Positions 1 to 64,000 of a stretch of DNA of 64,000 bases are shown in pieces. Each line of letters opens with the position of its first letter. Within the stretch, counting starts at the first letter, position 1. The notes beneath the pieces are model-generated. The model was given only the letters and a program-made list of their open reading frames with translations. It searched no databases and was not told the origin of the DNA. The position numbers and the translations under genes are program-made. The stretch spans positions 6,662,739-6,726,738 of the forward strand of contig OZ017767.1 of NCBI GenBank assembly GCA_963969345.1. Reading direction: 5' to 3'. The DNA is from Turbatrix aceti. Lineage: Eukaryota; Nematoda; Chromadorea; Rhabditida; Panagrolaimidae.

Positions 1-42
1 AAAAAATTACAAGTAAAAAAATTAAAAAAATACAAAACCTAC

Positions 43-150
43 TGGCTGATAAATGGCGCCCTGCCCGATGGGGACCTGGAAGTAGATCTGCCCCAAACAG
101 GTGCTGGAAGACAGGTAAAAAGCAACGATAGCAGCCAGGAGACGCCGCAT
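43..150 (-). CDS. First exon of a secreted peptide/protein (partial)
   Basis: The minus strand has an ATG at 150 followed by 36 codons that begin with a good signal peptide (MRRLLAAIVAFYLSSSTCLG). The next residues, QIYFQVPIGQGAIYQP, may be the start of the mature chain. The frame then meets a GTAGGT splice donor at 42 and runs into T-rich intron sequence; without splicing it stops shortly afterwards. The rest of the gene lies beyond the left edge, so no family can be assigned. I infer a small secreted product from the signal peptide alone. Confidence 0.55.
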
Positions 151-349
151 TTCAGTTGTAAGAGACGAAAAGAGACAAGACAAGACCAAAATTGCGTTTT
201 GAAGTATGTACGCGCGGGGTTAGAAAAAACAAAGCCCGAGGGCAGGTATGTATTGTACTTCGATGCTTACTTGGACGGGCGTAGCTCATCGATCAAAAAA
301 GGAGAAAAAAAGGTGAAGACGAAGGTCGACCTGCGCAGGTGAGGTCGTC

Positions 350-512
350 GGGGAGATTAGGTGACCACGGCTACGGCTACGGCTACGACCACGGCTACGG
401 ACAAGAAGGTAAAGCAATCCATCGCTCGGTTGTATGCATCTGACTTATTTTAGCCTCACCGGTACGGTCAAGGTGATGGGGATAAGCTAATCCATACAAG
501 GAAGTATAGTAA
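350..512 (+). other. Gly/Tyr/His-rich coding-like stretch, possible antimicrobial or cuticle-type peptide exon
   Basis: On the plus strand, 362-410 reads as a Gly-Tyr-His repeat (DHGYGYGYDHGYGQE) after a possible TTAG acceptor. A GTAAAG donor and a TTTTAG acceptor follow about 40 bases on, and the sequence after that also reads RYGQGDGDK in one frame. The two halves are alike in composition but do not join in phase with the splice sites I can see, and I found no clear start. Nematodes have many Gly/Tyr-rich secreted peptides. This could be a decayed or mis-modelled gene of that kind. The rest of 151-826 shows only A/T-rich spacer. Confidence 0.25.
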
Positions 513-826
513 ATACATAAATATACTCGGATTTGTGATTCATTGTGATTATTTATTTATTCGTTGCATTTCACTTCTGACAAAACTCGTTGTCGATCCC
601 TCAAACTTTGAATAAAAAAAGTAGAGTAACGTAAAACCTCAAAAAAACGTGTCATCACCCCTCGGCTAGCCCCTGATTTACGACTTGTTTTTGTCTGCAA
701 AACATTCCATGACATAACATTTCAAGTGTAAAATTTATTTATTTATAACATAGAAAAAACAACCCGTGACACACCTCACAAAAATTTGATAAAAGCATAC
801 ATCAAAAAATTTTTTTTTTAAATTCT

Positions 827-2165
827 TCAGCCAAAACACGGAATCGTAAAATCCTTCCATGGAACGTCGCGGATTCTGTAAGCTTCGAGGAAGTAGATCA
901 GACAAGCACAGATCACGATTACGGAAAAAACGAAAAGCCAGTCGAACTTGGGATTATGTTCGTCGTAAGTGAACGTTTGGCGCCACGAATTGTTCGGAGA
1001 GATGCCGATGACTTCCTGTCTCGGATCAAAGCCCAGATTAATCTTTCGGTCGTCATCGTAGAACAAAACAGCGGGTTTGAGGTCGGATTTTGCCTTGATG
1101 AGATCCACGATGTTGGAAAAAGCGCGCGGATGGGATGTGATTTTGTGATACGGGTAGCCCGAGTTCCAGAGAACGATGACAGGTGTTGCTGCGACGCCGT
1201 ATTGGCTGATGAGACTGGAAAAAGAAAATTCAAAAAATTGAAAAAAGGGTTTTCTAATTTTCGTTTTTTTATGTTTTTTTTCGAAAACCGTTTTAAAAAA
1301 AAATGAGCAATTTTTTTTTTTTCATTTTCGTTCACTTGAAAAAAAAAACAAATATCTAAGAAACCCCAGTTTTTATACTTTTTTTATTCAATTCATTTTT
1401 TTCAAAAAAACAAAAATCACGGTTTTTTTAAAAACGGGAAGAAAAAATATAAAAATTAGGTTCTTAGAATTATTTTTTCCCTTTTTTAAGAAAACCGTGA
1501 TTTTTAGTTTTTTTAAATGAATTGAGTAAAAAAAGTAAAAAAAACTGGGGTTTCTTATTTGCTTTTTTTTCAAGTAAACAAAAATGAAAAAAAAACAAAT
1601 TACTGAAAATTCTTTGTGTTTGAAAACCAAAAGTGGTATAAAAAAACCCACGCTTCAGTAGAAGCGTCCTTGACAGACATATCCACAGCAACGACCAAAA
1701 GCCGAGGAAAAATAGAAGCGAGCTCGGCGTAGCGCTCCGCGAGCATCGCGCTGAAGACGCAGTGCTTCGAGTAGAAGAACGACAGCATGCAGAAAGGCCT
1801 GCCACAAGAATCCCGCAGCTGGACGGCTTGTAGGAACATTTCCGGCGTCAGGTCGTGCATTGATCGATTCGAGAACACATCGCCTGAAAAAAGAAAACTC
1901 GAGCATGTCATCTGACGACATAAATAGATAACTAACTGGCTTCGCAGACAAGCGGAAATTTGCCATCGACGACCAGGACAGTCGGAGTGTAGCAGCAAGA
2001 ATCGGTCGTTGCAGGTGACTGCGCTCTCAGATAATAGACAAATCGATCGTAATTGTGGCACGTGGCATTCGTGACACTGGATATCGGATGAAGGAGGTCT
2101 TCAAGGGTGTACGAAAACACCGAGACGGGAAAAAGAACGCAAAGCAGAAGGAGATACCTCAGCAT
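827..2165 (-). CDS. TXNDC15: TXNDC15-like thioredoxin-domain membrane protein
   Basis: The exons are 2165-1937, 1883-1652 and 1214-827 (282 aa, in phase). The ATG at 2165 opens a signal peptide (MLRYLLLLCVLFPVSVFS). A Cys-bearing lumenal segment follows, then a thioredoxin-like core. The usual CxxC is reduced to a CVFS (CxxS) motif in FFYSKHCVFSA, and the cis-proline is kept in GVAATPVIVLW. Near the C-terminus one helix (about residues 240-260, LFVFSVIVICACLIYFL) is followed by a short basic/aromatic tail, so the protein should be type I. The CxxS form is known in some thioredoxin-like proteins and makes disulphide reduction by the standard two-cysteine mechanism unlikely. The TXNDC15 assignment rests on the domain order and the core motifs; another single-pass thioredoxin-related protein is possible. 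Intron 2 holds a fold-back repeat. Confidence 0.72.
1322..1586. repeat. Fold-back (inverted-repeat) element in TXNDC15 intron 2
   Basis: Two arms of roughly 120 bases are near-perfect reverse complements around a short A/T loop near 1450-1475. Shared blocks include GAAACCCCAGTTTTT paired with AACTGGGGTTTC, and AAAAATCACGGTTTT paired with AAAACCGTGATTTTT. The arms start with CATTTTCGTTCACTTG and end with the matching CAAGTAAACAAAAATG. It looks like a miniature inverted-repeat element without coding capacity and fills most of the intron. No other copy was seen in the window. Confidence 0.75.
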
Positions 2166-5164
2166 GCTTGTAAATTCCACTTTTGCTGGCATTGACGATG
2201 AAAAATTGTTCAAAAACAAAAAGTTTGGTGCAGAGAACACATTGTCAAACAGAGTGTTCCCATTTGAGATGTAATGCGTGAATGTGCTCAAAGTTGTTGG
2301 CCAAGTGCAATCGTAAATATTTTTTTGCAATCGTTTTTCATCAACAACATGTATCAAAAAACAAACTCATTTATGGCCTGTCAAATGACGTTTTTACAAT
2401 AATAAACACATACATATTTGAAAAAAACAGTGAGTCAGGTCTGTAAATTTTCAAGTTTCGGTCACCTGAGGTCTGTGCATTTAACGAAACGTGATCTCTG
2501 AAGTAAATTGAAATAGATCAGCCGTATAATAAATATTTGCTGCGGAACGACTCTGATTGTTTTTGTCACACATTTTTTGAACTTCTGATTGACTTTTTTT
2601 TGTTTGTTTTCAAACAAAAAATAAATTATTGTGCAAATTGAAACTTTCTGGGGAAAAAATAGGCCCTAGGCATTTGTCTTAGCTTCCAGCTTCCACCTTC
2701 CAGCTGCCGGTCGTTAACTGCTTTGAGTAAGCTCTGACCGGACTAATGGGGTTTTAGAGCCCTGGCGACCTTTCGAATGAGCAGATGAGACTTTTTATCT
2801 GTTTATCGTGTTTTTAAAATATCTGCTGACTCAAATAGAGATCGATCTGCTGCCCCCCGCAAGGGTTCCTTCCGGCGACCGCCGCCGCTGCCCTATTTTG
2901 CACCTTCCTCCGCGGGTAAAAGTTCGAGTGGCCCATCTTCTTTCTTATGTATAATTTTTTTTTTTTCGGCGCCTGTGGAATTATCCGGGGTACAACCGCC
3001 GTATTCCACGCGCAGGGAACAAAGTTGATGGATGTAGTTTATTCGTTGCTCGCAAATTTTGCATTGATTACTCGCACGGTGATTCAAGAACTAAATACAG
3101 AGACAACACCAATATACAATCCCAACAAATTCCAGCTAAGCCAAAGATGGCACCGCGTGCCGTTCTTATTGTGAACACAAAAGGGGAGCGGACAATACAA
3201 CAATGGGGTCAGAGTCGTATTCAAATGTTCGAGTTTTTACCTCCGCGCGGACGTCGCAGAGACAGATTCCCAGCAATAAGGTCCGGAGCGACTGCGGCAA
3301 GTGTGAATGCCGCCCGGTGGGGGCACGGTGAATCGCTCGCATTCTCAGAGGATGCGACAGAGCCAAAAGTCTTCGATTTCGATGACCGGCGATGGTTGGA
3401 CAGGCAATTTGTTTTTGTCACTTGAAAGGCTTATGTACATACTACGTATGTAAGCTCGTCTGACTGCTGACCCCATGCATACCTGGCTGCGTTATTAGGG
3501 CACTCTGGCACTCAATCAGTTTCCCAAAAGTTTCCAAAAAAAGCGTGGTCGCGTCATCAATTATCATATTTATGTAAAAAAAAAAGTTTGCCGTGGTCCG
3601 GAAAAGTCTTTTTCTGATCATCCATCTTACGCGCCCTGGGGCTGATTACACCAACATCATCTTCGTAGGGGCTCAAAGGGCCAAAGAGTGCAATAGTTCT
3701 GTTGCAGCTGTTGTTTGCCGAGTTTTATGTGATTCATGGCCGGGGTCGTTTTCAAATTAGAGACATTTCTATTTTTTTCTTACCAGTGCTAATTATAAAC
3801 CACATTGTATCCTGCAGCATCTCATTTGACGGATGAGATGATAATTTTTTTTCCATTAAATTTAAAATTGTTTTCGTATAATTTTTTTCAATTATTTTTT
3901 ACGTTTCTATTGTTTTTTTTTGCCGATTTTTTATCCATTGTAAAAATGGCAGACAGATTCCCTAAACTGTATTGAGCATAACATGGACAATGCTTTTTGG
4001 TGAGCATTGTCCAAGTTTTGTTTGTTTTTGTCTGTTTTTTTCCTATCCAAAAACTGTTTCTCGGTCGCAACGTTGCGCTCATTCGACAAAATTGTAGTAG
4101 GTGTATACATTTCACAAAAATAAAATATTTAGTAGAAAAAAACACGTTTATCCGTATGGCCGGATGCCACGAGCGACAACGCGGATGCGTTGATCAAGGT
4201 CCCGATTAAAAATCAAGTCGTTGTCTAGGCTCCCGGGATTTAAAACAACTTTCACTACTATCACTGACTGACTGGATTTCCCCGGGGGAGGGGGGGAGAG
4301 TTAGTATAATCGTACAATGATTGTATAAATAGCATTTATCTGGCTTGTTTGCGCATATTAGGTCTTTTTTTTATCTGCTATGTACGCTGCAGCCATTTTG
4401 CAGCGATTTATGTATAATATTTCGACCTTCTTTTGACGGGGGTTTTGTAAACAAACAAACGCTAAACGTCCGCAGATCACTCCTATCCATTCCCCCACGT
4501 GTATCAGCATCAAAAACCTAAGCAGAAGCGAATCAACAATCCGGCCGCCACCGCGGCGTGCATGTTATCTTTGTTCCCAACTTTTAACCTCTTCCTTCAT
4601 CGGCTGATCGGCCAGGCCAAAATCACTCTTAGACCAAGTTCCGGTCTGTGGCTGGAGCCGGTGGCTTGCCCTGTGCCCCTGATAAGCTCGCAGCACGGAG
4701 AAAGTTCATTGTTGTCATAAATCATCATGTTAGCGCTTCCATGACGCCTAAAAGCAATTAAGCAATGTGGCCGTGATCGCCGTGATTATAGGTTAACTTT
4801 GGCGTCTGCCCGATCGATTTCTCAGAAAACGCAAAGTTTTGTTGTTTTTTTTTCCGGACACAAACCAATTTTTTATATCCATTCAACATTGTTTCCAAAA
4901 TTTTCGTGCATGTATGACAAAAATTATTCCGGTCCCCACACCTTCTTTTCAATCTCTTTGCAATCATCCCAAACAAAGAAAGTGGATTCTAACCCCAAAG
5001 TTTAAAAAAAATATATAACACATTGCAGCATGGTTATCAGTTCTAAGCGTGTGTGTACCTGTGTCAAAAAACACGATAACGTGGTGTCCGAAAAAAATCA
5101 GTCCAAAGTGTGAGCAGTAGGCCAACTTTCTCATTACACGCATTTTCAGGCGCACCAGCACGTC
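2166..5164. other. Intergenic region, no supported gene
   Basis: About 3 kb separate the TXNDC15-like gene from the first transporter. There are open frames on both strands around 2.9-3.4 kb and 4.5-4.7 kb, but none has a recognisable domain, a plausible splice partner or a signal sequence. The sequence alternates A/T-rich runs with moderately G/C-rich patches such as 2680-2900. It probably holds the upstream region of the plus-strand transporter at 5165. Confidence 0.5.
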
Positions 5165-6873
5165 ATGACTGTAGCCAAGGCGACGAAGAATGGCCACCCG
5201 GCGCTCGCGACGATAGCGTTGTCCAACGATGACTGGTCTCCCACCGCGCCACACAAGCCTGCCGACGTCGATGTCGTCGATGCCGACGACGATGGCGTCG
5301 ACCACGGCGCCGGACGCTTCGTCAACGGAGAGTTCATCAAGGAAAATGGCCTTAACTGGTTCGTGACGGGTCTCTTCGTCGTCGGTGACCTCGCAGGTGG
5401 CGGAATCGTGGCTCTGCCGACAGCTGCCATCCAACTCGGATTCTACCCCGGACTTATCGTCTGTGTAATCATGAATGTCATGATGCTCTGCACGGCGTAT
5501 TTTCTGGGATCCTCGTGGAATGTCCTGCTCAGAAGATGGCCTGTCTACCGGCGACACTGTCGTAAACCCTATCCAGAAATGGCGTATCGCGCTTTCGGCA
5601 GAACAGGTCAAATCATAGTTTCGGTCATCATCGATATCACTCAATTTGGCATATCTGTAGTTTTCTTGCTTCTTAGCGCCAAGAATATCCACGATTTGAT
5701 AAGATCGTGGTTTGACTACGAATTCAGCTTCTGCTACGTTATTATCATTGTCGCGATTGGAGTGCTGCCAGTGTTGTTCCTCAAGTCCCCCGCGGATTTT
5801 TGGGGTGTTGTTGTCTGCGCGATGCTCAGCACGACCACGGCAGTTATTATCATCACGGCTGGGGCTTTGATTGATTACGGAACGTGTCATCCGTACAGCG
5901 AGCTTCCTAACTTTAAAATCACGAATTATTTTCTCGGCATTGGAACCCTGTTGTTCTCGTACGGAGGCCATTCTGCGTTCCCGACAATTCAGCATGACAT
6001 GAAGAGGCCGAAGGAGTTTACCAAATCTGCGTTTTTGGCTTATGCAAGTGAGTTTTTGTTTTTCTCTTCAAAAAAATTCAATGACCAAAAATGGGGTTTT
6101 AGTTTTGTTCCTAATGTACATGCCAGTCATCGTAATGGGTTTCCTATCGTACGGTGACTCACTTCGATCGTCTGTAATCAACTCGATCCAGACGCAGTGG
6201 ATGCAGGAAGCCGTCAACATTCTAATTACTGCCCATTGTATCCTCACGATTACGATCATTTCAAATCCTCTGAGCCAAGAAGTCGAAGACATTTTCAAGA
6301 TTCCCCACGGTAATTTGAAAAAAGTCCAAATTTGCATTCATCACCAAAAAATTTTTTTTAGAATTCGGAATCAAGCGAGTCTTCATCAGAACAGGAATCC
6401 TGATTGCCATCGCCTTTGTCGCCCTCTCGGTGCCAACATTTGGCCCCCTTCTGGATCTCATGGGCGGCACGACTCTCGGTCTAACAAGTACCGTGCTTCC
6501 GGCATTGTTCTACGTTTTCCTGACGGCTGCCGAAGAAAAGGCACGCGAACAAAAGGCAATCAACGACAATTTTTCGAACGAAGAAGATGTTCCCATTTCG
6601 TGGAGAGAAGTGATTCAGCGAACCGATAAGAAGATTCTGTGCATTGTTTTCACCATCTGCGTGATTGGAATCCTCGGAGGCGCCGCTGCGACGTATTCCG
6701 CGATCGTGGAACTCTCAACGACGCAGTTCAGCTATCCGTGCTACGTTCTGCCATTCATCAACAAAACATCCTCAAATTCGGATCACTCTACAAATTGCTG
6801 TGGCAGAAACCAGACGATCAAAGTGTTTGACGATATCAAATGTTCAGCTCCCGACCTTCTATTTTACCATTAA
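5165..6873 (+). CDS. Amino-acid transporter, AAAP (Aa_trans) family, copy 1
   Basis: The exons are 5165-6047, 6103-6309 and 6362-6873 (533 aa, in phase; both introns are about 55 bases). The N-terminus is an acidic cytoplasmic stretch to about residue 55. The family signature follows in the first helix region (NWFVTGLFVVGDLAGGGIVALPTA), then about ten more hydrophobic segments, including GTLLFSYGGHSAFPTIQHDM, a typical AAAP half-helix motif. The family moves amino acids across plasma or vesicle membranes, usually with protons; the substrate cannot be read from sequence. The C-terminal loop carries paired cysteines (NCCGRN). The neighbour at 8099 is a clear tandem paralogue with the same two intron positions and phases. 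Confidence 0.9.
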
Positions 6874-8098
6874 AAATCCAGGTACAAACATATACCCCAT
6901 CAATACGTGCAACCATGGCGTGTACAAAGAAAGTATATCGATTCCTCCTCTTCTCCGGTGTTCATTCTGTTTGTTAGCAGACAAAAATGTCATAAAATCT
7001 CTCTGACAATGCTAATAAACGCCTCTGCCTAACTACAAACAGGGTCTGCTTAAAAAAATCTGTGCTATGGACCCTGTTCGCTTAATTCACTTTTTTTCGC
7101 ATATTTCTGCTAAAAGACAGCATGAATCTCCGGTTATGTATTTTTATCGTGCAAAAAATTGCTTTTAGCTGTATATTGAGCCTCACCTCATACGATAAAC
7201 TGCGATATGATATTTCAAGTCGAAGAACTAAATAGATTCTTATCACAGCACATCACAACGTCACAAACCGTCCCTATCGCACAAAAATTGCAGATTTTAA
7301 AAAAATGCAAGTTGTCAAAATTTTCACGTGCGTAAATCACGATGTTGATGTAAAACGCATTTTTAATTAATTTTGTTTTTGAAATTGATGACACATTGAT
7401 GAGTTCTTTGTTTTTTTTTGCATGCTGATAAAAATTGAACAATGTATAACAAAAAATAACAAAAACAAACATTGTTTGCCCAAGAAGGGAGCAAGACACA
7501 TGCATTTTTCTAGTTCTAAAAATGGCTACAGGTGACCAAATTTACAACCGTGATAATCGTATAGCGGACTTTTGTCAACTGTGCCAATCAATGTAAATTT
7601 AATGTTGATGTACAAAAAATTGCGTTACAATAAAAAAATTTGCGTCAAAAAATATCGGCGATCGAAGACTTCCGAATTTGATTGAAAACTTTTTGAAAAT
7701 TGAAAAGTTGAGTCAATTTCTCAAGTGTTTCATATTTGCTGTGTCAACCTTTTCTGTCAGGAAAGTCTTCCTCTTAAGCTTCTGAGTGTCCGTTCGTAAT
7801 CTGAGGTCGTCGAGAGAAAAAGTGTGTCTCTGGTTCCCATGCTAGATAGAGCAGAGCAATCTATCTAGCCCTCCGTCGGTTAAAGCACACCTCATCGAGC
7901 GCGTGTAAGAAAAAAAACGATTAGACGTCGTCAAGACCCCGTGGAAGGCGTGTACCGGCTGTGGCTGTGGCTGTGCGCTGCATTGAATCGTTCATTATTC
8001 TTATTCTTAACACACCCACGCCAGTATAAGCCTTCTTGAGTTTGTTTCTGACTTTGCATTCATTTAATTCATTCAACGGTCGACAGAACATCTTTAGA
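6874..8098. other. Spacer between the tandem transporters
   Basis: This is A/T-rich sequence with no supported coding exon on either strand. A CAGTATAAGCC stretch near 8020-8030 is a possible weak TATA-like element for the downstream transporter. An in-frame ATG lies at 8036, 63 bases before the start I chose, but the added residues are not conserved with the paralogue. Confidence 0.45.
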
Positions 8099-9951
8099 AT
8101 GTCGTCGCTGCACTACGACGAGGATTCAAGATCCTCAGCTTCTTCCGGGCCATCAATCGTTTCTCTGACCAAAAATACTCCAACAAATGCGAAGGGAATT
8201 GGATGGTTCATTACAAGTTTTTTTCTCGTCGCGAACAATGCAGGTGTCGGCATCATTTCTCTGCCTCAGGCTACCGTCAAACTTGGACTCGTTTTTGGCA
8301 TTGTTTTTCAAATCGCAGTTGCGATAACTTTTACAATTACTGGATGCATGCTGGGCGAATGCTGGAACGTGCTTCTGAGATCGTATGAAAAGTACCGTAC
8401 ACATTGCCGTAAACCGTATCCCGCGATCGCGGAACACGCCATGGGCATGGTCGCTCACGTCATTCTGTCCATTTCCATCAATTTATCACTTTTTGGCAGC
8501 TGCGTCGTTTTTTTACTTCTCATCGCACAAAATGTTAACGATATTCTGAAATCCATCTTTGACGTTTCGATTAATTACTGTTTGACTATTTTGATTATTT
8601 CTGTTCTCCTGATACCACTTGTGCTTCTGGACACTCCGAAAGATTTCTGGTAAGCTTTAAAAATTTTTTTTATCAAAAAACAATGGATGCACATTTTCAG
8701 GGCCGCTCTGGTCTTCGCAACGGTGTCAACCGTTCTGGCAGTCATCCTGATCTGTGTCGGCGCGATCATAGATTTTGGAACATGCAATCCAGTCATGGAA
8801 CCTGCACATCTTCAATTCAGTGACATGATGGGGAGTCTCGGGACGTTCTTCTTCAGCTTCGCAGGTCACTCCAGTTTTCCGACCATCCAACACGACATGC
8901 GTGAACCTGCGAAATTTTCGAGGAGTGTCGTTATCAACTATATCAGTAAGTCAGTCTGCTGCTCCTGGCAACCCCTTTCACTTTTTTCATTGAAATAACC
9001 AATCGACTTCCGGACTTGGGGTGCACAAAAAACTTGAAGAATGTAGCGATTGGGAGTAATCCAGATTAGCCCGAGGCGCAATCATAGGGACATTTTTGAT
9101 AAGGATAAAAATATGTATGTATGTACATACTAGAAATGAACTTTTAGTTCTAACTATAATGTACACTCCCGTGTGCGTACTTGGATACCTGACATACGGT
9201 AACTCGGTTCGAGACTCGGTCATTACGTCAATTCAAACAAGATGGATCCGTTACACAATCAATATACTCATTACACTGCATTGCTTTTTGGGATTTACGA
9301 TTACGATCAATCCTGTCTGCCAGCAAATTGAGCAGTGGGTCAATGTGCCGCACGGTGAGCAGCGAGCATTTTGATGCATTTTGCACATTGATGAAGTGAA
9401 TATGTTTGTTTGCAGGTTTCAACGCGAAAAAAGTTATCACAAGAGTCGGATTCGTAGCGCTGCTTGTTTTCATCGCGGAAACAATTCCAACGTTCGGTCC
9501 GTTGATGGACCTCGTCGGAGGGTCTTGCATGGCCCTTGCATGCGTCATTCTGCCCTGCGTCTTCTATTATTACCTTTCTACGTGGGAAGAACGTCTCGAC
9601 AATTCAGAAATCAAAAACGATGAACGAATTGCCTTTATCGACATGATTCGTGGCACTTCCACTCCCATGCTCGTGCTTGGAGCTTTAATCTGCGGTTTGT
9701 AAAATTTTTTTTTGCGTGAAACAATTTCATTTTCTGTCAATTTTTAAGCTTTTGGATTGATCGCCGGCGTAATTTCAACGTATTCTGCAGTCCTGGAAAT
9801 AACATCTACCAACTTCCAAATGCCCTGTTACGTCCAAGCCATCCAGGGCAAGCTAAAGACCGAAATCAATCCTATGAACTGCTGTGGTGAGTACCAAAAC
9901 GTAACCATCCTCAGCAACTTCCAATGCCCAAGCGCCAGACCTACGCACTGA
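8099..9951 (+). CDS. Amino-acid transporter, AAAP (Aa_trans) family, copy 2
   Basis: The exons are 8099-8649, 8701-8945, 9148-9354, 9416-9694 and 9749-9951 (494 aa, in phase). The start at 8099 (MSSLHYDEDSRSS) gives a short cytoplasmic head before the first helix (GWFITSFFLVANNAGVGIISLP). An in-frame ATG at 8036 would add 21 residues. The protein matches copy 1 along its length, with shared motifs such as NVLLR, HCRKPYP, GHSSFPTIQHDM and PTFGPLMDL. It ends in a similar Cys-Cys-Gly loop. Introns 2 and 3 are at the same positions and phase as the two introns of copy 1; introns 1 and 4 are absent there. The last acceptor reads TTAAG, not CAG. Substrate unknown. Confidence 0.9.
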
Positions 9952-10110
9952 TCCACAATCACCGTAGAAGTGTATATGTATTTATCCAGCTGTAAATTGC
10001 TTTTTTTTCAAATTATGTATTCATCCGAGTGAATTTTGTGTAAAATTGTATATGAAAGAGGAAGTGATAACACAACACGCAAAATCACATGATAAATATT
10101 TAACAGGAAA

Positions 10111-11689
10111 TCACAGTGAAGCAACAAATTCAATCCACTCTACAACTGACTTTGATGCGTTAAAAGTGGATAAGCGGAACGCATCACGAAGCCGCAAGGC
10201 CCGAAATCTGGTTTCAGGTGTTAGCGCTGACGTCAGAGCTTGTCGAATACCTTTTTTGTTGATTTTGTGCCGCGGAAGCACAACTGGATATTCAGAATCG
10301 TATTCAAATAAACGAGCATTTGAAAATTCGGATTCTGATTGTGGGATTATGATAACACTTTTTGCAGACTCGACAGCCTCGGAAATTGACTGCAAACTGC
10401 CCGTTGTAATGAACACCTTTGTCTTTGTGTCTTCTGTAATCTTGCATTTGTTTGAAATAGACAAATTGGGCAAAGAACATTTATACTTACGCAAAAGTTC
10501 GACTTGAGGAAACCAGGGCGCGGCAAGGACGTTTCTCGGACCCGTTTCGAGATTGAAATTTTCTCCATTCAACGAACGAATGATAAATAATATATTTGGG
10601 TTTTCTTCAAAAATTTTTAGGAAGACAGATTCGTGGAATTTGTATTCGAATCCAAGATTGATAACGACCGCGGTGTCAAATTGTACGAGTCTTTTTGTGA
10701 AGAATTCGGAGAGTTTGGAAATTGATCTTGGAAGGAGGCCATGGGCGATCAGATTTTTGGTTTTTGATAAGGAAGTTTCCAGAATTGGGGTCAAATCAGA
10801 CCAGGTAGAAAGTGTGTAGCTTTCAATATTGCTACCAAAATCTGTTTCCTGCTTGAATTTCTTAGCCAACAGAGAATTTATTTTTTCTGTTGTTTCGATT
10901 TTTTCTTGATTTGCGAGTGATTTTAATTCCCGCAAGACTCTTGGTCCGATGCCAGGGGTAAGAAAATTGTCCAAGTTGTCATCCGACGCTCCAAGTTTGA
11001 TAACGCGTTTCGGGCTGACGAATTGGGCAATTCCGGTCAGACAGTCATCGTTCGCGGGAACAACGAGAAAGTCATAATTACTTTCTTCAAGATCAATGAT
11101 AAATGAAGTCGATTGAAGAAGTTCTACGCATTCTGAAACCCGTAGATCCAATAGGGCACGAAGTGCATCGAGTGAAACCGTCTCAGATGCTTCAGAAGAA
11201 GCCCGCAGGGTTCGGATAACACCGGTGTAGCTATCCGCAACGGATTTGTTGTAGGCTATCACGTCAGCGACTAAAAATATTTTACTATCTCAACTCATTC
11301 ATTCATTTATTCTAAAAACATCCTATGTATGCCTATTGCAATCGCTGATCACTGACTTACGATTTATCCTTGCGTTGTTGTTAAAAACAGGTATTTGAAT
11401 GGGAAAGTAGCCAAGCGCCCGTATATGGAACATGTGCACAGTGTTGCCCGATGCAGCCCATAGTTCACCAACCGTATGAGACGTCACAAGCTACAAAATA
11501 ATTTCAAACTGTTACAAACCGTCTTCGTGTTATTTATGTATTTATATATTTAATTACATTTCTCTCCGACCAGTCAGCAGCCAAAATACCAATCTTTAGT
11601 TTTTTAGACGTCCCTGAATCGACATCAACGGTGGCTGTTGAAATGCATAAAACAGAAGACACAAGCAAGAAAATACGAAAAAATAACAT
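10111..11689 (-). CDS. Divergent UDP-glucuronosyltransferase-like protein lacking the C-terminal anchor
   Basis: The exons are 11689-11558, 11490-11361, 11270-10491 and 10433-10111 (454 aa, in phase). Exon 1 gives a signal peptide (MLFFRIFLLVSSVLCIST). The intron at 10434-10490 is 57 bases with clean GTAAGT and TTACAG ends, but it stays open in frame, so an automated call could read through it. The C-terminal half has the UGT donor-site layout: APWFPQVELL, then KVFITTGSLQSISEAV and a SVIIIPQ strand. Typical UGTs read FITHGG here; this one reads FITTGS, so the conserved histidine and glycine are lost. The protein stops at WIEFVASL, just where family members enter their membrane anchor and basic tail. 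It may be a soluble lumenal relative with changed or no transferase activity. Confidence 0.72.
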
Positions 11690-12174
11690 TTATTTAACAC
11701 AAATTCCAGAAATGGTAACAAACAGGTGTAAAAACGTACAAATGAAAGAGTTAACTGAGAAAGTGTACTCGCGAGCTGCGTTCGAATTGATCGCGGCTTG
11801 TAGTGTTTATCAATATCAAAGATATGGGGAAAACGAAGCGCTCGTTGACGAACACATAAGATCAGTTGGCCAGGATTTTCAGCGGTAAAACAGAAGAAAA
11901 TTAAACTTTGTCCAGAACAAAAAAAAGTGATTCTACTAAATTTAGGTCAAAAACAGGTAAGTTATCACCTTTGCGCGCATAAAAAATCAACAATCATCAT
12001 TTCTTTTTGTGTTCCTGGTTTGTGACTGTGTTACAATTCTCATTCCTTTATTTTGTGTCTGATGATGATTTTTGCACAGAAACAAACAATTAACAATGAA
12101 AAACAATGCAGTTGGTTTACCCGTAACCATACGTGACAATCTACGCAAAAAATCACTGCCTAATGGAAGGAAGA
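11690..12174. other. Spacer between UGT-like and carboxylesterase genes
   Basis: This covers the upstream region of the UGT-like gene and the 3' end of the carboxylesterase; both genes are on the minus strand, esterase first. An open frame on the plus strand (11631-11888) overlaps the UGT signal-peptide exon in antisense and is not supported. Confidence 0.4.
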
Positions 12175-14076
12175 TTACTGCCGAGTGCGTCGAAGTCGAA
12201 AGAGACGGCTCCTTCGAAGGGGCGAAGACGGCGCCGGTTTTTTGGCACTCACTCTTATCGGGCTGCCGCTTACAAGATCGTATTTATACTTGGCAGCCAT
12301 TCGGTCCCAGAAAGCGACGTTGTTGGCGTAGATGTTTCGTTTCTGGGAAACTTTGGTGTTCATATCGATGTACGGCATGACCTGAGGCGTTGCGGGACGC
12401 GCGCGGCGTCTGCCAGGAAGCACCGGGGTTCCATTTTTGATAAACGTCGCCAGAAAGGTGACAAAATTAGTGCGCATTGTTCGGTCGTCGTCCGTGTTTT
12501 CGAAACCTGCGTAGATGAAATTGTTAAACAGGGGATCGAGTTCAGCGCCGTGGGGGGTCGCGTCAATGGGGTATTCGGTGATGGATTTGTCTTTCTGATA
12601 GGAATAAACGCTAAAGTACACAGGCATGCCAGCAGCGGCTTTTTGCCTGACTTCTCGGACTGCGGGAACGGCGAACATTATATCAGAGAGCATCTGAAAT
12701 CCCATTTCCCATTTAAATTCCAGAACGCAGGTGAACAAAAATTTTTTTTTACCTCGGTGAGTCGAGTGAAATAAAACCTGCTAGTCGGATGCCTCGGAGC
12801 GTCGCAATCTGCGTAATGGGAAATAATATCGTTGGCCGCGTCCCGGCTTCGGTTACCGTAACGCGCTTTTGTGGCCACGTTCTGACGAATCCAAGAAGCG
12901 AGGTCTTTTTTCGTGAATGCAGTCGCGATTTCTTCTGGCAGGTTAAAGATTTTCCCGGGCATGAGCACTCCGATTTGGTCCAGCGACCAGAAAACGCCTT
13001 CCAGGTGAGCTACGGAGATGAGCGTCGGCTTCTTGGGTGCCTTCCGGACAGCTTCAGCAAATCCCATGGATTGGACAAACTTTCCATCAAAATGGGGGTT
13101 AAAATAGGCAAAATTGATGTCTTCGCGGAAGATTGCGATATCCCGAGCGACGTCCTGGACATTTTCTTGCGTTTTATTTTTGAGGCACTGCTTGAGCGTT
13201 GGCGATCGGAAATCGCATCCCAGTTGCTGGGCAAGTTTGCGACTGGTTTCCACGACATCGTCCGAGCGAACCCACATCGCATTTGCCGAGCCAGAGAGCT
13301 CAATTACCTGGCTAAAAAGCCCGGCTGAATGCTCAGAAACCGAAAGCCAGGACACGCTTCCGCCTCCGGCTGAATGGCCGGCCACTGTGATTCTGGATGG
13401 ATCTGCGTCGAAGGATGCAGCAATGGCACGCGTCATTCTGAGTGCCTCCACCTGGTCCCAGAGACCCAGGTTACCAGGAATACGGTCGTCTCCCGACGCG
13501 AAAAAGCCCCAGGGACCGACTCGGTACTGAATAAAGACGACCACGATTCCCAGAGGAGTAAAATTGTCCGTGATCCGCTGGTATCCGTACTGCTCCATGG
13601 ATCCCATGAGAAAAGATCCTCCGTGGATCCAGACCATGATAGGGTATCCTTTTGGGTTCTTGGACTTGGCCTTGGGCTTGAAGATATTCAAGTAGAGACA
13701 ATCTTCACTGGAAAACGCGCCGAAGAGAGCGTTTGTCACAGCGCAGGCCTTGGGCACTGTCGTCGCGTTCAGCGGGGTGGTCCATTTCGCGGGTGGCAGG
13801 GGTTTCTGAATAATGTACATATGTATCCGGGGAGAAGAGCTCAAGTGAACGAGTTATGCATTTTGTGTATCCTACCTCTTGTCTCAGCTCTCCGACAGGT
13901 GGTTTGGCAAATGGGACTCCAAGAAAGATTTCAGCCTTCTTTCCGCTATCGGTAGTGTGATCAAAGCCGATTACTTCTCCGTAAGGTGTACTGACGCGTG
14001 GAGCACGCTGGGCCTCAACCGCCGTCAGCACCAGGCATGCAAGGGCCACCAACATACACGATGACTCGAGTCTCAT
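12175..14076 (-). CDS. Secreted type-B carboxylesterase (alpha/beta hydrolase)
   Basis: The exons are 14076-13876, 13805-12753 and 12693-12175 (590 aa, in phase). The start at 14076 puts the signal peptide (MRLESSCMLVALACLVLT) at the N-terminus; an in-frame ATG at 14100 adds eight residues. Family marks are the FLGVPFAKPPVGELR strand, EDCLYLNIF, the oxyanion-hole WIHGGSF and the nucleophile elbow GHSAGGGS. The acid is probably the Glu of HLEGVFW, and the histidine lies in PHGAELD. The catalytic Ser-Glu-His triad therefore appears complete, unlike many neuroligin-like relatives. The C-terminus is basic and Arg-rich, with no GPI or membrane segment, so a soluble secreted enzyme is likely. Substrate unknown; nematode members handle xenobiotic or lipid esters. 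Confidence 0.9.
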
Positions 14077-15331
14077 TTTTGGGTTCAGTTTCAGTATCAT
14101 TGGCCGGCCGCTTTGAAACTGAAGTGCACGCGGTTAACGTTCAGTTCAGAGACTCGTTTATATATCACGAAAAAATGGCAACGGAACTATGTAACTCCCT
14201 CCAATGGTTCCAGACAGGGGTTAGTTACGCGGGGTCGCGCGCGCAACCGCGATCACGATCCCCTCGGGCAAAGCAGCCATGCGAAAAGGGGCGCTGGGAT
14301 GGATACGCGTGGTGCTGTGCTTGCTTAGTAACTCGTATATGAATGATTCCCACCCGGTGTCTTCGGGGGCGCGTCCAACAAAAAAAAAAGTGGGTAAGGC
14401 GGAGAGAGAGACAGACGTGAACTTGACCTTCCCGTTGACAGACGCTGTTTTTCTCGGGGTAGGATTTTTTGTGCCGATACCGGTTACAAACTACGTATTT
14501 CGGGTTTTGGTATTGGAATTGTAATAAATTCGTGACAACAGTGTAGTCTGATGCACCTGAGAGACCGTCAATTGAACAGATAACACTGTGAATGTGCAGA
14601 GATGATCCAACAGTGAAATACTAAATTTAGGACCAGGTGGATCCTAGAAATACCATCACTACATACGTATTCTCTCCCCTCCCCCTCCCCTGGGTTCGTT
14701 TGCGGTTTTTTTTATGGTTTGTTTGTTTGCACGATGATGTCTTCTTCTTCTACTACCACCATGATGCATGCGCAAGTCAGAAGATATAGGCGGAGTCCGA
14801 GTCCACTAAAGTTGCTTAAACCACATAATATATCATACTTTTGTGCAGAACACGTGCAACTTTTTGCTCGGATTGTTGCCAGTTGCCACGTAAGTAGCGC
14901 GGGAATGACACTTTTTTGTGCCCGGTCACCCTAGTTTTTTTTTTCACACGCGTAGGTTGTGCAGCACAGTTTTTGAAGGGTTTCTTTCTTCCGGCGTCAT
15001 CCTATTTTATAGAGCGTCCATCCATTCATCCATCCAATTTATCGGGCAGACTAGAAAAAAACAAAAGAATTGCGTAAATTCACTCGGATTGCACGTGATA
15101 AATAAAAAAAAGCATTTGTAAACAACAACACAAACATAAAAAACAAAGAAAAGTTGGTTGTACGTTTGTCGGACGGATGGGACGGCGAAGAGGTGAATTT
15201 TAGTTATTTTAGATCATAAAAAAGGTTCAATACGCATTTAAAATAACCGTCTAGAGATCATCTTGTTTTACCGCTTTGTACCGCTAAAGAATCATTACGC
15301 AAGCATTCATCGATGTGAAAGAAGTCGGTTG
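14077..15331. other. Intergenic region, no supported gene
   Basis: Apart from the TATA-like motif there is no coding evidence. Short plus-strand frames at 14.0-14.9 kb lack domains and splice partners. The stretch ends at the 3' end of the four-helix membrane protein gene. Pyrimidine-rich patches occur near 14670-14700. Confidence 0.4.
14157..14166 (-). promoter_or_regulatory. Possible TATA box of the carboxylesterase gene
   Basis: On the minus strand the sequence reads GATATATAAACG about 85 bases upstream of the esterase ATG at 14076, a reasonable place for a TATA element with a short leader. The match is to a common short motif and is not proof of promoter use. Confidence 0.35.
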
Positions 15332-16397
15332 TCACGCTGCTGAACCTGCAACAGCACCTCCGCGAACACTGCCAGTGCCAAAGACGTTTTCGTGCTTCAC
15401 CAAATCCCTGGTGCACTTGTAAGCCTTGTAGTAGATCTCTGCGAGCCAGTACATAAAGATAGTGATGCCGGTGCAGATGAGTGCAAATGCGATCGCGAAG
15501 TAGCGGTACCCTGAAAAATATATTTATACTGTAATATTTGAGGGGGTCTTCAACGGGAGCTTGGCAATTGCGCGGGTTTTTTTATTTCTAAGTCTGTGGG
15601 ATAACCACTGGTGGTTTGGGTTTTACGTCAACGCCGCGTCAGCAGGATTTACAGCTTCTTAAAATTGGTCTATTGCAAATTATACGCTTACAAAAACAAG
15701 TTGCACGCTCGCAAGCGCATCCGACCTTGATCCTGTTTCCCCCCTCCCCCTGCGTAGAACAATCCACGCGGTGGTGGTCGATTTGCAATGTCCTACGCAG
15801 CATATGTAATTACGTGTAGGAATCACTCACATTCTTTGATGATGTCTGGTAGGTAGGGAATGTAGGCACTTGCGAGTTCGGGCGCGAAGATGGCCACGAC
15901 AGCGCCCAGCGTCAAGGCCAGCGTCAGCAGAAAGTTTAGCACCTACAAGTACTACATATATGTAAATATAATCAAAAAACGTATTTTGTTTCATTTAATA
16001 CATATATGTCTAAAAGTTTATACATATATCCTTAAAAAACGAGGAATCACTTATGTGTAATACATAAATGTATTATATTACGTGTTTTAAAAAAAAAATA
16101 ACTCACGAGAAAAAGAATATGTGGAAGGTAGAGGAAGTGAGATTTCTTGTAGTACGCGTAGGCCGAAACGATACAGACGACGAGGAGGACGACACCTTCG
16201 AAGAAGAGGATGATGATGAAGAGGAAGGAGAGCATGACGCCGATGCACGACAGCACGAAGGCTGCCTTGCGGGCTTCGACGAGCTTGCAGAGCACCTTCT
16301 GACGCTTGTACTCGACCGGGGCGTAGGTGGCGGAGATGCCGGGGTACGCAGGTGGCGGGGGGTAATCCGGGAGCGGAGGGGCGCTCGGGGCCTTCAT
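15332..16397 (-). CDS. Four-helix membrane protein with proline-rich, PPxY-containing N-terminus
   Basis: The exons are 16397-16107, 15942-15831 and 15510-15332 (193 aa, in phase). The cytoplasmic head is proline-rich (APSAPPLPDYPPPPAYPG) and contains PPAY, a PPxY-type site known to bind WW domains of Nedd4-class ubiquitin ligases. Four hydrophobic segments follow at roughly residues 45-70, 73-93, 98-120 and 135-160. A short polar Gly/Ala tail ends the protein. The layout resembles LAPTM-like or other nematode four-pass families, but LAPTM proteins carry their PY motifs at the other end, so I do not assign a family. An in-frame ATG at 16448 would extend the N-terminus by 17 residues. Confidence 0.75.
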
Positions 16398-17481
16398 TTT
16401 GGCAAAATGAGAGAAAATATCGACTTGAAGAGTTTCAACAGAGGGCAAAGCACAATGTCATGCAAGGGAGAAAAGTGGCTGCGTCTCGGTAGTAATAGCT
16501 TCGAGTCTGTCCGTCTCGGACGAAGGCCAGATGAAAATGTCTCTTTTTTTTGTATTTATGTACGTGTCTGTCTGACTAGGAAGCTTTGAGGCGAGAGGAG
16601 AGAGGGAGGAGGGAGTATCCCTCTTTCAACCGCAGGCGACAAACAGACCACCACACACGTTGCTGCCTGCTATAGCGTGTCACACAAGAAAAAAAAAAAG
16701 AACCCTGGCAGCACAGCTGTGGGAGGGCAGTCAGTCGAGTCAATGAATGCCGCAAACATTTCGAAAAAAAAGGAGACAGCTAGCAGCGGAGTATGACTCA
16801 TACTGGCTTGTCGGGGGTCAAAAACAACAACCAGCGGACATGGGACATGTTGAAATAAATGCTAGAGGTGTTTGTTTGTTTGTTTGCCTAGTCAGTCCCC
16901 CACGCAGCCAGCCACGGATATCACATCATAGGAACAACTGCTTTGCTTTGTCACCTAGCCGACAAAAAAAACTTTGTCCTGAACATGTAACACGTCATTC
17001 AACTGATTCTAACGCAGTCGATTCGATTCGAAAATCCTAGAGAAAAGTTCAGAATCGATCGACTTAAAATTTTCGAGTCGAATTTTTAGGTATTTATATT
17101 CAAATTTTTTTGAACCAAAAAGTCTTTTTAGTACTTTTTTAAACCAAAAAAATTTTTTGGCGCGTTAATAAATGTGCAAAAATTCGAATTATACATAATA
17201 TAATATTTGCAAAAAAAATTACGAAAAACCCAAATCCAAAATTTTTTGACAAAAAAAAGAACTTTATTTTCCAAAACATTTTACTGACTCGATTCTGATG
17301 TCCAGTTGTGAGCAAGCGGCCCGAAAACTCGAAATACGCTCGAATTCGTCATTAAAGCCCCGGCACTCAAAAATCAAAATTATTTCACGATATTTTATAT
17401 GTCCAATAATTCTACGATAGAAAATTCAAGTCGTCAGTATAAGTTCAAGTCGGCGCATGCAGTCGGGGTGGTGGGGATCGT
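16398..17481. other. Intergenic region, no supported gene
   Basis: A/T-rich spacer between two minus-strand genes. The block 17000-17120 repeats TCGATTCGA and TTTTCGAGTCG motifs that pair with each other in short hairpins, but no boundaries of a mobile element are clear. No coding support on either strand. Confidence 0.4.
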
Positions 17482-18835
17482 CTAGAAGACAGCTCCGATG
17501 AACATGAGCAGCATCGTGACAAGGGTGGGAGCATAGAGGACAGATTTGCCATCCAGGAGCTTATCACCGTCGTACATGTTTGTCATGGTAGTATCCTTTG
17601 CCTGGGGAAAGCTGTCAAGCGAGCGAACCTTGTCGATAAATTCAGGTGAATTGCAGTTCTCAGAGGTGCAATAGCAGTCAATGGTGCCAATCAGGTTTTC
17701 CTTGCCAGCGGTGCCGTTGAACTCTGTCTCGCAGTACTCGATGGAAACCAGCTTCTTCGCGCAGCCAGCGACGGTTGCACGCGAGATTTCGGAGCCCTTC
17801 TGGAAGACATGGGTGCTCACAATGCACGATTCCGTGCAGAGGATGGAATCGCCGTTTTGGAGCTAAAAAAAAAGGTGTATAATATTTTTGGGGGTCATTA
17901 TAATATTTTTTTTTACCTTGTTGAGACACGATAGCGTCATTTCGGTAGACTGGTATCCCTGATTGGCGGTGGAGATATCAAGGTAAGGCAAATATTTTTG
18001 GTAGATCAGGACCAGGTAGGGAAGGTCCTGGTTGCAGTTCGCTTTCTGGTTACAGAAACATCTCATCGAAAACTGAGACGCACTATCTTCGAAGAAACAA
18101 AAATCAGGATAGTAATACTTTTCGTTGAAATGAACGTCGTAGACATCGTTGAGCTGATAATTTTGTGTATCCGTAATGCTGCCAGCCAGCTTGGAATAAT
18201 CCACGGCATAGGTGCACGATCCTCCTGAACTCGGAACTGAACGGCTTAGTGCTCCGATATTACCGCTATAGAAGCATTTCATAGAACCCGGCGATTTTGA
18301 CGTTCCCGTAGTAGGGGTAGCCAAAAGAGTGTCGTAGGCCGCCTTGAAGTCCGGGTAAAATTTGATCATTTTTTCGTACCACTGCTTGTTGTTGCACTTA
18401 TCCGTACTACAGTAGCACTGCAGCTGTTTGTTGAATGGTGCCGATTTGGAAGTTTTGTCGGACAACGTGACAGAGCCTTCGAACTCGTAAAAATCGCACG
18501 TGTCAGCGTAGGCAAACTGAAAAAAAAGAGCATTTTTTTTCAAGATCCATGATACGCACTTTTTTTTTTAAAAAAGAAGATAAAAACAAACTTACAGTAG
18601 TCGAGGGACGGGCCAGGATGAAATATCCTTTAGTATTCGTGTTCAGGGCTATGATCACGCTGCACGATCCAGAAGAGTACACGGCTGTGCTATCACCTTC
18701 CTGGGGGAGACTGCTAGGATCAACCGAGGAGCTCGTGGCATACCGATTGCACTTGATCACCATACCGGCATCAAGAGGAACGATAAAGCATCCCACAACG
18801 ATCAACGCCGAGAGCAAAACCCGTTTTCGGGACAT
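17482..18835 (-). CDS. Secreted, probably GPI-anchored protein with repeated Ly6/ET-like cysteine modules
   Basis: The exons are 18835-18596, 18516-17917 and 17862-17482 (406 aa, in phase 0 at both junctions). The N-terminus is a signal peptide (MSRKRVLLSALIVVGCFIVPLDA). Three cysteine-rich modules each close with a CxC...CN-type motif: CYCSTDKCNN, CFCNQKANCNQ and CYCTSENCNS. These endings are typical of three-finger (Ly6/uPAR) folds and the nematode ET module. The last about 20 residues are hydrophobic (APTLVTMLLMFIGAVF) with no cytoplasmic tail, as expected for a GPI signal. Introns lie between modules, which suggests duplication. Partner unknown. A membrane-anchored or secreted form is inferred, not shown. 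Confidence 0.75.
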
Positions 18836-19117
18836 GACTCACGCACACGCTTCGAAGTTGAATCAGTTGTGCCGATGATATTTTCAACTTGCATCTCTCC
18901 AGATAAAAATTTACATCTCCCTTCCCTGGCCCAAATTTGTATACGTAAACGTGTGCGGAATCCAATGTGATGGGAAATAAGTGAAATTTACAACGCCTGT
19001 CACGCGTAAACAATAAAAAAGATAAAAATTAATTAATTTCAAGCAAAACCAAAAATAACTTAAATAAAATGCACGGTGGGGCAGAAATTACACGCGGTAA
19101 CTATAATAACATTATTA

Positions 19118-20558
19118 TCAAATAAAGTACGGTGGTGCTGAGCGATCGGGAGCAGTATCCGTGAATTCAGGATCCGAATCAAAGTAGATAACATCCGATT
19201 TTAACTCGTCATCGTGAAATTTAAGTATAGATGCACGGTTCCCGCAACGATAGCAATAGTTAGGCGCAGACCATACCGTAGCTATACGATCTCCGTGCGA
19301 GAGACGATAGCCTTCGTTGACGAGTTGATGCGAGCGACAGATGAGCGAGATGGCGTTTTCGTCGATGAATCGCTTCGTCGCTGTCTCGTTGAATGTATAC
19401 CCAGCGCCACGGGGATTGATGGAGAATGGAACTGTCGTTTCTTCGGGGTCAGACCAGAGGATGTCGCAGAGCTCACCGTAGTAGGGCACTTCGATGTTTC
19501 GTCTCACACCGGAGTACTGATCGATGGTGATGAGTTTTGGGGAGAGACCGCCGTGCACGCAGAAGATACGGTCATTGATCAGGGCTCCTATCGGGAGGGA
19601 ATCGAACGTCTGAAATTGCCAATAATTTAGGCAAATGTATAAAAACCCCAGAAATCCTAAATTCCGTGTAAACCGTCAAAAATGCCTAAAATTCAATGTG
19701 AAACCCTGCAAAAATCCTAAATTTTTGTGTAAAACTCCCAAAAATTTGTGAACATTCCCAAAAAATCTTAAAATTCGGCTAAAAATCCCCAAAAATCTCA
19801 AAATTCCGTAAAAAAAACCTAAAAATTCCGAAATTTTATGTAAAACTCCAAAAACCAGAAAATTTCACGTAAAACTCCCAAAATTCTGTAAAAAGCCCCA
19901 AAACCCCGTAAAAACCAAAAAAATACAAAATTACGTGTAAAACCCCAAAAACAGCAAAATTTCAGTTAAAACTAAAAAAATCCCAAAATTTCGTGTAAAA
20001 CCCCCAAAAATTCCAGATACCAACCTTGCAACAAAACTTCCAGGCAATTTGACTGCGATACCGTCGAAAACAATCCTCGGCAAAGTTGTACTGCCGAGAA
20101 ACACGCCTCGACTCGTGATTGCCTCGAAGAAGGAGGACTTTTCCCGGATACTTGAGCGTCAGCAGAAAGAGATACGTAATAACTTCGAGCGAGTAGTGTC
20201 CACGGTCGACGTAGTCACCCATGAAGACGTACGTCGAATCTTCCGGCGATCCTCCACACTTGAAGAGGTGCATCAGATCCTGGAATTGTCCATGAATGTC
20301 CCCGCAGATCGTGACAGGCACCTGAACAGGTACAACGTTTGGTTTTCGGAGGTTTTCTGTTTCTATGCTGCAAGAATGGGGATTCCAGGCACGGGGAAGG
20401 TTTGCAAGCACTTACATGTTGCATAGCACACGAAATTCTTCTTCCGGAATGTATCGGCACTGTTTGACGTAGTTCAGCCAATAGTCAACGTCTAATACTC
20501 GTCCCCGAAAGTACACCTTTTTGCCGGTGGATTTTGCGTCACCAGAACCATTTTCCAT
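19118..20558 (-). CDS. pph-6: PP6/PP2A-like serine/threonine protein phosphatase catalytic subunit
   Basis: The exons are 20558-20416, 20367-20025 and 19609-19118 (325 aa, in phase). All PPP-family metal and catalytic motifs are present: [24 protein letters not shown], and the final SAPNYCYRCGN. The YCYRCGN form separates the PP2A/PP4/PP6 group from PP1. The tail ends PPYFI, closest to the PP6 type (PYFL) and one residue off the methylated leucine that PP2A-group enzymes normally carry. The linker before the first metal motif is short (CNIIETENLRKPNVVPVQVP). The family works in the nucleus and cytoplasm with SAPS/PP2R5-type partners. I prefer PP6 but a diverged nematode-specific relative is possible. 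Intron 2 is filled by a degenerate minisatellite. Confidence 0.85.
19615..20020. repeat. Degenerate minisatellite filling a PP6 intron
   Basis: The intron is a run of loosely repeated units about 25-33 bases long, each built on a GTAAAAC-CCCAAAAAT-CCTAAAATT pattern. About 13 units can be followed by eye, with scattered substitutions and length changes. Nothing similar lies outside this intron, so it arose by local expansion. Confidence 0.7.
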
Positions 20559-20722
20559 GCCTGAAGGAAAAAATACTATCTAGAGCCAATCAATCACGGG
20601 AAACAGAAAAATAACGAGATTTTTTGTTCACAAAATGCGAGCATTGGTCACGGAACGCCAAACAGGGCGACGGTCGACGCGGAGTTGTGCAGCCCGGATC
20701 GGTTTGTTGACCTGTCCACACA

Positions 20723-22183
20723 ATGAATGGTGCTTCGATCCTGCTTTATTACATCCTGCTCCTGGCAGTCGGCTGCCTAGCGAGCAAATTCAGGATGGAG
20801 AAGCTCAATTACATCTGGTCCAAGATCGATGAGAGTTCTCTCGATCAAAAAAGGCTCCTCGGCTTCAGGACAGCCCTCGAGAAGTTTGATGCTCTTTACC
20901 TGTCGCAGAAGCAAGACGACCAGCATCGGAAGGTGAAATCTCCGTCGCTGAAGGAGATTGACACGAAGCTCGAGAGCCTCCTGGAGCGCTACGACCTCGA
21001 CGCCGCTCTCAAGGCTTTTCGTATCGTAAGTTTTTTTTGTGCTTACGATCAAGGCATGAAATCCGGCCCGCTAGCCGCAAAAGCCGGTATAAGGATTTTT
21101 AGGCCGGTCGGAAAACCCGGAAAAAATATAAAGGCATTTTTTTAAACAAAACGCGTTTTTTTTCAATTTTTTTTTCACTAAAAATGCTTTGTATTTTTTT
21201 TCAAGTTAAATTTTTTTCACATTTTTTATAATATTTTTTATTATTTGTAACAAAAATTTGTACAGAATTTGGTCAAATTTAACAAAAATGACTCTCAAAG
21301 CGAAAATGTTTTTCAAAAAGTTTCCGGAAGTCGCGGCCGATCTCAAAATTTAGGCCGCTTTTATACTTTGTTTACGATACAATTTCCCGTTGCCGTGCCT
21401 AAAAGTAATATTATTTGACATTTAGAAGTACAAATACGAACGCGAAAAAGTCTACCAAGAATCCAATCTGAGAAATACGGTACACGACCGGCATACTGTA
21501 TTCGACGATCCTCGTGTCGAGAAACTCTGGCTGACCGCGAAAAACGACGACGAACTGGTCATTGACGAGCTCGACGGTTGGTTTTTTTTCGTTTCTTTGT
21601 TGCGTGTGAATTATATTTAATTTTAGCCTGTTTTTTTTCAGATATCTACGACAGACTCAAAATCCTCGACTCAAAGATTGGACAATATCACGACGTCGCA
21701 TCCGGGCACAAGGAAGAACGAGGAAATGCCATCGAAGTCGACGACTCGCACGCCGCCGAACTCGCTTTCCTCAAATCCCTGAACGCGGAGATCGAAGCGG
21801 GGCTGCAGGATATCCGAGATATCCTAACCGGCGTCCGGGACAGCCCATTCACGGAGGTCAAGGCAAAAAAACTCTGGGCAAAGGCGAAATTGCTCAAGGA
21901 GCCTTCTGAAACCCTCGCCAGCCTTCGTTCCGACATCCGACAGTACGAAAAACTTCTCATGCGAGTCAGTCATCACAGCAGCGTTCTTTCGGATACGAAA
22001 AAGCTGCTCGCGACCGGCGGCAGCAAAGACAAGGAAGGCGAATTTCTGGAAGCCGAAGAGCTCTCTGACATCGTCGCTGATCAGGAAAAACTCGAGGCCA
22101 AGCTCAGGAAGTACGAGAAATACGTCACGGAAAGAATTCAAAAGTTGGTCGACGCTGGGGCCAGGCATCGCGACGAGCTTTGA
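20723..22183 (+). CDS. LRPAP1: Receptor-associated protein (RAP / LRPAP1), ER chaperone for LDL-receptor family
   Basis: The exons are 20723-21025, 21426-21576 and 21642-22183 (331 aa, in phase). A signal peptide (MNGASILLYYILLLAVGCLA) is followed by the RAP N-terminal signature FRMEKLNYIWSK. Helical, highly charged domains run to the end. The last four residues are RDEL, an ER-retrieval signal in place of the HNEL of vertebrate RAP. RAP binds newly made LDL-receptor relatives in the ER through lysine/histidine-rich three-helix domains and releases them in the Golgi; the C-terminal domain (about residues 150-325) is the likely main binder. The length is close to the family norm of about 350. 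I infer client receptors elsewhere in the genome. Confidence 0.9.
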
Positions 22184-22446
22184 AGACGGGGAATCTGATG
22201 TCACTTATTTTTTTGCACTTACATTTCGGGGTAATAATTTTTATTGAGCATTGACTTTTGCAATTTTTATCAAAACAGTAAATATCGTAATTTATTGGAA
22301 ACATTTGTGGTTACATTGTTCACCCGAGATCGGTGTTTGATATTTTTTGAAGAAAAGTGGAGCTGCTACATTTTCGTAATTCTTTGTGAAATTGTGCCAA
22401 ACGATGAAAAGTTATTACCGTAAACGTCATCTACCTGACATTAACC

Positions 22447-22810
22447 GGCAGGGTTACGATTGCCGAAAATCGCGTTTTCGTCATTTTTGACAATTTTTGA
22501 CACGTTGAAACTAAAAATCTACGGCATTTGAAAAGCCGGGGTACATATTGATCGACGTGATTTTTGATGGAGAATCCGATAAAAATATGGAATTCCCACC
22601 TTGAAAAATGCCAAAATAAATTATCATTTTGAAAGTAGATTTTCGGCATTTTTCAAGGGGAAAACCCATATTTTTCGCGGATTATCCGTCAAAAATCACG
22701 TCGATCAACATGTACCCCGGCTTTGAAAATGCCGTAGATTTTTAACTACAACGTGCCAAAAATTGTCCAAAATGGCAAAAAAGCGATTTTCGGCAATCGT
22801 AACTTTGCCA
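22447..22810. repeat. Fold-back element, copy A (best preserved)
   Basis: The two halves are near-perfect reverse complements over about 170 bases. The outer end reads GTTACGATTGCCGAAAATCG and its complement closes the element. Inner blocks include AAAGCCGGGGTACAT and GATCGACGTGATTTTTGA on both arms. There is no coding frame. Weaker copies occur at about 46255-46430, 48125-48425, 52440-52745 and 53485-53780, all inside introns of the PSME4 gene. I infer a MITE-like family that needs a transposase from elsewhere. Confidence 0.85.
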
Positions 22811-22963
22811 GATCATGCCTCAGGCAGGTGAATTTTACGGTGAAGCTTTTCATAGTAAAAGCTACTTTTGGCAAAATTTATGAAGAATTTCAAAAAAAAT
22901 TCCCTGGCATATTTTTTTTCCAGATCCCGCGCCAAACGAGTATCAACCCCGAGAATATTTATC

Positions 22964-23215
22964 ATGTCCGTCCAAGTACCTCCCGTCTCTTCGAGCCACA
23001 AGCGAAAGCTGCCCTCTGCTCCAGGCATCGATCTAGCCACTCACTGCCCCGAAAAACGAATCCGGCATCTCACAGAGCGCTTCCAGTCGAAGGCAGCCAT
23101 CACGCCGCCTCCGTCCAATCAACGCGTCGTGTGCATCCAGTGCCTCAACGGAGAAGGCGGCCACATCACGCATGTTCTCCGCACCATTACAGACACGCCG
23201 GCAGCCAAGTATTAA
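22964..23215 (+). CDS. Small basic hypothetical protein
   Basis: The ATG at 22964 lies just after a TTTCCAG acceptor (22923), so the 5' leader is probably spliced and the coding part is one exon of 83 aa. The protein is rich in Ser/Pro and basic clusters (HKRKLPS, PEKRIR) and has a single CxxC-like pair (VCIQC) before a GEGGHITHVL stretch. No family recognised. The composition fits a small nuclear protein. An AATAAA follows at 23301. It sits on the same strand as RAP, about 780 bases downstream, with a fold-back element between. Confidence 0.55.
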   Translation: MSVQVPPVSSSHKRKLPSAPGIDLATHCPEKRIRHLTERFQSKAAITPPPSNQRVVCIQCLNGEGGHITHVLRTITDTPAAKY

Positions 23216-23300
23216 CCGGGTCACGTCTGAAATTGTACCCCCCCCCCAGCGCAGGGATAGCCGGACTCCTTCCTGTCATATGTGTGATTGCATAATTATG

Positions 23301-23306
23301 AATAAA
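23301..23306 (+). terminator. Polyadenylation signal for the 83-aa gene
   Basis: A canonical AATAAA lies 86 bases after the stop codon of the small plus-strand gene, with no competing signal between. Confidence 0.5.
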
Positions 23307-23372
23307 TTATTCCGACGAAGAGAGACAACGTAACAGGTTAAAGGCCACGGTACAGATAGCCCGGCAGCTGCG

Positions 23373-23618
23373 TCAGACGTAAATACCGACCCAGAGGGCG
23401 AGGGCGACGGTGCCGAAGCCGAGGAAGACGGAAGCGATGGTCGCGAGCAGTACTTCGGTGACGAGTGAACGCTTCGCAGAGGATACCGTAACTTCCTGCA
23501 CGAAGAGGTAAGCGGTCGAGGCGAGACCGATCGCCAGAAGGACGAGCGAGAACTGCGAAAAGTAGGACTCGCTTACCGGGCCGCCGAAGCGCTCCATCTT
23601 GCTGATATCGACCACCAT
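23373..23618 (-). CDS. TMEM258: TMEM258, small subunit of the oligosaccharyltransferase complex
   Basis: This is a single-exon protein of 81 aa. It has two hydrophobic helices and the family signature: SPV-like start (GGPVSESYF), VVLLAIG-like first helix (LVLLAIGLASTAYLFVQEVT), and a second helix ending GFG....ALWVGIYV. The C-terminal WVGIYV is identical to that of animal TMEM258. The protein is a core subunit of the ER oligosaccharyltransferase that N-glycosylates nascent chains. The ATG at 23618 matches the family length of about 79-81. The SERINC gene ends about 390 bases upstream on the same strand, so the two could share a transcription unit. Confidence 0.95.
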   Translation of the reverse strand: MVVDISKMERFGGPVSESYFSQFSLVLLAIGLASTAYLFVQEVTVSSAKRSLVTEVLLATIASVFLGFGTVALALWVGIYV

Positions 23619-23639
23619 GATTGGTTGTTGGTGAGAGTG

Positions 23640-23900
23640 ATCCGGTTGTGTTGGGAGCTGAAATAGGGCACGGTAAGCAAAAACAAGCCAATTTGGACAA
23701 AAATCGTAAATTTAGGCATTAGAAACTCCAAAAAAAAAGGTTTTCCGTTCGAGACCACGCAAAAATCGTAAATTTAGGAATACAAAACACCAAAAAAACA
23801 TTTTCCACTCGAGACGACGCAAAAATCGTAGATAAAAGTATTCAAAACGTCAAAAAACGTTTTTTTTCCGTTCAGGACCCGTACAAAATTCACAGTTTAT
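23640..23900. repeat. Three-unit minisatellite plus SERINC polyadenylation signal
   Basis: Three tandem units of about 60 bases share CGTAAATTTAGG-ATT-AAA-C-CCAAAAAA and a TTTTCCGTTCGAGACC-like half, between 23695 and 23880. They fill the spacer between SERINC and TMEM258. On the minus strand AATAAA occurs at 23901-23896, the likely poly(A) signal of SERINC. Confidence 0.6.
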
Positions 23901-24009
23901 TTACATGCAAGGATTAAAGTAAGTCAAGCCCAATACGAGTAGAGATTGTTATAAAAGATGACTGATTGTTCAGTTATGACTGCATTGCTTATGTACAATA
24001 TTCCCAGCC

Positions 24010-25884
24010 TTAGGAAAAGTCGCGGTCAGGGAAGAGAGCCGGAGCGGAGAGAGTCCAGCTATAGATGAGCACGCACATCCAGCTGGAGACAATCTTGACC
24101 CAGAAGGAAGCCATATTGCTGTTGAGGTGGGACAGGTCGTTGGTCGGGCTGTACCAACTCGTCAGGGTCATCATGACGTAGAACGACGAGAGTCCGAAGA
24201 TGAAGTGGAAGAAGCTGTACGAATACGCGACGCCTTCTTCTTCGTTATCGTAAACCTTGCCGTCTCCGTTATCTGACGTAATTTGGGCTAAAAAGGAGAA
24301 AAAAAGATGATGAATGGGTTGATGGTAATAAATTTTATAGAAAGAAAGCGAAAACTACGAATAAGTGAGCCTGAAAGACACCAAAGACTCACTCAACGGA
24401 ATCCCTTCGTTATCCGCACCTGATTCATTGCCGCGATTGAGTCCGCCAAATTCTGTGCGAGAGCCTGTGCGTATTGAAGCGTACAGAAGGCAGGCAAACC
24501 AGAGGAAAAGGCTGATAATGGACTGCGTGGGCAGCGGAGTGCCAAAGTTCGTCTAAAACAGTTTTGAGACGTCAAAAAAGTTCCAAAGCTTCGTTTAAAA
24601 AAAAACTTACAGGTGTCGTTCCAGCAGGTGTAGTCTGGTTACTGAAAATATCAATGAGCGAAGGGTTGCAGGCCTTGTCGGGGTTGTTGATGAGCGCGGA
24701 CCACGTCAGATAGATGACGTAGAGCGTGATGAGACTTGCCTGAATCAAGCCGGACTGCGGAAAGTGTTCCTGGACAGCGGGAAGGAGCGAAATAACCGTC
24801 AGACCGATGCAGAGGAGGACGTTGAATGAAATGACCATTTTGGGAAGAAGACAGTCGCCTCCCTAAATAAAAAAAAACATTGTAAAACAAAAAAATGTTG
24901 GAAGCTTTAAAAAACTTACGGTAGTGTAGAAACTGTAAAGCAGGAAGATGCAGGCGATAGCGACGGCGAACAGCCCAAATGAGAAGAAACACATCGCGTA
25001 GAAGCACTTTCGATCGTCACTCTCCTCGGCAGCTGACAGCCACGACTCGGCAAGGGTGTGCGCAAAGTCGATGATGTAGACGAGCTGGATGAGGATGAAG
25101 AGGAAGGCGCCGATCATGCCGACCCACATGATCGCTGAAAAGGGGGCATTTTGGGTTAAAAATGGGGTAAAACTGCTATTTTGGGTCGAAATTCGGCAAA
25201 ACTGCCATTTTGGTAAAAACTGGGATGAAACTGTCATTTTTGGTAAAAACTGGAGTAAAACTGCCATTTTTGTTAAAAACTTAGGTAAATTAGCTTGTTT
25301 TAGTCAAAAATAGGTATAAAACGGTCATTTTTAGGCCAAAACTGCCGTATTATTCAAAAACAACAAAACTACCGTAAAAAAAACCCACATTCAGCAAAAC
25401 TCTCGTCACGAATCTGGAAACAAGCATAAATCGCAGCGGCCATGAGCAGACACTTGAAGAACCAAAATCCGTTTTGTATCTTGGCCCTGAAGTCCTTGCT
25501 ACTCTCGACTTTGATCATGATCAGGGAAAAAACGAAGAAGAACAGTGCCATGCCAGAACAGAGACGGTAAACTGCCTGGAAGCCGGTCGCGCGGCTGCAG
25601 TTTACCTGGAGGTACGAGCAGAAGTAATCCAGATGAGCGATTTTGTCTTGAATCGACGGAACCAGCATCATGCAAGCCAGAAACGTGCCAACAAGCAGCA
25701 TGAGTCCGTACATGATACGGGTAGTCGTCGAAGACGCCGCTGAAGGACAGAACGCGCAGCAGCACGAGCATGCTGCCGATCCGAAGCAGCAGGCGACCTG
25801 AAAACCCTTCAAAATCATAGAAAACCTTCTAAATGCAAAACTCACCGATGCAGCCACACTCGGAACCGCCAAAATGGCCCCCAT
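24010..25884 (-). CDS. SERINC: Serine incorporator (SERINC/TDE1) multipass membrane protein
   Basis: The six exons are 25884-25846, 25797-25389, 25134-24920, 24862-24611, 24552-24393 and 24287-24010 (450 aa, in phase). The start MGAILAVPSVAASVACCFGS and the Cys-rich ACSCCCAFCPS loop are classic for the family. So are the central EHFPQSGLIQASLITLY, TWSALINNPDKACNP and the end YSYSFFHFIFGLSSFYVMMTL...TSWYSP. About ten helices are expected. The first intron is only 48 bases and stays open in frame, so it is easy to miss. SERINC proteins sit in Golgi, plasma membrane and endosomes. Early work linked them to serine delivery for phosphatidylserine and sphingolipid synthesis; later structural work supports a lipid-scramblase-like role. 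Confidence 0.95.
25135..25388. repeat. Minisatellite in SERINC intron 2
   Basis: About eight degenerate units of roughly 26-30 bases fill the intron. Each is a variant of AAACTG-CATTTTTGGTAAAAACTGGGG. The intron is confined between exon ends at 25134 and 25389. The units resemble the PP6-intron repeats only in being A-rich with a GTAAAA core. Confidence 0.65.
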
Positions 25885-26876
25885 GTTGTCAGACTAATCG
25901 ATAGCGATGCCTCTGGGTTAGACACGAACGAACGCGTACGCAAATAAAAAAAGTTGGTGCTGAAATCGATGTTCAATTTTACCAGCTAATCTAAATATAC
26001 AAATGCTGTTCACGATCATTTCACGCAGGAAACAAACAGACAAACAAAAGCGTAATTCTGGAATTCAGGTGGATGGATTAGCTGGGATATAGCAGGACAC
26101 GCGGCACGGACCGTTGCATGCATACGCAGCTGACAAAACAAGTCTCCATGGCCACATGTCCGCTTTTTGCGTTGCGTTTCAACGCGCGTGCATAGAACTA
26201 CACGGATTTGGTCTTGACACGAAAATTTTATTTACTTGCACGGTTGTAAACATTTTTTGTTTATTAAAAATGCTTATTTGATTTTAAAAAATACAAATTG
26301 ATCGATGTCAAAATCTCCAAAAAATAACGTAATCTCACAGTTTTCTAACATACCGTAAAAAAAGTTACGACAGAAAATTACGATTATTGTAAAAAAATTG
26401 GATTTAGAAAATTTCGACAATTTTGAGTTGCACGACAAGTATTCTAAAAAAAATCGTTCCGCTTCTTCCGGATGACTCATAAAAACAGTGCACAGTTGTC
26501 AACTTCAAGCAGGAGCTCGATAGCTCGAGAATACAAAGTCCAAACCCTGGCAATGTGCGCCTAACCAACACTGAAGTTTATTGAAAGAAGGCTGACGAGC
26601 CTGTGGCAGTTGTAACTTTCTTCTTCTTTTTTTAATCATCCTGCGACCAGTCAGTCCAGTTTAGTCTGCTAACTTAGTTTGTCCGTTGTTTCCCCTGTTA
26701 CTGGTGAACTTGCCCATCTCATCCGTCAGCGTGATGGAAACTTTGACCGTTTTTTCGTCAGATTTTTCGTGCATTTAAAAAAAATATAATATTCTTTTTG
26801 TATCATTTTTTTGGATTTGTAGGGTTACTTTTTGGTGCTTCAGTAACCATTTTTTTATGGTTCTCAAAGACCGGTT
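25885..26876. other. Divergent intergenic region between SERINC and HMG-CoA synthase
   Basis: The two genes point away from each other, so this 1 kb should hold both promoters. It is A/T-rich around 26220-26460 and more mixed elsewhere. No coding support. A TTTGTAGGG acceptor-like site near 26818 suggests that the HMG-CoA synthase leader may be spliced. Confidence 0.45.
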
Positions 26877-28834
26877 ATGGCATCACCTCAGAATGTCGGG
26901 ATCCGGGCAGTGCAGCTTTACTTTCCCAAAAACTACGTAGACCAAGTCGACCTCGAAAAAGTAGGTTTTTTTTTATTTTTTTTTGATTTATTTGCGCTGA
27001 CTGAAAATTTGATGGTTTGTTTGGTTTTCAGTTTGATGGCGCCAGTGCTGGCAAGTATACCAAGGGCCTTGGCCAGCTCCAGATGGCTTTCTGCTGCGAC
27101 AACGAGGACGTAAACTCAATTGCTCTTACGGTGACGTCGGAGCTTCTGCGAAGTTACAAGGTTGGTCGTAATTTTGGTTTTATGGTTTTTTGGGTGTCAA
27201 TGGTTTTCTTTCAATTAGCTGGGCACATGTTTTTGGTACTTTTTTAGTTGTTTACGATGAATTTTCGTTACTTTTATAATTTTTATGGAATTTACGATAT
27301 TTTTACATTTTTTCGATGGCTTACGATAATTTTATAAATTTTTAACGGTTTGCGATACTTTTACACTTTTTCGAAGGTTTACGATATGTTTTTACATTTT
27401 TTTTGTTGTTTAGGATATTTTTTACAAATTTTCAGCAGTTTACGATCGATTTACGATATTTTTGTTCTTGTAGTTTACGAAATTTTTTGCACCATTTGTA
27501 ATTTTTTTAGATTGATCCCTCCTCAATCGGTTTCCTCGCCGTCGGCACCGAAACCCTCGTCGACAAAAGCAAATCCGTAAAAACAGTGCTCATGCCGCTG
27601 TTTGGCGACAATACCGACATCGAAGGCGTCGATGTGAAGAACGCGTGCTACGGCGGAACCCAGGCGCTGCTCAACGCCGTGGACTGGGTTGTAGCCAACT
27701 ACGCGACCGAACAACGACTCGCCATCGCCGTCATGGCCGACATCGCGGTCTACGAGCCGGGTCCTGCGCGTTGCACGGGTGGTGCAGGAGCCATCGCTGT
27801 CCTCGTCGGTCCGGATGCTCCGATTGTCTTTGAACGCGGTCTGAGGGCGTGTCACATGACGAATACCGCTGATTTCTACAAGCCGGTCAATGGTCTGGCT
27901 TCTGAGTATCCGGTTGTCGATGGATCGCTGAGTCTGAAGGCTTATCTGAGCTCGGTGGACGCTTGCTACGCGGCTTATCTCGGAAAAACCAAGAAAATCG
28001 CTTGCCAAGGTTGGTTTTTTTTCCTTTTTTTGGGGTTTTATAAATGCATTTTGTCCATTTTTTCAGAACGAAGTCACGAGTCGTTTGACGCGGTACTTTT
28101 CCACTGCCCTTTTGCCAAGCTGGTCCAAAAAGCCTACGCGCGGATCTACTTCGAGGATTTCAAGGCCAAGAGAACCGAAGCGTCCCAGCGTGATTCAGAA
28201 TTGCTGGGCGCTTTTCTGCAGACCCCAACCGACGACACCTACCTCAGCCGGGACTTTCAAGCTGCATCGGTCGCAGCGAGCCAATCGGCCTTCGAAACCC
28301 AGGTGAACGCGAACCTCGCTTTCAATCGGCGCCTTGGGAACTCGTACACCCCTTCGCTCTACGTCCAGCTGGTCAATCTCCTCGCCAGACTGGAGTCTCC
28401 GGCCGATGTTGAAGGCAAGAAGGCTCTGCTCTTCTCCTATGGCAGTGGTCTGGCTTCAGCCATGTTTTCGCTGGCTTTTGACGCTTCTTCTGGGGTCCAG
28501 GCTTCTGTTCTGGCAGAAATGATGAAAGTTTCTCGAGAAGCGAGCCACAGACTCGATCAGCGGGTCCAGCATCGCCCCGAAGAGTACACCGAGGTCATGA
28601 AAACCCGTGAAATCTTCACCAATGCCCAGGGTGGGTTTTTTTTACTTTTTGAGGGGTGTATTCGTAATTTGTGCGCTTTTTTCAGTTCCCATCGTCCCGT
28701 TCGCATCGCAAAACGGCATCACACAACACCTGTTTCCGGGTTCGTACTACTTGAAGTACATTGACGAAAAACACCGGCGGCTATACGAAGTTGTGTCTCG
28801 GCAAGAAGAAGATTCTGGAGAAGAAGTGTGCTAG
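26877..28834 (+). CDS. hmgs-1: Hydroxymethylglutaryl-CoA synthase, cytosolic type
   Basis: The exons are 26877-26960, 27032-27160, 27511-28009, 28067-28630 and 28686-28834 (474 aa, in phase). The N-terminus (NVGIRAVQLYFPKNYVDQ) starts the thiolase-like fold directly, with no transit peptide, which fits the cytosolic enzyme. The catalytic cysteine is in NACYGGTQALLNAVDW; the general-acid histidine region is HCPFAKLVQKAYAR. The enzyme condenses acetyl-CoA with acetoacetyl-CoA to give HMG-CoA, the second step of the mevalonate route. Nematodes lack sterol synthesis, so the pathway there serves isoprenoids, ubiquinone and prenylation. Length is normal. AATAAA lies at 28961. Confidence 0.95.
27240..27505. 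repeat. Minisatellite in HMG-CoA synthase intron 2
   Basis: Eight or so degenerate units of about 30 bases repeat TTTACGATATTTTTACATTTTTTCGA-GG with drift. They fill the 350-base intron between 27161 and 27510. The unit is not shared with neighbouring genes. Confidence 0.65.
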
Positions 28835-28960
28835 CTGCACTTTTACGACCGACTTGTAGCTGTCGCTTTGATACCATTTCCTTCGTTGTTGTCTTTGTTA
28901 GTCTCCATCAATGCCTCTGAAGTACATAATCGCACCGAATTTTAATTAAAATTTTTACGG

Positions 28961-28966
28961 AATAAA
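28961..28966 (+). terminator. Polyadenylation signal of HMG-CoA synthase
   Basis: AATAAA lies about 130 bases after the stop. From there to 29422 the spacer is low-complexity A/T sequence between the convergent ends of HMG-CoA synthase and VAV, with nothing else visible. Confidence 0.5.
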
Positions 28967-29422
28967 GTGCTGATAGTTTGTTAATTTTTTTGTTGGGCAA
29001 AAATATTCGTGGACGAAGGTATAAAATTGGCCTAAATTTTGGCGACATTAAAAAAAAATTGGTCGATTTTTGCAAAATTTTAATAAATTCTGAACTAATT
29101 TTTGTTCAAAAATTTGTTTATTTTTTCGATATGTAAAATTCCAAAAAAAATATTCACTTGGTAAAAAGTTAAAAAAAACGTTTTTGTTCAAACGCAAAAA
29201 AATAAAAAAACGCATTTTATAAAAATTTTTTTTAAATTTTTTTTTGACGACCTTCGATTTTTTTTCGCGCGACTAAAAAAAACCAATTCGAATCCAACAA
29301 CACAAATTTTCTATATAAAAATATAAAAGCTTTATTATTTTCTGACTTAGAAACAATGATTTTTTTGAACAACAATGTGAAACCCCTTTTCTGATAATTT
29401 TTTGTGTTATAATACATTAAAT

Positions 29423-32400
29423 TCAGACTGTTGCAATGTCGTTTTCATTGTTTGTTGATTCGACGGCTGTGATGTAGGTGAGTGGGAAGAAGCCGGTCTT
29501 ATCGCCGGCCTGTAGCCTCCACCATCCGAGATTTTCACCCGTAGTGTCGATTACCCGTACTATAGTTCCCCGACGCAATTCAAGATACTTAGTATTGGCG
29601 TCGGCGCCGTCGCGTGCAAAATCCTGGATTACACAGTAGTTATTCGTTCTCAGTACCGTATACGATAGAGTCGCGTCGAGACCGTCAAAATTCTCTGCCA
29701 GGCTGTTTGTACGGTAGTACGCGACTAGTTCCTGGAAAAAAAATCATGGACATTATTTTGACGTGTCTTGGAGCGAAAAAACAACAACAACATGATTTTT
29801 GATATGTCTCAGAACGAAAGTAAAAAAAACCACGATTTTTGATGCGTCTCGGAGCGAAAATAAAAAAACAACATGATTTTGATGTGTCTCGGAGCGAAAA
29901 TAAAAAAAAACAACTCACGGGAACCGTTTCAAACCGTCTGGTATCCGACAGGTAGTAGCATGGCCGACCTTCGTCGGTGAACGTCGACTCAACTTTCATG
30001 TGTTTGAAGTCTCCGTCGTTTGACATGCTCAGGACAAATTTTTGTTCTTTTACGCTGAATCTGGCAATGAACGTGCCCTTGGGCGTGCCGGTGAGGAGAG
30101 CGATGGCATTTGGCCTCGTCAGTAGGCCAAAGTACCACGGATGCTGTTCGATCGGCGCTTCTGTGCCTACGGTATTCAGAATTTCCGCCGAATAAATCGT
30201 GCCCAACGCGTTTGGTTCGCTCCTCGATGGGGATTCACCGCCACTGCCAAACTGGGGATAGGAGTGCCTGTGAGGGATGCCGTTGACCACGTCGAGCGAC
30301 ATTGGCCTCAGGTGCATTCGGTCGATGAGACCGGATTTTCCCGGTAGGAGTGCTCTTCTCCCGTGCACTGTTCCATCCGGATTGTCCGCAAAAACGATGA
30401 TTTCCTCGCCGGCCTCGAAGGAAAGAACATTCGGATCCGTTGAATTTACGGTAGTCAGGGCGAGGTACTTGTCGCAGCGGAGGTCCCGCATGTGCAGGAT
30501 GCCGTCGCTGGACCGATTCGGCGTCGAGCGGTCCCGTTCCCGCTCCCGGCAGTACGAAGCCGCTATGCAGTCGTAGTGGTAGTTACGATTGCAGCCTAAA
30601 AACAATCAAATGATGAATTCCATATTTTGCACTGCAGGATGAGAAAAAACCCACGTTCACAGCGATAGCCCTGGTAGAACTTTCCCAGGAGCAGTTTCTG
30701 GCAGACATCGCAATTTGTCGGTTTGACGTACGACTCGTAGATGAGTTTGTGTCGTCTCGTGACTCCAATCGAAGGATTGCTGCGTTCCCTGAAAGATCCA
30801 ACTTATCCACAGTGCTTCGAACGGTCTCGACGCGAAAATTTTTCGTGTCATCTCAAAATTATTCAAAAAAGGGTAAAAAGGTGCAAAGTAAGAAAATCGT
30901 GATTTTTGTGCGTTATTTTCGATTTTTTTATAAAATTTAGCAGATAATACATTTTTTTGATACGAAATGGCAAATTTTAGGCCTGGGTTACTAAAAATAC
31001 TGAAACGGCACGGCCAAAGTCGTTTTGAGAGCCTAACTCATATAAAACTTCACTGGTAACGTTCCCGGTTGTTTTAAAATTTCAAAATAGTAATTACTCA
31101 CTTGATTAACAACTTTTGCAGACATTTTCTGCATCGAAAAATGAAAAATCGAATTTTAGCAAGCAGAACTTTACCCGACATAATTTCCTTGACTCAGGTG
31201 ACATCAACGTCAATCCTGCGACCGTCTGTGCTAGTATCGTAAAAATATTTTCCCTTTTTAACCCGCGACACCCAGCTTATCACCCGCCCCGTTCCCCGCC
31301 TAAAGACCATCACCAAAAACCCAAAAGACATGACGTACATTGCTTCTTTGATCTTCTCCTTCCAAGTCAACCGCTCCTGGATGGATTTGAGAAAAAGATG
31401 TATCGTGCGTTCGCCCTGTCCATTGGTCGCCTTTTGAAAAAGCTTCAGCGTGGCAGTGTCAAACAAATTGGACGTCAGCTTTCTCGTGATCGTGTTTGCG
31501 GGTTTTGAGAGAGTCGTCGAGGTATCTGCCTCGCCTTCTTCGATGTCAAATTCATCGAGACGACACGCGGTCTTGAACGTGTACTGGGAGTTTTTCTGCT
31601 TCTTGCAGATCAGCAGAACCCGCTCAAAGACGAACACGTACCGCTGTTTGGGCTTCGCGGACGTTTCATTGGTGTCCGAAAGCTTGACCGGGCCGTCTAG
31701 TTGGAATCTACCGTAGTTAAGGAACGCCGGGGGTCTCTGAAAGAAAAAAAATATTTTTTTGTGCATTTTTAACGATTTTTTAAAATCAGAAATGGCTACT
31801 TCGAATATTTAAAAAAAATACAAAAAAACACGCGAACATTTTTTATCGTGTTCGCGAACGAATATCAAACATATTTTTTTTAGGAATTGTGCAAAATTTC
31901 GTTTTCCCGAGCAGAATACGAAAAATTAGGCCTGGGCTACCAAAATGTGTCTCGGAGCGAAATTTTTCGTTATGAATTTCAAGAAAAATCTGTTCGCGAA
32001 CAAACACGAACAAAAATCTTTAAATTAATTTGAATTTCCCTGCCGTAAACTCACTTCCATTCCCTCAACGCTGCGTTCTATGGAATTTATGATGTCGATA
32101 ATCTCGCAGTCCCTCTTCGTCTCGTTGACGTAGTTTACGACGTCTTCGCAGGCCAGCAGCGCTCTTTCGAGGACGGCTTTTTCGGGATCGCTGGCGTCTG
32201 TCGTGTCGAGAATTGTCTGCAAAATAAAAAAAACTGCCGATAAACGATCCATAAAAAATTTATCGGCCATTTCGCAGGATTTTTTTTGCGTTTTTTATTA
32301 TTCATAAATGCCGACAACTCAAAAACTCAAAAATAATTTTTTTATGAGTTCCGACGGGCCAAAATGTACTAATCCATTTAAATTTTAAATATTGATGTCA

Positions 32401-34061
32401 ACTCGCCAAAACTTACCTTTAGGAAAAGATGATACTTACAAATTCGCTGGAATGGGACTGATAGCGCGTCTTGGAGAGCGAAAATCGATTGGCCTTCAGA
32501 TTGCAATTGTAATTTGAGTTCCTGGATTTTCCTTCTGGTAACTTCTTCCTTCCGCTCGATTTCATCCAGTCGATCCCGGGCAGATTTCATGTGCGAGCAG
32601 TACTCCGCGTAGGCCAGTAGGTCCTTTTTGTGCTGGATGAAGACCTTCCCTATCGATATGTCCTCATCTGCCGGCGTCCGTGGCTCCAGACCGAGCGTAA
32701 TCAGCACAGCGCGCCTCAAATTATTGTGAAAACTCTTATGAACGTTGTAAATGTCTGCAATGTTGACAAAAATCGCCTTGAAATCCTCAGACGCAATGAA
32801 AGTTTTCATCTGGCTGTAAAAGTAGCGCATAAGGACTTCGAGGCACTTGTTGAGATAGTTGGCCTCCGTATCGAGGAGTTCTTTGATCACGTGGTCTCGT
32901 TTTGTTTTGGGCTCAAATTTTGTCCAGATCTGCAAGAAAAAATGGATTTTTTTAGGCTAAAGAAGGGGCGAACAGTCGTTTTTTGTTCGCGAACGAACGA
33001 ACACGAACATTTTTTTATTTTTGTGCGAAAAATCGAACAAAAGCTAAAATTTTTGTTCGTTTTGCAAACGAACGTTGAATAGATTTTTTTATCGAATGTG
33101 CGAAATTTTGTTCATTTAGGTAAAAAATTAAAAAATTAGATCAATTTTTGTTCGTTTTATTTAATTTTAAGAAAAATCTGTTCGCGAACGTTCGCCCAGC
33201 CATGATAAGTCATTTGACTTACGTCATCGACAGTAGCAGGTTGTCGGACGAATCTATTGTAAATCTGGTCATCTTGCTCTTCGTCTTTTAAATTGACGAC
33301 GTCGTATAATCGAGACTCAAAACAGGCCACTTTTTGCTGAAGGTTGCAGTAGATGTCGTCATTGGACGACGACGAAGTCGATGGGACTTCTACGGAGGGC
33401 AGAAGCTCCGGAAATGGTCTGGAATTTGGTGATTACTTAAATGGAGCGAAAAAACCCCAAAAATTGGTTAAAATTGAAAAAAAGCGCTTTTTCATCAGTT
33501 AATCGTAAAATAATTTGGTGGAATTTAATTTCGCTTTCGAAGGAATCCATTTACCGTAGAAAAATTGTTTTCGCAAAAATTAAACAAAAAAAGCAAAAAC
33601 AGTGTATTTTTAAATTTTAGGCAAAAAAAACTCAGAAAAAAAGTAGTTTTTTACATTTTACCCCAAAAAACTCACCTAAGTCCCTTCTTTTGGGCTTCTT
33701 TGGTACGCGAGAGCGCAGAGAGCGTCTGAAGCACGCGCTCGAAGCTGTCGTACTGCGTGAGGTCTGTCGGATCGAAAACGTCGCTGGAATTGAGGAAAAA
33801 AGACTGTCGGCAAGCGTTGACGAAGAGAACAATATTTCTCTCCCGGAGAAAAGCAGAATCAGGCATTGTCATGACGTCACGATTGTCTATGGACCCATCC
33901 ATGAGAATATTTGCGAGACGACAGAGACGAACGCCATCACTCAGCGCTACTGCCAGCTCTGCCACCTGGCTGATTGGAATGCAGGGCTCGAGTACGCCGG
34001 CTGCGACGAGCCAGTGTGCAGCTTGCTGCCACAACTGCTGTCCGCCGTCGTCGTGGACCAT
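29423..34061 (-). CDS. vav-1: VAV-type Rho/Rac guanine-nucleotide exchange factor, full domain set
   Basis: The eight exons are 34061-33676, 33418-33223, 32929-32417, 32216-32055, 31736-31339, 30788-30655, 30595-29919 and 29731-29423 (924 aa, in phase). The order is: calponin-homology domain (about 5-125); acidic hinge with three tyrosines in DDIYCNL, SRLYDVV and DQIYNRF; DH domain (about 195-415, with VPFQRICKYHLFL); PH domain (about 420-550); C1 zinc finger (about 555-605, HKLIY...C..CQKLLLGKFYQGYRC...CNRNYHYDC); SH3; SH2 (WYFGLL, with the phosphotyrosine Arg in TFIARFS); and a C-terminal SH3 (GWWRL...GFFPLTYI). Vav proteins link tyrosine kinases to Rac/Rho. In vertebrate Vav the hinge tyrosines hold the DH domain shut until phosphorylated; their presence here suggests the same switch. 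Confidence 0.95.
29740..29915. repeat. Minisatellite in the last VAV intron
   Basis: Four tandem units of about 43-48 bases share CATGATTTTTGATGTGTCTC and GGAGCGAAAATAAAAAAA, filling the intron between 29732 and 29918. The phrase TGTGTCTCGGAGCGAAA recurs once more in another VAV intron near 31946, so the source sequence was already within this gene. Confidence 0.75.
32960..33205. repeat. TTCGCGAA-family interspersed element in a VAV intron
   Basis: The element runs from GGGCGAACAGTCGTTTTTTG to the inverse-like end CTGTTCGCGAACGTTCGCCC. Both ends carry the self-complementary core TTCGCGAA with neighbouring GAACGAACACGAAC runs. The middle is A/T-rich and non-coding. Related pieces lie at 31830-32020 in the same gene, at 47.0, 49.6 and 51.1 kb in PSME4, and at 63.2 kb. 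Confidence 0.7.
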
Positions 34062-35919
34062 GTCCGGCGAAGGCCTAAAAAAATAAAATCAACCGTCTGG
34101 CGTTGTTTGTTCGTTCGTAATATTGTTCAAAGTTCAAATTCAATCCGAGGGAACTTTTTCGCGTTCACGCGTAATCAAAAAAATCGTATTCAACGAGCGA
34201 GCATGCATGAATTTTGAGGTGAACAAAAAAGTAACAAAAGAACAGTCTCCCACGCATGCATGGAAACACAATAACGAAAAAAAAACAAGTTATTCCACGC
34301 AAACGTAACCTTTACGATCAAAATAAAAAAAAGGAAAAAAAATCAAAATCAATGTACGGAATCAATGAAAATTTGGGGTTAATCGCCGCGTACATAAAAA
34401 TATTGATCGCACAACACAGATTTTTATGAACGGTCAAAGAATAGTCGAAAGCCGATAGTTTCCGGAATTTTAATCATTTTTTTTTCTTTCAAAATGTTAA
34501 AATAAACAAATGAACAATTTTCCGTCCAAGAAGTCTTTCGAAAGCCCCTCAGCTGGGACTCAAACGAACGAACGTGAAAAAGAATAAGAACAACGAACGT
34601 GTCACGCTCGAAGATTGCAAATTGCAATCCCGTTATGCGAGCTGACAGACTGAAACGGAACCCCGCAGCCGTTGGTTGCAACGCGCAATTAGAGCATCGA
34701 TTACACGAAATTCAAAACAGACAACATCAGGAGAAGGAAAAACAGTGTGATCACCGAGAAGATGAAAAAAACAGGAGCGGCGATGGATGACGCCAGTCGA
34801 CGCTGGAAAAAAAACTAAACTACCGAATATTTAGAAGTTTATTCAGGGGGGGAAAAAGAGAGGAAAATATCAGGAATAATACCACCCCTCTCTTCTCTTC
34901 TCCGTCATCGATGAAAGAATGGAATCAGCAGTCAAAAGTCTCCCGCGTGACTCAATCGCTGGGTTGGGCTGAAAATTGGGCGATTTGGGCACGCCACAGG
35001 GGGTTAATTGCACATGCACACAGGCCACACCCTCCCCATGATGACGGCAGCCCGGATTTGAGGACCTCTGGAACACGCAGGGCCGCCGCAGTCGCGCGAA
35101 GTCATTTATTTATTTTCTCACACGTTTTTTTTTTCGACGATCTTTTCTCTTCTCTTCGTCATTGCAATCACAATCGCAGCGCTGCGACGATGACGACGAC
35201 AAAATTTTTCGACCGACGACAACGATGGTAATGGCCTGGCTAAACGCCCTCTCTCTTGCGTATGTCGAATGTCGAATGACTTGTGTTCGTTCGTTTTGTT
35301 CTTACGTTGTCCTCCCCACCTTTCGTGACACACATTGCACCCATCATCACATTGTCACCGTCGTCCCAAAAAGACTCGACTGAGAGGAGTGATCACCGGA
35401 CCAGACCGGTGACACAGAGAGAGAGAAGCGAAGCGATCGTTTGTCCTGTCCTCCTCTTCGGTCATGTCACGGCAGCGAGCGACCGAGCAAGCGAGCGCGC
35501 ACAGCAAGGAGCCTGGCCTGTCTCGGTCGGAGCCCGGGCAGGCCAGGTCGAAGCAAGCAGGTTGAAAAGGAAAGAAAAAAGCAAGCAAAACCTTGGAAAA
35601 CGCCAAATTTGATTTGATTTGTAGAAATAAACGAATGAATGCATCCTGAAAAGAAGAAAAAAAGGCAGGTTCTTACGTGGAAAAGAACCCCGCTCGCGAC
35701 AAGACCAGACCGAGGCCAGTCTGATTGTTGATATACTATCATCACGTGCGTATGCGCGTGCGCATTCTGCTTTGTAGTTTATCTGTGTGAGAATTCATCA
35801 GAGGGATAATAATAGCCAGAAGGCAGACGCATGCGCACGCATTCCCCTGTTGTCGGTCTCGTAGCCACCAGCCTGCGCACTGCATTCACTTTCGCGTCAA
35901 TCGAGCGTGAAAATGCAGT
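34062..35919. other. Intergenic region upstream of VAV and outside the transposon
   Basis: Probably holds the VAV promoter. 35.1-35.6 kb is rich in GACGA/CGACGA and AGCGAGCG repeats that give open frames on both strands, but no domain or splice pattern supports a gene. The last 40 bases (from about 35880) resemble the outer flank of the right transposon arm in inverse orientation (shared GCATTCACTTTC and CAATCGA), so the true transposon edge may lie slightly outside 35920. Confidence 0.4.
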
Positions 35920-36325
35920 CATTCGCGCACATAGTGTTGACTTTGGCAGCTTCGCGCAATGGCATTTTTGAATTGTTAATGACGGCATGGGGGGGGATTA
36001 ATTTGACAAGTCTTGATCTTTCGATTAAGCCATCAACGGCACAAAAATGTTAAGTTTTGCCAAAGATGCAACCCATCCAAAGTTCATTTTTAAATCGTCG
36101 ATTGCGGCCTTTTAGAGCTCTAACAAAACAATCTGGTTAACAGAAAGTTCCATCAGGTTGGTACCAGTCGATTAAGCCAAGTGCCGTTTGTTGAACATCG
36201 AAGAGGACCGAGATTCCTCACAAAAACTGTTTTACCCTATAAAATGTGTATGCGAAATGCTGCTTCGCAAACATCGTTGCAAGTAAGTGTTCTCGAACGG
36301 ATTGTTACGCGCGCGCATTCAAAAA
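35920..36325 (+). repeat. Left terminal inverted repeat of the DNA transposon
   Basis: Reverse complement of 44608-45014. The only differences noticed by eye are the poly-G run (8 versus 9) and the inner edge. It includes a frame that opens with MPFVEHRRGPRFLTK and reads into the transposase, which is why the same start appears in antisense at the other end. Confidence 0.9.
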
Positions 36326-38134
36326 ATAATGAATTCCACATCATGGATTGCTTTTTTTTGCTGTTTTTGGCTTCTGAAAAAAATAGTGAACATTTTCTCC
36401 GAAGTCTTAAACGGATACGAAACTATGCAAAAAGTGAATTTAAAAAATTCGTTGAATTTAAAAGAAGGAACAGTTTTAAAAAAGTTGTCACTGTTATCTT
36501 TGACATGAAAAAAAGACTTTCCAAAGCTCGTCGTGCCCAGTACAAGAAGTTGTCGGAATCCGGTGTTGCTGCAAAGCGTGCGGCGCAAGGTAATCAGTCT
36601 AATCAAGATGATGTTGGGCTACTCGTCGACGCAGAGTCACCTTATGAAGGATCCTTTCCTATTGAAGTAGGAGAAGTCATGGACACCGATCTCCCCGCGT
36701 ATACGGAACAACCTACGGATGAAGAACTTCCGAGTACTGGTATTACTCATCGTCCGTCGTCTACTGTCAATTGGTATGTCCGGTACATGACAACACTGTC
36801 CAAAAATCGGGTGCTCCAAAATCAGGTCACAAAATTAAAGGCCGAATCCCAACATATGAAAGCTGAGATAACAAAGCGGGACATGAAAATCGCAAACTTG
36901 GAAAGTGGTGAAGTTATGGATTCAACGTCTCCGCCTCCTCCTTTGACTTCTACGCCACCTCGTCGGTTACGGCATATTCCTGATCGCGCAACACCTCCTG
37001 GACACCCGCGGATGCTACGAGCACGTACTCGACAAAGAAGATGGAAGAAGTTGACTAATCTGTGCCATCGACTCTTTGGTACAGATATCCAAGAAGTTGT
37101 AGACAGCTGTCATTCCAAGGAGCCTGTTCGTTGCCTCACGGCCGAGGAAGCCGTCCGTCTCGTTTACCGAACGAATATGACGTTTGAAGTGTACGATGCT
37201 CTACATAAACTGAAATTTGGTACGTTAAAATAAAAAAATATATAACTTACAAATTTATTATTTTAAGTGCCCTCCAGAACAGCGTACTATCGAGCTGAAA
37301 AGGAATTAGTCCTGCAAATGGCGATGGAAGAAGACGTGGAGTATGAGTTGTCAAATACAAAAAAAGTCGTCGTCAAAAGCGTTGACATTATCCAAACACT
37401 CAAACTATCTGTCACTCAACTGGATAATATTTTACCACCCGGCATTATCCGAGTAACGATTGGAGGTGATTCCGGTGGAGACGGCGATCTGGCTAGCACC
37501 AAAATATGTGGTTATTTCAATGACTTGCCATCAGGCTGCTCTACAAGTACGATGATGCTACTGGCACTGTTTTTTGACAAAGACGGCAGAGAAATGCTAG
37601 AAAACGTGTTCGGAAGCCTCAACGCCGCTATTGAGAAGCTCCAGACAGAGGGCATTTTGATCAACGGCATCATAAGAAAGTTCAAGTTGTAGGCATTAAA
37701 AGTTTCAAATGTCGAAAAATACAAAAAAATTTCAGCTACCTAAACGGGGACCTCAAGTTTCTAAGTATAGTTCTCGGACACCAAGGACAATCGGCCACTT
37801 GTTTCTGTCATCTTTGCGAAGCCAAGATCGAAACCATCGCCGGAGTTAAAATTCTCATAGATATTGCTCCGTTGAGAACAGCTGAATCCATGCACGATGA
37901 CTACACGAGATCCCAACAAGCTATTCGAGCTTTGAATGGAGGTTCCAACAACGCGACAAAAAAAGGCACTACCCAGGCGTATCGTGAGAATCACTCCGTA
38001 AGTAACTATTATCTGCTGCCTGCGATTCCTTTCGATTGTATCGTTCCGCCGCCGTTGCACACGCTTTCTGGAACCTTTAAGGTTTTATGGGATAAAGCCA
38101 AAGAAGTGAATTCTGATTACACGGACGCAATGAT

Positions 38135-38480
38135 TGTAAGGCCCCCAGAGGCCCTCGAGACACAGTTCTTTACACAACAGTTTATTTGGACGCGATAAAT
38201 AATTGATAACTGATTGTTCACGGACATATATATAGGGATCACAAAACGAGGGGCTAAAGGGGAGGGAGCAGGGAGCAAGTTGTTGACGACGTCCGGCAGC
38301 GGAAGGACCCGTCGCTGCCGGAAACGGCGCTCCGCGTCCCGACGTGTATCGGAAGCGTCGGTCGATCATCGATATCTCCTGAAAAACAACATAATGTTAT
38401 TATTCCCAGGATCGCATGATCCCCCCTTTGCCGGCTGCAGTCATTGCAAGACTACACGACGTGCCTTACAGTGCCTTACA
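38135..38480 (-). repeat. 3' LTR
   Basis: This is the copy downstream of the coding frame. I compared it by eye with 43717-44062 and saw no difference in 346 bases, which implies a very recent insertion or conversion. The end adjoining the body contains GTGCCTTACA twice in tandem. Confidence 0.9.
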
Positions 38481-38495
38481 ACTATCCCCTACCAG
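38481..38495 (-). other. Polypurine-like tract before the 3' LTR
   Basis: On the element's sense strand the bases just before the 3' LTR read GGTAGGGGATAG, the place where a plus-strand priming tract is expected. Purine purity is modest. Confidence 0.5.
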
Positions 38496-38529
38496 AAGAT
38501 TCGTCCCGAATCTTTTGTTATCCAACAAC

Positions 38530-38560
<31 letters not shown>

Positions 38561-38654
38561 TTCAAGATGTTCTGTGCCTTCGCACGTTAGCTATGATCAT
38601 AACCTGCAAAACCCACCTGTCTATAGCCGCTCCAGTTGCTGTGCAAGTCGTGCT

Positions 38655-41600
38655 TCATTGGCTGTTAACGCTAGAGGTGGCGGCCCTGTAAGACCGCGAG
38701 AAGCCATACACATGAAGGTGTGATGCCAGGGGTCTTCCCGTGATAATCGTTCTCCTGCTATGACGATGAGGGAGCAGCGCGCTCTGGTTGATTTCCATTA
38801 GTGCTGCTGCCGCCTGAGTTTCGCTTGGCACGGTTACTGGATGAGCTACGCCCAGCGTCATTTTTTCATAGACCGTTGCATACTCGTCCGAACCATTTAT
38901 CATCATGAGTTTGCCGCACTCCTTTCCCTGAAATGTAAAAGCTGCTGCTATCAGCTGCGCCTTTGGTAGCTCTTTGGGCTCTGCGAGATATAGAGGGGCT
39001 TTTAGGCCGGATCCCATTTTTACCTCGATTACACTGGCAGAATGCGGCGGGATCCTGACTGTCGTCACCGCCATTATCTTGCCCGGCTCATACAAATAAC
39101 CCAGCGGTAGTTCCTGGCCGTGTAGTCTGACCCTCCAATCCGTGTAGTCAAATGTGATGGGTGGCAGCATCCGTAGAGAATCAACTCCTAAAATCACATC
39201 GTGTCTTATGCTGGTGGTGAGACCGTCCGCAAAGCACATTCTGATTTGCGTGCTGTGACTGCCCACCCGGAGAGTGACTACCTTAGTTCCGATTATCCTT
39301 AGCTCATGCCCAGATGCGGTTTCTACTGGTAGTGGTGCGGCATCTAGCTGGCTTTTGCTGACCTGGAACAGATCTAGAAGCTCGGCTGGAGCCAGTGACA
39401 CGCTTGCACCCGTGTCGATGAGCGCTCTGACATTTATTCCATTTACCTTTACCATCACTACTGATTGTGGCAACCGATAGTCATGTGGCAGCGTGTATAC
39501 GGCTTCTCTGGGCGAGTCAGACTTTTTGTTGGTGTTACGATCTTCCTGATCATCCCTCATGAACTGCGCATACCCTGCGTGCTTGTCCTCTTCTTCGCTG
39601 CATCGATCGCAATCCCCATTTTCTGCGCTCACCCTGCCTTTGCTCGTTACGGAGAGAGAAAAAGGAACGCTTTCTTTTCTTAGAACCAAAATATTTTTTT
39701 TAAAGTCTAGTTCGAAAGCAGGCAGAGCAGTCATGCAGTTGACGCCTAGTATGATGTCAACGCCTTCTTTGAAACATGGAAGATCTCCGCCGTGCAAAAA
39801 GATGTGAATGCGCGTGCTGGCAATGTGCACAGCAACTGTCTCCCCTGTCTGTAATGGAATTTGCTCCCCTGTGGCCGTTGTTACGCAATCAGTTGTTTGT
39901 GTGGGTTTGCTTCGAAAAATGCGCGCTACCTTCCTTGACGCGATGCTCATATCCGCTCCCGTGTCAAGCATCGCGCGAAACGTGTGGCCGTTGATCTTTA
40001 CATGAATTATCAGGCGCGCTCCTAAACATAAAACTTCCGGAGGCCACCGTGACGCCGCCTGTCTCCTTTCTTCAGTGGTGACTTCGCGGAGTTCATATCG
40101 CTGACCCCCGCGCTCATTTTGGCTTTGTTGATCCTGAGCTTTGCGCAGAGCGTACGAGAGGGCTACTGCAACCCTGCCATTTAATAAGTAAACTATCGCT
40201 AAGGGAACGATGACGTCGCGTATAAAGAGAAAAGACACCCATAGACAGCATACACACATCCAACACTCCCGGATATCGATCTCCTCTCCGATTAGAAATG
40301 CCCACCAACCTCGACGAACCAGACTTGCTGCCGTGGAGTCCGTTTGTAGGTGTCGGTCGATAGATGAACCCAGTTGCTTCTGTACCTCCGCCTGAACTCT
40401 CGCTTCTCTCAGTGACTGCTCGATGTTGTCGAGTGGCAGAAGAGCTCGTGCTTCAGTCAGTATTAGGTCATGAAACGTTGTTGGTAACGGACCTGTTCCC
40501 AATGCCTCTGCGGTGTGTGCTGGGGTCCACTTCTTGATGGGTAGCTGTCGGTTTGCTCCTGAAATGAGATTAAATTCCTTATCCCTGCCGGGCACCACCC
40601 TCCATGGAGTGGCCAGCTCGCAGTCTACCGTTGTCCTGCGGTGGCTTACAATGCCTGTGACCGTATCCGCATACGCCTGTAGAGTTTGCGATCCCAGGTT
40701 CACCGTTACGGGAAGTTCGAGGGTGCATTCGGTTGTCGCCCGTGGTTGCCACTGTTCTTGTGCTATTGCCTGGCAGGGCCACAATCGCACCGTGTTGGCC
40801 GCCAGCACTTCTGCCTGTACAAATTCTTGCCGAATGAGTCTTCGCACGATCATGGACGGCTGGAGCAACAACGTGCTAAGCATGGCTGTCCAGCCAAAAT
40901 CTCGAGCTTCACATGCCGATCCTGAAAGCCTGATTAGTCTGTTGATCGTCGCTTCATTTACCGCTGCTAGCTGTGCCGCCAACTGCTCCGATTGCACTAG
41001 TCCTGAGCTGCTGCGTTTCGTTCTGGTGGTCAGCACTAGCCGTTTCGCTGCATCCTGTGATATGGCGTACCCTTGATCCGCTACAATGAGCTTCTGACCG
41101 CATTCTTCTATCAGGTGTTCATGCTGAAATGATAATAGGAACTCACCCGTTTCTGTTATCCACGTACGGTTACCCGCAAATCCTCGCCAACTGCCCAGCA
41201 CTTCATACCTACATATCTGGTGTGAGCGTTTCTCCCAGATCAGAACGGCTCCGCTCTCAAGGTGGCATCTGCCATCTTCGATTCTGCACTCTCTCGCATC
41301 ACCGATGACTGTGTGCAGTTGCAGACTGTCCGCTTCGTGCCATATGACAACTTCGTGCGCGAAGCAATTTGTGGCTTCGGTGTAGCGAGTCGTAAAACTC
41401 CCGATGATCGGCCATGGATATTCAAAGTGCAATTGATTTGAAGTTTTAAGTAACTCACCGGTACGTGTCATTTGCCCGCTTGGCGACGTCTTTTTCTTCC
41501 ACATACGTCGGCACTCCTCCTCGTCCAGCGGTAGTGTCTCTTCGGTGATATTTTGCCTGTGTTCATTCTCCAGTGTTGTCCAGTAGCTTGCCCTCTGTCT

Positions 41601-43679
41601 TACGCAGGAGCACATGATGGCTGTGAAGTTTGTCCTTCCAATACTGGGCCTAAAAATCGTGACATCCGTTGGATCCGTGGACCACTGATGTTCGGCCGTG
41701 ATGGGACATCCCAGGGTCTTCGGCAGCCGCATTACTGTCTGCGGGACATCCTTTTGACATAGCATGAGTTGCCCTGAGGCCACCCCTAGCAGACTGCATA
41801 GTATTAACATACAAGTTGCATTCCCCAGTCTGTCGCACCTAATTTTTACCTCTTTCTGCTTTGTGTTGAGCCCTTGCCTGAGCTCGCAGATCGTCATTAC
41901 TCCAGTGTTAAAGTCACCGGCTAGTTGCGCTTCAATTTCTCCAACCAACCTGTCGTTGTGTTGTTTGAGAGCTCCAATGTGTCGCCGTAACCTGTCTTCT
42001 TCGCTCTCTGTTGGTTCCACACTGTTGACCTGTCTGGGTGGTACTGTTTGGGGAGGCTGACCCATGCGAGTGAGGGGCGATCGGGTCTGATTGCTGGCCT
42101 GACCGGGCTGTGGCCCCCGCGGACAGTCTCTCATGATGTGCCCTTGATAGCCACATCTGTAACAAGTTATAACTCTACCCACTTGTCTCCTGGTCGTTTC
42201 GGGCCGTGGTCGAAGGGCATCTTGTAATTCGGTTCGGAGAGTTTCAAGTTGCTTCCGCAAAACGCTCATTTCATCCTGCACGACCTCTGCTACCTGTTGT
42301 GCCGTGTCACGCCCGCCAGAACTGTTGTGGAATTCGAGTTTCGTTGCCAATTCGAGCGCGTTTGCATATGTTGCGGGATTCGCCTGAAGTACTTGCCCGC
42401 GCATCTCGTGAGGTAGTCGTTGGGTGAATTCTTCGTAGAGCCTTTCCTGTATGAATTCGTTCGGCTTCGTGGGAAACGCTCGTTGAACAAGTGTTTCTAA
42501 CTTTTCTGCATAGTCTAGAATTCTCCTACCTGGGGTTAGTGCCGGATATTCGTGAAGTCGTGACAGTGCCGCCTGAGGTGTCTGCAATCTTGCAAACTCG
42601 TTTTTCAAATTTGTGACCGCCGTGTCGACTGTGTTTCTGCGGTCCGCTTGGAGTGCTTCAAAGGTTCTCCTCGCTCGGCCAGTCAGCTTGGATTTTAGGA
42701 AACCAAGTTTTCTCTCCTCTGTCATGTCCGCGTCTGCCGCGTATTCGAGATGGTCTTTCATTCTCGTGGACCACTCTGAAAAATCATCTTCACCGTTACC
42801 GCTGAATGTCGGCAGCGCGCGCTCTGCATGACTCAGCATCCACACGTTTATCGGTGTTGGGGTCACTCGTGCCCCCGCCCTTCTTAACTCACCTTTATCG
42901 GTGCTATGAACTTGAACCGCCCTGTTGTTACCACCACTGTCGTCATCATCACAGCCATCCGATTTATCACCGTCGTCGTCATCACGGCCATCCGTCTTCT
43001 CACCGTCGTCGTCATCACGGCCATCCGTTGCGCCATCTCTAATATGGCCCGCCATGTTGCCCTTGCAACCCTCACTGTCGTCATCACGACTCTCCTCGCC
43101 ACTGCTTCCATCGTGGTCCGTGTCTTCCTGCAACGAATTATTATCCTCATCCTCAAACTCACTGTCGTATTCCGTGTCTTCGACTCGCCCGGCTAGTTTG
43201 TTCTCGATTGCCGTAATTCGTGTCGAGATGTCATCTATTCTGCTTGCCAATTCTCCGAACCGCTGTACCGAGTCGTTCTTATCTTGCTGTAGCGCGCTCG
43301 CTCGGTGATCGAGCCGTGCAACAGCCTCTTTGACTTTTGTCTGGTATTCTTGCACCTTGTCGCACACCGTCTGCCTTATTGCGTCGAACTTGCGATTCCA
43401 AGCAGGTTCAAGTTCGCCCAGTTTCTGCGCGACACCATTGATGGCCGCCTCAGCCTTGTTGATGCTGGCTTGTTGTGTGTCCATGCGGTCGGTGATTTCG
43501 ATCAAAGCGGTGTTGAGGGCTCCTCGCCTCTCCTCTGAGGTTTCCCTCAGTGCCCTGAAAGTGTTTTCCACCAACCTGTACACACTGCGTGCCGCATCCT
43601 TCACTTGTTTGGCCGTGGCGCTCTTGTCCTCGGATGTGCCACGGAATACTTGTTCCAGGCTTTCGGTCAGGGTTCCCAT
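38655..43679 (-). CDS. Retroelement polyprotein: Gag, envelope-like glycoprotein, tandem retropepsins
   Basis: The open frame begins at 43745; residues are counted from there (1696 in all), and the likely start is M23 (43679). A coiled-coil head (23-200) is followed by Asp/Gly-rich repeats (about 205-290) and a retrotransposon-gag capsid region (about 300-470). A CCHC zinc knuckle (CYRCGYQGHIMRDCP) lies near 527. From about 640 the chain looks like a membrane glycoprotein: a hydrophobic signal-like segment (ATCMLILCSLLGVASG), many cysteines, N-glycosylation sites, a furin-type RTKR at about 908, and one membrane segment near 1160-1190. Two aspartic protease domains follow, with LDTGAD...ILGVNC near 1260 and IDTGAS...ILGVDS near 1442. 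A linker of the kind that precedes reverse transcriptase comes next, then a stop. Three in-frame GGTGAGTT donor-like sites (about 42893, 41455 and 41145) suggest spliced products. Confidence 0.8.
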   Translation of the reverse strand: MGTLTESLEQVFRGTSEDKSATAKQVKDAARSVYRLVENTFRALRETSEERRGALNTALIEITDRMDTQQASINKAEAAINGVAQKLGELEPAWNRKFDAIRQTVCDKVQEYQTKVKEAVARLDHRASALQQDKNDSVQRFGELASRIDDISTRITAIENKLAGRVEDTEYDSEFEDEDNNSLQEDTDHDGSSGEESRDDDSEGCKGNMAGHIRDGATDGRDDDDGEKTDGRDDDDGDKSDGCDDDDSGGNNRAVQVHSTDKGELRRAGARVTPTPINVWMLSHAERALPTFSGNGEDDFSEWSTRMKDHLEYAADADMTEERKLGFLKSKLTGRARRTFEALQADRRNTVDTAVTNLKNEFARLQTPQAALSRLHEYPALTPGRRILDYAEKLETLVQRAFPTKPNEFIQERLYEEFTQRLPHEMRGQVLQANPATYANALELATKLEFHNSSGGRDTAQQVAEVVQDEMSVLRKQLETLRTELQDALRPRPETTRRQVGRVITCYRCGYQGHIMRDCPRGPQPGQASNQTRSPLTRMGQPPQTVPPRQVNSVEPTESEEDRLRRHIGALKQHNDRLVGEIEAQLAGDFNTGVMTICELRQGLNTKQKEVKIRCDRLGNATCMLILCSLLGVASGQLMLCQKDVPQTVMRLPKTLGCPITAEHQWSTDPTDVTIFRPSIGRTNFTAIMCSCVRQRASYWTTLENEHRQNITEETLPLDEEECRRMWKKKTSPSGQMTRTGELLKTSNQLHFEYPWPIIGSFTTRYTEATNCFAHEVVIWHEADSLQLHTVIGDARECRIEDGRCHLESGAVLIWEKRSHQICRYEVLGSWRGFAGNRTWITETGEFLLSFQHEHLIEECGQKLIVADQGYAISQDAAKRLVLTTRTKRSSSGLVQSEQLAAQLAAVNEATINRLIRLSGSACEARDFGWTAMLSTLLLQPSMIVRRLIRQEFVQAEVLAANTVRLWPCQAIAQEQWQPRATTECTLELPVTVNLGSQTLQAYADTVTGIVSHRRTTVDCELATPWRVVPGRDKEFNLISGANRQLPIKKWTPAHTAEALGTGPLPTTFHDLILTEARALLPLDNIEQSLREARVQAEVQKQLGSSIDRHLQTDSTAASLVRRGWWAFLIGEEIDIRECWMCVCCLWVSFLFIRDVIVPLAIVYLLNGRVAVALSYALRKAQDQQSQNERGGQRYELREVTTEERRQAASRWPPEVLCLGARLIIHVKINGHTFRAMLDTGADMSIASRKVARIFRSKPTQTTDCVTTATGEQIPLQTGETVAVHIASTRIHIFLHGGDLPCFKEGVDIILGVNCMTALPAFELDFKKNILVLRKESVPFSLSVTSKGRVSAENGDCDRCSEEEDKHAGYAQFMRDDQEDRNTNKKSDSPREAVYTLPHDYRLPQSVVMVKVNGINVRALIDTGASVSLAPAELLDLFQVSKSQLDAAPLPVETASGHELRIIGTKVVTLRVGSHSTQIRMCFADGLTTSIRHDVILGVDSLRMLPPITFDYTDWRVRLHGQELPLGYLYEPGKIMAVTTVRIPPHSASVIEVKMGSGLKAPLYLAEPKELPKAQLIAAAFTFQGKECGKLMMINGSDEYATVYEKMTLGVAHPVTVPSETQAAAALMEINQSALLPHRHSRRTIITGRPLASHLHVYGFSRSYRAATSSVNSQ

Positions 43680-43696
43680 CTCACGGTGGATCTTTA

Positions 43697-43714
43697 ACCA
43701 TTCGCTGCTACCAG
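43697..43714 (-). other. Primer-binding site, initiator tRNA-Met-like
   Basis: Two bases after the 5' LTR the minus strand reads TGGTAGCAGCGAATGGTT. The 3' end of eukaryotic initiator tRNA-Met would pair with TGGTAGCAG-GGATGG, so most of the 16-18 positions match, including the first nine. The match and position make this a good primer-binding site. Confidence 0.75.
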
Positions 43715-43716
43715 AT

Positions 43717-44062
43717 TGTAAGGCCCCCAGAGGCCCTCGAGACACAGTTCTTTACACAACAGTTTATTTGGACGCGATAAATAATTGATAACTGATTGTT
43801 CACGGACATATATATAGGGATCACAAAACGAGGGGCTAAAGGGGAGGGAGCAGGGAGCAAGTTGTTGACGACGTCCGGCAGCGGAAGGACCCGTCGCTGC
43901 CGGAAACGGCGCTCCGCGTCCCGACGTGTATCGGAAGCGTCGGTCGATCATCGATATCTCCTGAAAAACAACATAATGTTATTATTCCCAGGATCGCATG
44001 ATCCCCCCTTTGCCGGCTGCAGTCATTGCAAGACTACACGACGTGCCTTACAGTGCCTTACA
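43717..44062 (-). repeat. 5' LTR
   Basis: This is the copy upstream of the coding frame. The long open frame actually starts inside it (an ATG at 43745), but translation from there would run through the primer-binding site, so the ATG at 43679 is the better start for Gag. Confidence 0.9.
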
Positions 44063-44607
44063 TGATGACAAAGTGCCACTCGAAGCTATCTATGCCTAGC
44101 CGTGAATTTTCTGGACGGGATGGATCAACAATGATAAAAGAGATAGCTAAGGATGATAGCCCCAACGTTCCTTATAAGCAATTATTTGTCATGCTTCGAG
44201 AAATCGAAAAGTACGCAGAATCAAGAACTTATTTGGAGCATGAGATCGACGAACTCGAGATGTTGATCGAAAAATTCTGCATCGAAGCTGAACAAAATAA
44301 GATCAAGTACACTCCGAAGATTCACTTGCTTCGTCGTCACGTGGTGCCGTTTATTCGTCTTCATGGATCCTGGTCAAAGTTCACGGAGCAAGGCTTAGAA
44401 GCCATGCATGCGATAGTCGCACGTATTATGAGGAGAGTTCCTCGCACAAGGATCGGAGGCATCACGAGAGCCGTCAACTTCGTTATGAAGCGAATAATTG
44501 GCCGTGGCATTATTGAGCGCCAATGTCTGTCACAAGAATAAAAGAATGTTGTCTGTATCACAAAACTTCAACAAACAAGAGCAGCTTGTAAAAAATTTCT
44601 TGCAAAA

Positions 44608-45014
44608 TTTTTGAATGCGCGCGCGTAACAATCCGTTCGAGAACACTTACTTGCAACGATGTTTGCGAAGCAGCATTTCGCATACACATTTTATAGGGTA
44701 AAACAGTTTTTGTGAGGAATCTCGGTCCTCTTCGATGTTCAACAAACGGCACTTGGCTTAATCGACTGGTACCAACCTGATGGAACTTTCTGTTAACCAG
44801 ATTGTTTTGTTAGAGCTCTAAAAGGCCGCAATCGACGATTTAAAAATGAACTTTGGATGGGTTGCATCTTTGGCAAAACTTAACATTTTTGTGCCGTTGA
44901 TGGCTTAATCGAAAGATCAAGACTTGTCAAATTAATCCCCCCCCCATGCCGTCATTAACAATTCAAAAATGCCATTGCGCGAAGCTGCCAAAGTCAACAC
45001 TATGTGCGCGAATG
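44608..45014 (-). repeat. Right terminal inverted repeat of the DNA transposon
   Basis: Reverse complement of the left arm, ending GTGCGCGAATG at 45014. It lies about 430 bases upstream of the PSME4 start codon, so the transposon now forms the distal promoter region of that gene. Confidence 0.9.
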
Positions 45015-45440
45015 AACGTCCTCATTTTTTTGTTCGATTGTCGCAAAATAAGGGGAAAGTGAATGCTGTGCCTGCGCCCTTTTCGCCAAGCGCATTTTTT
45101 CTCTCTCTTACACCCTCCGCGATTCGACAGCTCTCTTTTATCATCATTTTTTTTTACAAACACAAAAAAAGTTCAATCAATCGTGTTGTAGTCCTTGTTT
45201 TTGGCCAAGATTTACATGCCTTGTTGTTTTCAGTTGTTTTCTAGTGTGGAGTGAACGCAGCCAGTTCATCCACCGTTAAATTCTTCAAACTGGTAAGTTT
45301 TTGGATTTTTGAGGGAAAAATATTCGTCATCATCATATTTTTCTTTTGAGGCATCCGACGACAGTGATTCCGAGTTCGATTGCTCCCTTACCGACACCGG
45401 CACCGAAGATGGCGGCGAAGGGGGCGATTACGATGGAACC
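45015..45440. other. PSME4 upstream region with a probable non-coding first exon
   Basis: A GTAAGT donor at about 45293 follows a stretch with no ATG, which suggests a 5' leader exon. The acidic reading frame from about 45350 to the chosen ATG (rich in Asp, Ser and Glu) is open and in frame with PSME4, so the true N-terminus could be longer if an upstream start exists. Confidence 0.45.
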
Positions 45441-48400
45441 ATGGAGTCACTCACAGATGACGAGATGAACGAACCCACAGAGGAGGAGGCTATGGACGGT
45501 AAGGAGCTTTTTTTTTGTTGATATTCTTGTCTGTTCTGCTCTGTTCTGTGCCTGCCTTATCGTCCGGTGACGACGTAGGACGTAGGACATAGCAGCAGCC
45601 AGACCGGACGACGGACTTGTGTAATGTTTTCCCTATTTTCAGTCGACGACGTAGATCAGGATATTGATTTTGAATCTTCGTCCAAAGTCTTCCAGAAGGA
45701 TAATTGGCGTTTCAAATTTTTGCCGTACTATGATCTTCTCACAAAAGAAGCAGATCGGGCTTTTGAAGTCGTCAAAACGTATTTTGCCCAGGCAATCATC
45801 GATCGCAACATGGAAGCATTCGACGAGGCGATTCGAGAATTTCTTTTGTGAGTTTTTTTTCTTTTTGGGGCATTTCAAAATTTTTTGTGTGGGCCTATTC
45901 ATTTAAAAAAAAACGATTTGAAATTGATGTTTTCCCTTTTATATGGACTGAAAAATGGGGAGCGGAGCTTTTATTGGACTGAAAAAGGGAGTGGAAGCTT
46001 ATTTTCCAACTAATTTTTTTGTGAACAAATACACACACGTGATCGTCTTAATTTAAAACCAACTTTTCGAGCTGAAAATGCGAGAAGATAAAAAAGTCAA
46101 TCGAAGAGAAGGTTTTTGTTTTTATAGAATTGTGTTTACCCTTGGGATATATTTTTGTCAGCGGTTTTTATGTGTTTTGATCTCTGAGCTGAATTTTTTT
46201 TTAAAAACAGGAGGGCAGTTGAATTTTTTATTTTAGGCAAAAACAAAAAATGTGTTTTGAAAATTTTTCATGAAATTTTGCCAAACGATAAATTTAACTT
46301 TTTTTTGCAATTTTTGACGATTTTTGTACCTAAAAAACTGACGGACGCGATTTTTGATGACAAACCTGAAAAAAATATAAATTTGGGGGCTACGACCTTA
46401 AAAAATGCCGAAAATCGTATTTATTTGTCTTTAGCTTCCAATCGAGTTACAACAAGCGCTACACGAAGCATGATCAGTTGATGATTGCCCGCATGATGTG
46501 TGATGCACTCGTTCTCAAAGACCTCGACTACCGTCTGGTCCGTTCGATTGCGTCCGTGATTCCCAATATCCTGGGCCCCAAAAACATGATTACCCGCGAT
46601 GACTTTCGCGTCGACTGGCGACCACTCTACGATCTCTACCGGACGATTCTGTTCAAGGACCTCGAAGACGACGGACTGATCCTTTTTCCACCCAATATCA
46701 AGGACAGAATCGTAAAGGCTGTCGTCGTGCTCAAATGCTACTTTGAAGACAACGCGACTCAGGAAATCCTGGACACACTCCGACCCCATCTCGTGCCATT
46801 CAGCGAAGTCAACTCCGAGGCTTGTTATTCGTTGGCAACTTTTCTGCCGACGACGCTTCAGCACGTCGAACACGACAAATTTGGTGCTAAGCTGTGGTTT
46901 GACGAATTGTGGTACTGGTACACGAGCGGCGAGCTGAACAAGGACAACGAGACCAGGTTGCTGGAAATTTTTTCGAAGTGAGTTTTTTTATTTCGAAAAA
47001 TTCAAACATTTTTTTGATTTTTTCTGTTTGTGTTTGTTCGCGAACAGATTTTTCAAAAAGTTATTTGTTCGTGTTCAATAAAACGAACGAAAATAGAAAG
47101 CGAACGTTCGCGTTCGTTTCCAAACAATTTTGAGTTTTTTCTGTTCGTGAAAGGTTTGCGAACAGATTTTTTTTAAAATTTATTTGTTCGTGTTTGCAAA
47201 CGAAAAAAATTTTCTAAAATTTATTTGTTCGTGTTTGTTCGCGAACAATAAAACAAACAAAAATTGGTGTAAATTTGTCAAATTTTATGTTATTTGACAA
47301 AAAAATGGCAAATAACATTCTATGAAAAATTGCCAGGAAAATTGTTATCCAAAACGCAAATTACCGAATTTTACGTTTTTTTATTCGGGGGAACAAAATT
47401 TTGCAAGTTTTTTATAGAAAAATCTTATCATTGTTCGTTTGCGAACACGCTCAAAAGTTTTTGCGTTTGTTCAATTCTTTGAAAAAAATTTAAAAAATTT
47501 GTGTTCGTTTGCGAACAAAATTATGGCGTATTTTTTTCAGTCTGGCAACATCCTCAGCAAGTTACATCAACTGGCGCGACAAGTTGCCATTCCTGCTGAA
47601 CAAACTGATGCAATCCTGCGGCCTCCAAGTCAGCCACACAAATGTCGGCTCAGACGAAAGCACAATTCCTCAGATTGCCACAATCCTTGCCTTCAGCCTT
47701 GGCGGCGTCGATGACGAAGTCCAGAATCGACTCTCGGAACTTTTTCTGTCTTGGGAAAACTTTTTTCATCCCTCAAACTCAGGTCGTCACGTCAGCTCGC
47801 TGCTGAGTTTTGTCGCGAAACTGGTTCAATTTCTGGCACTTCGGGTGAGTTTTGAGCGGCACAATCAGTCGCGCCGCTTCGTTCAAACGCCTCAGGAGCA
47901 CTGCATTACCGATGCACAAATTGATGCGTTGGTCGAAAGTCTCATGCCCTGTCTGAACTACGCGGCCTTCGGAAAGGTAACTGTGGAGGTGCCAAAGATT
48001 TTCAAATACTGCGCTTTTCTCTCGCCTGGCATCGTGCTTCCCGTTTGTCTCGATCTGTAAGTTTTTGGGTTTTTTGGACATTTTGGAAAGTTTTTATAAA
48101 ATTTAGCAAAAAAATATTTTTTACACTTTAGAGCTAAAAAATTACGGTATTTTCAAAACAGGGGTACATTTAGATCAACGTGAGTTTCTATAGAGAATCC
48201 GAGAAAAATATAAAAATATAGTGTGCCAAAACAAATGTTGCCATTGTTTTTAAATTTAAAAATGCGATTTTCGACATTTTTTAAGGAGATAACCCTTTTT
48301 TTATATTTTTTTCTCTATCAAAAATTACATCGATCAAAATGTACCATGGCATTTGATTTGCCGTACTTTTTTTGCTAAAATATGTAAGAAATCGTCCAAA

Positions 48401-51400
48401 ATGGCAAAAAAAGCGACTTTGGCGCTGAATTTTACGTAAAAAATTTTTATAATATCAAAAGAAAATTTTTTTTTGGAAAAAGTTTCTAGACTTTCAAAAA
48501 TGTGTAACCTTGTGATTTTAGCTTCTACCCGGCCCTGCAGACGCTGACCGAGCCCCACCGACTTCTTCAGACTCTGAACGTGCTCATGAACGTCCTTGTC
48601 CCGCTTTCTCGCGACGAATACAAAGAAGGACGCATCCGGCATCCGATGAAGCTCATGGAGGAAGAAGGCATCACGGAGACGAAACAGTCGCTCCGCGTTC
48701 ACATGATCACCATTCTGAATAATATTCTGCCCGGATTGGACGTCAATGATTCGGCAAAAGCGGCACTGACCTTCGAGATCATCGCTCTCATCTTTGCGCT
48801 CATGCCGGTCGTCGACTGCTCCGATGCTCCGCGTGTCAGAAACGACCTCACTCCTGAGGAAATCGAAATCTGCAGCGCGACCGCTATGCTCGAGGGCATT
48901 TTGGATCAAATTATGGACCGGTGCTTTTCAATGATTGAATCCCACGCTTCGTGCATCGTCAACAACACCCGACAGTTTGCGACGGATTCTGGACCGAAGA
49001 GTCTTGAAGAAAACATCACCGAACGCGGAGTTTTTATTGTCTTCAAATTTCTGACCGTCAATTGCAGCTCAGCGATCTACAAACGAGCAGTTTCGAGATT
49101 CTACGATTTTGTGACCGACCGTGTCTTCGATGCGAGACCGGCGATCGACGCTACCTGCCGCCTCGTGGCTATCTTTGTCAATACGGATCCAGCCTACGCG
49201 TTTCCCATGTTTTTTGACTATTTTTGGAAGCAGCTGAAGGATCTCGTCTCCGATGATACACCGAATGAAGAAGAACTCGAAAATGGCATTTTGTGGTACT
49301 CGACGCTGCTCTGCGAGGCGATCAATCAGGTTCAGGGACCGGATGTCGTGGCTTTCAAGGAACGCATCTTTCCGGCTCTCAACTATCTTTTCCGGTTCCA
49401 GGCACGCGAAGTTTATATTCGGGCGTCGACTGCGCTGGAAAACTGCCTCATCCAGCTCACGACGGTTTATCCGACGATGACGAAGAAGTTTATGGAGACG
49501 AATGACCTGCCTTTCGAGCAGTATCTGCCTATCAGGGTGAGTTGTTGGCGGGGAGGAACGAATATTCGTGTTCGTTCGGGGAAAAATTAGATTCTTTCTG
49601 TTTGTGTTTGTTTGCAAAAAAAATTTTATTTTTCCTGTTTGTTTTCGTTTGCGAACAGATTTTTTAGATTTTTTTTGCGTTTGTTCGCGAACAAAACGAA
49701 ATTTTCCGAACAGCTTAAACGATCAAAAAATTTGGGTAACGGTGTCATAATTTATTTTTTTTATAAACATTGGGAAATTATAATAAAATTGGGAAATTAT
49801 GTTTTTCATACCCAAATTTTTGTTTTTCAACTAGAAAATCAAATTTTCGCATGATTGATAAAAAAATCTTTTTGATTTTCGTTCGCAAACACGATAAAAA
49901 AAATGTTCGCGTTTGTTCAATTTTTCTAACAAAATTTAAAAAAAATTGGTTATGTTCGTTCGCGAACCGTAAAAAACGACTATTTGCTCAATTATGAGTT
50001 TTGGTCAGATTTCAACGATTTTGACCCTTCTTTTTTCAGAACTGGGCAAAACGGGTGAAGAAAAATGACTGGAAACTCTTCTGGCACATCCCAACGGACG
50101 AAGAAATCGATCTGGCGCGCGAAGTCAGCTATCACTACCTCCAGGAGGCGTTCCAGGCCATGGAACAACCCGAACCGATGACTGAGTGAGTTTAACGATA
50201 CATTTATTTTTTTTTGAATTGATTAAACTGTTTTTTTGCAGCAAAACAATGCTCAAAGTGGCCAGCGTTGTTCTGAAATGCACGTCTGGCATTTCCGCGG
50301 TGATTCCCATGTTTGACGGAAAACCTGTGAGCTACAAACCGATTCTGAAAAAAATTTACCTTCGTCCAACGACTCTGCCCGACAGTGTGAAGCGTATCGC
50401 CGCTCCCGATGGACGCAACATGAGACGGTACATTTACGAGCGAGTCAAGAAAATCCTGACTTGGCTGCTGGGAAATCGTCCGAATTACACGAAGGTTGTC
50501 AACTGTTTTATTTCGACTGTCCGGCATCTGCTCATCATGAATGGCATCTCGAATATCCAGTTTGCCTATCGGGCTTCCCACCACGAAGCGAGGCGTCGCG
50601 TGCTCCAGGATCCAATCAGAGGCGTCTCGATGACGATTGAAACCCTTCTCTCGGATTCAATTTGGTATATTCATCAGCGAAGAATGTTTGAAATCTGCGA
50701 CGAAATCACCGAGCTTCACGTCGATGCTCTCCACCTCCTGACAGCCCTTGGAATGTCTCCGTACACAGTTGTTCGTCAGGACGCCCAAATGGTGCTCTAC
50801 CAAATTGCAGCAGTGAATTCGTACACGTACAAACTCTACGTCGACAAACTCATCGATGTTCTCAAAAATCGTGAAAAAGTCAGCCATGAGGAATTCAAGG
50901 GATGTCTTCACATGCTGAAACTCAGAAAACAGGCATCGTGCATCAACAAGCCGGATTGGGTTCTGCTGCAGAGGCTTTGGCCGTCGCTTATCTGCTCGCT
51001 GAAATCTGAGAAAATCTCGATCAACGAACTCTTTGACGACATTTCCAAAATCATCAGCGATACTTTTTCGTCGTTTTCTCTGCAGTATACGGTTTGTTGG
51101 GGTTTGAGCGGGGATTTGGGTGGGGCGAACGTTTGCGAACAACTTAAATTTTTTTTCTGTTCGTGTTCGTATACGTACAACTTTTTCTTTTTTTTTGAAA
51201 AATTTAAAAAAAAATTTGTTGGCGTTATTTTACGAATTTTTTTATTTGTGGTCGTTTGCGAACAGTCAAATTTTTCGAACAGATAAAATGTACTAAAATG
51301 GGGATATCTATTTAAAATCCGGGTAACGATGTCAAAATTGATATTTTTTGACAAAAAAAAATTGTTAATAACATTTTTAAAATTTTTTGCCGTGAACGAA

Positions 51401-54400
51401 AATTTCGCAAAAATTCAAAAAAAAGTATATGTTTGATGTTCGTTCGCCAACACGGTAAAAAATGTTCGCGTTTGTTTCATTGATCAAAAAAAATTATCAA
51501 AAATGTTCGTGTTCGTTCGCGAACAAAAAAACGACTGCTGGCTGGGATTTTATACATCGAATCAAATTTTTCGTTTTTTTAGATGCCAGAATCGTTCCTG
51601 ACGAACGCCCTGCAATTCTTCGACGAGTATCCCGGCATGCAGCACAAGGTTCTCATCCGGGCGCCTACAAAAGACGCCCTCGAGGCTTCACGCAAGCAGG
51701 AGACTCTTCGAAACAAGGCGAACGTCGCTGTGTACTACGAACTCACGCAGAGCCTCTACACGATCTGCAACGACGCAAACATGCACTGGCGACAGGTTCA
51801 AATGGCCCAGACGCTGCTCTCGCTCCTGCTGCGCCGTGATATCGAGTTCCCGACCGATATGCTCGTCATGTACGCTCGTCTGCTCACGCACGACGTCCAG
51901 CGCATTCGACGCATCTCAATTTCGATCATCACGTCGTGGCAGAAAATTGCAAAGGTGAAGTGCGTCAAGGAGAGAGTTGAAATTGATTTTGCTGATCCGA
52001 ACACGCAGCCCGGCGCCAAGTGGCCGATCAGCTTTGGACTGAGAAATGACAACGCTCACATCGTTCGGCTGATGAACAAGATTCCCGAAACTCCGGAAGA
52101 GTATAACTCGGTGCAATTTTTTACCAAGTTTCATCTCGGGTTTTACACCTGGCCGAAGGACTTTCTCGTCTCTGCGCCGGTCAAGGAGCAGAAAGCGGCG
52201 AACCGGGACCTCAAAGATCTGAGCGAACAGGAAAAAGCCGTTCTGGCTGTTTTCCAGGAACCGGGATTCATCGATCGTCTCGTCTGTCTGTACTCGATCG
52301 AAGAGGAAAAAGCGGAAAACGAGGAACTTAATGAGTTCAACGTTTGCTTCTTTTATGTAGGTTTTTTTCTGATGATAAGGAATTTGTTGGGGGGAATTTT
52401 TGGAAATTTGGAATTTTTTCACAAAAAATTAGGATTCTCTGATATCACTTTTTTCGCTGTTTTTGACAATTTTTGGAACGTTGAAGCTAACAAAATTATG
52501 GCAAGGGACCCTTGCCAAGGGTACGTTTTGATCGAAGTGATTTTCGATAAGAATCTGAGAAAAATATAAAGTTTGAAAAATGCCAAAAATTGATTTTAAA
52601 AAATTGTCACAATGACAACTTTTATTTCGGCATTTTTTAAGGAGGAAACCCTATATTTTGATTTTTTTCGCAGATTTTTTTGATCTGCAACGTGCCAAAA
52701 ATCATCAAAAATACCAAAAACGCGATTTCCGTCAAGTGTAAATTTTTTGCCAAAATTTTATAAAAAATTTCACTAACACGTTTTTTTTGTAAAACGTGAA
52801 TTTATTAAAAAAATTAACGTTTTCAGCGCCTCTTCCGCAACATAGGACCTGTCCTGTGGGCAAACTTTGCGACCCACCTCGACGAACTGCTGCAGTCGAA
52901 GAAGAACAGCAAGCAGCGCCTGGCAGCTGAGATCATCTGCGGCGTCCTGATCGCGTCCAAGCTCTGGACGTACGAACGACGTGCTCCCATCGTCGACTTC
53001 CTCGAAGGACGTCTGGCGAGGTGCTTTGAAAATGTCTCGGACGAAGCCATCGACAACTGGTGCATCGCGATCGGAGCCGTCTTCAATCGCCTCGATCCCC
53101 GTCAGACGTGGTGGCTGTACAAACTCATCATGGACATGCTCACAAAATCGACGGAATCAAGCTTCCACGCGAGTTTTCATCTTCGTCTTCTGCACTCGGC
53201 GATCGTGCAGTACGAGTGGCGGGCGCCCATCCAGCTTCGAAACATGTTTTACCAAGCTCTGAGCTTTGTGGCCCGAAATTCGAGGGTTCTGCGTGAGAGA
53301 GTTGGCGTCTCGCTCACGACTTGTGTTCTGAACCGGGTCGCAGGAGCGTACATCGAGCCGTCGCTTGAGCTGGAATTCAAGCCCATCGCTCTCGCTGACA
53401 TGATTGGGGCTATCAACCGAGAGGTAAGCTGACGAGGAATTAATTAGGGGGGGATATTTTTTGAAATTGCCAAAAAAAAGTTGCTTGTACATAATCGTGT
53501 TTTTGCCATTTTTGGCGATTTTTGGAAGGTTGAGCGAAAAAACTACGGCATTTTCGAAGCTAGGGTAAATATTGATTTACGTGATTTTTGATGCGGAATC
53601 CGATAAAAGTTTTATAATTTGGCATTTTCAAGGTGATAAACCTATATTTTTCTCGGATTCTTCGTCAAAAATTATGATGATCAAATTTTACCCCAGCTTT
53701 GAAATACCGTAGTTTTTTAGCTGCAGCATTCTAAAAATCGTCGAAAATCTCCAAAAACGCGATTTACGGGAGAACTCTGCCGGATTTTTTTAAAATTTTT
53801 TTCGATTTAAATTTTTAGGGTAATAAACTTCATTTTTGGCAAAATTTCATTAAAAAATTCTAAAATATTAAATTTGAGTACCATTTTTCTGGTCATTTTT
53901 ACGGACTCATTTTTTTGCAGCTGCGACAAACAATCTGGCCTGAAGTCCTCACAGACGGCTTCGACGACCTCACACACATCTGGGGCAACGAATTCACGAA
54001 TACAATCCCGTGGTTGCCGCAGAACGGCGACCTGGCCATCCCGAGAGTGCTCTCCATGGATCACTACAACCTGAGCGAATCACGACTCTCGCTGGCGTCG
54101 AGCACGCCTTCCGACGCCGGGCCATCGGGCAGCGACATCGGCACCGAGCCCATGATTTCGCCACATTTGGAATTCCCGGAGCGCAAGACTTCGCAGGCGG
54201 GCGCTATCGGCAGGACGCCGCGTTCCAATCGACGCACACTGACGCCGCCCGTGACGAAGCTTTCGTCGAAGGATACGGATAAGTTTGGCCGGAAGCGGGA
54301 TAAGGTCATCCTGCTCTCGCTCGCCAACAGCATTTGCTCGACCTGGGCGGTGGCTTCGCCCGAACAGCTTTACCCGGCTTACGAACTGTTGCCGCTCTTT

Positions 54401-55552
54401 GCGCACTTTGCCAACGATGTTATGTAAGTTGAATTATAATACTTTTTCTAAAATGAAGAAATTTTTTTGCACAAAAAAAAGTTTTTTTTATAACTTTTGA
54501 ATTTTTTTCCGATTTTATATGAATTTGGATTTTTATTTTTTTTTATTTTTTTAGCGACGAAGAACTCAGCTCGACGTGTCAGATGATCGTGATCCACGAA
54601 ATGGCGCCGACCTGTGTGAAGAAACCCATCGCTGAGCATATTCTCAGAATCGTGCATCTTTCGGTCACGAAATCCTGCGCGTGGAAGACACGGATTACGG
54701 TTACCCGATTCCTTCAAATCACCGTTTTTTCAAACATCTATGTCTACCGGCAGTACAAGGATGAAATCCGGGCAATTCTCGACCTCCTCCTCGTCGATCC
54801 GCGTCTCGAAGTTCGCAGCAATGCGCAGGCTACGCTGAGCGGCTTTGTTCAATGTGGTCTGTTCGCCGTCGATGCTGACTTCTTGGTGAGTGAAAATCGA
54901 GGGAAAAAAAGGGGTCTGAAATTCAGGCCGGCCAAAATTTTGGGGTCTATTCAGTCAACTTTTTGAAAAAAAATTATATTTTGCTTGAGAATCATTTTTG
55001 CTAAATTTAATCAAATTCTGAACAAAATTTTGTTTCAATACTAAAAAATAAAAAAAAAACGCATTTTATTTGAAAAAAAAATTTATGGTTATTTTCGTAG
55101 AAAAGAAGTTTCGATTTTTTCCTAAAAATAATTTTTTTTTCAATAAACAGTTTTTGATTTTTTTTTCACCCAAAAAATGCTTTCGATGTTTTTTTGAAAA
55201 ATGCTTTCGATGTTTTTTTCGGCTGAATTTTTTACAAATAATTTTTTTGCAGAAAGCGTTCACTTCACTGGCTGAAAACGAAGACGGAATCCTCCGGCAC
55301 GCGGGTGTCATGGGTCTGTCGGCCGTCGTGATGGCAGCGCCCTACAAAGTGCCTCCGTACATCCCCGATGTCCTCATGACGATCTGCAAGCACATCCGCG
55401 ATCCCCAGCCCATCTACGCGACGTGCAAACGAACCCTCAACGAGTTCAAACGCACCCATACTGACTGCTGGAAGGATCACAAGAGTCAGTTCAACGAGGA
55501 CCAACTCCAGGTGCTTACAAATCTTCTAGTGTCACCGAATTACTACGTCTGA
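45441..55552 (+). CDS. PSME4: Proteasome activator PA200 / Blm10 homologue
   Basis: Twelve exons: 45441-45498, 45643-45847, 46435-46977, 47541-48056, 48522-49536, 50040-50185, 50242-51091, 51583-52356, 52827-53423, 53921-54423, 54555-54885 and 55253-55552 (1945 aa, in phase). The protein is a long HEAT-repeat solenoid. It matches PA200 in the N-terminal part (VDWRPLYDLYRTILF, FGAKLWFDELW) and the C-terminal part (AGVMGLSAVVMAAPY, CWKDHKSQFNEDQL). It ends PNYYV, a hydrophobic-Tyr-X tail like the YYA of Blm10/PA200 that docks into the 20S proteasome alpha ring and opens its gate. A Ser-rich insert at about residues 1600-1680 is unlike the rest of the solenoid. The family caps proteasomes in the nucleus and has been tied to histone turnover, DNA repair and spermatogenesis. 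Introns carry most of the repeat copies in this window. Confidence 0.93.
46990..47525. repeat. TTCGCGAA-family sequence in PSME4 intron 3
   Basis: The intron is built of GTTCGCGAACA, GTTCGTGTTC and GTTTGCGAACA phrases in both orientations with A/T filler. At least two element fragments appear to be joined. The piece before it, at 46255-46430 in intron 2, resembles one arm of the fold-back family instead. Confidence 0.6.
48125..48425. repeat. Fold-back element, copy B (PSME4 intron 4)
   Basis: Shares the GGGGTACAT-GATCAACGTGA arm and the GTCCAAAATGGCAAAAAAGCG end with copy A, but both arms have drifted. It fills most of the intron. Confidence 0.65.
49550..49995. repeat. TTCGCGAA-family element in PSME4 intron 5
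   Basis: Right end reads GTTCGCGAACCGTAAAAAACGAC, matching the terminus of the copies at 33.0 and 51.5 kb. A middle block, GGGTAACGGTGTCATAATTTATTTTTT, is shared with the 51.3-kb copy. Confidence 0.65.
51120..51540. repeat. TTCGCGAA-family element in PSME4 intron 7
   Basis: Left end GGGGCGAACGTTTGCGAACA and right end GTTCGCGAACAAAAAAACGAC mirror the VAV-intron copy. The middle block GGGTAACGATGTCAAAATTGAT is shared with the 49.7-kb copy, so these two are full or nearly full members about 420-440 bases long. Confidence 0.7.
52440..52745. repeat. Fold-back element, copy C (PSME4 intron 8)
   Basis: Recognised by GTACGTTTTGATCGAAGTGATTTTCGATAAGAATC on one arm (written here in pieces: GTACGTTTTGATCGAAG and ATAAGAATCTGAG) and GCCAAAAATCATCAAAAATACC at the far end. 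It carries an extra GGCAAGGGACCCTTGCC palindrome not seen in the other copies. Confidence 0.6.
53485..53780. repeat. Fold-back element, copy D (PSME4 intron 9)
   Basis: Has both arms: ACGGCATTTTCGAAGC with TACGTGATTTTTGATG on the left, and TTTTACCCCAGCTTTG with ATACCGTAGTTTTTTAGC on the right. Similar in length to copy A and better kept than copies B and C. Confidence 0.65.
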
Positions 55553-56453
55553 CCTATGGCCAGCCTGTGCAGGTCTTTCTCAGTTTAAGTCTAAAATATT
55601 TGGCGGTTTTTTCTTTTCTTGTCGTATTCTGTTCATGTTTTATTGTCATCCTGCTATCCGAGGTGACACCGAACCAAATGGGGACGGTGAGAGTGGGTTT
55701 CACCGGTTTTGTGATTGATATCAGATAAACAAGCGACTAATTACGGTGTTCAATGTTTTTGGGGGAAAATCATTGGATTTGGGGTGCAAAAGCAATAAAG
55801 ACATCTCAAAACGAAGGCGAAAAATCTGCCTAAAATTTAGGTCTTCAGAAAATCCGGAAAAATTCGAACATATTTTTTTTCAATTTTTTAGAATTGGAAT
55901 TAAATTTGTTTCTGAGTTTTATCAGGTTGATAATTCTTTCACATTTTTTGTTTCTCGATTTAAAAAAAGTCAAAAAAAGCTAAACTCGCTTTTTTTTTGA
56001 TTTTTCTGACTTCATGTGCAAAACAATATAATATTTGTGTTTCACATTTTTGCTAAAAAAATATATTTTTTAAATGAGTATTTTAAAATGGTTTTTTTAA
56101 ATCAAATTATAAAATTATAAATTTTTCGGAATTTTTATTTTACTTCAAACAGAAATTTTTTTTTGAAAAATTGCATTATAAAAAAATACTTAACTTTTTT
56201 TGCCTTGATTTTATTTCTTATTCAGAAGTAAAATTTTGTACCCCGAAGCCCTCGTGTTTTGTGGCCAGCGTCCGCTTTCGTCTTTTTTGACTGATGGAGG
56301 AGGAAGAAAGCGGCACGATGCGGCGATGCGGGGCCTCACAGACTGGTCAATCAATTTTTTGCTCGGGTCGACTCGAGTCGTTTTTTTTCATTTTCTTTTT
56401 TTTGCGTTACGAACAATTTTATTTATTTATTTACGTTTTTAGGGCGCGGTGAG
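55553..56453. other. Spacer between PSME4 and the coiled-coil gene
   Basis: 3' region of PSME4, then A/T-rich sequence. A G/C-richer patch at 56250-56340 with an open frame from an ATG near 56294 could be an upstream exon of the coiled-coil gene, since a GTTTTTAG acceptor sits just before that gene's first in-frame ATG. I could not find a donor in the right phase. Confidence 0.4.
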
Positions 56454-58263
56454 ATGGATGAATCGGTCGGGGATCTCCGAGAAGAGACGAGAAATCTTCG
56501 GCTCGACGAATCCGAGGTTCACGAGCTCTCGTACGAGCTTGAACAGCACTTGGACGAAAAAAGTGCTGTTCTCGATCGAAAAATCAAAATGTGAGTTTTT
56601 TTTATTAAAAAAGGATGAAAAAATGTTTTTTACACGAATGCTTTTTAGCACTCGGCTAGGGATCATGTCGGAGACCCAGCACCTGAAGGCCTTCGAGGGC
56701 CGCATCGACATGTGCAGCGAGATCAAGGAGCAGTCAGCGGCCACGAGAAAGATCATGCAGCGCGAACAAAAGTTGGAGCAAGATCTCGCGGCCCAGCGCG
56801 ATTCCGCTCTCCGCGAGTTGGCCGAAGTTCGCCTGGCCTGTGAGAAACTCAGCGAAGAAAGAGATGCTTTGGAAGCCGAAGCCGAAGACGCTGAACTCGA
56901 ACGCCGCGCAGCGGAAATCGAAGCAGCTGTGGCTGCTGACGAAGCGGAGCTGGCGGCCACCAACGAAGCCAGTCGGGCGATCGAAGAAGAGCACGAAGCT
57001 GCCCAGGCCCGCATCGAGGAGATGAACCCGGAAATTCGGGACCTCGAAGCGGAACTCGCGGAGATGCTGAACGGACGGGTCACAAAACTCCAGACAACGG
57101 AATCCGCGAACAAGGACCTCATCCAGGACCTCTTGAACAGGTACGCAGCACTCCAGCGGGATTTGGAAGAATCTGATGACCTGGATTCCCGAAAATCCGA
57201 ACTCGCACGAATTCGATTCCAAATCAAAGCCAAGAAAGCCGAAATTCTCGCCAAGAAAGCTGAAACAGATTCTGCAGCTCAGGAACTTCGCGCCGGCCAG
57301 GAAGAAATTACCTGGCTTCAAGCTGACCTCAAAGATGGCCGACGGTATGAAAATGAAGTCAGACAACTCTTGGAACGACTTTGCCTTTCGGAACAGGACA
57401 ACGACGCCCTCGAAGAATGGATTGACTCGTGCACTCCGAATTTCAACGCGACCAAAGCCGAAGTCGAACGCAAATTTGCGAAGAAGAATGAAAATAAGCG
57501 GTACATGGCTGACGTCAGACAGCGTACCTCGATTCTCCAGCACCAAGGCCACGAGGTTCGCACTCGTCAGGAAGTCGAACGAAATGCTTTTCAACGGGAA
57601 ATCGACAAATACGAGCGGTCATGCGCGGCGACGAAGAAGCAGATCGAAGAGTGCGCCGCGTTTGTTCGATCTTTGGGTGAGTTTTTTTCCTAGAAAAATT
57701 GTGGTTTACGATAGAAAATTACGAATAATTTTTTTTTATTTTATGAATTCTACCTTCAAAAAATTGCGATAGAAAATTAATGATAAAAAATTACGATCGA
57801 ATTTTTTTTATAAAAAATTACAACAAATTAACATTTTTTTAGTGAATCATGCTTCCAACAACACCCACATGCCTTCTCCGGCTCCGGCCAAGATCCCTCC
57901 GCCTCCGACGCCGTCCAAGAGCATCTACACCTTCAAGCCCTCCGTGACGTCCACGCCGGTTTCCACGAATCGTCTGTCAAAATCACGCGCATCGCAGAGC
58001 AGCGCGAGATCGGCCGGCTCCGGTCAGCAGCCTCCTCCTACGTTCAACGCTACCGTATCACGTCGCGGAGACTTCTCTATCAGCCCGTTCGAGTGAGTTT
58101 TCCTTATTTTTTGCATTTGGCGGATGGAAAATTCAAAAATACTGTTTTTAGCGCCGACGAGGTTCTACGGCGGCAGAAAAAAAATCTGCCTCACATGCGC
58201 TCCAATCTCGTCTTTTTCCCGACCGCAGAACTCCCGCCGAAGCCTCCTCGTCAGTTCCGCTGA
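56454..58263 (+). CDS. Long coiled-coil protein with Pro/Ser-rich tail, function unknown
   Basis: The exons are 56454-56590, 56649-57676, 57843-58092 and 58152-58263 (508 aa, in phase). Residues about 1-385 are an almost unbroken charged helix rich in Glu, Ala, Arg and Lys, expected to be a dimeric coiled coil. Residues about 390-470 are Pro/Ser/Thr-rich with basic spots (PPPPTPSKS, RLSKSRASQSS), like a disordered regulatory or microtubule-binding tail. The end is a conserved-looking block, SNLVFFPTAELPPKPPRQF. A kinetochore, centrosome or cytoskeletal role is possible, but no family motif supports a name. The start follows directly on a splice acceptor, so more N-terminal sequence may exist. 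Confidence 0.7.
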
Positions 58264-58700
58264 AGATGCGGCGTCGTGACCACTCTCGCGTCTGTCCTCA
58301 AAACATCTGTGAACTCACCAACTACCTCGTTGTACCCCGAATAACCAAAATCCAGAACGTTGTAATAAATGCGCTAATTTACTTCTATGTTTTACAGATA
58401 AAACGGAAATTTCTATTCGGATGGAATTGGATAATTTTGATTTGGGGTTATAAAATGAATCGATTTGGGTTTCGAGTGGAATTTTTTAGAGCATCAATTG
58501 TAAATTTTTGAATTCCGATTTTGCGCGAGTTTTGGCGTTTTGTTCTTTGAAGTTTACGGGCTTCAATTTTTTTACATTGATGAATGTTGCGTGTTTGAGC
58601 TCTTTTCCGTGCTTTGATCTGTGTTCCAAATTTGTGAGATCCGCTGATTCCAATTGTCATACTTATGTTAATTTATACACGCGACATATTACATACACAT
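58264..58700. other. Convergent 3' region of the coiled-coil and MSP genes
   Basis: A/T-rich spacer without coding support. The two genes end toward each other here. Confidence 0.4.
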
Positions 58701-59134
58701 TTAGGGGTTGTACTCGATAGGGAGGTTCTTGCGGCGGACCATGCCGTCACCCTGGAACCATTCACGGCGGAACTGCTTGGCGGCTCCATCGGGGGTGTTG
58801 GTCCACTCAATGGTGATACGGTCGTTGTTCGTGTCCTCAGCGCCAAAGTTGAAAGCGTCGCAGGAGACGGCAACGAGGACGGATTCCTTGGGGTCCAGGA
58901 CACCGCACGGAGGGTCGACTCCGAGACGCTTCATGTTGGTCGTCTTGAAAGCCCATCCGATACGACGGCCACCAGAGTTGATCACCTGAAACCAATGGAC
59001 AGGTGTGGGGTGGTCAGAAGTCACCTGGAACTCACCTTGATGTGGTAGGTGTGCTTGTCGTCGTAGGGCGCGTTGAAGACGACCTTGGCGTTGGGCTGGG
59101 TGGTGATGTCACCGGGAGGGACAGACTGGGCCAT
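58701..59134 (-). CDS. msp: Major sperm protein (MSP)
   Basis: The exons are 59134-59036 and 58985-58701, with one 50-base intron (127 aa, in phase 0). Length and sequence are canonical for nematode [13 protein letters not shown] at the start, [12 protein letters not shown], then [40 protein letters not shown] and the end [16 protein letters not shown] forms the filaments that drive crawling of the amoeboid sperm and, once released, signals oocyte maturation and ovulation. It has an immunoglobulin-like seven-strand fold without nucleotide binding. Made only in the male germ line or spermatogenic phase in species studied. It faces a PP1-like phosphatase gene 260 bases away on the other strand. 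Confidence 0.98.
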
Positions 59135-59394
59135 GACGAAGAACGAAACGAGGGAAAAAGACGAAACGAGCGCAGAAGCACAGGAACAGACAACTCCAGG
59201 GACTGGGCGTTGGCAGTGACCACCTCCTTTAGGTTCTCATTTTTATATCAAATTTTGAGGGGCTACGCAAATTTTTTTAGTTCCCAGGTGAAAATTATCA
59301 CGTAACCTGATATGCAAAAAAAGTGTTTTTGCATTTTCTGGAATGAGTATGCCTGTTGACGAGATTTGTGCCGATCAGTCTGTCGAACTGAACA
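59135..59394. promoter_or_regulatory. Shared divergent promoter of MSP and PP1-like genes
   Basis: Only 260 bases separate the two start codons. On the minus strand TGATATAAAA (59250-59241) gives a TATA-like box about 107 bases before the MSP ATG. GATA-type sites occur here and again in TTATCA near 59297 and TGATAT near 59310. In C. elegans, MSP promoters are short and contain GATA sites. A short upstream frame (ATG near 59344) overlaps the PP1-like start and could affect its translation. Confidence 0.5.
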
Positions 59395-60517
59395 ATGAGT
59401 ACTAAGTCACCTCAGGAAACAGCGTCTGTGTACGATACCGAGGCTAAGGATCGTCTCGTGAGTTTTTCTTTATTTTGCAAAAATTCAGGTGATTCCCAGG
59501 TATTTAATTAATAATTTCAGGTGCGAAAACAACTTCAAAAAATAGTAGATCGTCTGACCAAACTATGGAAGCCGGAGCTATCGACGCGGATGCTCACCGA
59601 AAAAGACATCTCTGACCTCTGCTACCGAGCGCGAGAAACATTCTGGCTTCAGCCTACGATGGTCGATGTCAAGGCACCGATCAAGGTGTGCGGCGATATA
59701 CATGGACAGTTCCCCGATCTCCTGGCTTTGTTCAATCTTCACGGATATCCGCCCAAGCAGCAGTACCTCTTTCTCGGCGACTACGTGGATCGTGGGCCTT
59801 ATTCGATCGAATGCGTGTGTCTGCTTTTTGCGTTGAAGGTTTTGTACCCAGACAAGGTGACACTGCTCCGGGGCAATCACGAGAGCAGACCCGTAAACAT
59901 GCTCTACGGTTTTTACATGGAGTGCAAAAAACGGTATTCAAGCAGGCTTTATGAGGTTTTTCAGTTCGCGTTTTACACTATGCCATTTTGCGCGAGGATT
60001 AATAAGAAAATTCTCTGCATGCACGGGGGCATTTCTGAGGAATTGAAGGATTTCAAGCAGGTAAGGGAGGAAAATTTAAATTTACCTGGATAATTTTACC
60101 TGGAAACCTGTAAACTTTCAGCTGGAGCTAATCGAACGACCCTGTGACATCCCGGATCTCGGAATCCTTGCCGACCTCACCTGGGCCGATCCTGAACCCA
60201 CCGTCAGCGGTTACAGGAATTCTCCCCGGGGAGCGGCAAAGGTCTTTGGCGCGGACGCCCTGAAGGTATTTCTCGAGACTCACAAGCTGGAACTCATCAT
60301 TCGAGCGCATCAAGTCGTCCAGGATGGCTACGAGTTTTTCGGCAACAAAACACTTGTAACTATTTTTTCCGCGCCAAATTACTGTGGAAATTTTGACAAC
60401 GCAGGTATCGTGATGAACATCTCGCGGGAACTTATCTGCTCTTTCAACGCGTTTCGACCTTATCCGTCGGTTTCGTCAGTTTCGAGCCGTAGTATTCGCA
60501 AGAAGAAAAAGAAGTAG
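59395..60517 (+). CDS. PP1-like serine/threonine phosphatase, divergent nematode type
   Basis: The exons are 59395-59457, 59521-60060 and 60122-60517 (332 aa, in phase 0). All catalytic motifs are there: [30 protein letters not shown] and [11 protein letters not shown]. The last motif reads [13 protein letters not shown], where PP1 has CGEFDNAG, a change in the beta12-beta13 loop that toxins and regulators contact. The usual PP1 tail is replaced by a basic RKKKKK end. Nematodes have many male-germline PP1 relatives, some needed for sperm motility; the head-to-head position with MSP supports such a role here. That role is inference. Confidence 0.88.
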
Positions 60518-60622
60518 GAGCATGATCATCTTTCACCTTTTTTACCTGCTCGGAAATATAATAATAAAAATTTATTATAAATATTTGAACCCGTTTAAAA
60601 CTGAACAATTGTGATTTTTTGA

Positions 60623-61773
60623 TCATAACTCGAAGGTATAATTGTGCACGGAGCCACCGTAACCGCCCTTGGCTGTCTTGGTGTGCCACGCGTACACCCA
60701 CCGGGGTACCTCGTCGTGTCCGAATGGCGTGACTTCGGATTTGTCTTTTATTACCTGTTCAAGGATGCAGCCTTCCGGTCCGTTGACGTCGCAGTGCCGG
60801 TGAAAGGTCGCATTGGGGTGCGATAGAAAGAGATCCAGGTGAACTGCAAAGCCGGCCATATCGATGCCGAATTTTCGGTTTGGCGCCCAGTTTACGTCCC
60901 AGGCTACGATTGTATTGTTTTCCACTCGCTGAGCTTCTACGAACGCTCCTCCGCACAGGGCTGAAAATTTAGGGATTCATCAATCGTTTTTTCTATTTTT
61001 TGCTATTTTTTCATTTTTTTCCTTTTTTTTCTTTTTTTCACTTTTTTTTCATCTTTTTTTCTCTTTTTTCTCTTTTTTCTTTTTTTTTTTTTTTTTGGTT
61101 TCAAAATGATCCTTTTTGCGTACATTCGATCATTCAGAGTCCGTAGTACACCTGAACGACCAACAAAAGCACAAAAACACTCACCGACTGCCCACATGCC
61201 GACCTTGGTGACCTTTCTGATAAACTTATCGAATAATCGGTAATCGTAGGAATTGTCATCGTCGGCGAAATAAACAACAGCGTCCCGGCGCGGGTTGCCA
61301 AAGCGCTCTCGTGCGTAGGCGAGACCTTTGTTGCGCTGCGCATTGCCGTAGATTGGCCCGTCTTTGACGTTTGCCTCATGGAGGTACACGTACGGAATCC
61401 CTGTTCTGTTGAGCAAAAGCTCCAGGGCGGGAGACGTCAAATTGCCGTCTTCGACCACGATCCAGAAAATGTCTTTTACCAACATCAGAGTCTGTGAAAA
61501 CCGAATAAAATCCGCCAGACGCTCTGCCCTTTTGTGCGTCGGTGTTATGACAATTACGAGTCTCTGCGAAGAATCGGTCAGCAAAGCACCTGACTCGACG
61601 TCGGATTCTTGGACAATGAGCTGGGATTGAGACACTGAGAGCCAGAGGACGATGCTGAGGGTCGCGACTACTGCTATCAGTAGCCATCGCTTTAGCAAGG
61701 TTGGAACGATGTTATTAAAGTACCCGGAAAAGTTCGGCCCCCGGGGCTTGAGGCCGTCACTGTCCAAGAGCAT
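60623..61773 (-). CDS. Beta-1,3-glucuronosyltransferase (GlcAT, GT43 family)
   Basis: The exons are 61773-61185 and 60960-60623 (308 aa, in phase). It is a type II Golgi protein: short cytoplasmic part, anchor at about residues 29-48 (RWLLIAVVATLSIVLWLSV), stem, then the catalytic domain from LVIVITPTHKRAERLADF. The metal-binding DxD motif is in YFADDDNSYD. Acceptor-side motifs GNAQRNKGL and DMAGFAVHLDL, and a final VYAWHTKTAK, match the family. These enzymes add glucuronic acid to galactose, either in the tetrasaccharide linker of heparan and chondroitin chains or in other glycans; I cannot separate the two. It is slightly short of the 330-aa norm, mainly in the stem. A splice acceptor right before the ATG suggests a spliced leader exon. 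Confidence 0.9.
61012..61097. repeat. Polypyrimidine microsatellite in the GlcAT intron
   Basis: On the plus strand about 85 bases are almost only T with interspersed C (CTTTTTT-type units). On the coding strand it is a purine tract reading as Lys-Arg codons just inside the intron, which produces a misleading Lys-rich extension if the donor at 61184 is missed. Confidence 0.8.
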
Positions 61774-64000
61774 ACCTGAAATTTTGGAATTAATGGTGTC
61801 AAATGATTGCCGGTACGAGCTGTTTTTTTTGACAAAAACGCGTGAAACAACAAAAACTGAAAATTCGAAAGATATCCGGATTTTTACTATTTTTTTTTCA
61901 ATCGAATTTCAGACACAGGTGTCAAACGTAATAAAACGGAGGCATTTAAATAGAAAAACAAAAATAAATATGGGCCTGAACAAACGAACAAAAGTGACAT
62001 GAAAGGTAATGTCAGTAGGGTTAATTGCGTGTTCTCAGTCAGTCACCGGTCACCGTAGCTAACAGTGTGGTTCAGTGAAATTAATATTATATTTAGAAAC
62101 CCATTGGAAACTTTGTTTTTTCCAAAAAGAGCAGAAGAGCAAATTCAAAATATTATAGCGTCCCACCAACCCCAAAGACCGAATAAACTGGCGTGAGTAA
62201 TCTGTTATAAATAAATATTAGTAGAGGTTCACAGACTCACTCACCTGCGGCCATGCACAAACACACACTCGGGACCGTGGCAACGCAGGTGTATTAAGTC
62301 AGTCTACAGATGGCAGTCTTTCGCATAGCTGCGCAAGAGAAATAGTATCTATCGACCTGCTCTGCGTTGCGTCACTTTTAAAAAAATGAAAGATGTAAAG
62401 GAAAAAAGCATGAATATGTATTTTTTAAAAGCATTTATAGAGAATTGCCTAGTCCAGAGTTTTTTTTGGTTTCTATGGAATTTTGGGGGCATGACTAGGG
62501 TACATTCAGAGCGAAACCCTCTGTGATAGGAGCACAAGTGCAAATGCGAACAGAGCTCCCGTACGACCACCACCTTTACCGGTAGATAAGCCGACAGCAG
62601 TCCGGCCCGTGTGCGTCGATGTTGTCTGAATTGGGAATGGGCTTAATCCTTCACAAAATAATATTCATGAGCATCGATTGCCGGTAGATCAATTTCAATC
62701 GGACGGACAAAACTGGGCTTGGAGGGCTGCAAAGATTCGTCGTGTCTGCATATCATTTACTTACAAATTTTTTTTCCACGAAAAGCGACAATATTTATTT
62801 TTACTAGATAATAATGTGTGATTCAAAATTGATAAAGCCACGTTTTTTTGCCCCGTGGCGCCGCCACACAGTACAGTCCAAACAGATTGGACGCATCCGT
62901 TACCATGAACGAATATTTTTTTTTGTGAATCATCTTCCAAAACCCAACATAAAGTATAATTTTTTTTGCAATTACGTCCTTCATTCTGAGTTTTGTACGT
63001 AAATAGGAAACAAAAGGAAACCCCAAGCAACAGAGCGCCAGGGGCAACGGTCGTGCTCTTAGTACCTCTCTCTCCCGACATTCCTCTCCTTACCGACAGG
63101 CACGCAGATGGCACTTTGTCTTCTGCGGCATGCATCCACGTGCAAGGGACACTGTCAGGGAGCGGCAAACAGCCGTTTTTTGTTCTCGAACAAACACGAA
63201 AATTTTGTTCAATGTGTTCGAGAAATCGAACGAACGCGAACATTTTTGTCAGTGTTCGCGAACGAACACGAGCGAACGAAGAACAAATTTTTAGCATTTT
63301 TTTCACGTTTTTGGTGACAGTTTTCCTACACTTTTTTCTTGCCGAAGGCAATTGACACTTTTTGTCATTTTTGGAAAAATTACATCAATTTCAGCACCAT
63401 TAAACAGATTTTACCTAAATTTTTGTTCGTTTTATCTGTTCGAAAAATTTATCTTTGTTCGCGAACGAATTCGAACAAATACGAACGCAAAAAATTAAAT
63501 TTGTTTGCGAACGAATTCGAACAAATACGAACGCAAAAAATTAAATTTGTTTGCGAACGACCTGAATGAACACGAACGTTTGCAAAATTGCAAAATTAGG
63601 ATTATACGTTTTTTAAAAATGATTTTGTTGTTTTACCACTATATTTACGAACGAAACTTCAAAACAAACCGCAGGTTACAATGGAATCATTCCAGATTCC
63701 GTTTAAATGCAACCAGAAATGAATCAGTCAATCAGTCAAAAAAATAAAACGGAAAATGAGTATTCAAACAAAAACCGTGTCTAATCATGAATTTTTGTAT
63801 TTATTGACATTTTCGAAGCGAAAACAAAACAAAAAATGGTGTAAGAAACGTTTGTAAATATTTCTGTCAGCTTTTAGATAAATGTTGAAAAAAAAATGTG
63901 ATTGAATTAATTCGCTACAGAGTTCAACAGTTCCAATCTGTGTCCGATAAGATACGATACATACAAAATTCCATTCCCACGGTTTACAACTACCTAAAAA
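61774..64000. other. Terminal intergenic region with one TTCGCGAA-family element, no supported gene
   Basis: Contains the upstream region of the GlcAT gene and little else. From about 63165 to 63600 lies a TTCGCGAA-family element. It starts with CAGCCGTTTTTTGTTCTCGAAC and contains a 55-base block (GCGAACGAATTCGAACAAAT...) repeated in tandem about 63463-63560. Short frames on both strands around 62.4-63.4 kb have no domain or splice support. Confidence 0.5.

What the first reader, a model, noticed from the sequence alone, without database searches (positions are those of the whole stretch)
38655..43679. Retroelement polyprotein with an envelope-like glycoprotein between Gag and protease
In known LTR elements and retroviruses, env lies after pol. 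Here a single uninterrupted frame runs Gag, CCHC knuckle, a glycoprotein-like block with signal-like segment, cysteines, glycosylation sites, furin-type RTKR and membrane anchor, and then two retropepsins. The order and the fusion in one frame are seen directly. That the middle block is an entry-type glycoprotein is inference from its features; its family is unknown. It would be an unusual, perhaps undescribed, element architecture.
Basis: partly seen in the sequence, partly recalled or inferred. Interest (0 to 1): 0.88.

Follow-up and report, generated by a model that had tools for sequence, protein, structure and literature searches.

The report
Worm retroelement with built-in envelope protein
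In a nematode genome, a family of virus-like jumping genes carries a viral-type membrane-fusion glycoprotein in the middle of its single long protein, between the shell protein and the enzymes, whereas retroviruses normally keep it behind the enzymes.

Summary
Confirmed, and not a rearrangement. The 1,696-codon minus-strand frame (38655-43745; ATG at 43679) lies in a young LTR element (identical 346-bp LTRs, PBS, 4-bp target duplication) of a nematode genome. It reads Gag, CCHC, glycoprotein, two retropepsins. This copy lacks RT-RNaseH-integrase; its last ~44 codons are an out-of-frame piece of a helicase gene. The same genome holds a diverse family with the same order in single frames of about 2,100-2,760 aa: Gag-CCHC-glycoprotein-protease-RT-RNaseH-integrase. 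Of 30 RT matches with a glycoprotein within 6 kb, 29 have it 5' of RT; the exception is a nested insertion. In the one pair measurable throughout, glycoprotein dN/dS (0.05) is like RT's (0.04). The block belongs to a class III fusion-protein family: Pfam Monjiviricetes_fusion matches 7 of 9 relatives (best 2.7e-18), and PDB searches return mainly herpesvirus glycoprotein B. The window's own block has no direct hit but is homologous to relatives that do (hhalign E 2.7e-38). Ordinary Ty3-type elements without it coexist there. Likely mechanism (inferred): an internal signal sequence threads the block into the ER; signal peptidase, furin and protease cut it out. Unexpected extra: a second ORF for a UPF1/SEN1-like helicase. 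Expression, fusion activity and fold are untested.

The parts
43717..44062 (-). 5' LTR (TGTAAGGC...CTTACA), 346 bp
   Evidence: direct repeat, 100% identical to the 3' LTR
38135..38480 (-). 3' LTR, 346 bp
44063..44066 (-). target-site duplication ATCA, 5' side
   Evidence: flanks read
38131..38134 (-). target-site duplication ATCA, 3' side
   Evidence: flanks read
43698..43713 (-). primer-binding-site-like sequence TGGTAGCAGCGAATGG, 3 bases after the 5' LTR
   Evidence: tRNA not identified
38655..43679 (-). open frame from first ATG to stop (Gag-CCHC-glycoprotein-PR-PR)
42294..42725 (-). Gag capsid-like region (aa 341-484)
   Evidence: Pfam Ty3_capsid 3.8e-4, Retrotrans_gag 1.4e-3, both below Pfam's cut-off; PNMA is above its cut-off in 3 of 5 relatives scanned, Retrotrans_gag in 2 of 5
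42120..42167 (-). CCHC zinc knuckle (aa 527-542)
   Evidence: Pfam zf-CCHC 1.4e-4, over cut-off
41754..41828 (-). internal signal-like hydrophobic segment (aa 640-664)
   Evidence: hydropathy; same place in the alignment of 7 members, over the threshold in 6 of 7 (L033 below)
40146..41810 (-). glycoprotein block (aa 646-1200)
   Evidence: 16 Cys invariant in 7 members; homologous over 537 columns to relatives that match Monjiviricetes_fusion
41013..41024 (-). furin-type site RTKR (aa 908-911)
   Evidence: at the same alignment place RxKR or RxRR in 5 of 7 members and RxxR in the other 2
40620..41012 (-). class III / gB-like core after the basic site (aa 912-1042)
   Evidence: invariant C, P, R, A, C, C, P-V, C in 9 sequences; profile hits gB structures
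40146..40265 (-). membrane-anchor segment (aa 1161-1200)
39729..40010 (-). first retropepsin (aa 1246-1339)
   Evidence: Pfam RVP 1.3e-8
39171..39455 (-). second retropepsin (aa 1431-1525)
   Evidence: Pfam gag-asp_proteas 5.1e-18; 29% identical to the first, E 2e-13
38621..38788 (-). 3' end of a UPF1/SEN1-like SF1 helicase gene behind the deletion junction (out of frame with the polyprotein in this copy)
   Evidence: same tail in L021 and a related one in L023 match Pfam AAA_12 (2.6e-5, 1.1e-4, both below the cut-off)

Best explanation
The window holds a pol-deleted copy of a young nematode Ty3/gypsy-type endogenous retrovirus-like element whose single polyprotein is ordered Gag - CCHC - class III fusion glycoprotein - protease(s) - RT - RNase H - integrase. 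Shown by sequence: the order, the single frame, recurrence in several diverged subfamilies with identical LTRs, purifying selection on the block, and its relation to the Monjiviricetes/gB class III fusion-protein family. Inferred mechanism: ribosomes make Gag in the cytosol, the hydrophobic segment at aa ~640-664 works as an internal signal sequence, the ectodomain is threaded into the ER, the segment at aa ~1161-1200 stops transfer so that protease and pol stay cytosolic; signal peptidase frees Gag, the element's protease frees the glycoprotein tail from pol, and furin cuts at the RTKR to give a receptor-binding and a fusion subunit. The product would coat budding particles and let the element pass between cells or animals. 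The subfamily also encodes, after integrase, an SF1 helicase (UPF1/SEN1-like) that may act on its own RNA.
For: Frame and domains. 42 matches to the block in the own genome, 19 of 42 in frames of at least 2,100 aa (counts are lower bounds). Five of the 16 fetched polyprotein frames were scanned by Pfam; all five have RT, RNase H and integrase behind the protease. LTR pairs in 10 of 17 fetched stretches, each 100% identical over the repeat found. Position: 29 of 30 RT matches with a block within 6 kb have it 5'. Family: PF24664 in 4 of 7 whole blocks, 7 of 9 core segments, 31 places in the own genome, 30 over cut-off, 0 of 14 control genomes; gB in PDB; hhalign window group against five others prob 99.95, E 2.7e-38. 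Selection: dN/dS 0.052 glycoprotein, 0.037 RT-RNaseH, 0.100 Gag for the pair L028-L030. Two GP-less Ty3-type elements of 1,423 and 1,483 aa in the same genome show the ordinary order. Nematode host: 145 exact SL1 sequences, 0 in the reversed control.
Against: The window's own block hits neither Pfam nor PDB by itself, nor anything in the 5.8-billion protein search, where only the ~8,000 best word-sharing candidates were scored; the class III assignment passes through relatives, and the window group against the two most gB-like relatives alone is weak (hhalign E 0.058, probability under 1%). PDB E-values are individually marginal, and in the profile search a syntaxin ranks third among the gB hits (E 0.0099). 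No structure model was obtained. No RNA or protein data: processing, topology and fusion are inference. A fused Gag-Env-Pol gives equal amounts of all products, unlike known retroviruses. Two hydrophobic peaks per frame are common by chance, and the signal peak of L033 and the anchor peak of L025 fall under the threshold used. Synonymous sites are saturated in most pairs, so dN/dS rests mainly on one pair.
Confidence: 0.8

Rival explanations
1. The glycoprotein is not made from the polyprotein but from a separate spliced or internally initiated RNA, as Env is in retroviruses; the open frame across it only reflects compact packing.
For: Donor-like words lie before the block in 4 of 7 members (WIN, L023, L027, L030); acceptor-like words between CCHC and block in 2 of 7 (L023, L025); Met codons between CCHC and the hydrophobic segment in 6 of 7 (all).
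Against: No acceptor-like word (TTTCAG, TTTTAG, TTGCAG, TATCAG) between CCHC and the block in 5 of 7 members, the window included; the 19 long frames carry no stop after the block, so a separate RNA would still encode protease and pol unless spliced again.
Confidence: 0.25
2. The block descends from a class III fusion protein but no longer serves entry: it is a membrane module for particle budding or for transfer between cells inside the gonad, in an element that is inherited only vertically.
For: All copies seen are in one genome; no free relatives were found in IMG/VR or in the protein search (limited to word-sharing candidates). Cer1 capsids of C. elegans are described in germ cells (PMC3315495, passages).
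Against: Conserved ectodomain cysteines, basic cleavage site and core and dN/dS like RT suggest the whole fusion machine is kept.
Confidence: 0.25
3. The order is an accident: an env or foreign gene inserted or rearranged into one element, later spread.
For: This copy is itself rearranged (pol deleted).
Against: At least seven groups (RT 34-60% identical to the L025 query) share the position; GP and RT trees branch in largely, not wholly, the same order; purifying selection.
Confidence: 0.02
4. The block is an unrelated mucin- or Gag-like spacer with look-alike features.
For: No direct database hit for the window's own sequence, and none in PDB for alignment A1 (two chance hits).
Against: Full-length homology to members that match PF24664 and gB.
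Confidence: 0.04

Closest known systems
Atlas virus, Ancylostoma ceylanicum (PMC9094657; passages read)
   Same: nematode endogenous retrovirus-like element, identical LTRs, one uninterrupted polyprotein of 2,828 aa that includes a fusion glycoprotein related to that of another virus group
   Different: order Gag-Pol-Env with Env last; Env is class II (phlebovirus-like); BEL/Pao RT
Tas element of Ascaris (mentioned in passages of PMC9094657 and PMC7642597; element itself not examined here)
   Same: nematode retroelement whose Env is said to be weakly like herpesvirus gB, i.e. class III (PMC9094657)
   Different: BEL/Pao; env-like protein downstream of the polyprotein (PMC7642597, which in the same sentence assigns the herpesvirus-like Env to Cer-7 and the phlebovirus-like one to Tas)
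Anakin, Pao elements of mosquitoes with chuvirus glycoproteins (PMC7642597; abstract and passages)
   Same: retroelement with a chuvirus-type glycoprotein, highly similar LTRs
   Different: insect BEL/Pao; a place between Gag and protease is not mentioned in the passages seen
Cer1 of C. elegans (PMC3315495, PMC10309623; passages read)
   Different: no recognised env; [quoted passage not shown]
MDG1-group sORF2 (PMC11952523, a preprint; passages read)
   Same: fusogen-like protein encoded 5' of pol in LTR retrotransposons
   Different: 63-107 aa FAST-like protein in a separate ORF upstream of gag (in some Lepidoptera downstream of pol)
Bdelloid LTR elements with captured ORF3s (PMC5408684; passages read)
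   Same: captured env-like and enzyme ORFs
   Different: ORF3 lies after pol; the only mention of a helicase found in that text is a reference title

Membership tests
LTR retroelement | two LTRs, PBS, target-site duplication | tested here: met
   346-bp LTRs 100% identical, TGGTAGCAGCGA after the 5' LTR, TSD ATCA
Ty3/gypsy (Metaviridae) | domain order PR-RT-RNaseH-IN | tested here: met
   in 5 of 5 relatives scanned; not in the window copy, which has lost RT-RNaseH-IN
Ty3/gypsy (Metaviridae) | RT within the Ty3 clade of a reference tree | not tested
   no reference RTs were on hand; only an unrooted tree of 9 RTs of this genome
Ty3/gypsy (Metaviridae) | Ty3-like capsid | tested here: inconclusive
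   Ty3_capsid / Retrotrans_gag below cut-off in the window; in 5 relatives PNMA over cut-off in 3, Retrotrans_gag in 2
Class III fusion glycoprotein (Monjiviricetes / gB type) | sequence profile match | tested here: met
   7 of 9 members, best 2.7e-18; window copy itself: no match
Class III fusion glycoprotein (Monjiviricetes / gB type) | class III fold | not tested
Class III fusion glycoprotein (Monjiviricetes / gB type) | membrane fusion activity | not testable with these tools
   needs experiment
Retrovirus with canonical gag-pol-env order | env 3' of pol | tested here: not met
   29 of 30 GP-RT pairs have the block 5' of RT, the other is a nested insertion
SF1 helicase, UPF1/SEN1-like (second ORF of the subfamily) | Walker A N-terminal domain and C-terminal motif VI | tested here: inconclusive
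   N-terminal part: AAA_30 4e-8 over cut-off and GAGKT in L044; C-terminal part: AAA_12 2.6e-5 in L021, 1.1e-4 in L023, both under the cut-off; 10 PDB hits of the L023 tail are 5 UPF1, 3 RNA-helicase-like, 2 SEN1, E 0.12-1.6. No copy with both ends in one frame was seen

The most novel reading that the evidence does not exclude
A deep lineage of nematode retroelements in which the fusion glycoprotein is an integral middle domain of the polyprotein, released by ER insertion through an internal signal sequence (as in alpha- and flavivirus polyproteins) rather than by splicing; that is, a second, independent way of building an infectious retrovirus, with a UPF1/SEN1-like helicase added in one branch to protect or move the genomic RNA.
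Probability: 0.4. Interest if true: 0.9.

Novelty: new variant of a known kind. Interest (0 to 1): 0.8.

Why it matters
Retroviruses are thought to arise when an LTR retrotransposon picks up a foreign env behind pol and expresses it by splicing. This family shows a stable, diversified and recently active alternative: a class III glycoprotein fused between Gag and protease. It makes testable how Gag, Env and Pol can be made in equal amounts from one polyprotein, and whether ER insertion can replace splicing. A helicase of the UPF1/SEN1 type in a retroelement would be a new accessory function.

Tried and rejected
Rejected: rearranged single copy (many groups, same order); env after pol in some copies (the single case is a nested insertion); the 3' end of the window frame as part of the polyprotein (it is an out-of-frame helicase tail). 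Led nowhere: three searches of 5.8 billion proteins, IMG/VR scan, PDB with the window block or with alignment A1 (two chance hits). The splice-signal scan gave nothing shared by all members. RT tree: L025 sits differently in RT and GP trees at an open fork, and L042 is a long branch.

Full report
What was checked. The frame is on the minus strand, 38655-43745, 1,696 aa, with the first ATG at 43679. It lies in an LTR element: LTRs 43717-44062 and 38135-38480, 346 bp, identical; TGGTAGCAGCGAATGG three bases inside the 5' LTR; target-site duplication ATCA. Pfam finds a weak Ty3-type capsid, a CCHC knuckle, then nothing for 700 aa, then two retropepsins. The two retropepsins are 29% identical (E 2e-13) and both keep D-T-G-A. 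The middle part has a signal-like segment (640-664), 19 cysteines, RTKR (908-911) and an anchor-like segment (1161-1200).

What this copy lacks. Nothing between the second protease and the 3' LTR resembles RT. The tail after ~38789 is the 3' end of another gene: in the sister insertion L021 it reads in frame as an SF1 helicase end (AAA_12, 2.6e-5, under the cut-off). The window copy and L021 are 99.4% identical over 5,924 aligned positions, but their junctions differ, so they are probably two separate pol deletions. A third copy (L022 with L044), cut at its 5' side by a run of 200 N, has CCHC, block, two proteases, RT, RNase H and integrase, and then a frame of at least 865 aa with a Walker A motif (AAA_30, 4e-8), followed by the same 3' tail and LTR; no second half of the helicase was recognised in it, so it too looks shortened. 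L023, a pol-less relative (56.5% identical over 1,412 aa), ends in a related helicase motif (AAA_12 1.1e-4; 10 PDB hits: 5 UPF1, 3 RNA-helicase-like, 2 SEN1, E 0.12-1.6). So this subfamily most likely carried a UPF1/SEN1-like helicase after integrase. The window's LTR has 14 matches: five near-identical ones from these three insertions, and nine others of 69-99% identity, mostly partial.

Relatives in the genome. The host is a nematode: 145 exact SL1 sequences, none in the control; 59.9 Mb in 28 contigs; species not identified. The block (560 aa) has 42 matches; 19 of 42 lie in frames of 2,126-2,762 aa. Seventeen stretches were fetched; 10 of 17 show an LTR pair, each identical over the repeat found. 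Of 16 polyprotein frames taken from them (L024 left out, its stretch cuts the frame), five were scanned with Pfam and all five have protease, RT, RNase H and integrase after the CCHC and the block. The 16 and the window fall into about seven groups; block identity between far groups is 22-27%. Pfam PF24664 adds four places of further groups (two of them scanned); in one of them (L042) protease and RT lie in different, overlapping frames.

Position of the block. An RT query gave 64 matches. Thirty have a block on the same strand within 6 kb; 29 of 30 have it 5' of RT (two blocks are each paired with two RT pieces, so rows exceed elements). The one 3' case is an ordinary Ty3-type element, 1,483 aa, sitting inside a block-bearing element. 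Thirty-four RT matches have no block by this test. Two elements without block were read, one of these 34 and the nested one: Gag-CCHC-protease-RT-integrase in frames of 1,423 and 1,483 aa. Eighteen of 47 block places have no RT within 6 kb (among them the pol-less window copy, L021 and L023, short fragments, and five frames of 518-810 aa that were not read).

What the block is. Four of seven blocks match Pfam PF24664 Monjiviricetes_fusion, best 7.5e-10; with the segment after the basic site, 7 of 9, best 2.7e-18, and Glycoprotein_B in 2 of 9. The own genome has 31 PF24664 places, 30 over cut-off; 14 control genomes have none. Against PDB, one relative gave 20 hits, all herpesvirus gB (E 0.03-0.68; that BALF4 and GP110 are gB is recalled); the 9-member profile gave 26 hits, 19 gB (best 0.0076; ORF8 counted as gB from recall), while the other seven are syntaxin (third, E 0.0099), GCN4 and unrelated proteins. 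The window's block itself matches nothing directly, but the window group aligns with five members of other groups over 537 columns (hhalign E 2.7e-38); against the two gB-like members alone the score is weak (E 0.058), while the intermediate group reaches 1.2e-4 (probability 55%). Sixteen cysteines are invariant in seven whole blocks, and nine residues, four of them cysteines, in the core of all nine. That gB and the Monjiviricetes glycoproteins are class III is recalled, and stated for gB in PMC9094657 (passage).

Selection and history. For L028-L030, dN/dS is 0.052 in the block, 0.037 in RT-RNaseH and 0.100 in Gag CA-NC; synonymous differences are near saturation (pS about 0.6). Of six block pairs three gave a finite ratio (0.052, 0.071, 0.113), the others were saturated. 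In an unrooted RT tree of nine, the seven block-bearing elements stand apart from the two without (100/100), with a long branch (L042) as caution; the block tree has the same main order, except that L025 sits differently at an open fork.

Mechanism. The simplest reading is co-translational insertion from an internal signal segment, with the anchor segment returning the chain to the cytosol before the protease; signal peptidase, the element's protease and furin would then give Gag, glycoprotein subunits and Pol. No acceptor-like word precedes the block in 5 of 7 members, and no stop follows it in the long frames, which argues against a spliced env RNA but does not exclude it. None of these steps was observed.

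Known relatives and novelty. Atlas virus has all three genes in one frame but Env last and class II (PMC9094657, passages). Tas and mosquito Pao elements carry gB-like or chuvirus-type glycoproteins (PMC9094657, PMC7642597, passages). Cer1 has its extra protein after pol (PMC10309623, passages). Ten full-text searches of the open PMC library turned up no Gag-Env-Pol LTR element and no LTR element with a helicase in what was listed (one search listed 20 of 60 papers; two searches returned none). Subscription papers, Repbase and most preprints were not searchable, so absence from print is not shown.

Noticed in passing
L044:3702-6299 (-), L021:3154-3420 (-), L023:9199-9414 (+), window 38621-38788 (-): The window subfamily carries a second ORF between integrase and 3' LTR encoding a UPF1/SEN1-like SF1 helicase; a further 43%-identical match in a 976-aa frame is at C2:1764547-1766358.
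   Followed up: partly
L025:153-174 (-) and 8505-8526 (-): The LTRs of the L025 element contain an exact SL1 spliced-leader sequence, sense strand, at base 496 of 574 in both LTRs (also near or in several sister copies). The element's RNA may have been trans-spliced, and the leader copied into both LTRs.
   Followed up: partly
window 39171-40010 (-); L025 aa ~1376-1620: Two tandem retropepsins, both with the D-T-G-A motif, in two subfamilies; L027, L028 and L033 show one. They could work as a single-chain dimer.
   Followed up: partly
window 35919-45015: The retroelement sits inside a DNA element with long terminal inverted repeats (pieces of 337 and 78 nt, each 100% complementary); the ORF at 36181-37233 has only a sub-threshold Pfam match (DUF2711, 0.0082).
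   Followed up: partly
L046: A GP-less Ty3-type element (1,483 aa) inserted into a block-bearing element, whose gag and glycoprotein pieces lie on either side.
   Followed up: yes
L022/L044 (C5:4728245-4737372): The third copy of the subfamily lies within a Ser/Thr-rich minisatellite that is open on both strands for about 1,000 codons, next to a 200-base run of N.
   Followed up: no
L038, L039: Two further block-bearing elements have a long Thr-rich, mucin-like stretch inside the glycoprotein before the gB-like core.
   Followed up: partly
C2:6504182, C1:6054805, C6:3549263, C5:9985524, C6:3400103 of G000: Five block matches in frames of 518-810 aa with no RT match within 6 kb: solo glycoproteins or other elements.
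   Followed up: no
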